From NCBI RefSeq assembly GCF_007859865.1, contig NZ_SJPI01000001.1, forward strand, positions 1,984,001-2,048,000: a stretch of 64,000 nt of DNA. The letters are read 5' to 3'. The notes under the pieces were generated by a model. It was not told the origin of the DNA. It worked only from the letters and a program-made list of their open reading frames with translations, and made no database searches. The position numbers and the translations under genes were made by a program. Source of the DNA: Rubripirellula amarantea (lineage in GTDB: Bacteria > Planctomycetota > Planctomycetia > Pirellulales > Pirellulaceae). The number at the start of each line of letters is the position of its first letter. The first letter of the stretch is position 1. Shown here one piece after another: positions 1 to 64,000 of this stretch.

Positions 1-2
1 TT

Positions 3-224
3 GCCGATGACGACTACTTGCCTAGCCTTGGCCACGCCGTTGCGTCGGCCTATCAGACGCTCGGACTAGACCTCGATGACTTTGCAATCGTCTACTCCTA
101 TCCGTGGCCGGGGGAAGACGATTTTCACGAAGCTGTTTTCGAGCGATACGCTTGCGTTGGCGCGCTACTGATTATGTTCTGCGGTCCCAATGACATTCGG
201 CTGTATCGCAAGGGCAGCAGATAA
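3..224 (+). CDS. C-terminal fragment of an unidentified protein, possibly methyltransferase-like
   Basis: The reading frame is open from the left edge of the window and stops at a TAA at 222-224, so only the last 73 residues are present and the true start lies upstream. The visible part reads PWPGEDDF, then a helix-like stretch, then a hydrophobic strand (ALLIMF) and a final GPNDIRLYRK. A pattern of PWPGE followed by a hydrophobic strand and a basic end resembles the tail of some class I SAM-dependent methyltransferases, but the SAM-binding motifs would lie outside the window, so this is weak. No function is claimed. It is convergent with folK. Confidence 0.5.
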   Translation, partial: ADDDYLPSLGHAVASAYQTLGLDLDDFAIVYSYPWPGEDDFHEAVFERYACVGALLIMFCGPNDIRLYRKGSR

Positions 225-297
225 GCAGTGGATGACAAAATGAAAGCGAACGTCTATTGATTTTGCCCAGTTAAGCCAGACCTTGTCAGTGCTATTG

Positions 298-348
298 GTG
301 CTGAGTTGAATTGCATTGTGCTGAAACTGCACTGTGCTGAAATTGCAC
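298..348. repeat. Tandem 16-bp palindromic-type repeat
   Basis: Two adjacent 16-base units at 317-332 and 333-348 differ at one base. Each has GTGC and GCAC arms around a 7-base A/T-rich centre. A more degenerate copy precedes them at about 298-316. The repeat lies in the 163-base gap between two convergent genes (partial gene ending at 224 and folK ending at 388), so an operator role for either is not obvious. It could form alternative hairpins in a 3' untranslated region. Confidence 0.5.
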
Positions 349-387
349 CCCGATGAACGAAGTTGCTTCCGCATAGATTGCGGAGGA

Positions 388-1341
388 TTAATTCCACCAC
401 TCGCCGTTTTCGGTAACGGGTTGGATCGGGCAACGCATGGACTCGAACGCCGACATGACTTCACCGGTAGCCCAATCGAGGTCGTCTAGCTCAAGACGGT
501 ACTCGGGCCAATCCCAACTCGCCGGCCACATTTGATGGGGAGCAGGCCATCTTGTTTCCGCCGTCGTTTTCTGAATTCTGGCAATCAAACGCGGGGTGCT
601 CGCCAGTGTTGATTCATGACTGTCAATTTTCGGCAGCTTAGGCACGAAGGCTGACAGCCAAGGTTCGTTGGGTTTGATTAACGAAGCGTCGATGATGTTT
701 TCGGAAGCAGGCGACTTCAGTTCGGTTTGGTTGGGGGCGGGCGCGTTTCCTACGACTCGCATCGCTTCGGGTATCGGTTTGGCGTTGAAGATCGTTAGCT
801 GATATTCCTCACGCAGCCGCTGACACAGTTCACCGCGGTTGGCTTCGCTACCACCGACAATCGCCATGGAAGGAACGCCTTGTTCCATATGCTTGGCAAG
901 CTGGTTTAGCGTCCAGCCGAACCTCGGGTCGCGATAGTGGCCGGCAACATCACAAGCAGGCTGAACGACGAAGCGGCGAGCAGTGTAGCGAGGGTGCGGG
1001 ACGACGAGTCCAGTTCGGCCACCGATCAGTTCACCGTGAAGCACAACGTCGAGGTCAATCGAGCGGGCGCCCCAGCGTTCTTTTCGCAAACGCCCTAATT
1101 TATTTTCGATTTCCTGAAGCAAGTTCAAAATGTCCGCGGCGGACGATTCGGTGTCGAACGCAGCCACTGCGTTCAAGAACGGTTCTTGACCACCGGGGCC
1201 ACCGATCGGCGGTGTTTCAAAAAGTCGACTGGCGGCAAAGTTTTGAACAAGAGGTTCCGCTTGGATCATGCGTGCAGCCGCGACGATCCGCTGGTCGCGG
1301 TCACCGAGATTACTTCCAAAACTGATTAGACACTGAGCCAT
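388..1341 (-). CDS. folK: 2-amino-4-hydroxy-6-hydroxymethyldihydropteridine pyrophosphokinase with long C-terminal extension
   Basis: FolK (HPPK) transfers pyrophosphate from ATP to 6-hydroxymethyl-dihydropterin in folate synthesis. Residues 1-150 are a recognisable HPPK domain: GSNLGDR at 9-15, the RWGARSIDLD segment at 89-98 with the two magnesium-binding aspartates (D96, D98), and PHPRYTARRF near 116-124. Usual HPPK proteins are about 160 residues; this one has 317. The extra residues, about 155-317, begin with an IVGGSEANRGEL stretch and are rich in Pro, Trp and acidic residues; I recognise no family in them. No folP or folB neighbour is visible. The ATG at 1341 fits the domain start exactly. 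Confidence 0.9.
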   Translation of the reverse strand: MAQCLISFGSNLGDRDQRIVAAARMIQAEPLVQNFAASRLFETPPIGGPGGQEPFLNAVAAFDTESSAADILNLLQEIENKLGRLRKERWGARSIDLDVVLHGELIGGRTGLVVPHPRYTARRFVVQPACDVAGHYRDPRFGWTLNQLAKHMEQGVPSMAIVGGSEANRGELCQRLREEYQLTIFNAKPIPEAMRVVGNAPAPNQTELKSPASENIIDASLIKPNEPWLSAFVPKLPKIDSHESTLASTPRLIARIQKTTAETRWPAPHQMWPASWDWPEYRLELDDLDWATGEVMSAFESMRCPIQPVTENGEWWN

Positions 1342-1462
1342 CGCCTTAACTTAGTTGCCGAGTGTTGGTGGGAGTAGTCCGGCGCATGGAAGAAGTTTTA
1401 GCGGTGTTGTGTGAATTTTCCTGCCGCTTGCCCGATCCGGGCCGCCCCACGATGATCAGGGG

Positions 1463-2131
1463 ATGGAAGAATCAGAAACCGAAGTGCAATCGCCGGACGA
1501 ACTGTTTTTAACGGCGGTGGTATTTGAAATCGCGTTGGGGCTGTTGGCTCTATTTTTGGGCTGGTCATTAGGCCCTGATGCTCGTGCGATGATTCCCAAG
1601 GTCGACTCCAGCGAGATTTGGCCGATCGTTAATCAGGTATTGTGGGGGCTGTTGGCAACAGTGCCATTGCTAGTTTTCATCGAAATAGTGCGGCGGATTC
1701 CGTGCGAACCGGTGCGCGAGCTCGAGCGGTTGGGCGAAGATGGAATGATGAAGTCGCTCTTGAGCTTGAGCCCTGCGGAAATGGTGGTTATCAGTCTCTG
1801 TGCTGGAATAGGTGAAGAATTGCTTTTTCGCGGCTGGCTCTTGTACTGGCTAGAAGGCCTCTACGGACGTCTTTTCAGTGTGGATGCCGGCTCCACTGCT
1901 GCTTTGGTTGCCGCCCTCATCGTATCTTCGATCGCATTTGGGCTCGTCCATCCCATCACGAAGCTATACATCGTTTTGGCAGCAATCATGGGGCTGTATT
2001 TCGGCGGGCTCGTGATTTGGACGGGCAGCCTATTGGTGCCAATCACTGCACATGCGGCCTACGATGCGGTTCAGATGATACTGACGTCGTGGTTAAACAA
2101 GCGAAAAGCGGCTCAGCCTCATTCGGGCTAG
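1463..2131 (+). CDS. CPBP family intramembrane metalloprotease
   Basis: This is a 222-residue polytopic membrane protein of the CPBP (CAAX protease and bacteriocin-processing, Abi) family. The diagnostic motifs are present: EELLFRGWL with E118, E119 and R123, the FGLVH motif with H163, and a final HAAYDAVQ with H197. In this family the two glutamates and histidines form the metal-dependent active site inside the membrane. Hydrophobic segments are visible near 15-35, 55-75, 105-135, 145-160 and 168-195. The substrate cannot be predicted. The gene stands alone between folK (divergent) and carB (same strand, 129 to 168 bases downstream depending on the carB start). Confidence 0.87.
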   Translation: MEESETEVQSPDELFLTAVVFEIALGLLALFLGWSLGPDARAMIPKVDSSEIWPIVNQVLWGLLATVPLLVFIEIVRRIPCEPVRELERLGEDGMMKSLLSLSPAEMVVISLCAGIGEELLFRGWLLYWLEGLYGRLFSVDAGSTAALVAALIVSSIAFGLVHPITKLYIVLAAIMGLYFGGLVIWTGSLLVPITAHAAYDAVQMILTSWLNKRKAAQPHSG

Positions 2132-2299
2132 CCGGCGTGGGTTTCTGGCTCGATCGCTGTCAAAATTGGTTGCCCAGATGACTGCAGGCACCTTCGCTGA
2201 TCGAGATATTTTCGCTATTCTGCTTAGCAATTTGCCCTTGGTTCGCCAAAACTTCATCTGGTGTGCCCCCCCATTCACTCATTGTTGGATCGAAAGCCA

Positions 2300-5200
2300 G
2301 TGCCCGCGCGCGACGACATCAAGAAAATCATGATCATTGGCAGCGGACCGATTGTGATCGGCCAAGCTTGCGAATTTGATTACTCGGGAACCCAGGCCTG
2401 CAAAGCACTCCGCGAGGAAGGCTATGAAGTAGTGCTGGTCAACAGTAATCCCGCGACCATCATGACCGATCCAGCAACCGCCGATGCAACGTACATTGAG
2501 CCGTTGAATTGGCAGATGCTCGAAAAGATCATCGCTAAGGAAAAGCCATGTGCATTGCTTCCTACGCTGGGAGGGCAAACTGCTCTCAACGCGGCGATGG
2601 ATTTGGAAGCCAATGGCATTTTGAAAAAGTACAACGTCGAATTGATTGGTGCTGACACCCGCGTGATCGCCAAAGCGGAAGAACGCGACCAATTCAAAGA
2701 AGCGATGGAAAAAATCGGTCTCGATGTCTGCAAGGGCTACACGGTCCACACTCTCGAAGAAGCTCGTGCAGCACTCAAGGAAGTCGGACTTCCCGCCGTT
2801 GTTCGTCCAAGCTTCACGATGGGCGGCAGTGGTAGCGCGATCGCATACAACAAGGACGAGTTTGACACCTTGACTCAGCAAGGGCTTGATCAATCGCCGG
2901 TTACCGAAGTCTTGATCGAAGAATCCATCATTGGATGGAAAGAATACGAGATGGAAGTGATGCGAGACAAAGATGACAACGTCGTCATCATTTGCAGTAT
3001 CGAAAACTTTGACGCAATGGGCGTGCACACCGGTGACTCGATCACGGTGGCACCCGCGCAAACTCTGACCGACAAAGAATACCAGCGCATGCGAGATGCC
3101 TCGCAAGCAGTCATTCGAGAAATCGGTGTCGAGACAGGTGGTAGCAATATTCAGTTTGCGATCGAACCCGACACGGGACGGATGATCGTGATCGAGATGA
3201 ACCCCCGAGTCAGTCGCAGTAGTGCCTTGGCCAGCAAAGCGACGGGTTTCCCGATCGCTAAGATCGCCGCCAAGCTTGCCGTTGGATATCGCTTGTGGGA
3301 ATTGCCAAACGATATTACTCAAAAGACGAAGGCCTGCTTCGAACCAACGATCGACTACGTGGTTACGAAGATTCCTCGCTTTGCCTTCGAAAAGTTTCCT
3401 GAAGCCGATGCAACGTTGACCACGCAAATGAAGAGCGTTGGTGAAACGATGGCCATTGGTCGTTCGTTTCGCGAGTCGTTTCAAAAAGCGATGCGTGGAC
3501 TCGAAGTCGGCGCTTTCGGGTTTGGCAGTGACAATCGAGACTTGTGGGGCACGCCGGACCAGCCGGACCAAGACGAAATCATCGCAAAGCTCAGCACGCC
3601 CACCGCAGAGCGAGTGTTCTACATTCGCTACGCCATGAAAGCGGGAATGTCGATCGAAGAGATCCATTCCTACACTAACATCGACGTTTGGTTCTTAGAC
3701 CATCTGATTCAGTTGATCGAGCAAGAAAATCGCTTGATCGAACTTGGCTCTCTGGACGCTATCGATGCTGAAACGATGCGAGAAGTGAAGCGTGATGGAT
3801 TTGCCGATCGCCAACTAGCGACGATCTTCGGAACCACCGAAACAAAGGTTCGCGCCAAGCGTCACGCCCTCGGTGTGAAGCCGGTGTTCAAGAGTGTTGA
3901 TACTTGTGCTGCGGAATTTGAAGCGTATACGCCGTACTACTACAGCACCTATGAAGAAGAAACGGAATTGCCACCAAAGGCAGGTCAAAAGCGAATCATG
4001 ATTCTGGGAGGCGGTCCGAACCGGATTGGTCAGGGGATCGAGTTTGACTACTGCTGTTGTCACGCCAGCTTTGCGCTGCGTGAACTCGGCATTGAGTCCA
4101 TCATGGTTAATAGCAATCCCGAAACGGTTAGCACGGACTATGACACTTCGGACATTTTGTTCTTTGAGCCACTAACGATCGAGGACGTTCTGAATATCTG
4201 CGATGCGGTCCAGCCCGACGGGGTGATCGTGCAGTTTGGTGGCCAAACTCCTCTGAATCTCGCTCGCGGACTGCAACAGGCTGGTGTGCCGATCATTGGA
4301 ACAAGCGTCGAAACAATCGAGGCTGCGGAAGATCGCGAGTTGTTCCAAAAGCTGATCGACGAACTTGGTCTAAGTCAGCCGCCGAGCGGCATCGCTCGAA
4401 ACATGGACGAAGCTCGCATTGCTGGTAAGGTCATTGGCTTCCCAATGTTGGTTCGCCCCAGCTTTGTTTTGGGAGGGCGAGCGATGGAGATTTGTTACGA
4501 CCAACCGCAATTTGAACGCTACGTCGCGGAAGCGTTTGTCGTGGCCGATGGGCAACCCGTTCTTATTGACCGCTTCTTGGAAGATGCCACCGAGGTCGAT
4601 GTTGATGCCGTTTCCGATGGTACGGATTGCGTGATCATGGGCATCATGGAACACATCGAAGAAGCTGGCGTTCACTCGGGCGACTCGGCTTGCGCGATTC
4701 CGCCTTACAGTTTGACTCAGCCGATTTTGGAAGAGATTCGTGCGGCGACAAAGAAGCTCGCAAAACGCCTCAATGTTATCGGTTTGATGAACATCCAGTT
4801 CGCAATCAAGAAAGATGGCGAAGATCACTCCGTCTATATTCTCGAGGTCAATCCGCGAGCATCACGGACGGCGCCGTTCGTCGCGAAGGCCACAGGCGTG
4901 CCGGTGGCATCCATCGCTACTAAGGTAATGACGGGAATGACGTTGGCAGAGTTGGGAGTGACCAAAGAAGTCATTCCATCGCACGTGTCGATCAAAGAAA
5001 GCGTATTCCCGTTCCGCAAATTTAGCGGCGTCGACATTGTGCTTGGGCCTGAAATGCGAAGCACCGGCGAAGTGATGGGCATCAGTGATAGTTTCGCGAT
5101 CGCGTTTGCCAAGAGTCAGCTTGCCGCTGGGACTGTTCTTCCCACGGAAGGAAAAATCTTCATTAGCTTGTCTTCGCGACACAAAGAACCTGCAATCGCG

Positions 5201-5554
5201 ATCGGTCGAGAGCTGCGGGAAATGGGGTTTGAGATCTTGGCAACTTCCGGGACTGCCAGCCGGCTTAGCGAAGGCGGTGTCGAAGTGACCCGCGTGAAGA
5301 AGCTTGCCGAAGGGCATCCTAACCTGATTGATTACCTTAAGAACGAAGATGTTCAGTTGATCATCAATACCCCGAGCGGTAAGGGTGCTCGAACCGATGA
5401 AGGGCGAATCCGCGCTGCAGCAGTGCAAGCGGGCGTTCCCTGCATTACAACCATTGCGGCCGCAGAGGCTGCCGTGCGAGCGATGCACGCAACGCGTGAA
5501 TCGCCTATGGAGGTCGTGTCGCTTCAGGATCGCTACGCCGCAGTCAAAAGCTGA
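2300..5554 (+). CDS. carB: Carbamoyl-phosphate synthase large subunit
   Basis: CarB makes carbamoyl phosphate from bicarbonate, ATP and ammonia for arginine and pyrimidine synthesis. The protein has the full duplicated architecture of about 1080 residues: a first ATP-grasp half opening with [18 protein letters not shown], a second half opening with [24 protein letters not shown]-grasp loops such as [12 protein letters not shown] and [12 protein letters not shown], and a C-terminal MGS-like allosteric domain ([12 protein letters not shown] onward). The frame is open back to a GTG at 2261, but I prefer the GTG at 2300, which gives MPARDDIKK, the usual CarB N-terminus; a TTG at 2282 is also possible. 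carA is not in the window. The NtrC-type regulator gene follows 9 bases after the stop codon, so co-transcription is likely. Confidence 0.96.
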
Positions 5555-5563
5555 TTCCGTTTC

Positions 5564-7009
5564 ATGGCTACCGAATCCAATCAACCCGACGAAGGTACGT
5601 TTGACCCAGCCAGCTTAAAGTTGTTGGTGGTCGACAATGAAGCGGCGCATGCGCGAGCGATGACGGAATCGCTCGAGAAAGTAGGTTACGTTTGCGAAGT
5701 GGCCACGAGTGGTCCCGAAGCTGCGGGCATGATTCAGCGTGAGACCTACGACATCATCATCACGGACATGGTGATGAACGATGTCGATGGAATGAAGATC
5801 TTGGATCTTGCCAAAGAAAAGTTGCCCGGCGTTGAGGTCGTGATGGTTACCGGCCATGCCACGGTGCCCGTTGCCGTGGAAGCCATGCAAAAAGGTGCAT
5901 TCAACTTTCTCGAAAAGCCAATCACGCCCAATCGCTTGCGGGCGATCGCCGAAAAGGCTGCCGAGGCTGTATCACTGAAAAAACGCAACACTGAATTGTT
6001 GCAAAGACTCGACGAGCGATTTGGTTTTGAAGGGATTATCTACACCAGCAAGAAGATGCAGGATGTGGTTGATCGGGTGCGCCGAATCGCGGCTACCGAC
6101 GCGACTGTCTTGATCACCGGTGAAAATGGTACGGGTAAAGAGGTTATCGCCCAAGCGATTCATCAGAACAGCCCTCGACGCAGCAAACGCATGGTGGCGA
6201 TGAACACCGGCGCCATCGCAGAGAATTTGGTCGAAAGCGAGCTGTTTGGACACGTCAAGGGTTCGTTCACCGACGCGGTGTCTGATCGCGAAGGCGCGTT
6301 TCAATACGCCAACGGCGGCACGTTGTTTCTAGATGAAGTCGGTGACATGCCGATGAGTACGCAAATCAAGCTGCTGCGAGTGCTAGAGGAGAACAAAATC
6401 ACTCGCGTGGGCGAGAACAAAGAAATCAAAGTCAACGTGCGGATGATCTCGGCAACCAATCGCCCACTCGAAGATTTGATTGACGCAGGGACGTTTCGGC
6501 GAGACCTCTATCATCGCTTGAAAGTTGTCACAATCGAATTGCCCGCACTTCGTGATCGCCGAGAAGACGTGGTCCCCTTAATGGATCACTTTCGTAAACA
6601 ATTCTTGCGGCGTTATGACAAGCCGAACGCTCATTTCACACCCGCAACGACCAAGCGTTTTTTCGCTTACGATTGGCCGGGTAACGTTCGTCAATTGCGT
6701 AACTTTGTCGAAACGATGGTGGTGCTCGACACGGACGGTTCGCTTGATATCGATGATCTGCCGCCTGAACTTGTCGACCAGAACGATCACGTTGAAACGG
6801 ACGATTCGAATGCGATGCCGGTTGCGGCAATTGGGGGTGGTTCAGAGTCGGCTTTGATCGGTCGGCCCCTCAGCGAGATCGAACGTTGGGCCATCGAAGA
6901 AACTCTTAAGATGACAAACGACAACCGAGAGAAAGCGGCTGAGATTCTCGAGATTGGCGCGAGGACGCTCTATCGCCGTCTCGACCAATACAAAAAAGAC
7001 GAAGAATGA
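5564..7009 (+). CDS. NtrC-family response regulator with degenerate GAFTGA loop
   Basis: The 481-residue protein has three parts: a receiver domain (about 18-130, phosphoacceptor D68 in ITDMVM), an AAA+ sigma-54 activation domain (about 155-385, Walker A GENGTGKE at 186-193, Walker B FLDEVGDMP) and a C-terminal Fis-type helix-turn-helix (KAAEILEIGARTLYRRL). The loop that contacts sigma-54, normally GAFTGA, reads GSFTDA at 233-238. A glycine-to-aspartate change at the fifth position is expected to weaken or abolish sigma-54 contact, so it may act as an ATPase-bearing regulator without sigma-54, or with altered specificity. It sits 9 bases downstream of carB with no kinase gene beside it, so it is an orphan regulator. 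Confidence 0.9.
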   Translation: MATESNQPDEGTFDPASLKLLVVDNEAAHARAMTESLEKVGYVCEVATSGPEAAGMIQRETYDIIITDMVMNDVDGMKILDLAKEKLPGVEVVMVTGHATVPVAVEAMQKGAFNFLEKPITPNRLRAIAEKAAEAVSLKKRNTELLQRLDERFGFEGIIYTSKKMQDVVDRVRRIAATDATVLITGENGTGKEVIAQAIHQNSPRRSKRMVAMNTGAIAENLVESELFGHVKGSFTDAVSDREGAFQYANGGTLFLDEVGDMPMSTQIKLLRVLEENKITRVGENKEIKVNVRMISATNRPLEDLIDAGTFRRDLYHRLKVVTIELPALRDRREDVVPLMDHFRKQFLRRYDKPNAHFTPATTKRFFAYDWPGNVRQLRNFVETMVVLDTDGSLDIDDLPPELVDQNDHVETDDSNAMPVAAIGGGSESALIGRPLSEIERWAIEETLKMTNDNREKAAEILEIGARTLYRRLDQYKKDEE

Positions 7010-7111
7010 TTTTCGCCCGCCAGTCTTGGCGACAATTTCGAGTCGAACGATCTCACTTCGCATGACCTTTTTGAGTTCACTAATCTCTGTTTTTCTAAAT
7101 TGGATTTCTAG

Positions 7112-7660
7112 ATGTCAGACCGAATCATTATGCGAACGGGCGAAGCACTCGTCGCTGGCGGACCACCCTTTACGGCGGCCGAACCTGAGGTTGTGATTGG
7201 CGAACTTGACGGTCCCGTGGGGATCGCGTTGGCGACACTAACGGGCGACCAAACGAAGGGGCACTCAAAGGTGTTCGCGATTTTGAACACGGACGTCCAG
7301 GTTCGCCCCGTCACATTATGCGTCAGCAAGGTGACCGTCAAAGACAACCGTTACACAAACATTTTGATGGGTACGGTTCAAGCCGCGATCGCAAACGGAG
7401 TATTGGATGCTGTTCGAGCAGGCGATCTACCGAAGGATCGGGTCAATGAGCTCGGGATTATCTGTAGCGTTTGGCTCAATCCAGGTGTCGCGACCGACAA
7501 CAATCTAGACCATAAGGCACTGTTTGATATTCACCGCGAAGCGATGGCCAAGGCCATTCATAAAGCGATGAACAACGAACCGTCGATTGATTGGTTGCTA
7601 GAGAACCAAGACAAAATTACGCACAAGTACTACCAGATGGGGCTCGACGGGAAGATCTAA
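7112..7660 (+). CDS. Formaldehyde-activating enzyme (Fae) homologue, apparently lacking the catalytic histidine
   Basis: Fae condenses formaldehyde with tetrahydromethanopterin in C1 oxidation. The 182-residue protein opens with RTGEALVAGG, matching the GEALVGDG start of Fae, and keeps the later blocks: KPxTL-like RPVTLCVSKVTVKDNR, the helix GTVQAAIANGVLDAV and the end HREAMAKAIHKAMNNEPS. Where classical Fae has AHIDLIIG, this protein has AEPEVVIG, so the histidine proposed as general acid/base is a glutamate. There is also a two-residue insert after the GG. It therefore resembles the divergent Fae2/Fae3-type homologues more than the characterised enzyme. No other H4MPT pathway gene is in the window. 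Start ATG at 7112. It is convergent with the dihydrouridine synthase. Confidence 0.85.
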   Translation: MSDRIIMRTGEALVAGGPPFTAAEPEVVIGELDGPVGIALATLTGDQTKGHSKVFAILNTDVQVRPVTLCVSKVTVKDNRYTNILMGTVQAAIANGVLDAVRAGDLPKDRVNELGIICSVWLNPGVATDNNLDHKALFDIHREAMAKAIHKAMNNEPSIDWLLENQDKITHKYYQMGLDGKI

Positions 7661-7688
7661 CGAAAAAGCTGCTGCTTTCCCGACAACC

Positions 7689-8777
7689 TCAGCACTCTTC
7701 CTGGCTGCCGTGAATCTCTCGCGGAACGTAACGGCCCGGACCATCATCACGGTAGTGGGTTGCAATCGCATCTTCGAATTCTTCACGCGTTCGCAAACGA
7801 ATGAATGACGTTCGAACGTTTTCGTAATCAGGATGCGATTGGGAGTACTTGATGCAGAACTTTCGCATCAACAGTGGTGCTCGCTCGATTGAGTAAGTTT
7901 GTTCGCACAGGTCAAAGTGTTGACGCATCACTTCCACTTGTTGATGCAAGGTCGGTGGAGGCGGAAAAGGGGCGCCCGCATCGAGTGCACGTGCTTGGTT
8001 GAAGATCCAAGGATTGCCAATTGCGCCCCGCGCAATCGTGACCCCGTCGATACCAGTCTGCTCGATCATCCGAATCGCATCCGCGGCCGCAAACAGATCT
8101 CCGCTACCTAAGATTTTTAGCGAATCGCCCACGTGAGCTTTGACATCAGTTAGAAATTCCCAACGGCTTGGTCCAACGTAACGCTGAACAACGGTTCGGC
8201 CGTGTACCGTCGCAGCGGCTAATCCCGCTTCAATTGCGCCGTCGAGAATTTCGAAGAAGTGGTCGCGAGATTCTTGGGAATCGTCGATGCCGCGTCGCAT
8301 CTTGACGGTTACGGGAATGTGATCCGGAACGATGTCACGGGTCCGTTGAAGGATCTCGATCGCTACCTTGGGTTGTGAGAGATGAAATCCGCCACGACAT
8401 CGACCTAGGACTTTCTTGACGGGGCAACCAAAGTTGACGTCGATAATGTCGAAGCCTGCCTCAACAAGTTTGGCCGCACCCAACGAAAACTGCTCTGGCT
8501 CCGCTCCCATTAGTTGGCCACCCACCGGTGGTTCATCCGGATGGATGTCAAGAAAGTGCTTAGTCTTTTGTTTCTTCGTCAGCGATAACAAGAACTGGTC
8601 AAGCATCACTTCACAAATTGTGTAGCTTGCCCCGAGCCGGCGAGCCATCAATCGCATCGGCAGATCGCTGTATCCCGATAACGCTGCCTGGACCACGGGG
8701 AACCCGATCTCGACGTTGCCGATCGTTAATGGGGAAAGCGCGTGTGGTTTGTCCGTCTGGGTTGTGGAAGTGGGCAT
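7689..8777 (-). CDS. tRNA-dihydrouridine synthase (DusB-like)
   Basis: Dus enzymes reduce specific uridines in tRNA with FMN and NADPH. The 362-residue protein shows the family in order: the N-terminal strand VVQAALSGYSDLPMR, the NFGCPVKKV motif carrying the catalytic cysteine, the VKMRRG strand, the ATVHGRT motif, the GSGD phosphate-binding turn and the GVTIARGAIGNPWIF strand. A helical C-terminal domain follows. The exact tRNA position cannot be told from sequence; the overall pattern is nearest to DusB. The ATG at 8777 is close to the divergent galM gene. No nifR3/fis-type partner gene is adjacent. Confidence 0.9.
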   Translation of the reverse strand: MPTSTTQTDKPHALSPLTIGNVEIGFPVVQAALSGYSDLPMRLMARRLGASYTICEVMLDQFLLSLTKKQKTKHFLDIHPDEPPVGGQLMGAEPEQFSLGAAKLVEAGFDIIDVNFGCPVKKVLGRCRGGFHLSQPKVAIEILQRTRDIVPDHIPVTVKMRRGIDDSQESRDHFFEILDGAIEAGLAAATVHGRTVVQRYVGPSRWEFLTDVKAHVGDSLKILGSGDLFAAADAIRMIEQTGIDGVTIARGAIGNPWIFNQARALDAGAPFPPPPTLHQQVEVMRQHFDLCEQTYSIERAPLLMRKFCIKYSQSHPDYENVRTSFIRLRTREEFEDAIATHYRDDGPGRYVPREIHGSQEEC

Positions 8778-8880
8778 GAATTTCAGGGATACTGCGTGTG
8801 CGTTTATGTGGGGGCTTGGTAGTCGCGGGCAAAATACTCTGACCCTCGATCCCTACCCGAGTACCAACAAGATTGCCATC

Positions 8881-9993
8881 ATGTCCAACATCAAAGCTCT
8901 CTTGGCGGCCTGCATTGTGATCGCCTTTGTTTCATTTGCCAACGCAGCCACAACTATGAAGATAGACAAACAATCCTTTGGTCAAACGCCTGATGGGCAG
9001 GCCGTAACACGCTACACCTTGACCAATTCAGCTGGAAACAGCGTCCAAGTGATGACCTGGGGGGCGTCACTATTGGAAGTTCGGGTACCTGATCGCCTCG
9101 GTAATCTCGAAAACGTGAATTGTGTTTTTGACTCGCTTGCCCCTTATCTGACAAAGCATCCTTACTTTGGCAGTACGGTTGGACGGTTCTGCAATCGAAT
9201 CGGTAACGCGCAATTTTCAATTGACGGCACTCAGTACTCATTGACCGTCAACCACGGCAAGCACCAGTTGCACGGCGGCATCAAGAACTTCGCCTTCAAG
9301 AATTGGGAAAGTGAAAGTTACCAAGACGAAAGTGGTGGCGGAGTTCGGTTTACTTTGGTCAGTCCCGATGGCGATGAAGGGTTTCCAGGTGAGGTTTCGG
9401 TCACAACTGACTATCACTGGAACGACGCTAACGAGCTTGCGATCAAGTTTACGGCCACAACTGATGCGCCCACGCACGTCAACTTTACGAACCATAGTTA
9501 TTGGAACTTGGCCGGTGTGGGAAGCGGCACGATGCTCGATCACCTCTTAACCATCGAAGCCGATCAAGTGCTCGACGTTGATGGTGATTTGATTCCAACG
9601 GGCAAGTTCAACGATGTCGAGGGAACTCCATTCGACTTTCGGGAGCCAACCGCAATTGGTAAACGCAATGACCAATTGCCAGCCACCAAGGGCTATGACC
9701 ATTGCCTCGTTGTTCGTGGTGAAGCAGGAAATCTTCGTTCGGCCGCTCGCGTTGTTGATCCCCAATCGGGCCGGGTGATGGAGGTAGAAACCACTCAGCC
9801 AGGCATGCAACTTTACGCTGCGGGTAATTTGCCTGGCGGGGATAAGTCGGCCGGTTTTGGTCCGCACGATGCATTCTGCTTAGAAACGCAGCACTTCCCC
9901 GATGCTCCCAATCAACCATCCTTTGCAAGTACGTTGCTAAAGCCAGGTGAAGAATTAGAAGAGGTTACCGTTCACCGTTTTTTGGTTGACTAG
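8881..9993 (+). CDS. galM: Aldose 1-epimerase (mutarotase), exported
   Basis: GalM interconverts alpha and beta anomers of aldoses. I chose the ATG at 8881 because it begins a clear signal peptide (hydrophobic core about residues 7-17, AxA-type cleavage near FANA), although the frame is open further upstream to 8716. The mature part carries the family signatures: GRFCNRIGNAQF, VNHGKHQLHGG with a catalytic-site histidine, NHSYWNLAG with the second histidine, GYDHCLVV, and LETQHFPDAPNQP with the catalytic glutamate. Total 370 residues, as usual for an exported member. It probably acts in the periplasm on released sugars. A strong terminator follows at 10104-10141. Confidence 0.92.
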   Translation: MSNIKALLAACIVIAFVSFANAATTMKIDKQSFGQTPDGQAVTRYTLTNSAGNSVQVMTWGASLLEVRVPDRLGNLENVNCVFDSLAPYLTKHPYFGSTVGRFCNRIGNAQFSIDGTQYSLTVNHGKHQLHGGIKNFAFKNWESESYQDESGGGVRFTLVSPDGDEGFPGEVSVTTDYHWNDANELAIKFTATTDAPTHVNFTNHSYWNLAGVGSGTMLDHLLTIEADQVLDVDGDLIPTGKFNDVEGTPFDFREPTAIGKRNDQLPATKGYDHCLVVRGEAGNLRSAARVVDPQSGRVMEVETTQPGMQLYAAGNLPGGDKSAGFGPHDAFCLETQHFPDAPNQPSFASTLLKPGEELEEVTVHRFLVD

Positions 9994-10317
9994 GTATCAA
10001 CTGACTAGGTATCAACCAACAATCAATCAACCAGCCGACCAATCGGGCTGGCGAAGGGAAGGCAACCCTCTTCTCTCGCCTGACTCGTTATTCTTCCGCA
10101 AAACGTCTGAAACCTATCTAAGGTTTCAGGCGTTTTTTTTTGCGAGGGAGGATGTATCCGCTGCATAAGTTGGTTTGTCGCGTTGGCGATGACTTGGTGC
10201 AAGCTGATTGAGATTTCTCGTCAACCCTTGGCCCGGGGTTTGCAATGTTATTGACACGAAACTAAGGAAAGGTTCATACTTTCTTAACAATCACCCTCGC
10301 CCATTTGGTATTTGCCC
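9994..10317. other. Intergenic region downstream of galM
   Basis: This 324-base gap holds the galM terminator (10104-10141) and a short upstream hairpin-prone stretch near 10050-10075. Between 10142 and 10317 is the presumed promoter region of the C39-like gene. I see no small ORF with a plausible start and no RNA-gene signature. Confidence 0.5.
10104..10141 (+). terminator. Rho-independent terminator after galM
   Basis: A 12-bp stem (10104-10115 paired with 10121-10132, one G-T wobble) closes a 5-base loop and is followed by nine T residues at 10133-10141. It lies about 110 bases after the galM stop codon. This is a textbook intrinsic terminator. Confidence 0.92.
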
Positions 10318-11190
10318 ATGACATTGGACTTGGCATTTGGAACTGCAGCCATCATCGGGCTATCGGTCTTGGCATTTGTTGTTGGACGCTGGCTATCGGC
10401 GAGACAGCAATCCAATCGCGGGTTGTTCTTCACTTCATCGCTTGCCTTGACGCTTGCGTTTTCTTGGTTGTTGGGCGGAAAACTATTTTGGGCAGAGCTT
10501 TTGCCTTCTGCATCAGTCATTTACTGGTCCAACTTGATGCCCGTGTTGTTGTCTTTGACGGCAGGCTTCGCCAGCATGACAGGCGTGTTGTCACGTTGGA
10601 ATCGATCGACGACCGTGGTTCTATTAATTCTGCTGACATCGGCCTACGTGGCAATGCCGTTGGCTCGGCCCGCGATCGCACCTGCGGACACGAATGCCGA
10701 TTCGGATTGGCATGGACGTGTATGTCTACAATCGCATGGTTCAACCTGTGCTCCCGCGGCGGCGGCAACCTTGCTTCGTTCGGCATCGATCACGGCCAGT
10801 GAATCGCAAATGGCGCGATGGTGCTTGACCAGCCAATACGGAACGGAACCGTTGGGTTTGTTCCGCGGGTTGGCGATCGCTTCGCAAAACTATCCGCGTC
10901 GAGCGCGTGTGGCGTCAAAGGATGCATCGACGTGGGAAGATCTTGGTCAGCTACCTAACGTTGCCTTGGTGACGTTCGAATCGTTTGGAAACGCCAACGG
11001 TGCCACACGGACTCTCGATCGCGTTTTCGGACCAGGGCGAGAAGGGCATGCCGTGGTCGTGTTGGGACGCACCGATGGGGGTCAGTGGTTGATCGCGGAT
11101 CCCGCGTTTGGAACTACGACGTGGACGGACCAAACCTTTCAGTCGCGTTTTACTGGCGATGCAATCTACTTAAAGCGCGCGAGTCGGTAG
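10318..11190 (+). CDS. Membrane-anchored peptidase C39-like protein
   Basis: The first about 120 residues contain four hydrophobic segments (near 5-22, 40-60, 68-88 and 95-115). A C39-like papain-fold domain follows: CLQSHGSTCAPAAAA supplies the candidate catalytic cysteine in a TCAPA variant of the usual (S/T)CGPA, GHAVVVLG supplies the histidine and IADPAFG the aspartate. C39 domains cleave double-glycine leader peptides in ABC exporters, but stand-alone membrane versions such as this have unknown substrates. I chose the ATG at 10318; a TTG lies two codons upstream. It is not adjacent to any transporter or small double-glycine peptide gene that I can see. Convergent with the response regulator. 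Confidence 0.72.
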   Translation: MTLDLAFGTAAIIGLSVLAFVVGRWLSARQQSNRGLFFTSSLALTLAFSWLLGGKLFWAELLPSASVIYWSNLMPVLLSLTAGFASMTGVLSRWNRSTTVVLLILLTSAYVAMPLARPAIAPADTNADSDWHGRVCLQSHGSTCAPAAAATLLRSASITASESQMARWCLTSQYGTEPLGLFRGLAIASQNYPRRARVASKDASTWEDLGQLPNVALVTFESFGNANGATRTLDRVFGPGREGHAVVVLGRTDGGQWLIADPAFGTTTWTDQTFQSRFTGDAIYLKRASR

Positions 11191-11244
11191 TCGCATTCAA
11201 TCGCAAGAGTTTGTGGGGATCATGGTAGTGTGTTTCCTTGATCT

Positions 11245-11276
11245 GCGACCGGTTTGTAACTTCGGAAAACGGTCGC
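11245..11276. terminator. Hairpin between convergent genes, possible bidirectional terminator
   Basis: An 11-bp inverted repeat with one mismatch (11245-11255 with 11266-11276) and a 10-base loop lies between the stop codons of the C39-like gene (11190) and the response regulator (11282). No T-run follows on either strand, so it is only a candidate transcript end. Confidence 0.4.
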
Positions 11277-11281
11277 CGGTC

Positions 11282-12640
11282 TCAGTGCAAACTGTACCGA
11301 TTCATTTTGTAGTGCAGTGTTCGCACGCTAATGCCGAGAGCACTGGCGGTTTGTTCGCGATGAAAATCGTGAGCCGCCAACGCCGATTGAATCGCAATTT
11401 TTTCCGCGTCCTCAGTCACCTCACTGAGTGGTCTGATCTGAGATGAATTCGTTGACGCAACGGCGATCAATTCGGAAGGCAGGTCCGCAGCAGTGATCGT
11501 GTCGCCACTTACCGTCACTACCAAACGCTCAACCACATTTCGTAGTTGGCGAATGTTGCCTGGCCAACTGGCGTGAATCAACGTTTGCATGGCTTCTTCG
11601 TCAAATGTCTTATCGCCGCGTCGGTGTCGATTGATAAAGTGCGATAGGAAGTGGTCGGCCAACAATGGAATGTCCTCTCGACGTTGTCGAAGCGGAGGGA
11701 CTTCGATGGGGACAATGTTAAGACGGTAGAATAGGTCTTCCCGAAACGTGCCTTCTTGCACGAGGGTGGGCATGTCGCGGTTGGTTGCCGAAATGATCCG
11801 AGCATCAGAATGCAGAATCTCCTCGCCGCCCACTCGAGTGAACTGACCGGTTTCTAAAACTCGCAATAAATCAACTTGGCTCTTGGCGGGGATCTCCGTG
11901 ATTTCATCGAGCAGCAGCGTGCCTCGCATCGCCTGTTCAAAGCAGCCTGGTTTCTGTCGCATAGCACCGGTGAATGCGCCTTCTTCGTGGCCAAACAGTT
12001 CGCTTTCCAGCAGTGTCTCTGGCAATGCGCCCAAGTTGACGGCGACGAAGGGGCCGCTCGAACGGTTCCCTAGATCATGAATCGCCCTGGCGATAAGTTC
12101 TTTTCCCGTCCCACTTTCACCCTGGATCAAAACGGTCGCGTCGGTATCGGCAACTTGCCGGATTTGGCCAAGCACTTCCTGCAAGGCTCGGCAACTTCCC
12201 ACAATCCGGGAGACCTCGCCCGCCTTGGCGAGTTGGTCCTTTAGCAACCGATTCTCCGTTTGCAATCGATGGTGCTCAATCGCCTTGCTGACTTGTTGGC
12301 GAATCAAGGTCAGGTCGACGGGCTTAGTGATGAAATCAAACGCTCCTCGCCGCATCGCTTCCACCGCTGTCTCAACAGTGCCATGCGCGGTGATCACGAT
12401 CGCGGTAGTGCCCGGACGACGTTCCTGCACCAACGATACAAATTCCAACCCGTCACGATCACCCGGCAAACGAACATCCACGATGACGAGTTGATAAAGA
12501 TCTGCGTCAAACTTATCAAGCGCTTCGTTGACGCTTCCCGCCGTTTCGATCCGGTCAGCGATCTTTTGCAGTCCCTTCGCGAGGCCCGAACGAATGTTGG
12601 GTTCGTCGTCGACGATCAGAATTTGAAATGGGTCTTCCAT
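11282..12640 (-). CDS. NtrC-family sigma-54-dependent response regulator, likely activator of the dab operon
   Basis: The 452-residue protein has a receiver domain with phosphoacceptor D55 (IVDVRLPG), an AAA+ domain with Walker A GESGTGKE near 174-181, an intact sigma-54 contact loop GAFTGA at 221-226, Walker B LLLDEITEIP, and a C-terminal Fis-type helix-turn-helix (QTASALGISVRTLHYKMNRY). It is therefore a competent sigma-54 activator, in contrast to the regulator beside carB. It starts 5 bases after the stop of the histidine kinase gene and is its obvious partner. Across the gap lies dabA, preceded by a -24/-12 promoter and two palindromes, which makes the dab operon its most likely target. 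That assignment is inference from position. Confidence 0.93.
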   Translation of the reverse strand: MEDPFQILIVDDEPNIRSGLAKGLQKIADRIETAGSVNEALDKFDADLYQLVIVDVRLPGDRDGLEFVSLVQERRPGTTAIVITAHGTVETAVEAMRRGAFDFITKPVDLTLIRQQVSKAIEHHRLQTENRLLKDQLAKAGEVSRIVGSCRALQEVLGQIRQVADTDATVLIQGESGTGKELIARAIHDLGNRSSGPFVAVNLGALPETLLESELFGHEEGAFTGAMRQKPGCFEQAMRGTLLLDEITEIPAKSQVDLLRVLETGQFTRVGGEEILHSDARIISATNRDMPTLVQEGTFREDLFYRLNIVPIEVPPLRQRREDIPLLADHFLSHFINRHRRGDKTFDEEAMQTLIHASWPGNIRQLRNVVERLVVTVSGDTITAADLPSELIAVASTNSSQIRPLSEVTEDAEKIAIQSALAAHDFHREQTASALGISVRTLHYKMNRYSLH

Positions 12641-12645
12641 GCGAA

Positions 12646-14010
12646 CTAAATTTTCGAGTTGAACGGGGACGCGATCGGTAAAGTTATTTCAAAGGTAGTG
12701 CCAGCCGGTGAGGTGTGAAATTCTATGCCACCGTTGTGCTGCCGCATGATCTTGTCGCTTAGGGCTAACCCTAGGCCAGTGCCTTCACTTTTCGTGGTGA
12801 AATAGGGATCGAAGATGCAGTCCTTTAGGTCATCAGGAATTCCGGGGCCCTCGTCCGTGATCGTGACCGTGAACGACTCGGCATTGATGATCGTGTCCAC
12901 AACGACACGGCCGCCGTTGGGCATTGCTTGAATCGCATTGTTGAGCAGGTTAAAGAATACTTGTTCTATTCGCGGACGATCGACACGTACCTTAGCTATT
13001 GAGTCGAGAGAAGTCTTATCGATGAGCACGACATTGGATTGTTTGGCTTTGGGAGTCAGTAGCTGAACTTGATGCACGATCAGGTCACCCAGATTGGCCC
13101 ATTCAGGATTCAGTTCGCCAAGAGAAGCGAAGTCGCGGAACCCTTCTAGCACGGTTCCCACACGTTGCACTTCGGTTGTGATAACCGACAACATTTGATC
13201 GACATCTTCACTGACATGGTTTTCGTTGAGGTGTTCTTCCAGCAATTGAACATGTAGCGACAGGGCCGCTAAAGGATTCTTGATTTCATGGTGCAGCCCG
13301 ACTGCAAGTGAGCCCAAGCCCATGTATCGTTCCATCCTTCGCATGCGCTCTTTGACGAGCACTTGTTGGGTGACGTCGCGAAGTTGCAGTACGTTTCCAA
13401 TATCCTTGCCCTCGAAATCAGTCAGCGTTTGGCAAGAGCCTTGCAATGTGCGTTCTGTACCGTTGTCGGTGAGGGTGAATTCTTGAAAGTGATCAGAAGA
13501 TGGCTTTGATCGACCCTTCATTCGAAAGCCGTTGAGTTGCAGTTTATCTGAAAGGCTTTCCAGTGGCACACCAACGCATTGCCTGCTGGCGCCAAGCAAT
13601 TCGATACCTCGGCGATTGATGCTGGTTACTTTGCCATGGGGATCCGTCGTTAGGACCGCTTGGTCGATGCTGCTAAGGATATCGCCCGAGAGAGCTTTGA
13701 CGTCTCGCAGTGATTGTTGCGAGGCACGATAGGCGCTTGAAAGTAAAAGGATCGCCAATCCTGCGACGACAAGATTAAGCACGACCAGAATCGTAATACG
13801 GAACTGCCAGCGTAATTCACCGGCCAATTCTTCGGCAGATTCGGCTGCATCGCTCGGCAGTCGCTTGATCAATTCCTGAACGATCTTCTGCTCGCGTAGG
13901 AAATCAACCTCCACCCAGACCGTAACGGCGATCGCAGCAACGCTAAGTGCCAATAGAGCCGAGATTGCTAGTCGATAGTTCTTGCCTGTTTCTGGTTGAA
14001 AACGAAACAA
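12646..14010 (-). CDS. NtrB-like membrane sensor histidine kinase
   Basis: The 454-residue kinase has two transmembrane helices (about 14-32 and 72-92) enclosing only about 40 extracytoplasmic residues, a PAS-like domain (about 105-215), a HisKA domain with LHHEIKNPL (phosphoacceptor H241) and a HATPase domain with N box NLLNNAIQAM, G1 DEGPGIP and G2 GTGLGLAL. The tiny outer loop suggests that the signal is sensed in the membrane or by the cytoplasmic PAS domain. It is the first gene of a two-gene unit with the sigma-54 response regulator. Its start codon is 38 bases from the nearer palindrome of the shared intergenic region, so autoregulation is possible. Confidence 0.93.
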   Translation of the reverse strand: MFRFQPETGKNYRLAISALLALSVAAIAVTVWVEVDFLREQKIVQELIKRLPSDAAESAEELAGELRWQFRITILVVLNLVVAGLAILLLSSAYRASQQSLRDVKALSGDILSSIDQAVLTTDPHGKVTSINRRGIELLGASRQCVGVPLESLSDKLQLNGFRMKGRSKPSSDHFQEFTLTDNGTERTLQGSCQTLTDFEGKDIGNVLQLRDVTQQVLVKERMRRMERYMGLGSLAVGLHHEIKNPLAALSLHVQLLEEHLNENHVSEDVDQMLSVITTEVQRVGTVLEGFRDFASLGELNPEWANLGDLIVHQVQLLTPKAKQSNVVLIDKTSLDSIAKVRVDRPRIEQVFFNLLNNAIQAMPNGGRVVVDTIINAESFTVTITDEGPGIPDDLKDCIFDPYFTTKSEGTGLGLALSDKIMRQHNGGIEFHTSPAGTTFEITLPIASPFNSKI

Positions 14011-14047
14011 ACTCAGCCTCTAAGAAATTGGAGCACGGGGGAATAGT

Positions 14048-14065
14048 TGTGCAGGTTGCTGCACA
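14048..14065. promoter_or_regulatory. Upstream palindrome 1, candidate activator-binding site
   Basis: This is a perfect inverted repeat, TGTGCAG-GTTG-CTGCACA, with 7-bp arms and a 4-base spacer. It has the same size and layout as palindrome 2 and fits the consensus T(G/C)TGCA(G/A)-N4-(C/T)TGCA(C/G)A. Its centre is about 152 bases upstream of the predicted dabA transcription start, a usual distance for enhancer sites of sigma-54 activators. Confidence 0.75.
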
Positions 14066-14068
14066 TGG

Positions 14069-14086
14069 TCTGCAATTCTTTGCAGA
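14069..14086. promoter_or_regulatory. Upstream palindrome 2, candidate activator-binding site
   Basis: This is a perfect inverted repeat, TCTGCAA-TTCT-TTGCAGA, with 7-bp arms and a 4-base spacer. Its centre lies exactly 21 bp (two helical turns) from that of palindrome 1, which would place two regulator dimers on the same face of the DNA. This is typical of tandem NtrC-type sites. Confidence 0.75.
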
Positions 14087-14182
14087 AGTGACGAAGTCCC
14101 AGTTTAGCAAGCCGAAACGAGATCACCGTAATTGCCAGTGATTCTGACTGCGGCGAAACAAAACCACAAGGATTAACGGTTT

Positions 14183-14198
14183 GGGCATGGCGATTGCC
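14183..14198 (+). promoter_or_regulatory. Sigma-54 (-24/-12) promoter of the dab operon
   Basis: The 16 bases GGGCATGGCGATTGCC match the consensus TGGCACGrNNNTTGCW at 13 positions. They include the essential GG (14184-14185) and GC (14196-14197) with the required 10-base spacing, and the full TTGC block. Transcription would start near 14208-14209, leaving a leader of about 47 bases before dabA. The divergent regulator has an intact GAFTGA loop, which supports the call. Confidence 0.78.
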
Positions 14199-14255
14199 AA
14201 CGTTGTGTAGCCTCGCGATACATCCGATCCATTTTCATTCCACCTAGGTTCACCG

Positions 14256-17200
14256 TTGCCCGTAATAGAACAGTCGAAAGATTCGCATGTTGGTGGAACC
14301 TCACAAACAGACCTGTACGAAGCGATTCGCGGCGCAGTCGATCACGCTGCTCATCTGCTACCCGCGCAGGGGCCCATCACGGTATTCGTTCACCACAATA
14401 CTCTTCACGCCTTTGAGCACTTAAATTTTGATGCGGGTGTCCAGGCCGGCGGGCGGTTGTTCAATTGCCATGCCTATCTGCCCGAAGATCGCTATCAGGC
14501 AGAATTAGCTCGAGGTCGAATACGCGTCGAAGACTTGGATGCCGTGTTGCAAGAAGACCTCGGCGACGAGGCGGATCGGTTGGTAGCGACGTTTGGAACT
14601 CGCTATGCATTGCGATTGGCAATGATGCAGTTCCCACTGCATTCGGGTCCACCGCACGAATTGCGATGGGTGGTTGCGGAAACTGATGCGTTGCGGAAAT
14701 TTCGGCAGGAAGTCGATCCTGTCATGCGGGAGAACTTGATCACGCAAACTCGCAAGTGGTGCTTGGACTTGCTGGATGGAGCGCCAGGCAATTCCAGTGA
14801 AATTCAACGCGAACTGGTTTGTGATCTTGAACGTTACGATGCCCATTCGTGGGAACTTTCGAAGTGGGAACCGTTCACGCTCAAATTTCTATGGCGAGTT
14901 TGCTGTGCTGGAGTGACAACGATCACCAATGACGATGGTGGGGCCGTCATACCGAGTTCACCACGCCGGCATCGTGACATACTTCTCGATCAAGTCGGTG
15001 AAGACTCGGATCAAAATGTTCATGATGTGTTGATCCGATACTGTTCAATGTTTCTTGATCAAGGGTTCGCCGATTGGGATGAACTACCAAGAGACATCGG
15101 GTTCTACGACGCCTTTTTGCATTTGTATTGTCAGCGACTGGCCGCACCCACGCGCTGGATGTCCTCTCTACAGACAGAATGTCGGCGACTGAAATCGCAA
15201 AACGTCGGGCCGCTTGATTCCATCGCCCAGTCGCTCGTGGCGCTTGGCGTGGACGCTGAAGAATACGAGTCCTATATCACTCACTCGCTACTGGCGCTTC
15301 GAGGGTGGGCCGGAATGGTTTGGCAGATGGAAACCAATGCGGACTGGGCACCGCGGCCAGCGGCGAAAGGCAGTTTGGTTGAATTCTTGGCGATTCGTCT
15401 ATTGCTAGACCGACTTTCGATAACGCAGGTGGTTCGCGATTCGCTTGACGATGCGATACCACTCGACCAAGTGCGTCAGCGGATCGATACCGGATTAGCG
15501 TTCAGCCAAAAAGATCGAGTTGAACAACGAGCGTTTAACGTTTTTCAGCTCGCTCAGGTACGTGGATGGTTGCCGAGAAACTTGCAAAGTCTGACTCGTG
15601 AGCAGTGGCGGACCCTAGTCAGTGAAATTGAAGCCTTTGGAAGTTTGGACCGAAGACGTATCTACCATCGCGCTTACGAACGCAAGTATCGTAATGAAAC
15701 GCTCGACGCCATCATTTCGCACGGTGAACATACGATTGACCCGCTACCCGAGCCGAAGTTCGTGCTTGTTACCTGCATCGATGATCGAGAGGAGTCGTTC
15801 CGCCGCCACGTTGAAGAAGTGGAACCGAACTGTGAAACGGTGGGCATCGCCGGGTTCTACGGTACAGCGATGTACTATCGCGGCGCAGAGGACGCTCACT
15901 TTAAGCCGCTGTGCCCGGTTTCGATCAAGCCGAAACACTATGTGATCGAAGAACCCTTGTATTCGTTGTCGGAAGTAGAGCGACGGCGATCGCAAACACG
16001 CAAACGAATCGGCGCGATCACTCATCGAACGCACTTGGGGACGCGTTCACTGCTGGGCGGGCTGGTGACCACGTTGGCTGGCTCTCTTGCTGCGTTTCCC
16101 TTGGTAGGTCGGATTCTATTTCCACGCACGGTTGCTCGGTTGCGGTCTCGCTTGCACGGTATCATCGAACCGCCAAGTACCCAATTAAGATACGAACGGC
16201 TGGACCCTGATCCTGGCAGCCAGAACGGGAAGTTGGGTTTTTCAGTCGATGAAATGGCATCGATTGTTGAGAACACGCTGCGATCCGCCGGGATGACTCA
16301 TCGTTGGTCGAAATTGATTGTGTTTCTTGGCCATGGTTCGACCAGTCTGAACAATCCCCATGAGTCGGCTTACAACTGTGGTGCTTGCGCCGGTAGTCGT
16401 GGTGGCCCTAATGCGCGAGCGTTTGCCTTGATGGCGAATGATCATCGCGTTCGCAATCGCCTTGTCGATCGAGGGTTGAGCATTCCGGATGACACTTGGT
16501 TCGTGGGTGGCTATCACGACACAACGAATGATTCAGTCACCTTCGCAGATCTAGATCGTTTACCGGTTTCGCACCGTGCAAAGTTTGAATCGCTGGTTGA
16601 AGTTATCGACGAGGCTCGGCAACGCAATGCTCACGAGCGGTGTCGACGATTCGAATCGGCTCCCTTGGACATTTCCTTCAAAGATGCTTTAGAGCATGTT
16701 GAAGATCGACCCGAGGATTTGTCGCAAGCCCGTCCGGAGTACAACCACGCGACGAATTCATTGTGCTTGGTGGGGCGTCGGTCTTGGAGTCGCGGTTTGT
16801 TCTTAGATCGTCGCTCGTTCCTGACATCCTATGATCCTTCGCAAGACGACGAGCAAGGCTCGATTTTAGAGGGCATTCTACGAGCGGCCATTCCCGTGTG
16901 TGCGGGCATTAGCCTTGAATATTATTTCTCAACGGTTGATGTGGAAGGCTACGGATGTGGATCGAAGTTGCCTCACAACATCACTTCGCTGCTCGGCGTG
17001 ATGTCGGGATCGGCCAGTGATTTGCGTCCCGGACTATCAGCTCAGATGGTTGAGATTCACGAGCCGATGCGAATCCTTTTTGTCATTGAAACCACTCAAG
17101 AGATTATGAATCGGATCGTTGCCAATAACCCCGCCATCAAACAATTGATCCAAGGGGGATGGGTGCAACTAGCGATTCTCAACAGCGAAACATCACACAT

Positions 17201-17369
17201 CCATCGATACGTCCGCGGGGAATTCGTCGTTTACGCCCCACACACCAGGGAAATTCCAGTCGTCGGCACTTCCATAAATTGGTACCGAAATCACCGCGAT
17301 CATTTGGGGTTCGCAACGGTCGAGGCTTCACTTCATCCAACGATCAAAACTGAGGACGGACGCTCATGA
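14256..17369 (+). CDS. dabA: Inorganic carbon accumulation subunit DabA (DUF2309/UPF0753)
   Basis: DabA is the soluble, beta-carbonic-anhydrase-like zinc subunit of the DAB complexes, thought to hydrate CO2 one way using an ion gradient. The 1037-residue protein carries [11 protein letters not shown] near residues 48-58 and the predicted zinc site: C507 and D509 in [14 protein letters not shown]693 in FLGHGS and C708 in YNCGACAG. The C-x-D pattern and the 15-residue gap between His and Cys match the ligands described for Halothiobacillus DabA (C351, D353, H524, C539), as I recall them. The start is a TTG at 14256; I find no better in-frame codon. Its stop overlaps the ATG of the next gene by 4 bases, so translation is coupled. 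It is preceded by a sigma-54 promoter. Confidence 0.93.
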
Positions 17370-18757
17370 ATATTGATGCTTGGTTCTACGCCCTAGGGTT
17401 GCTGGTCGTCGTGTGTCCGACAGTTTTGTTGGCTGTGTTCGGAATCGCGCCACTTTTTGATCTGCGACTAAGCGAGCGCGTCGTTGCCCGGTTCACCGAG
17501 ATTTCGGTGATCACAGGTCTAACCGCATCCCTTGCCATTTTGGTCTTGATGTTGGTTACGGGAAGACGCGATGTGCCCATCGAAATTGGCGATTGGGTTG
17601 TGATTCCGCAACAACATTTTCACTTTCATTTGAAGTTCGTATTCGATCGGCTATCGGTTCCGTTTGTAATCCTGTCGTTCGTACTGGTGGGAACAATCGG
17701 CGCTTTTGCTAGCCGTTATTTGCACCGCGAGCGAGGATACCACCGTTTCTTTGTGCTTTACGCCGTGTTCTTGTTGGGCATGGTCGTGTCATCATTGGCT
17801 GGAACCATTGAGACATTGTTCTTCGGGTGGGAGTTCGTGGGACTGTCCTCGGCTTTGTTGGTTGCGTACTTTCACGAACATCGCAATCCAGTTCGCAACG
17901 GGCTTAGTGTTTGGGTGATCTACCGGATCGCGGACGCTGCATTCTTGATCGCGGCGATTACGTTGCACCACTTAACCGGCGGCGGTGATTTTGACGGCTT
18001 GATGGGGACGGGAGCTTGGCCTGAAGGTCACGCTTCCATTTCAAGTTCTCATGCGTTGTTTGTGGGGTTGTTGTTATTAGTTGCGGCAGCGGGCAAGTCC
18101 GCTTTGGTTCCCTTCTCGGGCTGGCTTCCCAGGGCGATGGAAGGGCCAACGCCATCGAGTGCGATTTTCTACGGAGCATTGTCCGTTCACTTAGGTGCTT
18201 TCTTGTTGCTTCGCGTCAGCCCGTTGCTTGAGGCATCGTGGGTGTTGAGTGCTTGTGTCGTCGCGATCGGCGTCGTCTCGGCGATTTTTGGTTCGCTTGC
18301 CGCTCGCGTGCAAACCGACATCAAGAGCGCTCTCGCATTTGCTTCGCTAACTCAGGTCGGCATCATCGTCGCCGAGATCGGACTAGGGTTTCGATACCTT
18401 GCACTGATTCACATCATCGGTCACGCCTGTGTTCGCACGCTGCAATTGTTGCGTGCTCCCACACTTCTGCATGACTATCATTCACTCGAAAATGCGATTG
18501 GCGGCCAGCTATCTCACTCTCCTACGGTTTGGTCCCGCTGGTTGCCGATTGAAGTTCGATTATGGATATATCGAATTTCCATTGAGCGAGGATTCATGGA
18601 CGCTGTTTTGAACGATTACATCGCTCACCCGTTTGTTCTTGTCTTTCGCAAATGCGACTCTTGGGAGCGAGCGTGGACGGATTGGTTGTCAGGCGGGAAA
18701 TCTCGCGAATCTGACGACGTTAAACCAACGCCAAGTTCGTTAGAGGAGTTCATCTAA
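17366..18757 (+). CDS. dabB: DabB-like NuoL/MrpA-family membrane subunit
   Basis: DabB is the ion-conducting membrane partner of DabA and belongs to the proton-pumping NADH dehydrogenase subunit 5 family. The 463-residue protein has about 12-13 hydrophobic helices and keeps the channel residues known from NuoL: the glutamate in [10 protein letters not shown], the lysine in [16 protein letters not shown], and the histidine in [11 protein letters not shown]. The later [16 protein letters not shown] segment corresponds to the helix that normally holds a lysine; here an arginine is found. No other complex I genes are nearby, which supports a Dab role instead of respiration. It overlaps dabA by 4 bases at its start; its stop TAA overlaps the ATG of the following gene by one base. 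Confidence 0.88.
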
Positions 18758-20181
18758 TGGCTGAACTGCATCTGCCTTGGCTCGAATTGTCGGTCCTGAT
18801 TCCGCTTGTCGGAGCGATCGTTGTCGCATGGATGAATGATGCCTCACGCGCCCGCAAGGTGTGCTTGGCCGTTTGCACGTTAACGCTTGCATGTGCGACC
18901 GCCGAGTGGTTTGACTTTGTCAGCTTGGGAACCTTCGAGGCCCACGATCACTGGGACTTTATCGAATGGACCTTTCATGAAGACGTGTTTGTGATTGACG
19001 AGCTAAATTCGCCCCTGATCCCATTGGCGGCATTGCTTTGTTTGCTGACTGCGTTGTCAACGCTGCGGACGAAGGTCAATCGGTTTTCCTTTTCGTCGAT
19101 GTTGACCAGTGAAGCGATCTTGATTGCGACACTGAGTTGCCGTAGCGCGTGGGTCATTGTGGCCTTGTTGATAGCCGCGATTTTTCCGGTGCTGTTGGAA
19201 TTGCGATCGCGTGGTCAATGCACACGGGTATTTGTTGCCCACATGGGACTATTTGCTGTACTGCTGGTACTCGGACAATCGCTCGTTCAACTGGACTTTG
19301 TCGTCACGGGTGGCGGTTTGCTCACGGCTGCAGCGCTTCTTCGCAGCGGAATCGTTCCGTTGCATTGCTGGATGACGGACTTGTTTGAAAAGGCCAGTTT
19401 CGGGACGTCGCTACTCTTTGTGACGCCGATGGTGGGTGCCTACGCGGTCATGCGATTGGTGTTGCCGATAGCGCCGGACTGGGCACTGCAAAGCATCGCA
19501 ATCGTGTCGCTCTTTACGGCCGTATACGCCGGCAGCATGGCACTGGTGCAACGTGAGGCACGCCGGTTTTTCTGCTACCTGTTCCTGAGTCATTCGTCGT
19601 TAGTTTTGGTCGGCCTTGAGATTGCGACGCCCATCGGATTGACGGGAGCGCTTTGCGTGTGGCTTTCCGTAGCCCTGTCGCTGACCGGCTTTGGGTTAAC
19701 GCTTCGCTGTGTTGAAGCAAGAACCGGTCGGCTATCGCTAAGTGGTTTTCATGGTTTATATGAACACATGCCGGCGTTGGGCGTTCTGTTCCTGATCATG
19801 GGACTTGCGTCGATCGGCTTCCCGGGCACCATTGGTTTCATTGGTTCGGAGCTGCTAATCGAAGGCGCGATAGGAGTCTATCCGTCGGTTGGAATGGCAG
19901 TCGTTTTAGCGATGATGCTAAACGGGATCGCTATTTTGAACGCGTACTTTCGAGTGTTCACCGGGCATCGTCATACGGCTTCAATTTCGTTGAGGTCTCG
20001 CGCCTCTGAGCGTCTGACGATCTTGATCTTGGTTGTCTTGGTGATCGGCGGCGGTCTGTTTCCTCAGCCCGGTGTGCAGTCTCGCTTTCATGCCGCCAGC
20101 GCATTGTTGGACCAACGCAGCATTGCTCGGCAGGGCCATCAAACCAGTGAGCCCGTGCTCGCTCATCACGATCAACCCTGA
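18757..20181 (+). CDS. Second NuoM/NuoN-like membrane subunit of the dab operon
   Basis: This 474-residue polytopic protein (about 12-14 helices) belongs to the same antiporter-like superfamily as NuoL/M/N, shown by [21 protein letters not shown], which lines up with the family motif K-x-P-x-x-P-F-H-T-W-L-P-D-A-H. By eye alignment the charged channel residues are altered: the helix-5 glutamate falls on isoleucine ([12 protein letters not shown]), the helix-7 lysine is arginine, and the helix-8 lysine is methionine ([12 protein letters not shown]). It may be a non-pumping or structural partner of the DabB-like protein. Described DAB operons usually have one membrane subunit, so two is unusual. 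Its ATG overlaps the preceding stop by one base. Confidence 0.82.
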
Positions 20182-20250
20182 CTTCTACCTTCTACTCGAT
20201 GGCCGCAGCGTCATCTCGTTCGTACATTTTACCTTTCTCTAGTTAATACG

Positions 20251-22257
20251 ATGAATCAAACAGAAACACCACGCGGAAACCTTGAAGGTTTTAAGCAATA
20301 CTTGAAGTACGACCTTGTGTCCGGCTTTTTAGTATTCTTGATCGCGCTACCTTTGTGTTTGGGTATTTCGCTGGCAAGCGGTTATCCGCCGATCGCTGGT
20401 ATCTTTACCGCGATTGTTGGATCGGTACTGGCGACGCTTATCAGCAATAGCGAGCTGACGATTAAGGGACCCGCCGCCGGATTGATTGTGATTGCCATCG
20501 GTTGCATTGAAGACTTCGGTGGCAACGGGATGACCGGCGGATGGGATTCCGCCGACTTGTATGCCTACAAAGCCGCGCTGGCGGTCGGCGTGGTAGCCGC
20601 AGTAATGCAGATCCTATTTGGATTCTTTCGAGCAGGCATTATTGGTGAGTTTTTTCCGAGCGCGGCCGTGCACGGAATGCTCGCGGCAATCGGGGTCACA
20701 ATCATCGCTAAGCAGGTTCCGGTTGCGCTTGGAGTAACGGGTGCAGGCGGCGAACCACTGGAAATGCTGAAGTCGATCCCGCAGTTTTTTATGGAGGCAA
20801 ATCCGGCGATTGCGGCGATCGGTGTGGTTAGTCTGATGATCATGTTCTTTTGGCCGATGATCGGCAAAAGAATTTCTGTGCTGCGAAAGGTACCATCGCC
20901 GTTGGTCGTATTGTTAGTGGCGATTCCGATGGGGATGGCATTCGATCTTTTGCACTCGCATTCTTATACGTTGGCAAATCATGACTACCAACTTGGCGAA
21001 CAGTACTTAGTCAATATGCCGAAACGCGCATTCGGCATGTTCGACGACATCACGATGCCGGATTTTTCGGTGTTGTCCCAGTTCAAAGCGTGGCGGTGGG
21101 CCGGAATGTTCTTCGTGATTGGAACGTTAGAGTCGCTGTTAAGTGCTAAAGCAATCGACCTGCTTGATCCTTGGAAACGTAAAGCCAACATGGACCGTGA
21201 CATCGTCGCGGTTGGGCTCGCAAACTTGTGCTCGGCAAGTGTGGGCGGCCTCCCCATGATCTCTGAAATCGTGCGTTCCAAAGCGAACATCGACAACGGA
21301 GCGCGAACACGCTTTGCTGATCTTTGGCACGGAATTTTTCTGCTTGCTTGCGTTGCTTTGATTCCAACCGTACTGCACCGCATTCCGCTAGCCGCGTTGG
21401 CAGCAATGCTCGTCTATACTGGTTACCGCTTGGCTCACCCGTCGGAGTTCATTCACGTGTGGCGAATAGGCAAAGAGCAGTTGCTAATTTTCGTTACCAC
21501 ACTCGTGATGGTGTTGGCGACCGACTTGTTGATTGGTGTGGTTGCGGGGATCTTGCTGAAGATGGCCATCCACGTTTCCAACGGTGTCCCGATCACGTCG
21601 TTGTTCAAACCTTACATCGAGGTGGAAGAGGTCGATGAGGTCACGAGTCGAATCGTGGCGCACCAGTCCGCGGTGTTCAGCAATTGGATTCCGTTTCGCC
21701 GCCAGATCGAAGAAATCGGTTTGGTGCAGCGTCGCAACCTCATCATTGACGTTTCTAATACGAGTATAGTCGATCACAGCGTGATGGAAAAACTCGATGA
21801 GATGGAGCGTGACTTTGCCGAAGAGGGGCTTAAGTTTGAGGTCCGCGGATTGGAAACGCTAAAACCGCTTGCCGAGAATCCTCACTCGGCCCGTAAGCGA
21901 TCGTTGTCGATGATGCGGCGAGTTACGATTGTTACCGCTGCTTCGTTAGAGGTCGAGTTAGTTGCGGAGTGCATGAAGTGCGGCGCATCGGGCTACACGG
22001 CAATGGAATGCCATGGCAGCGGTCGCCGTAGCGTTGTGGATGCCACAGCAGAGCGGTTGGAGCTTGTGCGGTTGGAATTCATGGTGCCAACCGATGTGTG
22101 CAACCGAATTCTTGACGTCGTGCGACGCAACTATCTTAATATTCATCCTGTCACCGCCTGCATCGAGACGGTCAGCGTGTTGCGAAGTCAAGACTCTATA
22201 GAAAAAAGCGGTGATCGAGTTCCGGCGAATATCGCTGGAAGTGTGTTAGAGCACTAG
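20251..22257 (+). CDS. SulP-family anion (probably bicarbonate) transporter with STAS and SbtB-like PII domain
   Basis: SulP proteins move sulfate, bicarbonate or other anions, often with sodium. Residues about 20-440 are the SulP transport domain (early helix [22 protein letters not shown], then [14 protein letters not shown] and [23 protein letters not shown]). A STAS domain follows at about 463-543 ([20 protein letters not shown]). The last about 95 residues (about 555-650) resemble cyanobacterial SbtB: a TIVT strand, [17 protein letters not shown], then [22 protein letters not shown] and a closing [10 protein letters not shown] strand. SbtB is the PII-like protein that controls the bicarbonate transporter SbtA. 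The gene follows the second membrane subunit by 69 bases on the same strand, so it probably belongs to the dab operon. Bicarbonate as substrate is inferred from context. Confidence 0.88.
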
Positions 22258-22495
22258 TCTTGGTCGATTGCCGAGATCGTGGGGCAAGCGCTGCTTTAAC
22301 CTGCATGGGTGCGACCATTTTCACCGCCTCGCGTTGGCGTGTCTTGTCGATAAACAACTGTGAAACGATGTCGCATCCGACGGGAACGGTATACGAATGA
22401 TCTTGACCACATTGGTGCTTGGCGACTATTTGTTTGTCATCTGAACACCCTAAACCCGGATTCGTCCGACCAGCCAACCAAGGAAGGTTGCTAGT

Positions 22496-23659
22496 ATGGC
22501 TCAGCCTACCCCAAACGTCCCTATTTTGGACGTTAACCGCGATAACCAACCTTATCGCGAAGAATTTATCGAAGCACTGACCTCGGTTGTCGACAGCGGC
22601 CGGTTCTTATTTGGTCCCGATGTGGGGGACCTAGAACGCGAAGTCGCCGCTTACAGCCAAGTGGAAAACGCAGTCGGTTGTGCCTCGGGCAGCGATGCGT
22701 TGCTACTAGCGCTGATGTCGCTTGGCATAGGACCGGGCGACGAAGTCATCGTTCCGAGTTTCACATTCTTTGCGTCGGTAAGTTGCATCACCCGACTTGG
22801 TGCAACCCCGGTGTTTGTCGATATTCGACCTGATACGTTCAACATGGACGCAGAGAAGATTGAAGAGCTGATCACGCCTAACACCAAGGCGATCATTCCG
22901 GTTCACTTGTTTGGTCAGTGCGCGGAAATAGATCGCATTTGCCAAATCGCTTGTTCGCATGACTTGGTCGTGATCGAAGACGCGGCACAAGCGATTGGAG
23001 CGGCCTATCATTCTCGCCCCGCCGGCAGTTGGGGATTGATCGGTTGCTTTAGTTTCTATCCCACCAAGAACCTTGGTGGCATGGGCGATGGTGGTATGTT
23101 GACTTCGCTTGACCCTAAGGTCGCCGATCGTCTACGGCTATTCGCCGGTCACGGAATGCGTCCTCGTTATTACCATCAAGTGGTGGGAATCAACAGCCGT
23201 TTGGATACTTTTCAAGCAGCAGTGCTTCGCGTCAAGTTGAAGCATTTGCCAGAGGCCGTCGAGTCGCGTCAAGCAATTGCGGGACGGTACAACCGCATGC
23301 TTAGTGACGCAGGACTTGTCGGTGACGATGCCATTTCGTTGCCTTATCAGGATCCCAATGCATTCCATGTTTGGAATCAATACTCGCTTCGTATCGGCAG
23401 CGGACGCCGTGACAATCTACGAGCCTACCTAGCCGAGCAGAATGTTGGCAGCGAGATCTACTATCCCGTCCCAGTTCACGAACAAGAGTGCTATCGGGAT
23501 TTGAAAGTCGCGTCTCATGCTCTCACTGAAACATCACGTGCTTGCAAAGAGATCCTGAATCTGCCGATTTTCCCGGGACTGACCGTTTCGGAACAAGAAC
23601 GCGTCGTGGAAACGGTAGCGGGGTACTTCGGATCCGCAGCTAAATCACGAGTGGCGTAG
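22496..23659 (+). CDS. DegT/DnrJ/EryC1/StrS-family PLP aminotransferase
   Basis: These enzymes transaminate nucleotide-linked keto-sugars for lipopolysaccharide, glycoprotein or exopolysaccharide synthesis. The 387-residue protein has the PLP fold-type I pattern: CASGSDALLLAL, GDEVIVPSFTFFAS, the EDAAQAIGA motif with the PLP-pyridine aspartate, the Schiff-base lysine K191 in FYPTKNLGG, and the C-terminal QYSLRI and EIYYPVPVHEQ blocks typical of sugar aminotransferases. No other sugar-nucleotide genes are adjacent. A strong terminator for it lies inside the convergent rnpA gene at 23711-23740. Confidence 0.92.
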   Translation: MAQPTPNVPILDVNRDNQPYREEFIEALTSVVDSGRFLFGPDVGDLEREVAAYSQVENAVGCASGSDALLLALMSLGIGPGDEVIVPSFTFFASVSCITRLGATPVFVDIRPDTFNMDAEKIEELITPNTKAIIPVHLFGQCAEIDRICQIACSHDLVVIEDAAQAIGAAYHSRPAGSWGLIGCFSFYPTKNLGGMGDGGMLTSLDPKVADRLRLFAGHGMRPRYYHQVVGINSRLDTFQAAVLRVKLKHLPEAVESRQAIAGRYNRMLSDAGLVGDDAISLPYQDPNAFHVWNQYSLRIGSGRRDNLRAYLAEQNVGSEIYYPVPVHEQECYRDLKVASHALTETSRACKEILNLPIFPGLTVSEQERVVETVAGYFGSAAKSRVA

Positions 23660-24007
23660 TTAGCCTTTGGCGACCGCTCGGGTTGCCAACTTAGGAATCG
23701 AACGCATGATCGCAGCTCCATTAGGGGCTGCGTTTTTTTTGGGCCGAACGATGTAGTCGTAGCCTTTGGGAATGCGATCGACTTGAGTTCGAAACGACTC
23801 ACGGATCAAACGCTTCCAGCGATTGCGAACCACTGCATTGCCGGTCTTCTTAGGAATCGTGATGCCGATGCGGGCAGCAGCTTCGGGATGGCTGGGAACG
23901 GCGAACAACACCAACGTGCCATCGGCAGCGCACGCGCCGCGACGTATCGCAATCGTAAATTCGGCGCTGCGACGAACGCGAACGGCTTTGCTGAATCGGA
24001 AAGACAA
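23660..24007 (-). CDS. rnpA: Ribonuclease P protein component
   Basis: RnpA is the basic protein that assists the RNase P ribozyme in tRNA 5' maturation. The 115-residue protein starts with FRFSKAVRVRRSAEF, has IGITIPKKTGNAVVRNRWKRLIRESFR, which contains the RNR signature, and ends basic. The length is normal. In most bacteria rnpA lies directly after rpmH and before yidC; here it follows the DnaJ-type gene by 51 bases and rpmH is absent, so the usual cluster is broken. Its stop codon abuts the stop of the convergent aminotransferase gene with no spacer. Confidence 0.92.
   Translation of the reverse strand: MSFRFSKAVRVRRSAEFTIAIRRGACAADGTLVLFAVPSHPEAAARIGITIPKKTGNAVVRNRWKRLIRESFRTQVDRIPKGYDYIVRPKKNAAPNGAAIMRSIPKLATRAVAKG
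23711..23740 (+). terminator. Rho-independent terminator embedded in rnpA coding sequence
   Basis: A 9-bp stem (23711-23719 with 23724-23732, one G-T wobble), a 4-base loop and eight T residues (23733-23740) face the plus strand. It begins 51 bases after the DegT aminotransferase stop and is read inside the 3' end of the convergent rnpA, where it encodes part of RPKKNAAPNGAAIM. Confidence 0.88.
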
Positions 24008-24058
24008 GGTGCACTGACGACAAGGCGAGGGTGAACTTATGGCGAGGGTGAACCTAGC

Positions 24059-25024
24059 TCAAAAGGTAAGGTTGCCACGCAAGGCTTGAGGGTTCTTGTC
24101 GGCAAATTGTTCGATCAATTTTTTGGATTCGTCGTCTATTGTTTCCGGCACGTTCACCTGGACGATCACGATCAGGTCACCGGCGGATCCATCGCGTTGC
24201 TTGACGCCCTGGCCTTTAAGCCGCAATCGTTTGCCGCTGCTGCTGCCTGGTGGAATCGTCATCGTTACGGTGCCAGCGGGGGTTGGAACGTCGACCTTGG
24301 CACCAAGAATCGCTTCGCTGATTGAAACCGGGAGCTCGAGTTCGAGATTACGGCCAGAGCGGCGAAAGTGTGGGTGATCAGAAACCTTGATAATCAAGAT
24401 CAAGTCGCCCGGTGGTCCGCCATTGGGCGAAGGTTGACCTTTTTCTCTGAGTCGAATTTTCGTTCCCGTTTCGACTCCGGCTGGAATGTTGACGGCAATT
24501 TTGTCGCTGGAGCTACTCGATTGCAGATAAAACTCAGTTTGGCCTCCGCGGACAGCGATCTCGAGGGGGATTTCGAGTTCGTGTCGAAGGTTGGCGCCTT
24601 GGGCAGGCGGTTGTCGCGTTTGTCGTGGTCGTCCACCTCGGGCGCCACCGCCTGCGCCGCCGCCCATCATTTGTTCAAAGAAATCACTGAAACCGTCGAA
24701 CTGGGCATTTCCGCCTCGTCCGCCGCCAAATATCTGTTCAAGATCTAGCCCTTCAAACCCGGCGGCCCCACCGGCACCTGGGTTGAATCCGGTGCCTCGG
24801 ATTTTTTCGAAGTCGGCGCCGTATCGGTCGTAGGCAGCCCGTTTTTCTTCGTCGCTAAGAACGTCGTAGGCTTCCTGGATGCGTTTGAACTTGTCCTGGG
24901 CCGCCTTATCGTCGGGGTTTTTGTCCGGATGGTACTTCAGCGCCAGCTTGCGGTGCGCCTTTTTGATGTCGTCCTTGGTTGCCGAACGGCTCACGCCAAG
25001 CGTTTGGTACAGGTCTTCAGCCAC
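24059..25024 (-). CDS. DnaJ/CbpA-type (class B) co-chaperone
   Basis: J-domain proteins stimulate the ATPase of DnaK. Residues 1-70 are a full J domain with the essential HPD in [12 protein letters not shown] Gly/Phe-rich linker (about 75-140) follows, with long Gly runs ([11 protein letters not shown]). The two beta-barrel substrate-binding domains come next ([18 protein letters not shown] and [22 protein letters not shown]). The four CxxCxGxG zinc motifs of true DnaJ are absent, so this is a CbpA-type protein. It is upstream of rnpA on the same strand; dnaK and grpE are not in the window. Confidence 0.92.
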
Positions 25025-25143
25025 GGATTATGAATCGTCAAACAGGAGTGATGAATGGTTAGTTTTGGGGGATTGCCCGCGTGCCAACTTGGCAGATGGG
25101 CGTTAAAGAGAACAGCGGTAGCAAACGGTAGTCCGAAATTGCG

Positions 25144-26346
25144 TTAATCCTTGTTGGGGGTCGGTAACCGAGCGATCTGGATCTGTGATCCTCGGGCGAC
25201 CACGTCGATTTCGCCAGGCAATGAAAACCGTTCATCCTTGGCCGAGATGAAACAATCCGCCAAGCGTGACCAATGTTGGCCGCTCATCCCACCGCGAGGC
25301 CAACCACTGGATCGCCATAAGTGCTGCATCGCCAGGATGACGGTGCCCTGGTCGTCCCCAAAATCACGGTGAAAGACGGCAGGATCGTCACTGATTTGAC
25401 GCTCATGAGACCAATCCTGGGCGAGTTGTTCCATGGTAGATCGCCATTGCCGTTGGCCCGCGATGGCTCGCGAAACAGCATCGACAGCACCGGGGTATCG
25501 AGTCTGGATCAACGGCAACAGTTCGCCTCGGATCCAATTGCGAGTGTAGAGTGTCGATTGGTTCGATTCGTCCTCACGCCAGGCTTGTCCAATTTGCGTT
25601 AGCGCATCGCGGATAGATTGGCGGTCGACCGATAACAGCGGACGCATCAGCACGAGGTCCGATTCGATACTTCGCACATCACCAATTCCAGCTAGTCCCG
25701 CTGGTCCAGTGCCACGAAAGAGATGGTGCAGAACGGTTTCGACGTTGTCGTCGCGTGAGTGGCCCAATGTGATGTAGCGGGCGCCGTACTGTTTAGCCGT
25801 TTCGGTCAGGAACGCCATCCGTTGCCGACTCATGGACGCCTCATCGGAAACGGGGGGCACATCACGGCGTTCGGGCTGCTCGCCCGGCGTATCACTGGCA
25901 AGCTTGGTGGCAGTAAATCTCGAACTAGATTTTGAACCTGATGCGTCGTTGAAAGTGCTGGAGGCGTCGGGTGCGTTGGCGTTGGCAGAGTTCGCGTCGG
26001 GTGCGTTGACGTTGGCAGAGGTGGCGTTGGGTGCCCGGCGGGTGACAAAACGCATTCCCCGTCGCTCGGCAAGTTGCTGGACAAAATCTTGATCGGCGTC
26101 CGAGTTTTCGCCTCGCAGACCATGATTGAAGTGTGCGGCAATGACAAAGCCGCGTGCTGGTGGATCGCCTTGACCGGCGCGACCCCTCCGCAATTCTTCG
26201 ATCGCTCGTAGCAGGCACACACTGTCCGCACCACCACTGACGCCAACCACGATCCCCACTTCGCGAAAACGGTTCGGCGACCAGACGGATCGGACCTGGT
26301 CCAAGATGGACTGCCAGGCAGGAGCGAAAAGGGGATCAGCAGACAC
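25144..26346 (-). CDS. tilS: tRNA(Ile)-lysidine synthetase with repeat-encoded insert
   Basis: TilS modifies C34 of tRNA(Ile2) to lysidine so that it reads AUA. The N-terminal ATP-pyrophosphatase loop VVGVSGGADS is clear, as are HFNHGLRGENSDADQDF, the ITLGHSRDDNVETVLHHLFRGTG block and RPLLSV. Between residues about 103 and 165, where the usual enzyme moves straight on, there is a low-complexity insert rich in Asn, Ala, Asp and Ser, encoded by a 30-bp tandem repeat at 25964-26034. The catalytic blocks on both sides remain in frame, so the protein should be active. The C-terminal domain is short. Confidence 0.92.
   Translation of the reverse strand: MSADPLFAPAWQSILDQVRSVWSPNRFREVGIVVGVSGGADSVCLLRAIEELRRGRAGQGDPPARGFVIAAHFNHGLRGENSDADQDFVQQLAERRGMRFVTRRAPNATSANVNAPDANSANANAPDASSTFNDASGSKSSSRFTATKLASDTPGEQPERRDVPPVSDEASMSRQRMAFLTETAKQYGARYITLGHSRDDNVETVLHHLFRGTGPAGLAGIGDVRSIESDLVLMRPLLSVDRQSIRDALTQIGQAWREDESNQSTLYTRNWIRGELLPLIQTRYPGAVDAVSRAIAGQRQWRSTMEQLAQDWSHERQISDDPAVFHRDFGDDQGTVILAMQHLWRSSGWPRGGMSGQHWSRLADCFISAKDERFSLPGEIDVVARGSQIQIARLPTPNKD
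25964..26034 (-). repeat. 30-bp tandem repeat inside tilS
   Basis: Two full 30-base copies (25964-25993 and 25994-26023) and a partial third encode repeated ten-residue units of the type NAPDANSANA. The unit length is a multiple of three, so copy-number changes would keep the frame. Confidence 0.85.
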
Positions 26347-26733
26347 TATTGTGCCAAACGGGTGGGGATTGGGTCACTAAGTTGTTTCTTCGGCTCTGGT
26401 CAACTGCTACTCTGAAGTTCTCTTCCGCACGGTTTCGATCGGCGGAAAGGCGTTACTCCCTAAGATTATCAACTCCTCCGGACAACAAAATCACCCACGG
26501 CAGGTGAATCGATATGTGCTTTCTGCTTTTTTGGACGGCGTTTCTGACTCGATGGCTGATTGAGGCCAAGCGTGGCTACGTTCACGTTCGTTTTCAGTTG
26601 CCATCTGTGACGCAAACGACGCGTGAAGCGATGCACGGATCAACCTTCCGAAATCGTACTCGCGCGAACGAATCGCGACTATCGAACCGGCCGCTTCTGT
26701 GGTTTTTGTGTCCTCGATTGAGAGGACCTAACT
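26347..26733. other. Intergenic region between tilS and rny
   Basis: This 387-base gap separates divergent genes and must hold both promoters. An ORF opens at 26514 but runs out of frame into rny and has no recognisable family or initiation signal. The only clear structure is the hairpin over the rny ribosome-binding site at 26710-26727. Confidence 0.45.
26710..26727 (+). promoter_or_regulatory. Hairpin masking the rny ribosome-binding site
   Basis: A 6-bp perfect stem, GTCCTC (26710-26715) with GAGGAC (26722-26727), closes a 6-base loop. The 3' arm is the Shine-Dalgarno sequence (GAGGA), 7 bases before the ATG of RNase Y. The fold would hide the ribosome-binding site and could allow control by cleavage or by a binding protein. 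Confidence 0.55.
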
Positions 26734-28293
26734 ATGAACTCTTCCATGCTGCTTTGCGGCGTGATTGCTTGGATCATTGGATCCGCTATTACTTTTCTGT
26801 ATTTCAAAGCGACCGAGAACAAACGACGCAGTTTACTGCAACAAGAGGCTGACCAATTACTTAACAGTACTCGCCGCGAAGCGGAAACCGAGCGTAGCCA
26901 GATCCTGGTTCAAGCCAAAGAAGCGGCACTTGCGTCCAAAGCTGAGATTGAAGGCGAGGCGGCCGAGCTGCGCCGTACTTTGTCCGGTCGCGAACAGAAA
27001 CTCGATCGTCGCGAAGACTTGCTGCAACAGCAAGAAGAGGCCCTTCGTAAGCAGCAGCGAGGCCTGGAAGCAAGCCAGACTCGGCTGGCCAATCAAATGC
27101 GCTGCGTGACCGACCAACGCGCCGAGCTTGATAAGTCCATCAAAGCCCAGCTCGCTGTCCTCGAGCAATCGAGCGGTATGTCACGCGAACAGGCCGAGGA
27201 AAAGCTAATGCAGACGCTGGCGGTGGACCTTGAACAGCAGCGGGGTTCGGCATTGATGAAGCACCAAAAATCGCTCGAGCAAGTCGTCAAAGCTCAGGCT
27301 CGCGAAATGCTGCTGACGGCGATTCAGCGGTACGCGTCGGTTCACACTGCTGAAAGCACGACCAGTTCCGTTGATGTTCCCACCGATGACATGAAGGGCC
27401 GCATCATTGGCCGTGAGGGACGCAATATTCGTGCGTTTGAGAAAGCGACGGGCATTGATCTGATTATCGATGACACACCGGGAGTGGTCATTGTGAGCGG
27501 TTTTGATCCGGTTCGCCGTGAGATCGCGAGGCGCTCGCTGGGGGCGTTGATTGCCGACGGGCGGATTCACCCCACGCGAATTGAGGAAGTGGTTGAAGAG
27601 ACGTCGGGCCAGATTGACGAACTCATCATGCAGAAAGGCCGAGAGGCAGCCGATGAGGTCGGGGTAGCGGGGCTGCATGACAAGATCATCCAAATGCTCG
27701 GCCGACTCCACTTTCGCACGTCCTACAGTCAAAACGTGTTGCGGCACAGCGTCGAGGTGGCGTTCCTGGCCGGTTTGGTCGCCGAGATGTTGGGGATGGA
27801 CGGCAATTTGGCTCGTCGATGTGGCTTATTGCACGATATCGGGAAGGCCGCCGACCATGAACTCGAAGGCGGGCACCCCAAAATTGGTGCTGATTTGCTG
27901 CGACGCAACAATGAATGCCCTGAAGTGGTGCACGCGGCTCTGGGGCATCACGACGAAATCGTGACCGAGTACCCCTACACCATGCTGACGGCGATCGGTG
28001 ACGCTTGCAGCGCCAGCCGTCCCGGAGCTCGGCGAGAATCATTGGAACGATACGTCAGGCGGATGGAAGAGTTGGAATCCATCGCCAAACGTTTCGATGG
28101 GGTCCGTCAAGCATTTGCCATTAGCGCAGGTCGTGAACTACGGGTAATCGTCGGCAGCGACAACACGACGGACGAGCAGGCGGCTGCGATCTGTCATGAT
28201 ATTGCAAAGGCTTTCGAGTCCGAGTTGACCTATCCTGGCGAGATCAAGGTCACGGTCGTTCGTGAGGCTCGCTTCATTGAAACGGCCAAGTAG
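26734..28293 (+). CDS. rny: Ribonuclease Y
   Basis: RNase Y is the membrane-bound endoribonuclease that starts mRNA decay in many bacteria lacking RNase E. The 519-residue protein has the standard order: an N-terminal membrane helix (about 4-24), a long coiled coil rich in Glu, Gln, Arg and Ala (about 28-190), a KH domain with [15 protein letters not shown], and an HD domain with [12 protein letters not shown] carrying the metal-binding HD pair, followed by the conserved RNase Y C-terminus ([17 protein letters not shown]). Start ATG at 26734 with a GAGGA ribosome-binding site inside a hairpin. The Tex-like RNA-binding gene follows 225 bases downstream. Confidence 0.95.
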
Positions 28294-28518
28294 CGGCGAA
28301 GTTGCAGCCAAGTAGCAACCGAGCAGAGGCAAAGAACGGCAAGCCGAGGTGCGCATCTGTCACCTAGCCGGACACCCGTCGCGGTAACTCCAACGTCTAT
28401 TCCTTGACAATAGGACGATGTGGGGCTTATCTTCCTCGATCCTATCCGGCCCGAAAACATGGGCTTTCGCGAGTTTTCGTCGACTTCGCCACCTAGTTAC
28501 TTAAGAGACCGACTCACT

Positions 28519-31500
28519 ATGAGCGTCGATTTTGAGGCAATTGCCCAGCGCGGGCGTTGCGATGTATCCAGTCTTCGTCTTGCCCTGCCCCTTTTAGAGC
28601 AAGGATACACGCCACCGTTCTTGTCGCGTTATCGTCGCGATGAACTTGGTGGTGTCGACGAAGCGAGCTTGTGGGCTCTCTCGGCCGCAGTCAAAAGCGA
28701 GCAAGAGATTGAAGCTCGTAAGGCTGAACTGCAGGAAGCTTGGCGGCAAACAGCATTGTCGGATCCGGCAATCGGTCACGCGATCAACAAAGCCGGTTCG
28801 ATGCGCGTGCTCGCGAGGCTTGCTCGCCGACTCAAGAGCGAGAGTGCGGCGGCTTCGTCTGATTCCACACACTTGGCCGTACGAGTTCTTAATCCTCAAA
28901 AAGGCGACGGTGATGCGTTCGCCGAAATCGCTGGGAAAATCGAGGCGATTACGGATGTCGATGCGGCGGTTGCCGGGTTGGATACTTCCCTTGCCGAACG
29001 GCTTTCGGGTGACCCTCGAATGATCGCGTCTGCGGTACGGTGGTTGTCCAAGCATGCACGGATCAAGATCACAACCATTCACGATCCGCACATCAATTCG
29101 GAATCCGGTGACGACGGTGAAGCAAACGAATCGGACTCCGCTTCCGTTGCGCCCAAGCAGGCCAAAGCGGCCAAGGAAAGTTCGCCATCGGCCACGGTAG
29201 CTCCGACGCAAACCGAAGCGAAGCCAGCGGCCGAAGCTCCGGACAATCCGACGCCCTCGACGGAGTCGCCCTCAACCGATGCGCCCTCAACCGAAGCGAC
29301 TGCGGCTGAAACGTTCGCAACTGAAGCGACTGCGGCTACTAAGGCCGCAGATTCAGCTCAAGGTCAACCAGTTGCCGCACCGGAGGCCAGTGTCGCGAGT
29401 GTTGGCGATAGTGCAGCCACCGACGATGCAACGCCCCCCGCCGATGCGGCCTCATCCGCAAGTGACGCTGTTTCAAGTGACGCTGTTTCAAGTGACGCTA
29501 AACCTAGCGAAACCGTTGTGAGCGACGCCGTTGTGAGTGACTCTGCGGCAAGTGAGGCAAAGGCAGAAGTTAGCTCGAAACCAGCGACGCCTGCGAAACC
29601 AGAGAAAGCGGCGGCGAGCAAGAAGGCGGACAAGAAGTCATCGAAAAAGGTTTCACCGCGGCAACGTCGTCGGCGTTGGCTCGTCAGCGTGCTCAAGCCG
29701 CTGCAAGGCAAAAAGTTTGCCGGTGATAAACTTAGTGCTTTCCAAATCGTGATGCTCGGTCGCGCCCTGCGTAGCCAGGTTGCAGTGTGCGAATTCGAGT
29801 ACGACGCGGCAAAGTTGGTGGTTGAGTTGCAACGCACCGCTTCCGGATTCAATCGTGTTTGCGAAGAAAAGCTGCAACAAATCGTTTTTCAAAACGAAGC
29901 CATCATCCGTGAAGCCGCTGAAGCCGCGTGGTGGGACGACTTGCAAGAACGTGCTTCAAGCCGACTCATTGCCGTGACCGGTGACACGCTTCGTCGTCAC
30001 ATTAACCGTGGTGCCATTGACGCAAAGGTCGTTTTTTCGATCGACGCCGTTGGACCACGCACCGCCGCAGCGACGATCGTATCGGCGGATGGAAAACTCC
30101 TGCACAGTGAAGATTTGCCTTGTCAGCTTTCGTCGGCCCAGCGTTCCGCTGCAGTCGCTCGAATGGGCGAACTGATTCATACGTATCATGTCGACCTGAT
30201 CGTCATCAGCAACGGCCCGGCGCGTCGATCGTTAATGGTGGCCATTGGTGACTTGATTAAGCAGTCGCCTGAAAAGTCAGTGCGATGGACATTGGCCGAA
30301 CGAGGCGGCGCCGATGCCTACTCAAGTAGTAGCGTGGCCGATCAAGAGATGCGTTCGACGCCTCGCCGATTCCGCGCAGCCGCATGGTTAGCGTTTTCGG
30401 TGCTGCAGCCAGCTCAAGCGATGGCCAAGGTCGATCCGTTGAAGCTGCGATTAAGTTCGTTCCAACGTGAACTTTCCGATGACGCGTTGTCCACGGTGCT
30501 CGAAGACATCATGGTCAGCGGTGCATCTCGAGGCGGCGTTGACGTGAACTCGGCTCCCTCGTCATGGCTGCGCCGATTGCCTGGCGTTACCGAGACAGTG
30601 GCTCAGGCGATTGAGAAACGTCGTCGCGAATCCTTGTTCGAATCGCGAGAAGCGATCATGGAACTCGAGCAATGGACCAGCGAAGTGGAAAGCCGACAAG
30701 CGTTGCCTTTCCTAAGAGTCTTTGGAAGCAACGAATCGCTCGATGGCACGTTGATCCATCCGGACGACTACCCCATCGCCAAGAAACTAGCCAAGTCGCT
30801 GTCGATTGAATTGCCACCGACTTCGCCGCCCGGCTATGAGGCCCCGGACTACTCCAGCGCCACTGCGGCGGTATCGGAAGTCAAGAAGATCGAAGTTGTC
30901 GAAAAGCCGGTTGAGCGAGTCGTCGAAGACTTCACCGCCTCGGGAGAAAAATCGCCCGAGTTTTCGATCGCTGATGATCCCGTTGCTGAACCCGCAGCAT
31001 CGCAAACCGCTTCGGCATCGCCAACCGGTAGCGAAGCACCGGCCGATGCTGCATCAGATACTTCAGAGACAGTGCCCGACCAAGCTGGTGCCGACAAGGC
31101 TGCCGCCGAGGAACCTGCTGTCGCGGAACCTGCCGCCGAGGGTTCGGCCAGCGATTCCCCTGTGGCTGAAGAATCGGTAGCCCAAGAACCGGCCGCCGAA
31201 ATTGAGTCCCCCGAAATTGAGTCCACCGACTCGTCCGCGGAAACTGAAGCGGCGGCCAAGCCGGACGCTGAAGCATCGGCCTCGGCTGAGGTTCATGAAC
31301 GGGTCAAGCATTCGCTGCCCGAGCGAAGTGCGATCGAGAAGTGCATCAAGGAATGGCAAATCGGCAAGCGACGGACTCATCAAATTGTCCATTGGCTGTG
31401 CGATCCCTTCGGCGACAGTGATTCATCCGGAACGCCACCTGCGGTAATGACCAAGGTGCCAGCGATGAAGGAACTTAAGCCCGGCGACGAAGTCATCGGA

Positions 31501-32355
31501 ATTGTGGTGGGCGTTATGCCGTTTGGCGTTTTTGTAGAACTCGCGCCTGATTGCAGCGGGTTGGTTCACGTTAGCCGCGTATCGGACTCTTACGTCGAGG
31601 ACTTGCACGAAGCCGTTCAAGTGGGCGACGTAGTCACCGCCTGGGTGACCGGAATCGAAGAAAAGAAACGCCGCGTCGCATTGAGCGCCCTTTCGCCTCA
31701 ACGCGAAGCTGAGCTTGCTGAAGCACGGCGAAGCCAGTCACCGCAAGGTCGTCGCGGACCCAACCGTGGCGATGCAGACCGTGGTCGCCAAGGTGGCGGT
31801 GGACAAGCACGAGGCGGACAATCGCAATCACGTGATGGTCAGGGCCAAAATCAACGTGGCGGTCAGGCCCGTGGTGGTCAGGCTCGCGGCGGCGGAAAAC
31901 CAGGTGGAGATCGAGGTGGCCGAGGTCGCCAGGATTCGCGCGGCGGAGGACGCTCTCGCGATGGACGCGGCGGCAACTCTCGCGAGAAGCGGGTCGAGTC
32001 CTACCGCGTCGTGGCCAAGGCCGAAGCCAAGCCGCTTACCGAAGCGATGGTCAAGGGCGACGAGCCCATGCGGTCCTTCGGAGACTTGGCGCAACTGTTT
32101 AGCGCCTCGAAGAAGGTCGAACCCAAAACCGTCAAGCCTCAAGCGAAGCCATCGGTTGAAGCTTCCGATCCTGCACCAGAACCGTCCGCATCTGGATCCT
32201 CATCATCAGATTCCACTGCAACAGATTCCACTGCAACAGAGGCAACTACGCCAAAGCCAGCCGCTTCTGAGTCGCAGGCGAAAGCCGTGACAGCGAAACC
32301 CGATGCGGATGCGGCGGAAGCATCGGCTCCGGAAAGTGATGCATCGGCGTCATGA
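28519..32355 (+). CDS. Tex-family RNA-binding protein with large disordered inserts and RGG-rich tail
   Basis: Tex proteins bind RNA and affect transcription and RNA turnover. The ATG at 28519 gives the family N-terminus (LLEQGYTPPFLSRYRRDELGGVDEA); an in-frame codon at 28420 is less likely. Order of parts in 1278 residues: Tex N-terminal helices (1-190); a disordered Ala/Ser/Thr/Glu insert (about 192-377); helices and a YqgF/RNase H-like domain (about 504-577, SIDAVG where Tex has a GLDPG-type motif); helix-hairpin-helix (about 670-717, VDVNSAPSSWLRRLPGV); a second acidic Ala/Glu/Pro insert (about 774-924); an S1 domain (about 977-1057, GIVVGVMPFGVFVEL); an RGG/QARGGQ-rich tract (about 1074-1159); and a low-complexity tail. 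A usual Tex has about 770 residues. It overlaps the next gene by 4 bases. Confidence 0.88.
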   Translation: MSVDFEAIAQRGRCDVSSLRLALPLLEQGYTPPFLSRYRRDELGGVDEASLWALSAAVKSEQEIEARKAELQEAWRQTALSDPAIGHAINKAGSMRVLARLARRLKSESAAASSDSTHLAVRVLNPQKGDGDAFAEIAGKIEAITDVDAAVAGLDTSLAERLSGDPRMIASAVRWLSKHARIKITTIHDPHINSESGDDGEANESDSASVAPKQAKAAKESSPSATVAPTQTEAKPAAEAPDNPTPSTESPSTDAPSTEATAAETFATEATAATKAADSAQGQPVAAPEASVASVGDSAATDDATPPADAASSASDAVSSDAVSSDAKPSETVVSDAVVSDSAASEAKAEVSSKPATPAKPEKAAASKKADKKSSKKVSPRQRRRRWLVSVLKPLQGKKFAGDKLSAFQIVMLGRALRSQVAVCEFEYDAAKLVVELQRTASGFNRVCEEKLQQIVFQNEAIIREAAEAAWWDDLQERASSRLIAVTGDTLRRHINRGAIDAKVVFSIDAVGPRTAAATIVSADGKLLHSEDLPCQLSSAQRSAAVARMGELIHTYHVDLIVISNGPARRSLMVAIGDLIKQSPEKSVRWTLAERGGADAYSSSSVADQEMRSTPRRFRAAAWLAFSVLQPAQAMAKVDPLKLRLSSFQRELSDDALSTVLEDIMVSGASRGGVDVNSAPSSWLRRLPGVTETVAQAIEKRRRESLFESREAIMELEQWTSEVESRQALPFLRVFGSNESLDGTLIHPDDYPIAKKLAKSLSIELPPTSPPGYEAPDYSSATAAVSEVKKIEVVEKPVERVVEDFTASGEKSPEFSIADDPVAEPAASQTASASPTGSEAPADAASDTSETVPDQAGADKAAAEEPAVAEPAAEGSASDSPVAEESVAQEPAAEIESPEIESTDSSAETEAAAKPDAEASASAEVHERVKHSLPERSAIEKCIKEWQIGKRRTHQIVHWLCDPFGDSDSSGTPPAVMTKVPAMKELKPGDEVIGIVVGVMPFGVFVELAPDCSGLVHVSRVSDSYVEDLHEAVQVGDVVTAWVTGIEEKKRRVALSALSPQREAELAEARRSQSPQGRRGPNRGDADRGRQGGGGQARGGQSQSRDGQGQNQRGGQARGGQARGGGKPGGDRGGRGRQDSRGGGRSRDGRGGNSREKRVESYRVVAKAEAKPLTEAMVKGDEPMRSFGDLAQLFSASKKVEPKTVKPQAKPSVEASDPAPEPSASGSSSSDSTATDSTATEATTPKPAASESQAKAVTAKPDADAAEASAPESDASAS
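29459..29499 (+). repeat. 15-bp tandem repeat in the first Tex insert
   Basis: About 2.7 copies of a 15-base unit encode repeats of SDAVS. Related, more diverged repeats (for example two copies of TEATAA about 45 bases apart near 29300) surround it, so the insert seems to have grown by in-frame duplication. Confidence 0.8.
32207..32239 (+). repeat. 15-bp tandem repeat in the Tex C-terminal tail
   Basis: Two identical 15-base copies and three bases of a third encode the repeated five-residue unit DSTAT. The unit keeps the reading frame. Confidence 0.8.
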
Positions 32356-32849
32356 GTAACGATGACTTTGAATCTCGTTTAGAATCGGCGATCCAGCGAG
32401 GCAAGCGCCGCGCCGATGTAGGCGCCCAGGAAGAACGCGCCAAAGAGCTAAGCGAAGACGAGTTGCGTCGAATGCACACCTCTTATCGCCTTTCGCTTTC
32501 CGAGCGTATTGAAAAGGCTGTTCATCGAGTGGCAGACCATTTCCCCGGGTTTCGCGAAGAGTCACTTTTTGGCGAAGTGGGCTGGGGTGCCGCGTGCTAC
32601 CGAGATGATTTGAAAATCGTCGGTGGTCGTCGCGAAAACCAATACAGCCGTCTCGAAATGACGATTCGTCCTTTAGGGGACGTGAAAGTGCTCGACCTGA
32701 AGGGCAAGGGCACAATCATGAATCGCGAGTTGTTCAACCGCAGTTTCTTCGTTCCCGTCGCGGAAGCCGATGCGGCAGAGTTTGAGCAACTGATCGATAG
32801 CTGGGCGATCGAATACGCCGAGGTCTACGCTGCCAAAGCCGCTAAGTAG
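32352..32849 (+). CDS. Conserved-type hypothetical protein coupled to the Tex-like gene
   Basis: The 165-residue protein is soluble, with a charged helical N-terminus (residues 1-50, rich in Glu, Arg and Lys) and an alpha/beta C-terminal part (WGAACYRDDLKIVGG, TIRPLGDVKVLDLKGKGTI). I recognise no family. Its ATG overlaps the stop codon of the Tex-like gene by 4 bases, so the two are translationally coupled and probably share a task in RNA metabolism; that is inferred from position only. A perfect hairpin overlaps its stop codon. Confidence 0.8.
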   Translation: MSNDDFESRLESAIQRGKRRADVGAQEERAKELSEDELRRMHTSYRLSLSERIEKAVHRVADHFPGFREESLFGEVGWGAACYRDDLKIVGGRRENQYSRLEMTIRPLGDVKVLDLKGKGTIMNRELFNRSFFVPVAEADAAEFEQLIDSWAIEYAEVYAAKAAK

Positions 32850-32870
32850 AACGGACCGATTTCCGTTCTA
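32847..32870. terminator. Perfect hairpin over the stop codon, possible transcript end
   Basis: A perfect 9-bp stem (32847-32855 with 32862-32870) with a 6-base loop starts at the TAG stop of the small hypothetical gene. It lies between that gene and the convergent TIM-barrel gene that ends at 32922. No good T-run follows, so intrinsic termination is uncertain. Confidence 0.45.
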
Positions 32871-32921
32871 CGGTGAGCCTTTTGCGTTTCCCAGTTCGCG
32901 GTGCGAGCGGAATGGATTCGG

Positions 32922-33854
32922 TTACGCCAATTCCTTGGCAACCTTTTCGAGCAAAGCTTTGCTCTTGCGGATACCGGTGAACTCATCAGGAGTTGCACCT
33001 TCCCACTCGATGCCCACATGACCGTGGTAACCGGCGTCCAGGACAATCTTCATCATGCGTTTGTAGTCGATGGTGGTTTCCTCGCCGTTCTCGTCGAACT
33101 CGTGAAACTTCGCACTGACCGCCTTAGCGTACGGCATCAAGGCCTGGGTTCCCTGGTAGCGATCAAACATTTCGGCGTTCTCACCACGAGTGATGTAGAA
33201 GTTGCCAAAATCAGGAAGCGTTCCGCAGTTATCCATACCGGCCCGTTCAATCACGACGGCAAGCCAAGCTGCGTTGCTGCTAAGGCCACCGTGGTTTTCG
33301 ACAATCACGCCGATGTCTTGTTTAGCAGCGTACTCGCTTAGCGATCGCAGCCCTTCCGAGGCCAACTTGATTTGCTCGGTGTAGCTGCCCGAGCTTTGTG
33401 CATTGACACGGATGGAATGACATCCCAAGAACTTGGCTGCATCCACCCACTTGTAATGATTTTCGACTGCTCGTTTGCGTGCTGCTGAATCTGGGTCACC
33501 AAGGGCTCCCTCGCGATCAATCATGATCAAGACATTCTTGATGCCGTGGTCATCGCAGCGAAGTTGCAGTTCGTCGAGATATTTCTGGTCGGTTGCCTTG
33601 TCCATAAAGAACTGATTCACGTATTCGACGGCGTCAATGTCGAACTGCTTTCGAGCCAGCAGTGGGAAATCGAGATTCGTCCATCCCATCGATTCGTCAC
33701 GAAGCGTGTTATGCAACGACCATTCGGCCAGCGAAATCTTGAACGGGGCATCTGACTCGCCTTCCGCCTGATCGGCAAAGGCGGTGAGAGGGTTCATCAT
33801 ACCGATGGCGGTTGTGGCAGCAGCGGTTTTCAAGAATGAGCGTCGAGCAATCAT
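32922..33854 (-). CDS. Tat-exported sugar phosphate isomerase/epimerase-like TIM barrel
   Basis: The protein belongs to the xylose isomerase-like (AP endonuclease 2) TIM-barrel superfamily. It begins with a twin-arginine signal, ARRSFLKTAAATTAIG, so it is expected to fold in the cytoplasm and be exported. Barrel elements include FKISLAEWSLH, CHSIRVNAQ, IGVIVENHGGLSSN with a metal-ligand glutamate, GTLPDFGNFY with an aspartate and histidine-poor site, KFHEFDENG and HVGIEWEG with the last glutamate. Planctomycetes have many paralogues of unknown substrate, presumably for sugar breakdown. It stands alone. Confidence 0.88.
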   Translation of the reverse strand: MIARRSFLKTAAATTAIGMMNPLTAFADQAEGESDAPFKISLAEWSLHNTLRDESMGWTNLDFPLLARKQFDIDAVEYVNQFFMDKATDQKYLDELQLRCDDHGIKNVLIMIDREGALGDPDSAARKRAVENHYKWVDAAKFLGCHSIRVNAQSSGSYTEQIKLASEGLRSLSEYAAKQDIGVIVENHGGLSSNAAWLAVVIERAGMDNCGTLPDFGNFYITRGENAEMFDRYQGTQALMPYAKAVSAKFHEFDENGEETTIDYKRMMKIVLDAGYHGHVGIEWEGATPDEFTGIRKSKALLEKVAKELA

Positions 33855-33991
33855 GGATTTTGGGGTCTAGCAAAGGTGGGAAGGTGGGACTTGTTCAGAC
33901 TCGCTTAGCTTAATCTGGCAGCGAGCGATTTGCGACATTATCGAGCAGACTCCTTGCCACAACAGCTTAAAATTGATCGATTAACACGATC

Positions 33992-34399
33992 ATGAGAGAA
34001 CACACGATCACTTTGAGAGTTCGCTACGACGAGTGCGACCCTATGGGGTTCGTCCACCACTCCAATTACCTGCGATTCTTCGAAATCGGGCGGTCCGAAC
34101 TTCTGCGGGCATCGGGCGGTCGCTACCGCGATATGGAAGACGCGGGGGTGCTGGTCGTGGTGGCCCGAGTTGATTGCCGGTACCGGCGACCTGCTCGTTA
34201 CGATGACTTACTGACCATTCACACCAAAATCGCCAAAGTAACCGCTGCAAAGATTACTCATGAGTACCAAGTGACTCGCGATAACAACGGCGTCGCGGAG
34301 TCGATTGTTGATGCGACGGTCGTGTTAGGAGTCATTGATCGTGAGGGAAAATTGCAGCGAGTTCCCCAATCGTTGCTCGACCAATACGGCGAAGAGTAG
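33992..34399 (+). CDS. Acyl-CoA thioesterase, YbgC/FadM-type hot-dog fold
   Basis: The 135-residue protein is a single 4HBT hot-dog domain. The signature RVRYDECDPMGFVHHSNYLRFFEIGR near residues 9-34 includes the catalytic aspartate of the D-x-x-G-x-V-(H/Y) motif and the HHSNY pair seen in YbgC-like enzymes. The substrate is probably an acyl-CoA or acyl-ACP. It is not beside tol-pal genes, where ybgC is found in proteobacteria. It ends 26 bases before the large glycine-rich gene, so the two may be co-transcribed. Confidence 0.9.
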   Translation: MREHTITLRVRYDECDPMGFVHHSNYLRFFEIGRSELLRASGGRYRDMEDAGVLVVVARVDCRYRRPARYDDLLTIHTKIAKVTAAKITHEYQVTRDNNGVAESIVDATVVLGVIDREGKLQRVPQSLLDQYGEE

Positions 34400-34425
34400 G
34401 ATAGGAAGGTTGGGTTCTTCAAGAT

Positions 34426-37400
34426 TTGTTCTTTCGTGGTCCGTATTCATTGTCATTTGAACTAGCAAATTCTTTCGACGAACCGCACGTTTCCGACGCC
34501 GGCAGCTTCGCGTCGGATTGCGAAGAGGATCGCATAGGGTTGATCGAGATTCATGGTCTGCCGGGCAACCGGGGCCACGACGGAATTTCTTACTTCAACT
34601 CGCCCGCGACTCCAGGAACCCGAGGCCAACATGGCGGTGATGCTACTCCATCGCAAGCTGGCCAATGTGCCGGCGCTATTGTTGCCCAGCTACTTCATGA
34701 CCGGGCTTCCGGAAAGCTTTCGATTGATGCGAACGTTCGCCTCGCTTCCGGTGATTCGGGGGCGATCCGCCAATCGCTCGAGATAGGTGAAAGTGGATAT
34801 GTCTTCATTGACGGGCATGGCGGGCGAGGTGGCAATGGTGGGCGAGGCGGTGATGGTGGTCCCGGGAGCCAAGGGTATCGTGGTCGCAACGCGACTCGAT
34901 ACAGCAGCGGTAGCAACGGCGGGCCGGGCGGTGATGGTGGCGATGCGGGGCAGCCAACGGATGGCCAACGCGGCGGCGATGGCGCAGACGTGGTGATTAA
35001 CGTGGCCGAGGACCAACTCGGATTGCTCATGCTCGTCAAAGGAAATTTAGTTGGAGGAGATCTAGGTTTCGCTGGCGAGCCTGGGCGCGGCGGTCGAGGA
35101 GGGCCGGGCGGGCGCGGCGGCAGCAGCTATCACTGGACTGAAACCCAAACGTTTCGCGACTCCGAAGGCAATACGCGAACTCGAACGATCATGCGGTCCA
35201 ACCCAGGCGGGATCGATGGACCTCCCGGACGCGATGGCCGCCCGTCGTATTATCGCGCCAAAGACGGCAACCCTGGCCAGACCGGAAGGCTGCGGATCGA
35301 AGTGCAAGGACGCGATGGACGTGTTCGAACTTATCCTTCCCCGTTTGATCTTGAACTGATCACTTTTGATATCGCCAGTGAATACGAAGTGCTTGAGCCT
35401 GATTCGCTAGTGTCCGTCGATAACGTCGTTGTGCGGAATTGCGGCGGCACGCCGACACCAGATAACTATACGGTTCGCGTCTTCATCCAACCCGATGAGT
35501 GGTTGCTTAGTGAAGAAGTCGATTTGGTCTTGCACCGTTCACTCGAACCGAACGAGACGTACACGTTCAGCGGCGTGGGATTGCGAATGCGGTTGGGCGA
35601 CTACGTTGTTGATGATCCTCGCAAGCGTGCATTTCGATTAAAGCATCCCGTGAGTCCGCAAGCCCGTTTGGAAAGTGGCATCGGTCGGCCCTTTCGCGAC
35701 TTTGAAAATGGTGACGACATCCGCGTCGCATTCCCGGTCGAACTGACGCCGATCACTTGTCTGAACTCCCTTGCCCCCGGTGAATCTACGCGGCTCATTT
35801 GGGCCGTTAAGAATGTCGGTCAAGAAACGTTTGATCAAAAGTATCTGTATCGAGCCGTACGCAGCCAATTGCGAATTCTTGGTGGTGACCTTAATCCGGA
35901 TTTGGTTGTCTTCTTTAGTGATCAAGACTTGGAAACCAACATTCGCAACACAAACTTTGAAAAGAGAGTAGGTGAATTGCGGCCTGGTGAGCATGCGATT
36001 ATCGAGACTCGGATTGGCATTCGTGACCAACCCGGGGCAATTCCGTACCAAGGCTTTGCGATTGGTGTTGACCTCCATTTGCAGCGGCCAAGATCTAGCG
36101 TTCAGTCGGATCGTTACCGTCGCACTGACTATCGAAAGACATTCATTCGTGTATCCGAACGCTATTTGCGTGAAGACGGTTCGCGATTCTTGTTGATTGC
36201 AAACCAGAAAACCACTACCGACGATATCGACAAGTGGACACAACTGGCTGACTACTTCGGCAGCGGCTTGGATGTTTGGGATGTGTCGTACTACGGCTTC
36301 CTTGATTTGGTTCGAGCTGTCGACGAGAACCAATCGTTGCTCAAGCAATGGGAAGGGATGACGATCATTATCCCCAACAACTACTACAGCACGCCCGAGG
36401 GGCGTACGGTCGCGTTTGATCAACTTGCCAAGGGGCAATTCTTGCGAGCTGCTGCCGACTACGACATCAACTTCTACATCGTGGGTGATTCTCGCACCGG
36501 TGGCGAAGAGATGTTGGCAAGTTCATTGATTCCGGTTAGCGATGAAAAGTCGCCGAGCCAATTGAAGACACAGCGAGATTTTTTGAAAGCCGTGAAACGG
36601 TGGAACAAGTATGTCGCCCGCACTCATGACGTGGTCGGTGGTGTGACTGGCAATGCTCAAGACGTGGCCGATACATCCCTGGGGGCAGTACATGAGTTGG
36701 ATATCAATAAACGGACGATTCTATTTCAGCCCAAGCAAGAGTGGCTCGAAGCCGAAGCCAAACGACTGCAACGTAAGTTGTCCAAGGACGATCCCCTGCA
36801 CCGATGGATCATCGTTCATCGCTACGACACCGGTGATAGTGATACATCATGGGGCTTTTTTCGCAAACGCAAGATTGGCAAGTTGGAAGTACGGCGAACG
36901 CTCGATTCGACGAAGGGATCCGCAGTGCTATACGAAGTGGATAGCATCGACGCGATCGACCGTGGGTTCATCACCAGTAAGGCGAACAAGCACGGGATTT
37001 TCTTGGCGTTAAAGTTCGAAGACAAGGTCGATCGTTTCATTCGATTGGTAAGCGAACGCACGTTTCCCCGCTATAGCGAGAAGTACATTGAACGACCGAT
37101 GACTGATGAAGAGGTCCTTGAGATCGGTAACGAACTAGTCGACTCAATCTTGACGGACCTCTACAACGAGCAAAAGGTCGCTCGTGAATGTCGCACTTGG
37201 GGCCGTGGCGGTGTTCGTGGAATCATGCCGAAGTTGAACTACCTCGCCGAGCGATCGCTCAATTACGGTGTGACTTATCGGCAAATGCTCGAAAACGAAA
37301 TCAGTCTCGGATTGCTTTATGAGCTACTTGCTAATCTGCGATACATGGCCGTAAAGTCGCGAACGATTTGGGATCACGCTATTTTCCCCACCGCGTTTTT

Positions 37401-37875
37401 CAAGCGTTCCAGAGCGGTATCGAATCACATGATTGAGCGATCCGACCGCATCGTCACAAACATCTTTGGTCGAGCGCCGAGTTGGTGGGACCGCATCACT
37501 GGTGCGGATGACGATTACGACCCGTTCGGATCGGCAAAGAAGAAAGCCCCGCAAGGCATCGAAAGGCAAACTGCTGACAAACGAATTGCCGATCACGAAG
37601 AACGGTTGTACCGCGAGAAGCAACCCATCGAAAGTTACGCTACGGCTCAGGATCATCCCGGTCTGACCTACGATCCCGAGTTGTTGCGTGAGAATGTACG
37701 AGTGATGTCGGGTCAGCAATACGACGCACTTGTCGCAGCCGAACGTCAAGCGATCCGACGTCGCTACGAAAGGGAGAAGTCCGTCCAATCCGAGCGAGCC
37801 GACTTGCTTGTTCCGCTGAAACAGGTTCAAGCCATCGAAGTCGAATCAAACCAATCGGTCGCCACACCGCTTTAG
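34426..37875 (+). CDS. Orphan 1149-residue protein with glycine-triplet (collagen/polyglycine-like) segments
   Basis: I recognise no family. Four glycine-triplet segments are visible: about 43-72 (GLPGNRGHDG), about 128-185 (GHGGRGGNGGRGGDGGPG), about 212-232 (GEPGRGGRGGPGGRGG) and about 262-288 (GPPGRDGRP). Glycine at every third or two of three positions suggests collagen-like or polyglycine II helices. After residue 300 the protein is a normal globular sequence of beta-sandwich-like and then alpha/beta regions (ADYFGSGLDVWDVSYYG, MTIIIPNNYYSTPEG). The end is highly charged. No signal peptide or membrane helix is seen, so it may be cytoplasmic. The TTG at 34426 is the best start available, but a later one cannot be excluded. 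Confidence 0.75.
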   Translation: MFFRGPYSLSFELANSFDEPHVSDAGSFASDCEEDRIGLIEIHGLPGNRGHDGISYFNSPATPGTRGQHGGDATPSQAGQCAGAIVAQLLHDRASGKLSIDANVRLASGDSGAIRQSLEIGESGYVFIDGHGGRGGNGGRGGDGGPGSQGYRGRNATRYSSGSNGGPGGDGGDAGQPTDGQRGGDGADVVINVAEDQLGLLMLVKGNLVGGDLGFAGEPGRGGRGGPGGRGGSSYHWTETQTFRDSEGNTRTRTIMRSNPGGIDGPPGRDGRPSYYRAKDGNPGQTGRLRIEVQGRDGRVRTYPSPFDLELITFDIASEYEVLEPDSLVSVDNVVVRNCGGTPTPDNYTVRVFIQPDEWLLSEEVDLVLHRSLEPNETYTFSGVGLRMRLGDYVVDDPRKRAFRLKHPVSPQARLESGIGRPFRDFENGDDIRVAFPVELTPITCLNSLAPGESTRLIWAVKNVGQETFDQKYLYRAVRSQLRILGGDLNPDLVVFFSDQDLETNIRNTNFEKRVGELRPGEHAIIETRIGIRDQPGAIPYQGFAIGVDLHLQRPRSSVQSDRYRRTDYRKTFIRVSERYLREDGSRFLLIANQKTTTDDIDKWTQLADYFGSGLDVWDVSYYGFLDLVRAVDENQSLLKQWEGMTIIIPNNYYSTPEGRTVAFDQLAKGQFLRAAADYDINFYIVGDSRTGGEEMLASSLIPVSDEKSPSQLKTQRDFLKAVKRWNKYVARTHDVVGGVTGNAQDVADTSLGAVHELDINKRTILFQPKQEWLEAEAKRLQRKLSKDDPLHRWIIVHRYDTGDSDTSWGFFRKRKIGKLEVRRTLDSTKGSAVLYEVDSIDAIDRGFITSKANKHGIFLALKFEDKVDRFIRLVSERTFPRYSEKYIERPMTDEEVLEIGNELVDSILTDLYNEQKVARECRTWGRGGVRGIMPKLNYLAERSLNYGVTYRQMLENEISLGLLYELLANLRYMAVKSRTIWDHAIFPTAFFKRSRAVSNHMIERSDRIVTNIFGRAPSWWDRITGADDDYDPFGSAKKKAPQGIERQTADKRIADHEERLYREKQPIESYATAQDHPGLTYDPELLRENVRVMSGQQYDALVAAERQAIRRRYEREKSVQSERADLLVPLKQVQAIEVESNQSVATPL

Positions 37876-37944
37876 CCTTCGGTCGCATGTCTGCTCCACG
37901 ACCGTTTCGAACTTAGTAGGTGAATGCACCACTGATTGTGGAAC

Positions 37945-38853
37945 TCATGCTCTCGGGTCGCCGTCGACTGCGGAAAGAAACTGGTCGATCAATCCTTCGG
38001 GAGCACGAACGATATGTTCGGGGCCTGGGAATTTTCCGTTCTTAACGTCATCGATGTAGTCACGGAACCCTTCCACTCGCTCCACCTGCATGGCCTGTTC
38101 CATCTTGTACAGGTTTCGGTATTGCTTGGTGTGGCGTGGGTAGGGAGGAGCGTGATTACCTAAAATGTCTTCGGCAAACATGAATTGAATATCGCCGCCA
38201 CTGCCAGCGCCAATCGACGAGGTCACCAGTCGGGTGCGGCTGGAAATTTGCCGTAGCAATTCAGCCGGTACGACTTCGACTTCGACCGCCCAAGCACCAG
38301 CCTCTTCGAACGATTGAATCTGCTGGTAGATCCAGATTGCCTCTTCGATCGTTTTGCCGACCGCCCTCAGGCCTCCGGTCCATGTACTCAAGCGGGGCAC
38401 CAAGCCAGCGTGAGCTTCCACTGGAATCCCAGCGTCAGAAACAGCCCGAATGAACGCGGGTCCCCATTGGCACATGATTCCATCGGCGCCGGCTTCCATA
38501 GCGTCGTAGCCTGCACGGACCGCTTCCGCCGCAGTGGCAATCTTCGTCAAGCCAATGCAGAACGTCATGAACGTATGCGGCGCTGCTTTTCGAATCGCAA
38601 TCGCACTGCCTGGATTGCCCGGATCGAACTTGACCTTAAGCGTATCAATCCCCGCCTCTTCAGCGGCCACTGCCTCACTGATCGTAAACGGCATCGTCTC
38701 GGTCAGGACGGTCTTTCCCTTCAAGTCTTGAAGGTGCTTGACGGTGTAGTTTCGGGTTGCGTATGCCCCGCCCAGTGTCATGGTCCGGTGTAATCCTCGC
38801 ATGTGTGCATCTCTAGGAGGCAGTTCGCTCGATTGATTTCCGTCAGATTTCAT
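37945..38853 (-). CDS. Divergent PanB-like (ketopantoate hydroxymethyltransferase superfamily) protein
   Basis: The 302-residue TIM-barrel protein aligns by eye with PanB: EAHAGLVPRLSTWTGGLRAVGKT corresponds to GHLGLTPQS..GGYKVQG, AVEVEVVPAELLRQI to the LECVP block with the catalytic glutamate retained, and SSIGAGSGGDIQFMFAEDILG to IGIGAGxxxDGQ. Two of the three magnesium ligands of E. coli PanB (D84 and E114) appear replaced, by a non-acidic residue in TFMTFCIGL and by Gln in MCQWGP. It may therefore have a different reaction, so I give no gene symbol. No pantothenate genes are nearby. It starts from ATG at 38853. Confidence 0.78.
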   Translation of the reverse strand: MKSDGNQSSELPPRDAHMRGLHRTMTLGGAYATRNYTVKHLQDLKGKTVLTETMPFTISEAVAAEEAGIDTLKVKFDPGNPGSAIAIRKAAPHTFMTFCIGLTKIATAAEAVRAGYDAMEAGADGIMCQWGPAFIRAVSDAGIPVEAHAGLVPRLSTWTGGLRAVGKTIEEAIWIYQQIQSFEEAGAWAVEVEVVPAELLRQISSRTRLVTSSIGAGSGGDIQFMFAEDILGNHAPPYPRHTKQYRNLYKMEQAMQVERVEGFRDYIDDVKNGKFPGPEHIVRAPEGLIDQFLSAVDGDPRA

Positions 38854-38970
38854 GGGTTCGATTTTCTGTTTTAAGGAACGGGAGTGCCAGGGCCTCGTAG
38901 ATTACTCGATCACAAAGTCTTGCATCAAAGCAGTCTCGCTTGTTTCTCGCGTTCTGGGATCACTGTGTCA

Positions 38971-39684
38971 CTAAGGCTGTGGCTCGTAGCGGTAGCCTAC
39001 TCCGTAGACCGTTTCGATGATTGTGGGATGCTTGGGGTCGATTTCAATACGTTTGCGGAGGTTGCTGATCGTTTGGTCGAGCGTTCGTGTGCTCGGGGGT
39101 GGCCCTTCTTGCCATCCGGTTCGGAAGATCGTTTCTCGACTGATCACCTCACCAGGACGGCTATGCAGAATCTGTAAAATTCGCAGCTCTTTCGCTGTCA
39201 AATTGATGGTTGTTTCCCCGCGGCAAGCCTGCATGCGGCGAGGCATCACTGCCAAGCCTCGCATCTCGAAGTCTTGCTGGGATAGATGGACCTCGTCGGC
39301 TTCGCTAGAGAATCCATCGATGCAGCGACGGGCTACGGCTCGAACTCGAGCGATCACTTCTTTGGTGCCAAAGGGCTTAACGATGTAGTCGTCCGCACCG
39401 AGTTCCAGTCCAACCACTTTGTCAATTTCTTCGCTCTTCGCGGTGATGAAAAGGATGGGTAGCTTGGGATGGGTTTTGCGAAAATGGCGACACAGATCAA
39501 AGCCACTGACGCCAGGCATCATTACATCAAGGCACGCGAGATCAGGAGCCTTCTTGTCGAAACGGAACTGGGCCTCCTTGCCATCCGCGGCTTCAATGAC
39601 GCTGTGCCCTTCCCCACGCAGCACCTCGCACAGTGCGGCTCGCGTATGGGGATCATCTTCGGCGACCAAGATGTTTAGTTTCAT
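38971..39684 (-). CDS. OmpR-family response regulator
   Basis: Receiver domain (about 3-120) with the acidic pair E9/D10/D11 in VAEDDPH, phosphoacceptor D54 in LACLDVMMPG, the conserved threonine in FITAK and lysine in VKPFG. A winged-helix DNA-binding domain follows (about 140-235), with TAKELRILQILHSRPGEVISRE and the end VYGVGYRYEP. Its start overlaps the stop of the histidine kinase gene by 4 bases, so the pair is translationally coupled. It is the last gene of a VWA-kinase-regulator unit, in the less usual order of kinase before regulator. Confidence 0.93.
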   Translation of the reverse strand: MKLNILVAEDDPHTRAALCEVLRGEGHSVIEAADGKEAQFRFDKKAPDLACLDVMMPGVSGFDLCRHFRKTHPKLPILFITAKSEEIDKVVGLELGADDYIVKPFGTKEVIARVRAVARRCIDGFSSEADEVHLSQQDFEMRGLAVMPRRMQACRGETTINLTAKELRILQILHSRPGEVISRETIFRTGWQEGPPPSTRTLDQTISNLRKRIEIDPKHPTIIETVYGVGYRYEPQP

Positions 39685-41318
39685 GAGGATGTTCTCGATA
39701 TCGGAATGCTCAAACGAAACGTCGCACCACGGTCACGGTTGACGTAGTTCAGCGACCCATCATGACGTAGGGCCAACCGGCGCGCGATCGTCAACCCGAT
39801 GCCCGTGCCGCTCGGCGCTGTGGTTGAGTCGTCAAGCCTTGCAAAGGGTTCGAAAATCATTCGACGATGTCGAGCCGCGATACCCGGTCCGCGGTCCGAT
39901 ACATCAATGACCAAGTTGTCGTTGTCGAAGCGAGAGTGTACGCCCAGGTAGCGTCCAGATGCGGCATACTTTTCAACGTTTGAAAATAGATTGACCAGGA
40001 TCATTTCAACTAAGTCCGAGTCAATCATGACTTCGCGATCAGTCTCAAGCTGCGAGTCGATATCGATTTCGAGTCCGGCGAAGCTTGGCGAAAACTGAGT
40101 CAACGCTTGTTCGATAACATCGTTCGGATTGGCAAGTGCCAATCGTGGTGGTCTGGCCTGTCTTCCATCGCGAATCACTTCTAAGACGCCCGATACTAGC
40201 CTGCCGAGTCGATGACTTTCGCAATCGATCACTCCTAATCGTTTTGCCAAACTCTCCCGAACGTCGCCCGATGGCAACTTCTTCAGGTCGGATTCGGCGA
40301 GTTCGGCGTAGAGCCGAATGTTTGTCAGTGGCGTGCGGAGTTCATGGGAAACTTGCGAGGCAAAACTGACTCTGTCCTGAGCCTGTTTCATTCGTCGACG
40401 AACGCTCGTTAGAACGTAACCGCCCAGAGCCAGCAAAACGACTCCGACCCCAGCGAGCGGTGCGAGCGTCGATATTAAGCCTGCTGTAGGGATAGGATCA
40501 TCATCATGAAGTTCGAATCGCCATGCGGATAAAGGGGGTGGTAAATTTCGCGACGCAATCGGGCGAGGACGTCGCTGGGAACGATCGCCCCACCGATAGA
40601 TCATCTGCTGTCGTTCATCCACTAAGCCAACAAAGCCTTTGGCCAACGTGGGGCGTAAGGACTCAAGTTTGACGAAGGAGTCCGACGGGTACGAAGATCG
40701 TCGAGACGAGGTAGCGGTTGCTGGAACGTTGACGTGGTCAGGGAGTGCTGCGGCTAGATCGGCGATCCAGCGCGACCTTTCCAGCAGCGTCCCGACGTCG
40801 GACTTGCCGTCGGGCGAACGTTGCCAGTAGATCAATTGCATACCCTCGTCCAGAAACCACACTTGCCATGCTGATGAGACCGCCGATGAAGTCGCGTAGT
40901 TGGCCTTTGCCTTGCTCTTGGCATTGTCGTCGCCACCCATCGGCGGGCGACTTTCGATGATCGCGGGTAATGCTCGATAGAGCATCGCTTCGTCACCCGA
41001 TGTCATGATCGGTGGCGGCGGGTAAAGCAAGTTGCCCCGCCGGTCAACGATCATGCTGGTTCGAATCGCGGGAACTGTGCGGTCAAACTGGCTGATGGCG
41101 TTGATCGAACTGGGGGTGTCTTGCAATGCATCTTCATAGTCATCAAAGACGCTCGCAACAGGCAGTTCGAAGTCTGCCAATTGCGATTGCATCAATTCGT
41201 CAATGCGTTGGCGAGCCAGCGACGTTTGCGAACGATAGTGCGATGCGGATAGCCATCCCAACAACACCAACGGTGCAGCAACAAGCAGTATCAGTGCGAG
41301 GAAAAGGCGTTTGGGCAT
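39681..41318 (-). CDS. Membrane sensor histidine kinase with large extracytoplasmic domain
   Basis: The 545-residue kinase starts with a membrane helix (about 3-22), has an extracytoplasmic sensor region of about 260 residues with Pro-rich and low-complexity stretches, and a second helix (about 287-307, LAPLAGVGVVLLALGGYVL). HisKA follows with SQVSHELRTPLTNIRLY (phosphoacceptor H in SHELRTP), then HATPase with NLFSNVEKYAASG, DRGPGIA and GTGIGLTIARR. It lies 18 bases downstream of the VWA protein gene and overlaps the response regulator by 4 bases. The ligand is unknown; the link with an exported VWA protein suggests sensing of envelope events. Confidence 0.92.
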   Translation of the reverse strand: MPKRLFLALILLVAAPLVLLGWLSASHYRSQTSLARQRIDELMQSQLADFELPVASVFDDYEDALQDTPSSINAISQFDRTVPAIRTSMIVDRRGNLLYPPPPIMTSGDEAMLYRALPAIIESRPPMGGDDNAKSKAKANYATSSAVSSAWQVWFLDEGMQLIYWQRSPDGKSDVGTLLERSRWIADLAAALPDHVNVPATATSSRRSSYPSDSFVKLESLRPTLAKGFVGLVDERQQMIYRWGDRSQRRPRPIASRNLPPPLSAWRFELHDDDPIPTAGLISTLAPLAGVGVVLLALGGYVLTSVRRRMKQAQDRVSFASQVSHELRTPLTNIRLYAELAESDLKKLPSGDVRESLAKRLGVIDCESHRLGRLVSGVLEVIRDGRQARPPRLALANPNDVIEQALTQFSPSFAGLEIDIDSQLETDREVMIDSDLVEMILVNLFSNVEKYAASGRYLGVHSRFDNDNLVIDVSDRGPGIAARHRRMIFEPFARLDDSTTAPSGTGIGLTIARRLALRHDGSLNYVNRDRGATFRLSIPISRTSS

Positions 41319-41336
41319 CAGCGATCAATCGAAGCG

Positions 41337-42842
41337 TTACCTAGAAGAACTAGAGTCAGAGCTTGAGCCCGACCTGCCGCCGCCCAGGAAGTAGTCCAAA
41401 ATTCCACTGCTTTGTTGCGATTGAATTTCGTTTTGCTTGCCTCGCATGACCTTGCGACTTCGGTTCCAATCTTTTTCTTTGACCATCGAGGCACTATCGC
41501 GATTGTACTTGATATTGACTTCAAGTTCGGGCAAGACGTTCAGTGCGTCGTTTTCACGGCACTCTAACAACACCTGTTCGAGAGAGATGGCGTTGCTGGT
41601 GAGTAATCGTTCCGCTTCAGCGATTTGTCCGGCATCTCGCAACGCCGTCGCGCGGATATTCTTTTCGTTGGCGATTTGAACGTTGCAGTACGCGAATGTT
41701 TCGTAATCTCGTTCGGCTTTGACTTCGGCGATGTCACGGGTAAAGCGAACGATTGCATCTGTGTGGAAGCTCGCCGGTGATCCGCTGATTAAATCCTGGT
41801 AGTCAACGTCGACCGAAAGCAGGCCAGCTTGTTCGGCGTCTTCGGCGGAGTCCACTTCGACCTCGAGCACAAAGTAGCGTTCTTGCTTGGAATACAATTG
41901 CGCCAGCGGAAGGTAGACCTCGTGCCCAACAATGTCGGCCTTGGTGCCGAGCACGCGAACCGGTCGGACTGCATCGCTTGTGGTGACTTTAATCTTGAAG
42001 TCGCTCGCAACAACGCTCATCAAATCGTTGAATTCGTTGTTAAACACAGCCACCAAGTCCTGAGCTTCTTCAACGAAAATGTGATTGCCACTACCTGATG
42101 CCGCCAAGCCGCTCATCAAGTCTTCGTTGTAACCGAGTCCCAGCCCAAGCGTGGTGACGCTGATGCCTTCCTTAACGAGGGATGCACCGAGTCGTTCGAG
42201 TTCGCGAGGGCTGCTCGGGCCAATATTGGCCTGCCCATCGGATAGCAGAATTACCCGATTAACACTGCTGTTAGAAAGGAATTTCCGGACTTCGGCGGCG
42301 CCTTTGGCCACGCCCGCAAACAATGCCGTACTTCCATCGGCCCTGATGGAGCGAATTTTGGATTTCATCAGCTCGCGATCCGACGCCTTTGTGGCAGGAA
42401 CCAAGACGGTGACAACGGAATCGTAAAGCACTACCGAAACGATGTCGTCGTCTCGCAAACGATCGATCGCAGCGATCGCGGCGTTGCGAGCTTGTTCAAT
42501 TTTACCGCCCTGCATCGAGCCGCTGGTGTCAATCACGATCGCGACATTTACCGGAGGTGCCTCGGGCGTTTGGGCAGGCTCGGTTCCCTTCAGGGAGATG
42601 CGAACGTAGTTGGTTTCGTTCTTGCCCGATAACATTGTGGGGTTGGATAGTCGGACTTGCACATCGACGGATTCGGATTGCCCGGTCTGTTGCATGTTTG
42701 CCTGGCCATCTCCTTTGTTATCGCCGCTTCCTTTACCGCCGTCACGCAAGGCGGTGTAGATCTGGGCATTTGTGGTCTGCGTGACCATCATGCAAGTGAT
42801 CGCAATCATGGCCAAGTGGCAGGTGAGACGAGAGAATTGCAT
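41337..42842 (-). CDS. Exported von Willebrand factor A domain protein
   Basis: I chose the ATG at 42842, which starts a signal peptide (hydrophobic core MAIITCMM-like, cleavage near TNAQ); the frame is open to 42929. The VWA domain (about 105-285) has an intact MIDAS: VIDTSGSMQGG (DxSxS), DGSTALF with the threonine, and LLSDGQAN with the aspartate. Such domains bind proteins through a metal ion. The rest resembles the YfbK-type VWA proteins, with a C-terminal helical region (ATALRDAGQIAEAERLL) and a Ser-rich end. It is the first gene of an operon with a histidine kinase and OmpR-type regulator, so it may supply or respond to the kinase signal. Confidence 0.88.
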   Translation of the reverse strand: MQFSRLTCHLAMIAITCMMVTQTTNAQIYTALRDGGKGSGDNKGDGQANMQQTGQSESVDVQVRLSNPTMLSGKNETNYVRISLKGTEPAQTPEAPPVNVAIVIDTSGSMQGGKIEQARNAAIAAIDRLRDDDIVSVVLYDSVVTVLVPATKASDRELMKSKIRSIRADGSTALFAGVAKGAAEVRKFLSNSSVNRVILLSDGQANIGPSSPRELERLGASLVKEGISVTTLGLGLGYNEDLMSGLAASGSGNHIFVEEAQDLVAVFNNEFNDLMSVVASDFKIKVTTSDAVRPVRVLGTKADIVGHEVYLPLAQLYSKQERYFVLEVEVDSAEDAEQAGLLSVDVDYQDLISGSPASFHTDAIVRFTRDIAEVKAERDYETFAYCNVQIANEKNIRATALRDAGQIAEAERLLTSNAISLEQVLLECRENDALNVLPELEVNIKYNRDSASMVKEKDWNRSRKVMRGKQNEIQSQQSSGILDYFLGGGRSGSSSDSSSSR

Positions 42843-42949
42843 CGCTGGATTCCTTTGAAACGGACGAGAAGAGGTGTGGCTCATCCATTGAACGAAGATA
42901 CGCGTTTTCAAAGGTTTGAACGACTTCAAAACAATGTAAAAGAAATGTC

Positions 42950-43876
42950 ATGAAGCCCACGAAGGAAATTGTCCGCGAATTGCTATCGCAAGATCCCAGT
43001 TCGTTTGAGCCCAATTCGCTAAATGGGTTTTCGGTTGTTTCCGTCGGTGGCGGCTGTATCAGCGACGCTTACCGCGTGAGGGCTGACGACGGTGATTGGT
43101 TCGTGAAATCTAACGATGTGTCGTTCGAGGCGAACTTTCAAGCCGAGAGCGAGGGATTGCGTCAATTGGCGGCGGTTGCCGAGCGGATGGACGGGATCGT
43201 CGTTCCCCAGCCGCGAGCCGTAGCGGTTGTTGCCGGTGCCTCGTGGTTGGTCATGGACTGGCATTGTCGAAGCGATCAGCAAGCCGAGTCTTACCCAGCG
43301 TTCGGCCGTTCATTGGCTCGCTTTCACCGTGAATCGGTTGGCGTGGTAATCGGTGATGCGATGGGTGAAGGACACGACAATTTTCTGGGAGCGGCTCGCC
43401 AACTCAATGCACCCCTAAAAGATTGGACCGAATTTGTGGCTCAGCAGCGCATTGGGTTTCAACTTCGATGGGCTGTCGATCAGGGGTTGGCCGATCGTCA
43501 ACTCGTCGATCGCTGCCATCGGGTGATGACCGAAATGAGTTCGCTGCTTTCAGGACGCGAACAATCGACGTCGTTGTTGCATGGCGATTTGTGGAGCGGC
43601 AACTTCTTTTGGGGTGAAAGCGGCAACACGGTGATGATCGACCCTGCGGCCTACCGAGGCTGCCGGGAAGCTGAATTTGGGATGTTGAAGCTGTTTGGGG
43701 GCTGTCCCGGCGAGTTCTACGAGGCCTATGACGATGAGTTTCCGCTGGCCGATGGTTGCTGGCGACGAGTAAGCGTTTATGTTCTCTATCATCTGCTAAA
43801 CCATTTGAACTTGTTTGGCAGCGGATATTTGGACCAGTGCCGACAAGTCGCTGGCGACATTCTTCGATCGCGTTAA
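42950..43876 (+). CDS. Fructosamine kinase family protein
   Basis: Fructosamine-3-kinase and its bacterial relatives phosphorylate ketoamines on glycated proteins or amino acids, which leads to deglycation. The 308-residue protein has the family course: SVGGGCISDAYRV in the nucleotide-binding loop, WFVKSN with the ATP-binding lysine, LVMDWH hinge, the GEGHDNFLGA motif, the catalytic LLHGDLWSGNFFW and the metal-binding MIDPAAYRGCREAEFGML. Length and order are normal. It ends 15 bases before hisF and is probably co-transcribed with it. Confidence 0.9.
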   Translation: MKPTKEIVRELLSQDPSSFEPNSLNGFSVVSVGGGCISDAYRVRADDGDWFVKSNDVSFEANFQAESEGLRQLAAVAERMDGIVVPQPRAVAVVAGASWLVMDWHCRSDQQAESYPAFGRSLARFHRESVGVVIGDAMGEGHDNFLGAARQLNAPLKDWTEFVAQQRIGFQLRWAVDQGLADRQLVDRCHRVMTEMSSLLSGREQSTSLLHGDLWSGNFFWGESGNTVMIDPAAYRGCREAEFGMLKLFGGCPGEFYEAYDDEFPLADGCWRRVSVYVLYHLLNHLNLFGSGYLDQCRQVAGDILRSR

Positions 43877-43891
43877 GGGCTTTACCTTCCC

Positions 43892-44659
43892 ATGCTTGCT
43901 GCTCGTGTCATTCCCTGCCTCGACGTCCACGAAGGTCGCGTCGTGAAGGGCACCAATTTCGTCAACCTGCGAGACGCGGGGGACCCTGTCGAAGTCGCAC
44001 GTCGCTATGAGCAAGAAGGTGCCGACGAATTGGTATTTCTAGATATCACGGCCAGTCACGAGCAACGTGAGACCATTGTTGATGTGGTTCGCCGCACCGC
44101 CGAAGTGGTCTTCATGCCGCTGACGGTGGGCGGCGGCGTCCGCACGATTGAGGATGTACGGACACTATTGTCGGCTGGCTGCGACAAGGTGTCGATCAAT
44201 TCGGCAGCGTGCAAAGATCCTGATTTCGTCGCACGTGCGGCTGATCGTTTTGGCAGCCAGTGCATTGTCGTCAACATCGACCCTAAGCGAGTGATCCGAG
44301 ATGGTGAAGAAGTTTGGGAAGTTCACATCAACGGTGGACGAAAGCCTACTGGTCTAATGGCGGTCGAATGGGCAAAGAAAGTGGAATCGCTTGGGGCCGG
44401 TGAGATCGTATTGACCAGCATGGATGCCGACGGAACACGCGATGGCTTCGACATACCGATCACGTCAGCGGTTAGTGAGGCGGTTTCAATTCCCGTTGTA
44501 GCCAGTGGAGGCGCGGGATGCCCCCAGCATTTGGCGGATGCGATTTTGCTCGGTAAGGCCGACGCAGCATTGGCGGCAAGCATTTTTCATTTCGGACAGT
44601 ACACCATTGCGGAAACGAAACAGGTGATGCGTGATGCTGGAATCACGGTCCGTCTATAG
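43892..44659 (+). CDS. hisF: Imidazole glycerol phosphate synthase cyclase subunit
   Basis: HisF with HisH turns PRFAR and ammonia into imidazole glycerol phosphate and AICAR. The 255-residue TIM barrel begins [20 protein letters not shown] with the first catalytic aspartate (D11) and has the second in [13 protein letters not shown]; the phosphate-binding GGG and SGGAG turns are present. hisH and the other his genes are not in the window. Its by-product AICAR is the substrate of PurH, encoded 217 bases downstream. An internal fusion is not present, and the length is standard. Confidence 0.96.
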
Positions 44660-44876
44660 AACGAACTTTGCGGTGTCGTTTTTTGGCATCTGTGGTACCA
44701 TTCTCAACCCGGCAAGACCGCGTTGAATTGGCTTGCAAGGCAGGCGCCCCGTTGACCAAAGCCGCCCTTGCACCTACACCAATGGACGCGGCAATGAGCC
44801 GTTTTGGAACGAATGGTGGTTGTCATGGAGGCCGCACTTTTCGACTCGCTGAACCTTCAAATCCCCAGAGCCTGTT

Positions 44877-46448
44877 GTGACTGATGTTGTCCCTATTCGC
44901 ACCGCCATCATCAGCGTTAGTGATAAGCTTGGCCTAGCAGACTTAGCCGCTGGTTTGCAGGCTGCAGGCGTTGAAATCTATAGCACCGGCGGTACACGTC
45001 GTCACTTGGAACAATCCGGCATCGATGTCTTGGACGTTGCCGAATACACGGGGTTTCCCGAAATGCTAGATGGCCGGGTGAAAACTCTGCACCCGAAGAT
45101 CTTCGGCGGAATTCTAGCGATTCGCGATCGTGATGATCACATGGACGCGATCGAAGAACACGGAATCGTGCCGTTTGATTTGGTCGTTGTAAATCTGTAC
45201 CCGTTCGCAGCAACCGCATCGCGTCCGGGAGCTACTCGTGAAGAATGTGTAGAGCAGATTGACATCGGCGGGCCATCTTTGGTCCGCGCTGCCGCTAAGA
45301 ATCATGGGGATGTTGCGGTCGCGACAAGCCCCGAGCAGTACGGCGAAATATTGGCTCAGCTTGATCAAACCAAAGGAACCACGATCGAGCTGCGTGAACA
45401 ACTAGCCGCTGAGGCTTTTGATCACACAGCCGGATACGATCGCGCGATCGCCGACTTCATGCGAGGTGACACGATCGGCGGCGAGTTCCCGACCAGCTTG
45501 AACTTGTCGCTACGTCGGAAGACACAATTGCGATACGGTGAAAACCCGCATCAACGTGCCGCTGTTTACGTTGACCCTACTGATCGTTCGGCGAACCTCG
45601 TCTCGGCACGCCAGATCAGTGGCAAGGAACTATCCTACAACAACCTGTTGGACCTTGATTCGGCACTTGAGATTGTTCGTGGTTTTGGAAGCCCCGCCGT
45701 TTCGGTGATGAAGCACAACAACCCGTGCGGAGCAGCCACCGACTCGTCATTGGCGGTCGCGTGTCAAAAGGCTCTCGATGGCGATCCGCTTAGTGCCTTT
45801 GGCAGCGTGATTGGATTCAATCGAACCGTTGACCGAGCAACCGCAGAATTGCTTTGCGAACCAGGCTTGTTTATCGAAGCGATCGTTGCTCCGGACTTCC
45901 AAGCCGAAGCCGTGGGGCTTTTGACGACAAAACCTCGATGGAGTGAGAACGTTCGTTTGATGCAGGTTGGTCGTTTGGATCTGCCGCAATCACCTATCCA
46001 GCGCCGATTCATTAGCGGTGGAATGTTGGTGCAAGACGCCGACCGGATGACAAGTTCACCGTTGCAGTGGAAAACCGTCACCAAGACGAAGGTCGATGAC
46101 GATCTTTGGGACGATATTGCCTTTGCTTGGGAAATGGTTCGGCACGTCAAGAGCAACGCGATTGTCCTTGCCAAGGACACCTCGTTGATCGGCGTGGGTG
46201 CAGGACAAATGAGCCGAGTCGATAGCGTTGAAATTTCGATCGATAAGGCCGGTGATCGTGCCGATGGAAGCGTACTCGCTTCCGATGCGTTCTTCCCTTT
46301 TCCTGATTCCATTGAAGCCGCTGCTGACGCCGGTGTGATTGCTATTATCCAGCCCGGCGGTTCGCGGCGTGATAACGAAGTGATCGAAGCTTGCGACAAG
46401 CATGAGATTCCGTTAGTGCTGACCGGACGCCGGCACTTCAAGCACTAG
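44877..46448 (+). CDS. purH: Bifunctional AICAR transformylase / IMP cyclohydrolase
   Basis: PurH carries out the last two steps of IMP synthesis. The N-terminal cyclohydrolase domain (about 5-200) begins RTAIISVSDKLGLADLA and includes STGGTRRHLE and DGRVKTLHPKIFGGIL. The C-terminal transformylase domain has the KHNNPCG motif with the catalytic lysine and histidine. The length of 523 residues is standard. The start is a GTG at 44877 with only a weak ribosome-binding site; a 70-codon frame from a TTG at 44668 ends overlapping it (GTGA) but is doubtful. trpC follows 12 bases downstream. Confidence 0.96.
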   Translation: MTDVVPIRTAIISVSDKLGLADLAAGLQAAGVEIYSTGGTRRHLEQSGIDVLDVAEYTGFPEMLDGRVKTLHPKIFGGILAIRDRDDHMDAIEEHGIVPFDLVVVNLYPFAATASRPGATREECVEQIDIGGPSLVRAAAKNHGDVAVATSPEQYGEILAQLDQTKGTTIELREQLAAEAFDHTAGYDRAIADFMRGDTIGGEFPTSLNLSLRRKTQLRYGENPHQRAAVYVDPTDRSANLVSARQISGKELSYNNLLDLDSALEIVRGFGSPAVSVMKHNNPCGAATDSSLAVACQKALDGDPLSAFGSVIGFNRTVDRATAELLCEPGLFIEAIVAPDFQAEAVGLLTTKPRWSENVRLMQVGRLDLPQSPIQRRFISGGMLVQDADRMTSSPLQWKTVTKTKVDDDLWDDIAFAWEMVRHVKSNAIVLAKDTSLIGVGAGQMSRVDSVEISIDKAGDRADGSVLASDAFFPFPDSIEAAADAGVIAIIQPGGSRRDNEVIEACDKHEIPLVLTGRRHFKH

Positions 46449-46460
46449 GCCTATCCGCAG

Positions 46461-47249
46461 ATGACCATTCTCGATGACATCTTGGTTCGCACTCGCGAAA
46501 CCATTGCTGCGGATCAAGCCTCGGTTTCAGCGAATGAACTCGAAGCGTTAGTCGTTGATCTTCCATCGACTCGCGATTTCGTAGCCGCGCTCGCTGCCGG
46601 TGATGAAGTTCAGTTGATTGCCGAAGTAAAAAAAGCGAGTCCGTCGGCTGGTTTGATTCGCGAAGATTTCGATCCAGCAACATTGGCCCAGGCATATCGC
46701 GATGGCGGTGCGGCTTGTTTGAGTGTGTTGACCGACGAACCGTTCTTTCAGGGTTCGTTGGAATACTTGAAGCAAGTCAGGGCAGCGGTTGATTTGCCGC
46801 TGCTTCGCAAAGACTTTATCGTCGACCGGTATCAGCTCCTGCAGGCACGAGCGGCCGGTGCCGATTGCGTGCTGTTGATAGCCGAATGCTTGACCCCAAG
46901 CGAGTTGGTTGAACTGCATGATCAAGCGGCGGAATTGGGCATGGCAACGCTTATTGAACTGTTCGAGCCGAGTAATCTAGATGCCGTTTTGGCGACGGGA
47001 ACTCGGTTGGTGGGCGTGAACAATCGTGATTTGCGGACTTTCAAAACAACCCTTGAACATACGCTGAACCTGCGTCCCTTGATTCCAGAGGATCGGCTTG
47101 TCGTTGGCGAGAGCGGGATTCGTACGCATGAGGATGTTATTCGCCTGGGCCAAGGTGGCGTGAAGGCGATTTTGGTGGGCGAGTCGCTGATGCGTCAGCC
47201 TAATGTGACCGTGGCGACCAAGCGGCTGCTTGGAATGGCGGTTGATTGA
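46461..47249 (+). CDS. trpC: Indole-3-glycerol phosphate synthase
   Basis: TrpC makes the indole ring of tryptophan from CdRP. The 262-residue barrel has LIAEVKKASPSAGLI with the catalytic lysine and glutamate of the E-x-K-x-x-S-P-S motif, LLRKDFIVDRYQ with the second lysine, LLIAECL, VGVNNRDLRTF and VGESGI near the phosphate-binding end. It is monofunctional, not fused to TrpF. It lies 12 bases after purH and is probably in the same transcript; no other trp gene is in the window. Confidence 0.95.
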   Translation: MTILDDILVRTRETIAADQASVSANELEALVVDLPSTRDFVAALAAGDEVQLIAEVKKASPSAGLIREDFDPATLAQAYRDGGAACLSVLTDEPFFQGSLEYLKQVRAAVDLPLLRKDFIVDRYQLLQARAAGADCVLLIAECLTPSELVELHDQAAELGMATLIELFEPSNLDAVLATGTRLVGVNNRDLRTFKTTLEHTLNLRPLIPEDRLVVGESGIRTHEDVIRLGQGGVKAILVGESLMRQPNVTVATKRLLGMAVD

Positions 47250-47469
47250 ACTAGGATCGTAGGCTGCAACAACAGGATCTCGCTGGCAAATTGTCGTTCC
47301 GGCTTGATTCGGTGTGTTCTTGCCTGCTGCGTCAACCTTTCTACGGGTTCACCGTTTAGCACGTTGTCTCAACATCCTTTTCGGTTCTTTATTGCCAGTG
47401 TCTTCATCACACTCAACCGCTCAAGCCCCACCGAATCGAGCGAAACCGGATCAGGAATCGCCAGATCAG

Positions 47470-48798
47470 ATGTCATGCATAGAACGTCAACGCTTCACGC
47501 TTGGTCATCGACTTGGCGCGATGATCGCGATCGGCATTTTTGTCTTCGGCGTGGGGCTGACGATTGCTCGAATTGGTATCCAGTACCAAACTCCGGGACC
47601 GTTTGACCACGATTCCCAAGGGCTCTGCGACTTTCATAACGGATTGTACTTTCCGACAATCGCTTTGCTGAAGGGATTGAGTCCCTACGGAGCCGAGTAT
47701 GCCGCGTCGTATCCGGTCGCTAGGCAGATTCCGTTCTTCTCACCATCAATCCTGGTGCTGCATGCTCCTTTCGCGATGATGCCGCTTACCGTGGCCGAGG
47801 TCACGTTTGTTAGTTTGTCGGTGATCATGTTGTTGGCGATTGCCGGTCTGGTGGTTCGCTCGATCGATACACCGATCCGAGTGGACTACGTGTTCGCGAT
47901 CGCTGCGTTGACGGTTTTTTCGCGTGGCGGCCACATCACGTTGTTCGATGGTTACTTCACGTTCGAGTTGATCTTGGCCACGTTCGCGGCGATTCACTAT
48001 GGCAAGACCAAACCTTGGTTAGCAGCAATCGCGCTGGCTGTGGTATCAGCGAAACCAACTTACATCTTGCCGTTAGGTTTTTTGTTACTGTTCCGAGGAA
48101 ACGTTAGGGCGATTGTCCTTGGAGCGATCCTAAGCGTTGTTACCACGCTTGGACCAATGTTATGGTTGGCTCATCATGAAGGCGGCGGTGATATGGTTCA
48201 CGGTATCGAAACTCTGGTGGACCAAATTTCACAGGCTCAAGAAATCCATCGAGCCGACCAGGACGAATCGCCCATCCATTCGTGGACTCGAATCGACCTG
48301 CTCGCCGTCATTGCGAAATGGACTGGCGATGATCCCAAGGAAGCACTGCATTTGATCGTGATGGGAATCGTGCTTGCACCGGTGTTGTTCTTGCTCAATC
48401 GCCGACGTCGTCAAGGAATCGACGACGGGCTTACCGGTTTGACAGGAGCTTTGATTCTGACGGCGATGTTAGTGAGCCTCTATCATCAATCTTACGACTC
48501 GATGTTGATGGTGGCCCCGATCGCTGGCTTGGTGCTGGGAGCTAATGGGTTCTGGCGTCAATTCGACCACAGGACACGATTCTTGGTTGCCGCGCTAATG
48601 CTTTTACCGCTCTACAATTACTTCTCCACGCGAAGTTTGATTCGAATTTTGGATGGCGGGGAGGTAATGACCCGGATTTTCACGAGTCTCAATGGAGTGT
48701 CGTTGGCCATTTTGCTCGTGATTTTGCTGGTTTTAGGGCTCCGCTACACCGGTTCCCCTAATAGGACCCGGTTCGGCGACCAAGCTCGGGCTGCCTGA
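47470..48798 (+). CDS. Polytopic glycosyltransferase, GT87/GT-C type (DUF2029)
   Basis: The protein has about 10 hydrophobic helices and a long first extracytoplasmic loop (GPFDHDSQGLCDFHNGLYFPTIALLKGLSPYGAEY) rich in acidic residues and aromatics, as in the polyprenyl-phosphate-mannose-dependent GT87 family; the acidic pair in this loop is the likely catalytic region. I chose the ATG at 47470 because the first helix follows shortly; the frame is open to a GTG at 47314, which would add 52 less typical residues. It opens a cluster with a GT2 enzyme and an FAD oxidoreductase, pointing to envelope glycan synthesis. Confidence 0.8.
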   Translation: MSCIERQRFTLGHRLGAMIAIGIFVFGVGLTIARIGIQYQTPGPFDHDSQGLCDFHNGLYFPTIALLKGLSPYGAEYAASYPVARQIPFFSPSILVLHAPFAMMPLTVAEVTFVSLSVIMLLAIAGLVVRSIDTPIRVDYVFAIAALTVFSRGGHITLFDGYFTFELILATFAAIHYGKTKPWLAAIALAVVSAKPTYILPLGFLLLFRGNVRAIVLGAILSVVTTLGPMLWLAHHEGGGDMVHGIETLVDQISQAQEIHRADQDESPIHSWTRIDLLAVIAKWTGDDPKEALHLIVMGIVLAPVLFLLNRRRRQGIDDGLTGLTGALILTAMLVSLYHQSYDSMLMVAPIAGLVLGANGFWRQFDHRTRFLVAALMLLPLYNYFSTRSLIRILDGGEVMTRIFTSLNGVSLAILLVILLVLGLRYTGSPNRTRFGDQARAA

Positions 48799-48906
48799 GT
48801 CGTCTTGGATCTCACGTGTGTGGAAATCGTTATAAAACTCACCAATTGCGCATCTTGTGGAATCCGGAGCGTCGGATAACACTAGTGTACAGTCGGCTGG
48901 CGGATC

Positions 48907-49800
48907 ATGATCTTCTTGCAGACTTCATTTGCAAGAGAACCTGCTGCCAAGAAATGCACCGTGATGGAACCCATCAACCAACAATCATCCACTGAATCGT
49001 CGATTAGCAATACGAGTACTTCGGTTGTCGAATCCCGCGATTCCATTCGCTTTCGCCCCTCCAAAGTCTTCATGGCGCTTCCAGCGTACAACGAAGAGGA
49101 GGCGCTGCCTGAACTGTTAGAGCGGATCGGTGAAGCGTTCGCTGACAGCAACATTCCGTACGAAGTCATCGTGGTTGATGATGGCAGCAAGGACGACACG
49201 GCAAAAATCGTTTCGCAGATGTCATTCCAAATGCCGATCCATTTGGTGCAGCATCAAGTGAACCAAGGTCTCGGTGTTACGATCCGTGATGGACTTCGTG
49301 AAGCCGTTGATCGCTGTGGTGCACGCGACATCATTGTCACGATGGACGCTGACAATACTCATCCGCCTGGATTGATTGAACGAATGGTTCAACAAATTCA
49401 TGAAGGTTGCGATGTTGTGATCGCTTCACGTTTTCAACCTGGGGCTCGGGTCGTAGGCGTGCCGGTTGAACGTCACTTTTTAAGCATCGGCGCTCGAGCA
49501 TTGTTCACGTTATTGTTTCCGACTAAGGGTGTTCGCGACTACACGTCCGGTTACCGTGCTTACAAAGCATCCGTGATCCAGCAGGCATTCGCTGAGCACG
49601 GCGACAACTTTGTTGGCGAAACAGGGTTTTCGTGTATGGCAGACATCTTGTTGAAGTTACGAAAGCAAGGCGTCTTGTTTGGTGAGGCTCCGCTTCGACT
49701 GCGATACGACCAAAAGGGTGGCGCAAGTAAGATGCAGGTCTTCCGTACGATTTGGTTGACGTTGAAATTGCTTGGTCGTCATCGCACAGGCGTTAAGTAG
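48907..49800 (+). CDS. Family 2 glycosyltransferase (polyprenyl-phosphate sugar transferase-like)
   Basis: The GT-A fold starts at VFMALPAYNEEEALPELLERIGEAF, with VIVVDDGSKDDTAKI for nucleotide binding, VNQGLGVTIRDGLREA, and the DxD-like TMDADNTHPPGLIERM metal site, as in dolichol/polyprenyl phosphate mannosyltransferases. The conserved DYTSGYRAY block and a basic C-terminus follow. One hydrophobic stretch (HFLSIGARALFTLLF) may touch the membrane. The ATG at 48907 gives a long leader; the ATG at 48964 is an equal candidate. It could make the lipid-linked donor for the GT87 enzyme encoded upstream. The next gene starts 2 bases after its stop. Confidence 0.88.
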   Translation: MIFLQTSFAREPAAKKCTVMEPINQQSSTESSISNTSTSVVESRDSIRFRPSKVFMALPAYNEEEALPELLERIGEAFADSNIPYEVIVVDDGSKDDTAKIVSQMSFQMPIHLVQHQVNQGLGVTIRDGLREAVDRCGARDIIVTMDADNTHPPGLIERMVQQIHEGCDVVIASRFQPGARVVGVPVERHFLSIGARALFTLLFPTKGVRDYTSGYRAYKASVIQQAFAEHGDNFVGETGFSCMADILLKLRKQGVLFGEAPLRLRYDQKGGASKMQVFRTIWLTLKLLGRHRTGVK

Positions 49801-49802
49801 TC

Positions 49803-51245
49803 GTGTCGAGCTCAAACCAAACTCAATTTCCGGCGGGTGAATCTGCGCCGCGGAAGTCATGGTTAGTTGTGGGTGGGGGCGTGATGGGACTCAAGATCGC
49901 CCGTGATCTGAATGCTCGTGGTCAAGACGTCACCATCGCTGAAGCGGCACCCAAGTTCGGTGGTCTTACCAGCGCGTGGAAGCTTAGCAGCGGTTCCGAC
50001 AATCAAGAGGTCACTTGGGACCGCTACTATCACGTGACGCTGCTGAGTGATTCCAAATTGCGTGAGCAGCTAGCAGAGATCGGTCTCGAGAAAGAGATCG
50101 ATTGGGTCGAGACCAAGACTGGTTTCTACAGTGGTGGAAAACTGCTTTCGATGAGCAACACGGCGGAGTTCTTGCGATTCCCGCCGTTGTCGATGATCGA
50201 GCGGTTACGGCTCGGCGGAACCATCTTCTACGCTTCGAAGATCAAGAATTGGCGTCGACTTGAAGGCTTATCCGTCGAAAAGTGGCTTCGTCGCTGGTCG
50301 GGAAATGGAGCTTTCGAAAAGGTCTGGCTTCCGCTGTTGAAAGCGAAATTGGGGGAAGCCTACAAGCAGACATCGGCTGCCTTCATCTGGGCCCACACTG
50401 CTCGAATGTATAAAGCGCGTCGAAGCGGTGCGAAAAAGGAAATGTTTGGCTACGTGCCTGGGGGATACGCTCGAATTTTGGATCGTTGGACAAGCGATCT
50501 ATCAGAAAAAGGTGTGCGCCTATTGGCAGGCCACCCGGTGCAAAGCATTCGCAAGGTCGACGACGGATCGACGATGCTTGAAGTCGACTTCGGCGATGGC
50601 CGTGTTGAGACGTTTGACAATGTCGTATCCACGATTGCTTCGCCGCTAATCGCTCGTAGTTGCGAAGAGCTGACACAAGACGAAAAGCAAAAGTTGGAAG
50701 CGATTCGCTACCTCGGTGTCGTTTGTGCATCGATGTTGCTCAAGAAATCGATCAGCCCGTACTACGTCACCAACATTACCGATACTTGGGTGCCGTTAAC
50801 CGCAGTGATCGAGATGTCTACGATCGTGAACCCGGAAACCCAACTAGATGGAAACCATTTGGTCTATTTGCCGAAGTATCTACCCGATGACCATGAAGGG
50901 TTGAACGAAAGCGACGAAGACTATCAAGAGAAGTGCTTGTCGACGCTCGAGAAAATGTACGATCATTTCTCACGAGACAACGTGTTGGACTTCAAGGTGG
51001 CGCGAGCCAAGTATGTTGCGGCATTAGCGACGATCGATTACAGCACTCGTTTGCCACCTATCGTGACGAGCGTGCCAGGCTTCTATGCTCTTAATTCGGC
51101 ACACATTTTAGAAGGCAACCTGAACGTGAATGAGACGATCACGCTCGGTGAAGACAAGTTGAGCCAGGAGGTTTGGCCCAACTTTCTAAGTCGCTGTAAC
51201 GAAGTAGCGAAATCCAACTCTAGTGATCTCGTCGCATCGGCCTAG
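49803..51245 (+). CDS. FAD-dependent amine oxidase/protoporphyrinogen oxidase-like oxidoreductase
   Basis: The 480-residue protein begins with a Rossmann dinucleotide-binding motif, WLVVGGGVMGLKIARDLNARGQDVT (GxGxxG variant), followed by EAAPKFGGLTSAWKL, as in the NAD(P)-binding amine oxidase and UDP-galactopyranose mutase-like superfamily. The C-terminal FAD-contacting block PGFYALNSAHILEGNLNVNETI is present. The start is GTG at 49803, 2 bases after the GT2 stop, so the two are coupled. Such GT2-FAD pairs suggest a modified sugar or lipid in the envelope, but the substrate is unknown. Confidence 0.85.
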   Translation: MSSSNQTQFPAGESAPRKSWLVVGGGVMGLKIARDLNARGQDVTIAEAAPKFGGLTSAWKLSSGSDNQEVTWDRYYHVTLLSDSKLREQLAEIGLEKEIDWVETKTGFYSGGKLLSMSNTAEFLRFPPLSMIERLRLGGTIFYASKIKNWRRLEGLSVEKWLRRWSGNGAFEKVWLPLLKAKLGEAYKQTSAAFIWAHTARMYKARRSGAKKEMFGYVPGGYARILDRWTSDLSEKGVRLLAGHPVQSIRKVDDGSTMLEVDFGDGRVETFDNVVSTIASPLIARSCEELTQDEKQKLEAIRYLGVVCASMLLKKSISPYYVTNITDTWVPLTAVIEMSTIVNPETQLDGNHLVYLPKYLPDDHEGLNESDEDYQEKCLSTLEKMYDHFSRDNVLDFKVARAKYVAALATIDYSTRLPPIVTSVPGFYALNSAHILEGNLNVNETITLGEDKLSQEVWPNFLSRCNEVAKSNSSDLVASA

Positions 51246-51262
51246 TCTTCACGAAGGACTTG

Positions 51263-52084
51263 CTAACGCCGCCCACCACCGAACACGCGTCTGAGGGCGT
51301 CTTCGGCTGCTTGCTGTGAGGTGGCGGTTCCAAATTTGCGAAGGTGTTCAGGTAGTTTGCCGAAGCGCTCCTTCGTCTTGGGTTCGTCATCGGACTCGAT
51401 GTCGTCAGGTTTGACATCGTTGATTTTGGCATCCTTGACGCGCTCCCCGATGGCCTCATCCACCGTTTCGTCGGTCGGTAGTATTTCGGCAACGGTATCA
51501 ACCGTCCTGTCGCTTGGTCCGCTTCCGTGGGTTGGCGGGGTTTCCAAGGGGGCTTTGTTCTCGATCTCTCGCGATGGCTCGGTAATGTGCTCTGGCGAAT
51601 CGTGTTGCCCCAGCGTAGGAGATTCTCGAATCGGTGACTCTTGAGTGAATTTGGAAAGCTGAACTTCGTTGAGTAACGCATCAAGTTCATCATTGACGGC
51701 AGCCAGCTTCTTTTGTGTTTCAGTGTTGCCAGGTGATGTGGCTTGGGTGTCGCTGCGAGTCTGAGGCTGATTGTCAGAGCGACGGCGAACCGAGACCATG
51801 AATTGTTGTGGCCCAACAACGATAAGGTCGTGATGAAACAGCCGTATGCTCTTGGTCGGCGTCAGTCGATTGCCGTTGACGTAGGTGCCGTTTCGGCTGT
51901 TGAGGTCGCAGATGTAAACACCGTCGTCACGCTGATAGATTTCGCAGTGCCGCCGACTCGCGCGAGAATCGTTGATCGTGAATTGGCAAGACTCGTGGCG
52001 ACCCATCACAAAACGTTCACGATCAACCTTCAAACGGATTTTCTCGCCGTTTTGGTTCTTCAGCGTCAATCGAACTTTCAGCAT
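51263..52084 (-). CDS. FHA-domain protein with disordered acidic tail
   Basis: Residues 1-95 form a forkhead-associated domain that binds phosphothreonine: FVMGRHESCQF with the conserved GR, SRASRRHCEIY with the S-x-x-H, and DLNSRNGTYVNG with the NG motif. The remaining 175 residues are low in hydrophobics and rich in Glu, Asp, Pro and Thr, and end in a basic RRVFGGGRR. It would act as an adaptor of Ser/Thr kinase signalling; no kinase gene is adjacent. It is convergent with the FAD oxidoreductase gene and 230 bases from the diadenylate cyclase gene. Confidence 0.9.
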   Translation of the reverse strand: MLKVRLTLKNQNGEKIRLKVDRERFVMGRHESCQFTINDSRASRRHCEIYQRDDGVYICDLNSRNGTYVNGNRLTPTKSIRLFHHDLIVVGPQQFMVSVRRRSDNQPQTRSDTQATSPGNTETQKKLAAVNDELDALLNEVQLSKFTQESPIRESPTLGQHDSPEHITEPSREIENKAPLETPPTHGSGPSDRTVDTVAEILPTDETVDEAIGERVKDAKINDVKPDDIESDDEPKTKERFGKLPEHLRKFGTATSQQAAEDALRRVFGGGRR

Positions 52085-52314
52085 TAACCGAACCCTAGAT
52101 GCGTGATCCTCCCCGACGAGCCATACGTTAGCGTGACCGAGTGAAGATACCGCTTCGTGGGAATGAAGGTCCCATTTTCGTTTGATGAAGAAGAGGATCT
52201 CGCGAGCAATAGATGCTCTGTGACCGAAAACTCGTCTTGCCGCAACGCAAGTCGGTGTTCAGCGAGTTCGTACGGACAATCACGTTAGGACAACGGTGAT
52301 TGGCGGGCGCCGTA

Positions 52315-53265
52315 CTAGTTCTCGTCGCTGGGGCTGGATTTTGGCGGTTCGAATGCGAATTCTTGCCAGGTTACCGCCTTATCCATCGGTTCGATTCGCA
52401 TGACGAGATTACCGTCCTGGTAGAGTCGGACGGTGCCGGTCGATTGGCTGACAACGATCGAAATTGCTTTCGTCTTCTTCGTGATCGCCGCCGCCGCCCA
52501 GTGCCGAGCACCAAGCCCCTTGGTCATCGTGAGATCTTCATGAGTGACTTCGAGCATCTGACGACTTCGTTCGATCACTCCTTCGCTATTGACGACAAAA
52601 GCACCGTCAAGTTGGGCTACTTCCTTGGCGTCGTCTTGAACCTTGGCGTCGAGCAGGTTCCGGTAGCTTTTGTTGTAACCGCGGAACGGATCGACTCCGC
52701 TGTCGTTACTGTGTTCGAGGACTTTGCGAGTGTCACCGACGACGAATAGCGTTCCGACTGGCTTGCCTTCACGGCCTTCGCGGCCAATTTGAGCTGCCAA
52801 GTCGACGACCATTTTTAAGGTCTGCAACGGCACTCGGCTCTCGATCATTTGCAGGTCGCGACTGGTCAGCCGCCGCATGCGTTCGTCAAGTTGCAGATGG
52901 CTGATCGAATCGAGCCGACCTTGTTGAAACCCGCTGTAGACCGCCACCACTTCGCCGTTGGGTCGGATAAATTCATCAGCAGCAGCTTCTAAGATGGCGT
53001 GCTGAAGGCGTTCCAACAGGGGCGCTTTCTCTTTGTTTAAGGCAATTGGCTTGAGACCGGCCTCTGCGGCGCCTTCCAGGTCGTTGGCTAAGTCAACAGC
53101 CACAATGACGGGCTTGCCCATCTCTGAGGTCATTTCGGCGATGCGTTTCCAATCAGTCGACCCATCTAGCAGCAGCAACAATGCATCGCCACCGAGTTCT
53201 TGGTGCAGCGCGACGGCAGCCATGATGATGGCGGAGTTGTGTTTAGTGAGTCTTTGCGTCGCCAT
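52315..53265 (-). CDS. Diadenylate cyclase of DacZ-like architecture
   Basis: Diadenylate cyclases make c-di-AMP from two ATP. The C-terminal half has the DAC (DisA_N) signatures: AQLDGAFVV with the DGA motif at 220-222, and GLGARHWAAAAITKKT with the RHxAA motif at 254-258, followed by SIVVSQSTGTVRLY. Instead of the membrane helices of CdaA or the DNA-binding part of DisA, the first about 110 residues (SAIIMAAVALHQEL..GGDALLLLLDG..KPVIVAVD) resemble a pyruvate-kinase C-terminal-like domain, the layout known for archaeal DacZ. No membrane helix is visible, so the enzyme should be soluble. No ybbR or glmM neighbour. Confidence 0.85.
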   Translation of the reverse strand: MATQRLTKHNSAIIMAAVALHQELGGDALLLLLDGSTDWKRIAEMTSEMGKPVIVAVDLANDLEGAAEAGLKPIALNKEKAPLLERLQHAILEAAADEFIRPNGEVVAVYSGFQQGRLDSISHLQLDERMRRLTSRDLQMIESRVPLQTLKMVVDLAAQIGREGREGKPVGTLFVVGDTRKVLEHSNDSGVDPFRGYNKSYRNLLDAKVQDDAKEVAQLDGAFVVNSEGVIERSRQMLEVTHEDLTMTKGLGARHWAAAAITKKTKAISIVVSQSTGTVRLYQDGNLVMRIEPMDKAVTWQEFAFEPPKSSPSDEN

Positions 53266-53401
53266 CGAGTAGCTTGGTTCACATAGTGGAAGTCATGCCA
53301 AGTTGAGTGCATGTTTTAGCCCATTTTCGCTCAATCGCCCAGGCTTTGCGGCTGGTGATTGCCCACATTAGCCGAGAATAGAAGCGAAACGAGCTCCGGT
53401 A

Positions 53402-54622
53402 TCAAGAACCTTCAACCACCTTCGCGATCGCTTCACATAGGTGCCCCATGCGTGACTCGCTCATGCCAGCGACATTGATTCGTCCGCTGCCGACGATGTA
53501 GATGCTGTGCTTGTGCAGTAGTTCGTCAACCTGCATGGGGTTGAGGCCGCTGAAAGAGAACATTCCATTCTGGTCAAGCAAGAACGAAAAGTCATGCCCG
53601 GCGCCGGTGGTCTTCATGGTTTCGACAAATTGTTCACGCAGCGTTTTGATACGGTTCCGCATCATCGCTAGTTCATCATGCCACTGGGCGGTCAGTTTCT
53701 CGTCATCCAGAATCGTGGCCACAACGGCAGCACCGTGGCGAGGCGGATTGCTGTAGTTGGTGCGAACCAGTTTCTTGATCTGGCTTTGAATTGCCGATGC
53801 GGTTGCCGAATCAGAGGATACAACGCACAAGGCGCCGACTCGCTCGCTGTAAAGACCAAAGTTCTTTGAGAACGAACTGCAAACCATCAGTTCGTCGCAC
53901 TTAGCCGAGATCGCCCGAATGCTTTCGGCGTCTTCATCGAGCCCATGGCCGAAGCCCTGGTAAGCAAAGTCGATCAATGGCAGCAGTCCACGTTCGGCTA
54001 CTACGTCGGCGATCTGCGCCCACTGCGATGGCGTGGGATCGACACCGGTTGGGTTGTGGCAGCAAGCGTGAAGAAGAACGGCGTCGCCGACGTTCGTTTT
54101 GGACGAAAGGTCATCCAGCATTCCATCGATATCGAACGACTTTTTATCGCTACCCAAGTAGCGATAGTTTTCGACTAACAATCGTTCGGAAGCAAAAACC
54201 GAATTGTGATTAGCCCAAGTTGGTGAAGGTACCCAAACGCGTCGACCGGACAATTGGTCGGCGATGAAAGCGGCCGATTCACGAAGCGCACCCGTTCCGC
54301 CCGGGGTTTGCACAACCGTCACTCGCTCGGCAGCAATTGTCTCGGCAAACACCAATTTGCGAACGTGTCCGCGGTAATCGGGACCGCCATCGATGGGTAG
54401 GTAACCCTTGGTGGCTTCCGTATCGACTAGGCGTTGCTCAGCCGCTTTGACGCAGTCCAGGATCGGTGTTTGTCCAGAAGCGTCCTTGTAGACTCCGACG
54501 CTCAAGTTCATCTTGTCGGGGTTCTTGTCTGCCTGAAACGCCTCGGTCAACCCGAGAATTGAATCGGGCGGAGCGGTTGGGATGCCACCGAAAAGGCTAG
54601 TCGAAGATGAGCTTGCAGTCAT
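53402..54622 (-). CDS. Aspartate/aromatic aminotransferase (class I, fold type I)
   Basis: I chose the ATG at 54622, which gives a 406-residue protein beginning near SLFGGIPTAPPDSILGLTEAF, the usual start of the AspC/TyrB group; the frame is open to 54721. Signatures: DKMNLSVGVYKDASGQTP, QTPGGTGALRESA, ACCHNPTGVDPT, the DFAYQGFGHGLDEDA block and the PLP-binding lysine in CSSFSKNFGLYSERVGAL. Aspartate versus aromatic preference cannot be judged from sequence alone. It is monocistronic and divergent from the GMC oxidoreductase gene. Confidence 0.92.
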   Translation of the reverse strand: MTASSSSTSLFGGIPTAPPDSILGLTEAFQADKNPDKMNLSVGVYKDASGQTPILDCVKAAEQRLVDTEATKGYLPIDGGPDYRGHVRKLVFAETIAAERVTVVQTPGGTGALRESAAFIADQLSGRRVWVPSPTWANHNSVFASERLLVENYRYLGSDKKSFDIDGMLDDLSSKTNVGDAVLLHACCHNPTGVDPTPSQWAQIADVVAERGLLPLIDFAYQGFGHGLDEDAESIRAISAKCDELMVCSSFSKNFGLYSERVGALCVVSSDSATASAIQSQIKKLVRTNYSNPPRHGAAVVATILDDEKLTAQWHDELAMMRNRIKTLREQFVETMKTTGAGHDFSFLLDQNGMFSFSGLNPMQVDELLHKHSIYIVGSGRINVAGMSESRMGHLCEAIAKVVEGS

Positions 54623-54757
54623 GGTTGCGATGATGCGTGAGGATACTGGGATGAAGCGAAACGCGGAGCCGAGCGAAAAACAATTTCGCATCCACTCTGG
54701 TCCCGTGGAAATGGTACTCAAAGGACGGCAGATCGACTATCGAGGCAGAACCAAGAA

Positions 54758-56305
54758 ATGCCAGGTTCGGGAGTCAAAACTGTGTCGTTGAGCCGTCCGG
54801 ACTACATTGTCGTGGGAGCCGGTTCGGCCGGCTGCGTCATGGCCTCGCGACTGGCGCATTTAACCGGAGGCCGTATTCTACTCGTTGAGGCACCCACGGT
54901 CACCGAAGCGCCGGCGAACGACCGCAATCGACCACGACACTGGTTGCGGTTGCTCGGTTCGCCGAACGATTGGAATCACGCCACCGAACCCACGCCCACC
55001 CTAGCAAATCGTCGTTTGGCCTGGCCGCGAGGACGAGGACTCGGTGGCAGTTCACGAATCAACGCGATGATTTGGTTTCCGCCGACTCCTTCAGATTTGG
55101 AATCACTTCGCGCCGCCAGCGGAGGTCAGTGGTCACGCCAACTGCTTGATGAGGCATTGGAAAGCATTGAGACGATGGTTGCCCCCGAGTCACCCCGATG
55201 GCTGAGCGACGCTGGGCAGTGGTTCATGCGGCATGCCAATCATCTTTGCGATACCGAACATCAGCCGATGGTGTACCATCGCTGCAATCGCAACGGTCGT
55301 CGCTGGAACGCAGGGCAACTCTTAGCTGATTTCAGTGACCAACGGATCACAGTGTTAAGGGCAAATGTCGATCGAGTGGAGGTGAGCGATCAACGTGTGG
55401 TCGGAATTCGCGTGGTTTCGAATTCAGGTGACTGCGAAACGATCCTGTGTCGTCATGGCGTTGTAATGTGTGCGGGTGCCATCGGCACGCCGACAATTTT
55501 GATGCGAAGCGGTATCGGATCTGACGAGTTACTTAGGCGACACCAGATTCCCGTTCGCGCAGAACAAGAAGGTGTAGGTAAAAACTTAAGCGATCACCTC
55601 TTGATGCCACTTGTTTATGCAACTCGCGGAAATAGTTTTTCTAGTGAACAGAACTCGGTCCGCGACATCGCAAGGTGGCAGATCGCGGGCACGGGTAAGC
55701 TGGTTTCCAATATTGCTGAGTGTGGCGGGCTGTTCCAAAACCAATCGTTGCAACTGCACGTCACGCCGACCCATTACTTGACTTATCCGAAAGCCAGCGC
55801 AACCGGGATGATGACATTAGGCATCAATCTGACTCAGCCAAAGTCTCGAGGCGAACTGGAGATTTCATCGGCGCTTCCTGCCGACCCTCCGAAGATCAAC
55901 ACGGGCTACCTGAGCGATCCCGATGACTTAGCGGGCCTCGTCAAAGGCGTGAACTGGGCTCGCCGTTGGCTCCAAAGTATCGAGGCCAATGACTGGATTG
56001 TTGAGGAAATTATCCCAGGGGCTAAGCGCGTGAGCGATGATGCGATCGCGAAAACCGTCGCGAGGTTTGCTCAGACGCTCTACCATCCTGTTGGTACGTG
56101 TCGATTCGGTCATCATATTGACACACCGGTTGATCCGAAGTTTCAGTTTCGCAATTTGGATTGCTTATGGTGTGCTGACGCATCTGTTCTGCCGGGTCCG
56201 ACGATTGGCAATCCCAACGCGACGGTGATGACGTTAGCTTGGATGGCAGCCGCTTCGATTAGTGAACAGGCCATTGGCGAACCGAACAGAAGGCCTTCAT
56301 TTTGA
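54758..56305 (+). CDS. GMC family FAD-dependent oxidoreductase (choline dehydrogenase-like)
   Basis: The 515-residue protein has an N-terminal FAD motif DYIVVGAGSAGCVMASRLAH, the GRGLGGSSRINAMIWF block, CAGAIGTPTILMRSGIG, and the C-terminal HPVGTCRFG with the catalytic histidine and GNPNATVMTLAWMAA with the second active-site residue as Asn. GMC enzymes oxidise alcohols such as choline or sugars. No betaine genes are adjacent, so the substrate is open. The start ATG at 54758 places a short unstructured leader before the Rossmann fold. Confidence 0.9.
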   Translation: MPGSGVKTVSLSRPDYIVVGAGSAGCVMASRLAHLTGGRILLVEAPTVTEAPANDRNRPRHWLRLLGSPNDWNHATEPTPTLANRRLAWPRGRGLGGSSRINAMIWFPPTPSDLESLRAASGGQWSRQLLDEALESIETMVAPESPRWLSDAGQWFMRHANHLCDTEHQPMVYHRCNRNGRRWNAGQLLADFSDQRITVLRANVDRVEVSDQRVVGIRVVSNSGDCETILCRHGVVMCAGAIGTPTILMRSGIGSDELLRRHQIPVRAEQEGVGKNLSDHLLMPLVYATRGNSFSSEQNSVRDIARWQIAGTGKLVSNIAECGGLFQNQSLQLHVTPTHYLTYPKASATGMMTLGINLTQPKSRGELEISSALPADPPKINTGYLSDPDDLAGLVKGVNWARRWLQSIEANDWIVEEIIPGAKRVSDDAIAKTVARFAQTLYHPVGTCRFGHHIDTPVDPKFQFRNLDCLWCADASVLPGPTIGNPNATVMTLAWMAAASISEQAIGEPNRRPSF

Positions 56306-56397
56306 TTGACTCACTTTTGCGACGTCGCTAACGTGAAGTCTGCTGACTGCTAATCAGCCTTTTCTCTTGCTCGTCTTTGAAATCACAAGGGGAGTCC

Positions 56398-57723
56398 ATG
56401 CGACGTTTCGTGTCACCGATCTTGATGAACGTTGCATTGCTCGTCGTCTTCGGCCACAGCGATGCGCGATCACAGAATATTTCGCTTCCGAGTGAGGAAA
56501 CGATTGCGGTTGAATGGCATTTTGCTCTGTCGCCCAATTCGTCGGCTCGACATTCGGACCACATGACTGTGATCGCGGTCACCAATGATGATCCGTTTTT
56601 GGCTCGGCTACCCAATGCAAATCAAGCAGATTCCGAGGATGCGACTGCGTTTGTGTTCCCCGCGTTCGCCAATGAGATTGCTGCTGCTTACCGTGAAGCA
56701 GTAACGACGAGGAAAGATTGGCGAGAGCGATTAGATTTGCAATGGATGCCATGCGGATTGCCACGTGAATTAACCAGCGGTGAAGCCAGTGGCGGTGCGT
56801 CGCGAGTATTTGTGATGGTGTGCGACTCAGAAAACCGAACGCTCGCATTGACCGTGGGTGTCCCCACAGCCAAGCAGTTGGTGGCATTAATTGAGGATGC
56901 CGAGGAAGTGCAACGGTTATTGCCTAAGACGCCTGACAATCAAATGCACTTGAGTGATGCGGTCGTTGCTCGCAGTCATGATCGTCTGAGTCGTGTTTGG
57001 CGAGTCGCCCTTGATGCTGCAGCCACAAACAGGGGCGCAAATGATGGTGACAGCACCGATGACGAAGACGTAAGTGAGCAGTTCGTATTTTATGAAACGT
57101 TCAAGGTGTGTCAGAAATTGCTGCCCACCTATATCGCGGACGTTAGGTTGAGGTTTGGTCTCGATGACGAGAGCGATTTGCCAAAGCTGGCCATTTTAGA
57201 ACACCACTGTCAGACTCGTCGTCCGTGGAGTGAAGCGATCACGCCGTTTGTGGTGGGGCAACACACAAGACAGGTTTCTTCTGCACTTGTCGAGTCCATT
57301 TGGGGCCATCCCGCGATTCGATCGTTTCCTGTGCACAACGACGCTGATTTTGAGCGGTTTGCAGATTGGGTGAGTCGGCAGACGTCGGACACGACGGTCG
57401 TGTTATCGCTGAAGCCACCTGCTTCTCGACGTTATCAGGTGTGGCCCCCAATTGCCAGCGATCAATCACCAAGGACGTCGAAGTGGCGTGAGACCCATGA
57501 GTTGGCCACGGCTCAACCGCACCGCTTAGTCGATCTTCAGATTCTCGCTCATCTCATTCGTGAGAATGAGTTGGCACCAGTCGATGTGCGAGGAGTCAAC
57601 GTTCGATACGCGATGCTTTTTCCCAATCGAAATTCGATCCACTTGGTGCGTGAAAACGAATCTCCCGCCCGTTTCGCTGGAATGCTGAAGCGAAATCGGT
57701 CTCATCTTGTCAATAAGAAGTAA
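56398..57723 (+). CDS. Exported orphan protein upstream of a dihaem protein
   Basis: The ATG at 56398 is preceded by a good ribosome-binding site (AAGGGGA) and starts a signal peptide (RRFVSPILMNVALLVVFG, cleavage after about residue 21). The mature part has about 420 residues and no family that I recognise. It is rich in acidic residues in the middle (NDGDSTDDEDVSEQ) and has only a few cysteines. The next gene, encoding a dihaem cytochrome, begins 11 bases after its stop, so the two are likely co-expressed and act outside the cytoplasm. Confidence 0.75.
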   Translation: MRRFVSPILMNVALLVVFGHSDARSQNISLPSEETIAVEWHFALSPNSSARHSDHMTVIAVTNDDPFLARLPNANQADSEDATAFVFPAFANEIAAAYREAVTTRKDWRERLDLQWMPCGLPRELTSGEASGGASRVFVMVCDSENRTLALTVGVPTAKQLVALIEDAEEVQRLLPKTPDNQMHLSDAVVARSHDRLSRVWRVALDAAATNRGANDGDSTDDEDVSEQFVFYETFKVCQKLLPTYIADVRLRFGLDDESDLPKLAILEHHCQTRRPWSEAITPFVVGQHTRQVSSALVESIWGHPAIRSFPVHNDADFERFADWVSRQTSDTTVVLSLKPPASRRYQVWPPIASDQSPRTSKWRETHELATAQPHRLVDLQILAHLIRENELAPVDVRGVNVRYAMLFPNRNSIHLVRENESPARFAGMLKRNRSHLVNKK

Positions 57724-57734
57724 AGGTACTACGT

Positions 57735-59417
57735 ATGTCTCGGTTACTCATGACGTTGGCGCTGGTCGTTGTAGGAAACGGCTTTGCACAGGGGGTATCT
57801 CCTGAATCGATCGCCTCCGGTAGGCAACTCTTTGAAAAGGCCTGGACTTCGGGAAATCCTCGTCTGGGCAGCGATGGATTAGGCCCACTATTTAATGGTG
57901 CATCATGTGCCGCATGCCATAACCAAGGTGGGGTTGGCGGAGGTGGCGAAGCAAAGTTCAACGCCAACACAATTGGCATTAAGAATCTTCAAATCTATGG
58001 TGGGACGGTTAACGACTTCGTTCTGAAGAACCTTGTTTCTTCTTTCCATCCGGGATTTATCCAGCCCAATGGAACGGTCATCAACACGTTTACGATCTCG
58101 CATCACGGTGGCAGTCCACCGTTTCAAAGCATGCGAGAACAAATGTTCAATTTGATCGACATCAAGCGCGCAGATACCGGGGGAGCCTTCGACGCCAGCG
58201 AAGCGAGGCTAGCACGCGAAACTCCGATTCACTATACAAACACGATCGGTAATCACACGATCAAGCTGCAGGCGAGGTTGTTCCAACGAAACACGACTGC
58301 GCTATATGGTGCGGGCTTGTTGGACCAGATCACTGACAAGCAAATCTATGACTTAGTCAACGCTCAAAAATCACACCCCGAAATTAGCGGACGGCCAGCA
58401 ACACTGACGGACGGAAGGTTAGGCAGGTTCGGATGGCGTGGAAATGTTGCAAGGCTTGTCGAGTTTATTGATCAAGCCTCAGCAAACGAAATCGGTTTGG
58501 AAACTGATCGTAAGCCACAACCAAGCGATCCCATGCTTCCCGGCTATCGCAATCCCGCAAGTGATTTAGCCGACGCAAACATCGAAGCGATCAGTGACTT
58601 TGTCGCTGCGTTGCCGGTACCGCAGCGGCGTCAGCCCGAGACGTCGAAAGAACGAATGATCGTTGAATCGGGCGAGCAGCTATTTGCGAGCGTGGGATGT
58701 GCCGTTTGTCACGTGCCAGATGTCGGTCCTGCCAAAGGGGTTTACAGCGATATCTTGGTACATGACATGGGGCGTCAATCGATCGACCTTAACCACGCGG
58801 AACCCTACATACGCCGGATCACTCCCGCTCAAAAAACTTATGTGGCCTCAACGCAAACAAGTACTCAGGGCACTCGGATGGTTGGTGGTTACTACGGACC
58901 TGCAAGTCAAATCAGTGTGGACGATTCTGTTACGGAGTTTGCGTTGAATCCTCTTCGCGCGTCGCAGAACAAATCGAGGAACCTAACGGTGAAGGCACCT
59001 GGCGCACGATTCAACTTCGTAGCCCCCGACTTGCCTTCTCAGGAACTCGTATTTGTGGAGTTGGCTTCCAAGGACAAAATTCTGACCGAGAAAGAGAAGC
59101 ATGTTGACGCGAGAAGCAATCTCACAATTACCAAGGACACGACCGTACGAACGGTCCAGTATCTACGAGTTCACTTCGAGCCCACCAACTTCAACCAGGA
59201 ATGGCGTACGCCACCTCTTTGGGGCGTGGCCGACTCAGCGCCTTACATGCACGATGGACGTGCTGACACGCTGCTAGAGGCGATTGCGATGCATGATGGC
59301 GAGGCCGCTGGGACTCGAGATCGTTTCTTGCAACTGCCACTGCAGCAGCAGCGAGCGATCCTTGCGTTCTTGGAAACGTTAGAAGCGCCCGTGGATGCTC
59401 CCCAGCCGGCCATGTGA
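57735..59417 (+). CDS. Dihaem cytochrome c, DUF1111 (thiol oxidoreductase-like)
   Basis: The 560-residue protein starts with a signal peptide (about 1-16, GNGFAQG) and has two haem-binding CxxCH motifs: SCAACH near residue 57 and GCAVCH near residue 318. The C-terminal WGVADSAPYMHDGRADTLLEAIAMHDGEA block is typical of DUF1111 dihaem proteins, distantly related to MauG/cytochrome c peroxidase. It probably transfers electrons in the periplasm; the substrate is unknown. It follows the exported orphan gene by 11 bases. Confidence 0.9.
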   Translation: MSRLLMTLALVVVGNGFAQGVSPESIASGRQLFEKAWTSGNPRLGSDGLGPLFNGASCAACHNQGGVGGGGEAKFNANTIGIKNLQIYGGTVNDFVLKNLVSSFHPGFIQPNGTVINTFTISHHGGSPPFQSMREQMFNLIDIKRADTGGAFDASEARLARETPIHYTNTIGNHTIKLQARLFQRNTTALYGAGLLDQITDKQIYDLVNAQKSHPEISGRPATLTDGRLGRFGWRGNVARLVEFIDQASANEIGLETDRKPQPSDPMLPGYRNPASDLADANIEAISDFVAALPVPQRRQPETSKERMIVESGEQLFASVGCAVCHVPDVGPAKGVYSDILVHDMGRQSIDLNHAEPYIRRITPAQKTYVASTQTSTQGTRMVGGYYGPASQISVDDSVTEFALNPLRASQNKSRNLTVKAPGARFNFVAPDLPSQELVFVELASKDKILTEKEKHVDARSNLTITKDTTVRTVQYLRVHFEPTNFNQEWRTPPLWGVADSAPYMHDGRADTLLEAIAMHDGEAAGTRDRFLQLPLQQQRAILAFLETLEAPVDAPQPAM

Positions 59418-59541
59418 ATTCGTGGCTGATTTTGCGATCCTGAGCTGAGATTCGATTCAAGGCACAACTCTGCTAAGCTGTTGCAGGCATTTCTGCCTCG
59501 CTACCGTTGCTTTGTGACCTTTATTCGTGAATGAACGATCT

Positions 59542-60618
59542 ATGACTCAGGATGAATCTTCCCGCCGCGCTGAAGAATTTGACACCGAAAAGCTACCTGT
59601 GGAGGCGATTGGCGAGCATGAGGACCTGCGTCCGCAGCCGGCTGATGATCCCATCCAGCCGGGCGCGGACTCCCAGGATCTTTACCGAGTCATGCGCCAC
59701 ACGATCGATCGTCTCGAGAGCGACGACACTGCTCGCGGCGATCTGAAAATCCTCTCACGCACGCTGCGTGAATTGCGATATGCCTTCACCGTCTTCCGAC
59801 CCTATCGTCGCCGTCGCAAGGTCACCATCTTTGGGTCCGCTCGGACTCAACCCGACCACCCCGAGTATCAGGCTGCCGCCGAAGTGGGACGCCGCTTTGC
59901 CGAGCATGGCTGGATGGTAATCACCGGTGCCGGCGGAGGCATTATGGAAGCCGGCCACCGCGGTGCGGGACGCGAAGCGTCGATGGGGCTCAACATCATG
60001 TTGCCGTTCGAGCAGTCTGCCAACGAGTACATCGAGGGCGATGCAAAGCTTGTCACGATGAAGTACTTCTTCACTCGCAAGTTAATGTTCGTCAAAGAAT
60101 GCAGCGCCGTGGTTTGTTTACCGGGCGGCTTCGGAACGCTCGATGAAGCGCTCGAAACGCTTACGCTGATGCAAACTGGCAAGCAAACGATGATGCCGTT
60201 GGTCTTGCTGGATCATCCCGGCGGCAGCTATTGGAGTGACCTAGGCAAGTTCTTAGACAAGCAATTGCTAGGCAATGCGATGATCAGCCCGGCAGATGTG
60301 AATCTTTACAAGATCACGAACTCGATTGATGAAACGATCGAGGAAATCCTGGGATTCTATCGAGTCTATCACAGCATGCGATATGTCCAGGACCGTCTCG
60401 TGTTTCGTCTTAAACAAGAACTCACACCCGAGCACCTTGAACGCATCCAAACCGAGTTCGCTGAAATTTTGGTGGATGGAAAGTTCGAAATGTGTGGACC
60501 GTTGGCCGAAGAGGGTGGTGAGCCGGAACTTGCCGAAATGCCACGCTTGATTTTTCACTTCAATCGAAGAGCCTTAGGTAAATTGCGAGCGTTAATCAAT
60601 GTGATTAACGAAGCCTAG
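59542..60618 (+). CDS. LOG-family (TIGR00730-type) phosphoribohydrolase-like protein
   Basis: LOG proteins release free bases from nucleoside monophosphates such as cytokinin ribotides. The core has ITGAGGGIMEAGHRGA and the diagnostic VCLPGGFGTLDEALETLTLMQTGK, matching the PGGxGTxxE motif. The N-terminal about 95 residues, acidic and helical (QDLYRVMRHTIDRLES), and the C-terminal helical extension after about residue 260 make it longer (358 residues) than the 190-residue plant-type enzymes. The ATG at 59542 is favoured; a GTG lies five codons upstream. It is convergent with the MutS-like gene. Confidence 0.88.
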   Translation: MTQDESSRRAEEFDTEKLPVEAIGEHEDLRPQPADDPIQPGADSQDLYRVMRHTIDRLESDDTARGDLKILSRTLRELRYAFTVFRPYRRRRKVTIFGSARTQPDHPEYQAAAEVGRRFAEHGWMVITGAGGGIMEAGHRGAGREASMGLNIMLPFEQSANEYIEGDAKLVTMKYFFTRKLMFVKECSAVVCLPGGFGTLDEALETLTLMQTGKQTMMPLVLLDHPGGSYWSDLGKFLDKQLLGNAMISPADVNLYKITNSIDETIEEILGFYRVYHSMRYVQDRLVFRLKQELTPEHLERIQTEFAEILVDGKFEMCGPLAEEGGEPELAEMPRLIFHFNRRALGKLRALINVINEA

Positions 60619-60628
60619 TTGGCGTCGG

Positions 60629-62650
60629 TCAGCCTTCGTTTTCGCCTAAACCGACCATTTCAAGTAACCGCAGTGCGTTGGTTGTGGGCGAGACGCCTTG
60701 GCGCATTTTGTAGTCGAACGTCATCTGTTCGTTTCCTTCAGCGTCGGGGCGAATGGTTTCGCGAAAATGCACGGTCGTCGCCATCGACATCAACGCTTCT
60801 TCATCAGCAAGTTCTAAATCGTGCGTCGTGATGGCGCCGATGGCATTTGACTGAATCAGATGGTCGAGCACTCGCACGACCGCGATCTGGCGTTCGCGGC
60901 TATTCGTGCCTTGCAAAATTTCGTCAAGCAAGAATAGGCAAACCCGATCGTTCAGTTTGGCCATCGCTCTGGCGTGATCGACGACACTCTTAAGACGATG
61001 CAGCTCAGCCATGTAAAAAGAGACCCCTTGGCTAACATCGTCGCTGACGCGAATGCTAGTGGTCAATTCCACCGAAGGGAGCGTGAACGATTCTGCACAA
61101 ACCGGAGCTCCCGTCGCAGCTAACGCGACATTCAAACCGACGCTTCTTAGCATCGTGCTTTTGCCAGACATGTTGCTGCCGGTGACAAGTAGAACGGTCC
61201 CAGGCGGCCCTACCGAAACGTCGTTCGTCACTCGATCGGCGTCTCGCAACAGCGGATGGCCGATGGCCACCGAAGTCACCTGCGCCTTGTCGATATCGTC
61301 CTGCCAGATGGGCTTCGTCCATTGAGGGTAGTCGTCGCGAAGTGCAGCGAGCGACATCAACGATTCGAGTTCGCCGAGCGAATCAAACCAACCCTTCACG
61401 TATGAAGCATGCTCGGCTTGCCAATCTTCCAATCGACGCAGTACACGAACGTCCCACAGTGCGAAGGCTTGCAGCGGCAAGTACAGCAGATAGGTTCCCG
61501 CGGACTGACGAAGCGAACCCGCTCGGGCAACTTTCGCGAGTGATTTCATGCCTTCAAAGGCAGATGTCGGCGAGTCGTAAAGTGTTGAACGCAGCGATTG
61601 CAGACGCCCTTGATCGCTGGTTTTAGGAAGCCAATTCGCAGCCGAGAATAATTCGATGTAGTTAGTGACGGCTTGGCGATTGGCCATCGCAATCGAAAAG
61701 ATTTGATGGGCGGGGCCTAGCATTACGGTCGTGATCAAGATGTTAATCAGCATGATCGCGATCAAGCCAAACAAGCCGATTCGCATCAGCAGCCCACCGC
61801 CGATTCCTGCAAGGGCCAGTAACATTAGCACGACGCCGATGACGCTGATCGCGGCCGACGCCTTCGCCCAAGCGACAAGCCATCCACGCTTTTCCAGCCA
61901 TCGTTCGCCGGTAGCCCACTGCACAAAGTGATCGGGGTCTCCGCTGCTATCGCCGATTCGGCGGGCGAGCGTGTAAAACCGGATTCGTTCGTCTCGATGG
62001 GGTGCTAGAGCCTCAATCGCGGTTGTTCGTTCGCGCGCGATCGAACCGATAGCCGGCCCCGATAGCCAATCACAGATCGTCCGCGTTCCGGGAGCGGTTG
62101 CGGTCATCGAAACTAGGTGGAACAGAGAGGCTCGACCAAACAGGTCCAAGTCGCCAGCCGTTTCGCGTCGCTGTTGTGGCAGTTCCACAAGGTCTAGCAA
62201 GCGGGTCATGCGTTTGGTAGCGAGTTTTTCCCAGTCACGATGCAACCTCGCGATCAGTCGTTCGATGACGCTTCGATTGCGTCTTAATTCTTCCATTGAA
62301 TCTCGGACTGGTTCATTGATCGTGGCGACGACAAAGAACAGTGCAAAGGCGAGCCATCCAAGCCACCCGGCACCCGGTACACCGGTAGAGCCGATGCTAA
62401 CGACCCAAAGCACGATGGCAACCAGGATCAACCCAACGCGAATTCGACCGAGCATCAAGTCCTTTTGCTCGAGTTCGCGAAGTTGTTGGTCAATGGTTTC
62501 TAGCTGGACGCGGTAACGTGATGTCGCATCGATTTCATCGGTATTCAACGGCTGAAAAGCTCCCTGCCTTCTTGGTGCAAATGTCTCAGGTGCCTGAGGC
62601 AAAGCTAGTCGTGCCTGTGGAATCACTGGCTCGTGAGCTGCCCTTGCCAC
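60629..62650 (-). CDS. Membrane-anchored MutS-like ATPase
   Basis: The C-terminal about 200 residues are a MutS-type ATPase (domain V): TGSNMSGKSTMLRSVG with the Walker A, a Q-loop region, LLDEILQGTNSRER with Walker B, and AITTHDLELADEE. The DNA-mismatch-binding domain I of MutS is absent. Instead, two pairs of hydrophobic helices are visible, about 68-108 and 265-315, separated by a helical region, so the protein is membrane-bound. Its role is unlikely to be classical mismatch repair. The GTG at 62650 overlaps the preceding gene by 65 bases; a TTG at 62548 after a GGGAG sequence is a good alternative start. Confidence 0.85.
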   Translation of the reverse strand: MARAAHEPVIPQARLALPQAPETFAPRRQGAFQPLNTDEIDATSRYRVQLETIDQQLRELEQKDLMLGRIRVGLILVAIVLWVVSIGSTGVPGAGWLGWLAFALFFVVATINEPVRDSMEELRRNRSVIERLIARLHRDWEKLATKRMTRLLDLVELPQQRRETAGDLDLFGRASLFHLVSMTATAPGTRTICDWLSGPAIGSIARERTTAIEALAPHRDERIRFYTLARRIGDSSGDPDHFVQWATGERWLEKRGWLVAWAKASAAISVIGVVLMLLALAGIGGGLLMRIGLFGLIAIMLINILITTVMLGPAHQIFSIAMANRQAVTNYIELFSAANWLPKTSDQGRLQSLRSTLYDSPTSAFEGMKSLAKVARAGSLRQSAGTYLLYLPLQAFALWDVRVLRRLEDWQAEHASYVKGWFDSLGELESLMSLAALRDDYPQWTKPIWQDDIDKAQVTSVAIGHPLLRDADRVTNDVSVGPPGTVLLVTGSNMSGKSTMLRSVGLNVALAATGAPVCAESFTLPSVELTTSIRVSDDVSQGVSFYMAELHRLKSVVDHARAMAKLNDRVCLFLLDEILQGTNSRERQIAVVRVLDHLIQSNAIGAITTHDLELADEEALMSMATTVHFRETIRPDAEGNEQMTFDYKMRQGVSPTTNALRLLEMVGLGENEG

Positions 62651-64000
62651 GTTTCGTTATGACCATCTTGGTAGCCACTCGGTCCTGCAGGTTTGGTCTG
62701 AAGATGGTCAGCAGCAGCATCGGCAAGAACCAAGCGATGTAAAGTCCGCCGCCGTAGCCATGCCAAAATTGAGCCGCGACCATTACCGCAGCACTGCCGC
62801 TAAGCAAAGTACCGAGGTTTTTTTGGACCGGCCAAATGGCAAAGAAGACGCAAAGGATTACGAATGCGACGATGACGGGCAGCCGCCAAATTGGTTCAAG
62901 TCCTAGGCTCCAGAATCCTCGTAGCTCGCTGGCATCTTTGTTGGGATTGAACAGACCGAACATCCGTTGCAGATGTTCGCTCAGAGAAGCACTTTGATCT
63001 AGCGACAGTGCGAACACCAGTATCGCCAAGGTCGCCAAAAAGCCCAGCAAGAACGACTTAGCACCCCTTTGCCAATAGAAACTGAACCACAACGGCAACA
63101 GAAACAATGGGTAGTAAACCAGTCCCGCTGCTAGGCCAATAAAACCACCAGCAATCAATGGCCGTCGATAGCATAGCAGTGCCCAAAGCAACAGCGCAGC
63201 CGGAATGGCATGATCGACGCGCCCGGTCATTTGTGCGGTATAGGGAAGTAAAAGGTACAGCGTTGCGCAACCGACCCCCGCTTTAAGGTTTCCAAAGTGT
63301 CGGTTACCAAACAACACGATGCCCGTAACGATCGCGAGCTGGGCCGCGATGGCCAATGTTTTGGCAACGCGAGCAAGGCTCTGCTGAGCGGGTGAAAGGT
63401 TGGTTGGCTGTGCCGGGGACACGCCTCCGGGAGCATCACTGACTGGCCGCGTTGGAATTGCGGGCAACATGTTCATCAACGCGTACCCCGGACCGAGTGC
63501 GGGACCCTGAGTCACCTGAATTCGTGAATCGCTCTTGACCACGTTGGCCATCATGAACACGAACATCGAGATGCCGATAAACGTCAATCCACCACTGGTC
63601 AGATTGGGGTCAAGCAACGGCCGGCGAACCATGAGAGGATCGAGCATAAGTCGAATCAGCAGCAACGCTTCTACGACGAACAGGTAGATGAAACCGAATC
63701 GACGGATGCTTCGATAGCGCGCGGCGCTCTCGGCAAGCGTTTCGTCAACGGTAGCCTCCGCCTGGTCGCCCGGCGTCGACGAAGCTGCCTGGTCACCCGA
63801 CGTCGACGAAGCCGCCTGGTCACTTCCACTGGTTGCGGTATCTATTTCGAAGTCATCCGGCGGGATGCCGTCAGGTGAATCCGTCGATTGGCTAACTAGA
63901 GTCGTTCCACGATTCAAAAGCAGTCTCTCAAAACCATCTGCGGATGGGTCTGTGAAAGCTTCGAAGGGTAGCTTTTCCAACGGGTCCGTATCGCCATTGG
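62586..64000 (-). CDS. Polytopic membrane glycosyltransferase-like protein, 5' end outside the window
   Basis: The frame is open to the right edge, so the N-terminus is missing; a TTG at 63980 is in frame but not convincing as a start. The visible part has a disordered leader with a 27-bp tandem repeat (GDQAASSTS units), then about 10 hydrophobic helices with short loops and the LLLPYTAQMTGRVDHAIPAALLLW segment, similar to GT-C type (GT39/GT87-like) mannosyltransferases. No catalytic motif can be fixed. The stop at 62586 lies inside the start region of the MutS-like gene, so they are probably co-transcribed. Confidence 0.65.
   Translation of the reverse strand, partial: NGDTDPLEKLPFEAFTDPSADGFERLLLNRGTTLVSQSTDSPDGIPPDDFEIDTATSGSDQAASSTSGDQAASSTPGDQAEATVDETLAESAARYRSIRRFGFIYLFVVEALLLIRLMLDPLMVRRPLLDPNLTSGGLTFIGISMFVFMMANVVKSDSRIQVTQGPALGPGYALMNMLPAIPTRPVSDAPGGVSPAQPTNLSPAQQSLARVAKTLAIAAQLAIVTGIVLFGNRHFGNLKAGVGCATLYLLLPYTAQMTGRVDHAIPAALLLWALLCYRRPLIAGGFIGLAAGLVYYPLFLLPLWFSFYWQRGAKSFLLGFLATLAILVFALSLDQSASLSEHLQRMFGLFNPNKDASELRGFWSLGLEPIWRLPVIVAFVILCVFFAIWPVQKNLGTLLSGSAAVMVAAQFWHGYGGGLYIAWFLPMLLLTIFRPNLQDRVATKMVITKRGKGSSRASDSTGTTSFASGT
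63760..63823 (-). repeat. 27-bp tandem repeat in the leader of the membrane glycosyltransferase
   Basis: Two full copies (63760-63786 and 63787-63813) and part of a third encode repeated GDQAASSTS units on the minus strand. The unit keeps the reading frame. Confidence 0.85.

Follow-up and report, generated by a model that had tools for sequence, protein, structure and literature searches.

A long-form DabA operon with two antiporter-like membrane subunits and a putatively altered ion path in Rubripirellula amarantea

Organization of the locus

The window, that is, the whole stretch of 64,000 nucleotides of Rubripirellula amarantea DNA that was analysed, contains four consecutive ORFs on the forward strand at the positions, and with the overlaps and spacing, given by an earlier sequence-only reading, as confirmed by the ORFs and their Pfam matches. 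The genes dabA and B1 overlap by 4 bases and B1 and B2 by 1 base, and a 69-base gap then leads to a SulP gene. The features of the locus are:

11282..12640, minus strand: NtrC-type response regulator gene, beside the kinase gene (Response_reg; Sigma54_activat, E 2e-67; HTH_8)
12646..14010, minus strand: histidine kinase gene with a PAS domain, divergent from dabA (HisKA, HATPase_c, PAS_4)
14183..14198, plus strand: sigma-54-like element GGGCATGgcgaTTGCC, 57 bases upstream of the dabA start, score 13/16
14256..17369, plus strand: dabA, long-form DabA of 1037 aa, TTG start (PF10070, E 6e-232)
15966..16163, plus strand: codons of the DabA finger helices, residues about 571-636, from alignments
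16080-16082, plus strand: codon of G609, at the column of DabA2 Glu444
17366..18757, plus strand: B1 gene, NuoL-like, 463 aa (PF00361)
18757..20181, plus strand: B2 gene, NuoM-like, 474 aa (PF00361)
20251..22257, plus strand: SulP gene, 668 aa, STAS-like region and C-terminal SbtB/PII-like domain (PF00916, PF00543)
21568..21870, plus strand: STAS-like region of SulP, about residues 440-540, from alignment
21907..22194, plus strand: SbtB/PII-like domain of SulP, about residues 553-648 (P-II, E 3e-10)

The PF10070 match of DabA spans model positions 1-747, and the PF00361 membrane partner expected of DAB/DAC systems is encoded beside dabA twice over (Proton_antipo_M, E 3e-42 in B1 and E 6e-24 in B2), so that the identification of the operon as DAB-type, with a pair of membrane subunits, holds. 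The layout is that of COGNAT clade C, with DUF2309 upstream of nuoL and with NuoM-like and sulfate-permease genes. As the COGNAT study of 2017 already reported ybcC/DUF2309 ahead of nuoL, together with COG1008 (NuoM) and COG0659 (sulfate permease) (PMC5700660), the layout cannot be called undescribed, as the sequence-only reading had it. The RubisCO large subunit was not found in the genome, which fits a non-Calvin-cycle organism and agrees with the earlier view of the host as probably non-autotrophic.

The score of the sigma-54-like element was equalled by 9/100 shuffles of the region; the site is therefore weak alone and was dropped as proof of a promoter. Sigma-54-like sites are enriched in relatives; like an NtrC-type two-component system, they occur beside part of the clade, and a related kinase adjoins dabA in part of the relatives.

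Distribution of the dabA-B1-B2 operon

Long DabA (class III) was defined by a DabA profile score above 1000, which yielded 106 distinct proteins among 134 loci. Eighty named loci were kept from 573 relatives (5 of them Verrucomicrobia-labelled MAGs and 3 labelled only 'bacterium') and 54 were taken by place from a set of 78 matches. Identical long DabA were counted once and near-identical ones (e.g. L105/L106) retained; two loci with DabA in pieces, under the score cut (L049 and L166), were left out. Of the 106 long DabA, 94 have a B1 and 91 a B2 at their locus.

The synteny that the sequence-only reading had proposed to look for is found across Planctomycetota, with dabA, B1 and B2 in this order in 89 of the 106 distinct loci. 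Another 12 run off contig edges and 5 are apparent exceptions; two loci (L113, L114) carry a long dabA without B1 or B2 within 10 kb. A SulP gene adjoins 45/89 complete loci, a count made at a low cut-off (four downstream SulP without PII, in L043, L111, L129 and L141, score only 124-132 bits), and is absent from 24/89 in which both flanks are covered. SulP is not an obligatory part of dabA-B1-B2 loci.

Three further candidates were rejected. The downstream DegT-family gene occurs at 1/106 loci, the window's own. CarB is indeed encoded at 2261-5554, as the sequence-only reading stated, but its idea that the operon supplies bicarbonate to this enzyme is weak, a carB relative lying in the flanks taken of just 2/106 loci (flank lengths differ among loci, and the stretch used for the window's locus does not reach its carB). 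An origin of long DabA on plasmids was also discarded: of 123 matching plasmid records, none has a place that covers 80% of the query. The eight plasmid loci examined all encode short DabA (801-855 aa), seven with one dabB upstream and the eighth, on a Sphingobium plasmid, with no dabB in the stretch examined.

DabA keeps its catalytic set and lacks the finger glutamate

Window DabA aligns to DabA2 of 9rd0 (E 2.5e-65). The C-x-D and H-x14-C ligand pattern noticed in the sequence-only reading is borne out, C507-x-D509 and H693-x14-C708 aligning with DabA2 C351, D353, R355, H524 and C539, residues whose roles have been described (PMC13144422). C507, D509, R511, H693 and C708, the Cys, Asp-x-Arg, His and Cys of the DAB/DAC catalytic set, are kept in 106/106 long DabA. 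Judged by these alignments, DabA is a beta-carbonic-anhydrase-like subunit with an intact catalytic set.

The finger is another matter. In DAB2, E444A/Q abolished activity, and the 2026 structure paper sees a likely critical coupling point in the Glu of the DabA finger and its surroundings (PMC13144422). Long DabA lacks this element of DAB2-type coupling: the Glu444 column holds Gly in 106/106 proteins, and an Asp or Glu occurs within the finger segment (residues 596-625) in only 3/106. Glu occupies the column in 20/22 class I DabA; two loci (L063, L064) lack the finger Glu and retain the class I DabB residues, so that this Glu is not universal even among class I. The finger is helical in the AlphaFold2 model, with pLDDT mostly below 50 there. 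Foldseek with the DabA model gave no match at E <= 0.001 in a library in which DAB2 entries were not seen.

B1 and B2 differ in their ion-path residues

B1 has E156, R187, D190, K244, Y269, K320, H349, H353 and R357 at the NuoL ion-path columns, all nine being invariant in 28 B1. In NuoL numbering, E144, R175, D178 and K229 are each found in 94/94 B1, Tyr at 254 in 93/94 and Arg at 342 in 92/94, the others being gaps. Class I DabB, by comparison, have no Glu at 144 and have His254 and Lys342 in 20/20. DabB2 Ile151, His260 and Lys347 correspond to Glu, Tyr and Arg in B1, the latter two matched by spacing; H260A and K347A impaired DAB2 activity and I151E halved growth (PMC13144422). B1 is also shorter, with a mean of 10.3 TM in hydropathy predictions versus 13-15 TM in 11 class I DabB, and ends after about TM11 according to hydropathy and its AlphaFold2 model, whose top Foldseek match is NuoL (7p7e_L, E 3.3e-15); both AlphaFold2 models are single-chain, with pLDDT of 78 and 76. 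B1 departs from the DabB of DAB2-type coupling, in which TM12-15 are present and the NuoL Glu144 column holds no Glu.

B2 is predicted from hydropathy to have a mean of 13.3 TM, and does not carry the TM5 Glu, TM7 Lys and TM8 Lys of ion-translocating NuoM-type subunits. Glu at the NuoM Glu144 column, the usual TM5 Glu, was found in 0/29 B2 aligned to E. coli NuoM, and the TM7 and TM8 lysines are replaced by arginines (R196 in 90/91, R269 in 88/91). The TM12 acid E365 (codon 19849-19851) is kept as Glu in 85/91 and as Asp in 3/91, and E148, nine residues past the Glu144 column, is Glu in 79 and Asp in 7 of 91. On these alignments the N-terminal half of B2 still holds acids, and Lys-to-Arg is a mild change.

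Fused forms in related operons

Twelve class II DabB carry a B1-like part (HMM ends at 408-436 of 463), and 11 of the 12 also have a C-terminal match to B2, whose start lies between HMM positions 187 and 345 of 484 (domain E 1e-29 to 4e-3); the remaining one has no C-terminal B2 match. Each of the 11 class II DabB that could be aligned has Glu or Asp at the E365 column, one of the 12 having failed to align at the motif. Several class II DabB also match B2 weakly within their B1-like part, as expected of paralogues. The C-termini of 11 class I DabB showed no B2 match (best E 0.098). In four class II C-termini tested, B2 scores exceed those of NuoL/M/N, and in a fifth C-terminus, from a long class I DabB (L033), NuoM scores slightly over B2 (49.4 v 45.4 bits), a comparison that pitted 91 B2 against 6 Nuo proteins. 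As far as these profile matches go, B1 is joined in related operons to a domain that is similar to the C-terminal part of B2.

The SulP transporter

The SulP protein matches Sulfate_transp (E 2e-57) and, at residues 555-646, P-II (E 3e-10). Of the two extra domains proposed in the sequence-only reading, the SbtB-like one is supported by this P-II match; the STAS call is alignment-based, resting on SulP/SLC26 chains 5da0 and 9iar, with which the protein aligns up to residues 535-537, as the Pfam STAS model was not among its matches. A profile of 8 SulP-fused PII-like domains matched uncharacterised 2cz4 best (E 9e-20), then SbtB 6mm2 (E 3e-8) and PII 1hwu (E 3e-4), which places the domain nearer SbtB than classical PII. 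The SbtB R-loop motif CGPxGC (PMC13249358) is absent from the translated SulP C-terminus.

The site of the BicA-type Na+/HCO3- symporter is not kept in this SulP: E294 and S298 take the places of BicA Asp258 and Thr262 in the alignment, and S338-E339-I340 those of Gly300-Ala301-Thr302 (site roles from PMC13249358). Bicarbonate is a plausible, still putative substrate. The genome also encodes a separate beta-CA, which could drain the bicarbonate pool if co-expressed.

A possible shared ion path and its alternatives

DabA, B1 and B2 probably form a membrane complex that traps CO2 as bicarbonate. The reading that we favour, and to which we give an even chance, is a DAB-type, gradient-driven, CO2-hydrating complex in which B1 and B2 share an ion path, followed by a SulP transporter with an SbtB-like domain. 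B1 and B2 would jointly form one proton path replacing the finger route. Lying side by side like NuoL and NuoM, they would take up protons on the outer side by way of the C-terminal half of B2 (E365), pass them sideways from B2 to Glu156 of B1, and lead them via Lys244, Lys320, His349 and His353 to the cytoplasm. This movement would drive DabA in the way proposed for DAB2, except that B2 and not the DabA finger would supply the acid, and B2 would act as a half-channel donor rather than as an additional full pump. The bicarbonate produced, plus any imported by SulP, may serve the ordinary carboxylases of a heterotroph. Where clade members have the divergent kinase/NtrC-type pair, it could set expression via a sigma-54 promoter.

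B1 and B2 might instead both carry ions, at least two per CO2, since B2 is a whole NuoM-like protein, its conserved E148 is close to the usual TM5 Glu, and subunit number has been tied to ion number for multi-subunit operons (COGNAT 2017, PMC5700660); yet the vacant TM5 column, the arginines at TM7 and TM8, and the fused class II forms, which match B2 only from HMM position 187 onward, make this unlikely. The complex might also be sodium-linked, with B2 structural or sodium-carrying. Sodium linkage has been argued for MpsAB: mpsABC complements Na+/H+-antiporter-deficient E. coli (PMC6689103), and MpsAB has been interpreted as Na+-linked (PMC13144422). The NuoL Glu/Lys/His columns retained in B1 speak against it here, and we think it rather less likely still. 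That the long-DabA complex is weakened, or reversed as a CO2-releasing ion pump, would agree with the loss of a Glu essential in DAB2 and with the ion-exporting reaction proposed by the COGNAT authors (PMC5700660), but the catalytic set kept throughout and the strong conservation of B1 render it improbable.

The strongest alternative concerns the substrate of SulP, which may be another anion, SulP then having its place in the operon for pH or charge balance; we take this to be a real possibility, if one well short of even. The replaced BicA ion-site residues favour it, as do E294 and E339, invariant in 41/41 linked SulP, and a second SulP of the same genome, 62% identical, which has a CitMHS-family gene next downstream. 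Against it stand the presence of SulP beside about half of the complete operons, its SbtB-like domain, and its relation to a SulP-beta-CA fusion of the genome, which it resembles more closely (36% across 424 aa) than it does another SulP encoded there (29% across 98 aa).

Beyond the window, a shared path of B1 and B2 would suggest, tentatively and with somewhat less than an even chance, that there are two mechanistic DAB classes, the second driving CO2 hydration by a complex-I-type subunit interface whose path consists of the N-half and C-half of two antiporter-like units, split or fused. The residue changes fall on one deep split of the DabA tree, which means few independent events, so coupling is not proved by these changes alone. 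A large natural clade that lacks the finger Glu, has a second subunit and occurs in both split and fused forms opens the coupling question to direct tests with swaps and point changes. The clade also bears on the reason why heterotrophs retain a CO2-trapping machine, and the operons supply further parts for bicarbonate-supply engineering.

Comparison with known systems

The only relative found with a solved structure is DAB2 of Halothiobacillus neapolitanus (DabA2-DabB2, 9rd0; PMC13144422). It resembles the window operon in the DabA catalytic set, the DabA finger region, a NuoL-like partner and the Lys/His columns of B1, and differs, in the available text of that report, in having a single dabB of 15 TM, no NuoM-like subunit and an essential finger Glu444. 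DAB1 of H. neapolitanus combines a NuoL-like protein, a small TM protein, a 1046-aa DUF2309 protein and a PII/SbtB homologue (PMC4633670, PMC13144422); as available descriptions have it, more than two genes and a nearby PII/SbtB homologue are common to both, whereas in DAB1 nuoL precedes DUF2309, the small TM protein is the third component and PII has a gene of its own. The window SulP has the fold of BicA, to which SbtB reportedly binds (PMC13249358), but its SbtB-like domain is fused and lacks CGPxGC, and the BicA ion-site residues are lost. B1 and B2 recall NuoL and NuoM of respiratory complex I, although B1 ends after about TM11, the ion-path residues of B2 are altered and the operon is without redox genes.

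COGNAT clade C has the same gene content, and the window operon belongs there by layout; the available text of that account assigns no function and mentions no ion-path residues, truncation, logic behind the fusions or fusion to PII (PMC5700660). The interpretation in the sequence-only reading, which did not include the altered ion path, is partly supported. The gene layout itself is already published, and it is the altered ion path that is the new, mechanistic point.

A conserved DAB operon, one of three architectures

All four open reading frames that the sequence-only reading had placed at 14256-22257 are present, with overlapping or short junctions, and by Pfam they encode DabA, two Proton_antipo_M proteins and a Sulfate_transp protein with a P-II domain at its C-terminus.

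14256-22257, + strand: the four-gene operon, with DabA (PF10070/DUF2309, 1037 aa)
17366-18757, + strand: B1, the NuoL-like subunit
18757-20181, + strand: B2, the NuoM-like subunit

The genome holds one copy of DabA and, elsewhere, three PF00361 proteins in adjacent frames that are NuoL/M/N-like in appearance. No match to the RubisCO large subunit was found in it; beta-carbonic anhydrase (CA) gave two matches, one of them fused to SulP, and SulP five matches in four proteins. The SulP-CA fusion is a 759-aa open frame at G000:C3:333439-335613 (locus L178).

A PF10070 scan found DabA in 61/392 genomes of the phylum. The loci compared comprised 54 taken by place and 80 named loci (80 of 573 relatives; 72 labelled planctomycete, 5 Verrucomicrobia and 3 'bacterium' only). 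In class I a single dabB lies upstream of dabA and encodes 503-562 aa, but 848-883 aa in loci L032 and L033; in class II dabA is followed by a long dabB (frames of 625-808 aa); in class III, the window type, a long dabA (mostly about 1000-1100 aa) is followed by B1 and then B2. The window locus is a real, conserved DAB operon of the layout noticed earlier, dabA, B1 and B2 occurring in this order at 89/106 class III loci. A further 12/106 stop at contig edges and 5/106 are exceptions (L042, L113, L114, L125 and L154): B1 of L042 is masked by overlapping long frames, and no B1 or B2 gene lies within 10 kb downstream of the long dabA in L113 and L114 (Schlesneria MAGs).

A tree of 63 DabA separates all 22 class I sequences (SH-aLRT 100) from classes II and III, and among the latter neither II nor III forms one single branch of this quick tree (2 changes each). 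The window DabA clusters with that of Rhodopirellula baltica (support 97), which makes its organism a probable member of Pirellulaceae. Three genomes of family f46 (L075, L076, L077) carry two class II DAB operons back to back in divergent orientation. At L049 the DabA gene is broken into two frames beside B1 and B2 genes that look intact, and its B2 lacks the TM12 Glu present in other B2; this operon may therefore be in decay.

Regulation

Upstream of the window dabA, and divergent from it, lie genes for a histidine kinase with a PAS domain and for an NtrC-type regulator. Close relatives of this pair occur at most 1.6 kb upstream of dabA at 14/106 loci; the pair is missing at 46/106 loci with at least 4.5 kb read, the remaining 46 having less flank. 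Scored against the sigma-54 consensus, sigma-54-like sites with at least 14 of 16 matches lie upstream of dabA at 23/102 loci, compared with 5/102 on the reverse strand and 31/1020 for stretches inside dabA. They are found at 9/14 loci with the kinase/regulator pair vs 14/88 without (Fisher p 3e-4, a value that ignores relatedness), and the window's own site scores 13, below the cut-off. The window also contains a further NtrC-type response regulator gene (5564-7009), followed by a gene for a formaldehyde-activating enzyme (Fae; 7112-7660).

The SulP transporter and its PII domain

Among the 89 complete loci, SulP lies downstream at 34 and upstream at 11, is absent from 24 with both flanks read, and could not be placed at 20 with too little flank. 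A PII domain is carried by 22 of the downstream proteins (two of the 34 being cut by a contig end), by 2 of the upstream ones (one of them divergent), and by 25/41 strongly matching SulP proteins. In the window this domain is closer to SbtB than to classical PII, lacks the CGPxGC motif, and has an uncharacterised Thermus protein as its best hit. SbtB is reported in a review to bind BicA (PMC13249358), which makes a fused regulator on SulP sensible.

On alignment, BicA Asp258/Thr262 correspond to E294/S298 of the window SulP and BicA Gly300-Thr302 to S338-E339-I340 (functional roles of the BicA residues from PMC13249358). Since these residues differ, and E294 and E339 are invariant in 41/41 linked SulP, the window SulP is, as judged from its aligned residues, not BicA-like at its site. 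Bicarbonate stays plausible as its substrate, as the protein is nearer to the SulP-CA fusion of its genome than to another SulP there. Its 62% identical paralogue, by contrast, is followed by a CitMHS-family gene.

The finger Glu and the ion-path columns

In DAB2, the DabA2-DabB2 complex of Halothiobacillus neapolitanus, finger Glu444 of DabA2 fills the position occupied in NuoL by Lys399/Asp400, and no activity is left when it is mutated. DabB2 has Ile151 at the position of NuoL Glu144; I151E halves growth, and H260A and K347A impair it (PMC13144422). From spacing and residue type, we infer that His260 and Lys347 correspond to NuoL His254 and Lys342.

In class I the finger Glu is found in 20/22 DabA, and 20/20 DabB lack Glu at 144 and have the His and Lys. 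In the two exceptions, L063 and L064, the finger Glu motif is replaced by 'FVGPVG', but the DabB residues are otherwise those of class I. In class III the Glu444 column is Gly in 106/106 DabA, and only 3/106 have D or E at any of residues 596-625. B1 has Glu at 144 (94/94), Tyr at 254 (93/94) and Arg at 342 (92/94), as does class II DabB (12/12 for all three).

Split and fused membrane subunits

B1 has about 11 TM helices (hydropathy mean 10.3, with which the AlphaFold2 model agrees), amphipathic helices at the end of the model, and NuoL as its top fold match. In B2, Glu is absent from the NuoM Glu144 column (0/29), and the TM7 and TM8 lysines are replaced by Arg196 (90/91) and Arg269 (88/91). 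The TM12 acid, E365, is conserved (Glu 85/91, Asp 3/91). A simple 'dead half' view of B2 is weakened by the conservation of E148, nine residues past the Glu144 column (Glu 79/91, Asp 7/91).

The class II DabB begins with a B1-like part (HMM match ending at 408-436 of 463). Its C-terminal part matches B2 in 11/12, from HMM position 187-345 of 484, with domain E values between 1e-29 and 4e-3; no such match came from the copy at L076:9904. Several show a weak B2 match in the B1-like part too. Compared with 91 B2 and 6 Nuo proteins, four class II C-termini scored 65.8 v 10.8, 39.6 v 16.8, 42.7 v 5.9 and 31.2 v 2.7 bits for B2 v NuoL/M/N. Each of the 11 class II proteins that could be aligned has E or D in the E365 column, and 11 class I DabB C-termini gave no B2 match (best E 0.098). 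The natural fusion thus retains the section of B2 that carries the TM12 acid, whereas the other half is largely omitted.

In L032 and L033, the long class I DabB has a C-terminal region that is antiporter-like for a second time and resembles NuoM more closely (in L033, the fifth query of the comparison, 49.4 bits v 45.4 for B2); it precedes a DabA of about 1096 aa with the finger Glu.

Comparison with known systems

In complex I, the NuoL TM5 Glu lies near NuoM TM12. We infer one shared path, running from B2 TM12 to B1.

The sequence-only reading had taken the operon layout to be undescribed. It is not new, because COGNAT 2017 reports, as its clade C, nuoL genes that have DUF2309 upstream and NuoM-like and sulfate-permease genes as neighbours, and suggests that ion number is set by the number of membrane subunits (PMC5700660). 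No account of the ion-path residue pattern was found in the portions of the literature searched, which included sections of PMC13144422 and had Desmarais 2019 outside their scope. The window operon would be one of a class whose ion path differs, in a split arrangement that is undescribed as far as these searches show and is testable.
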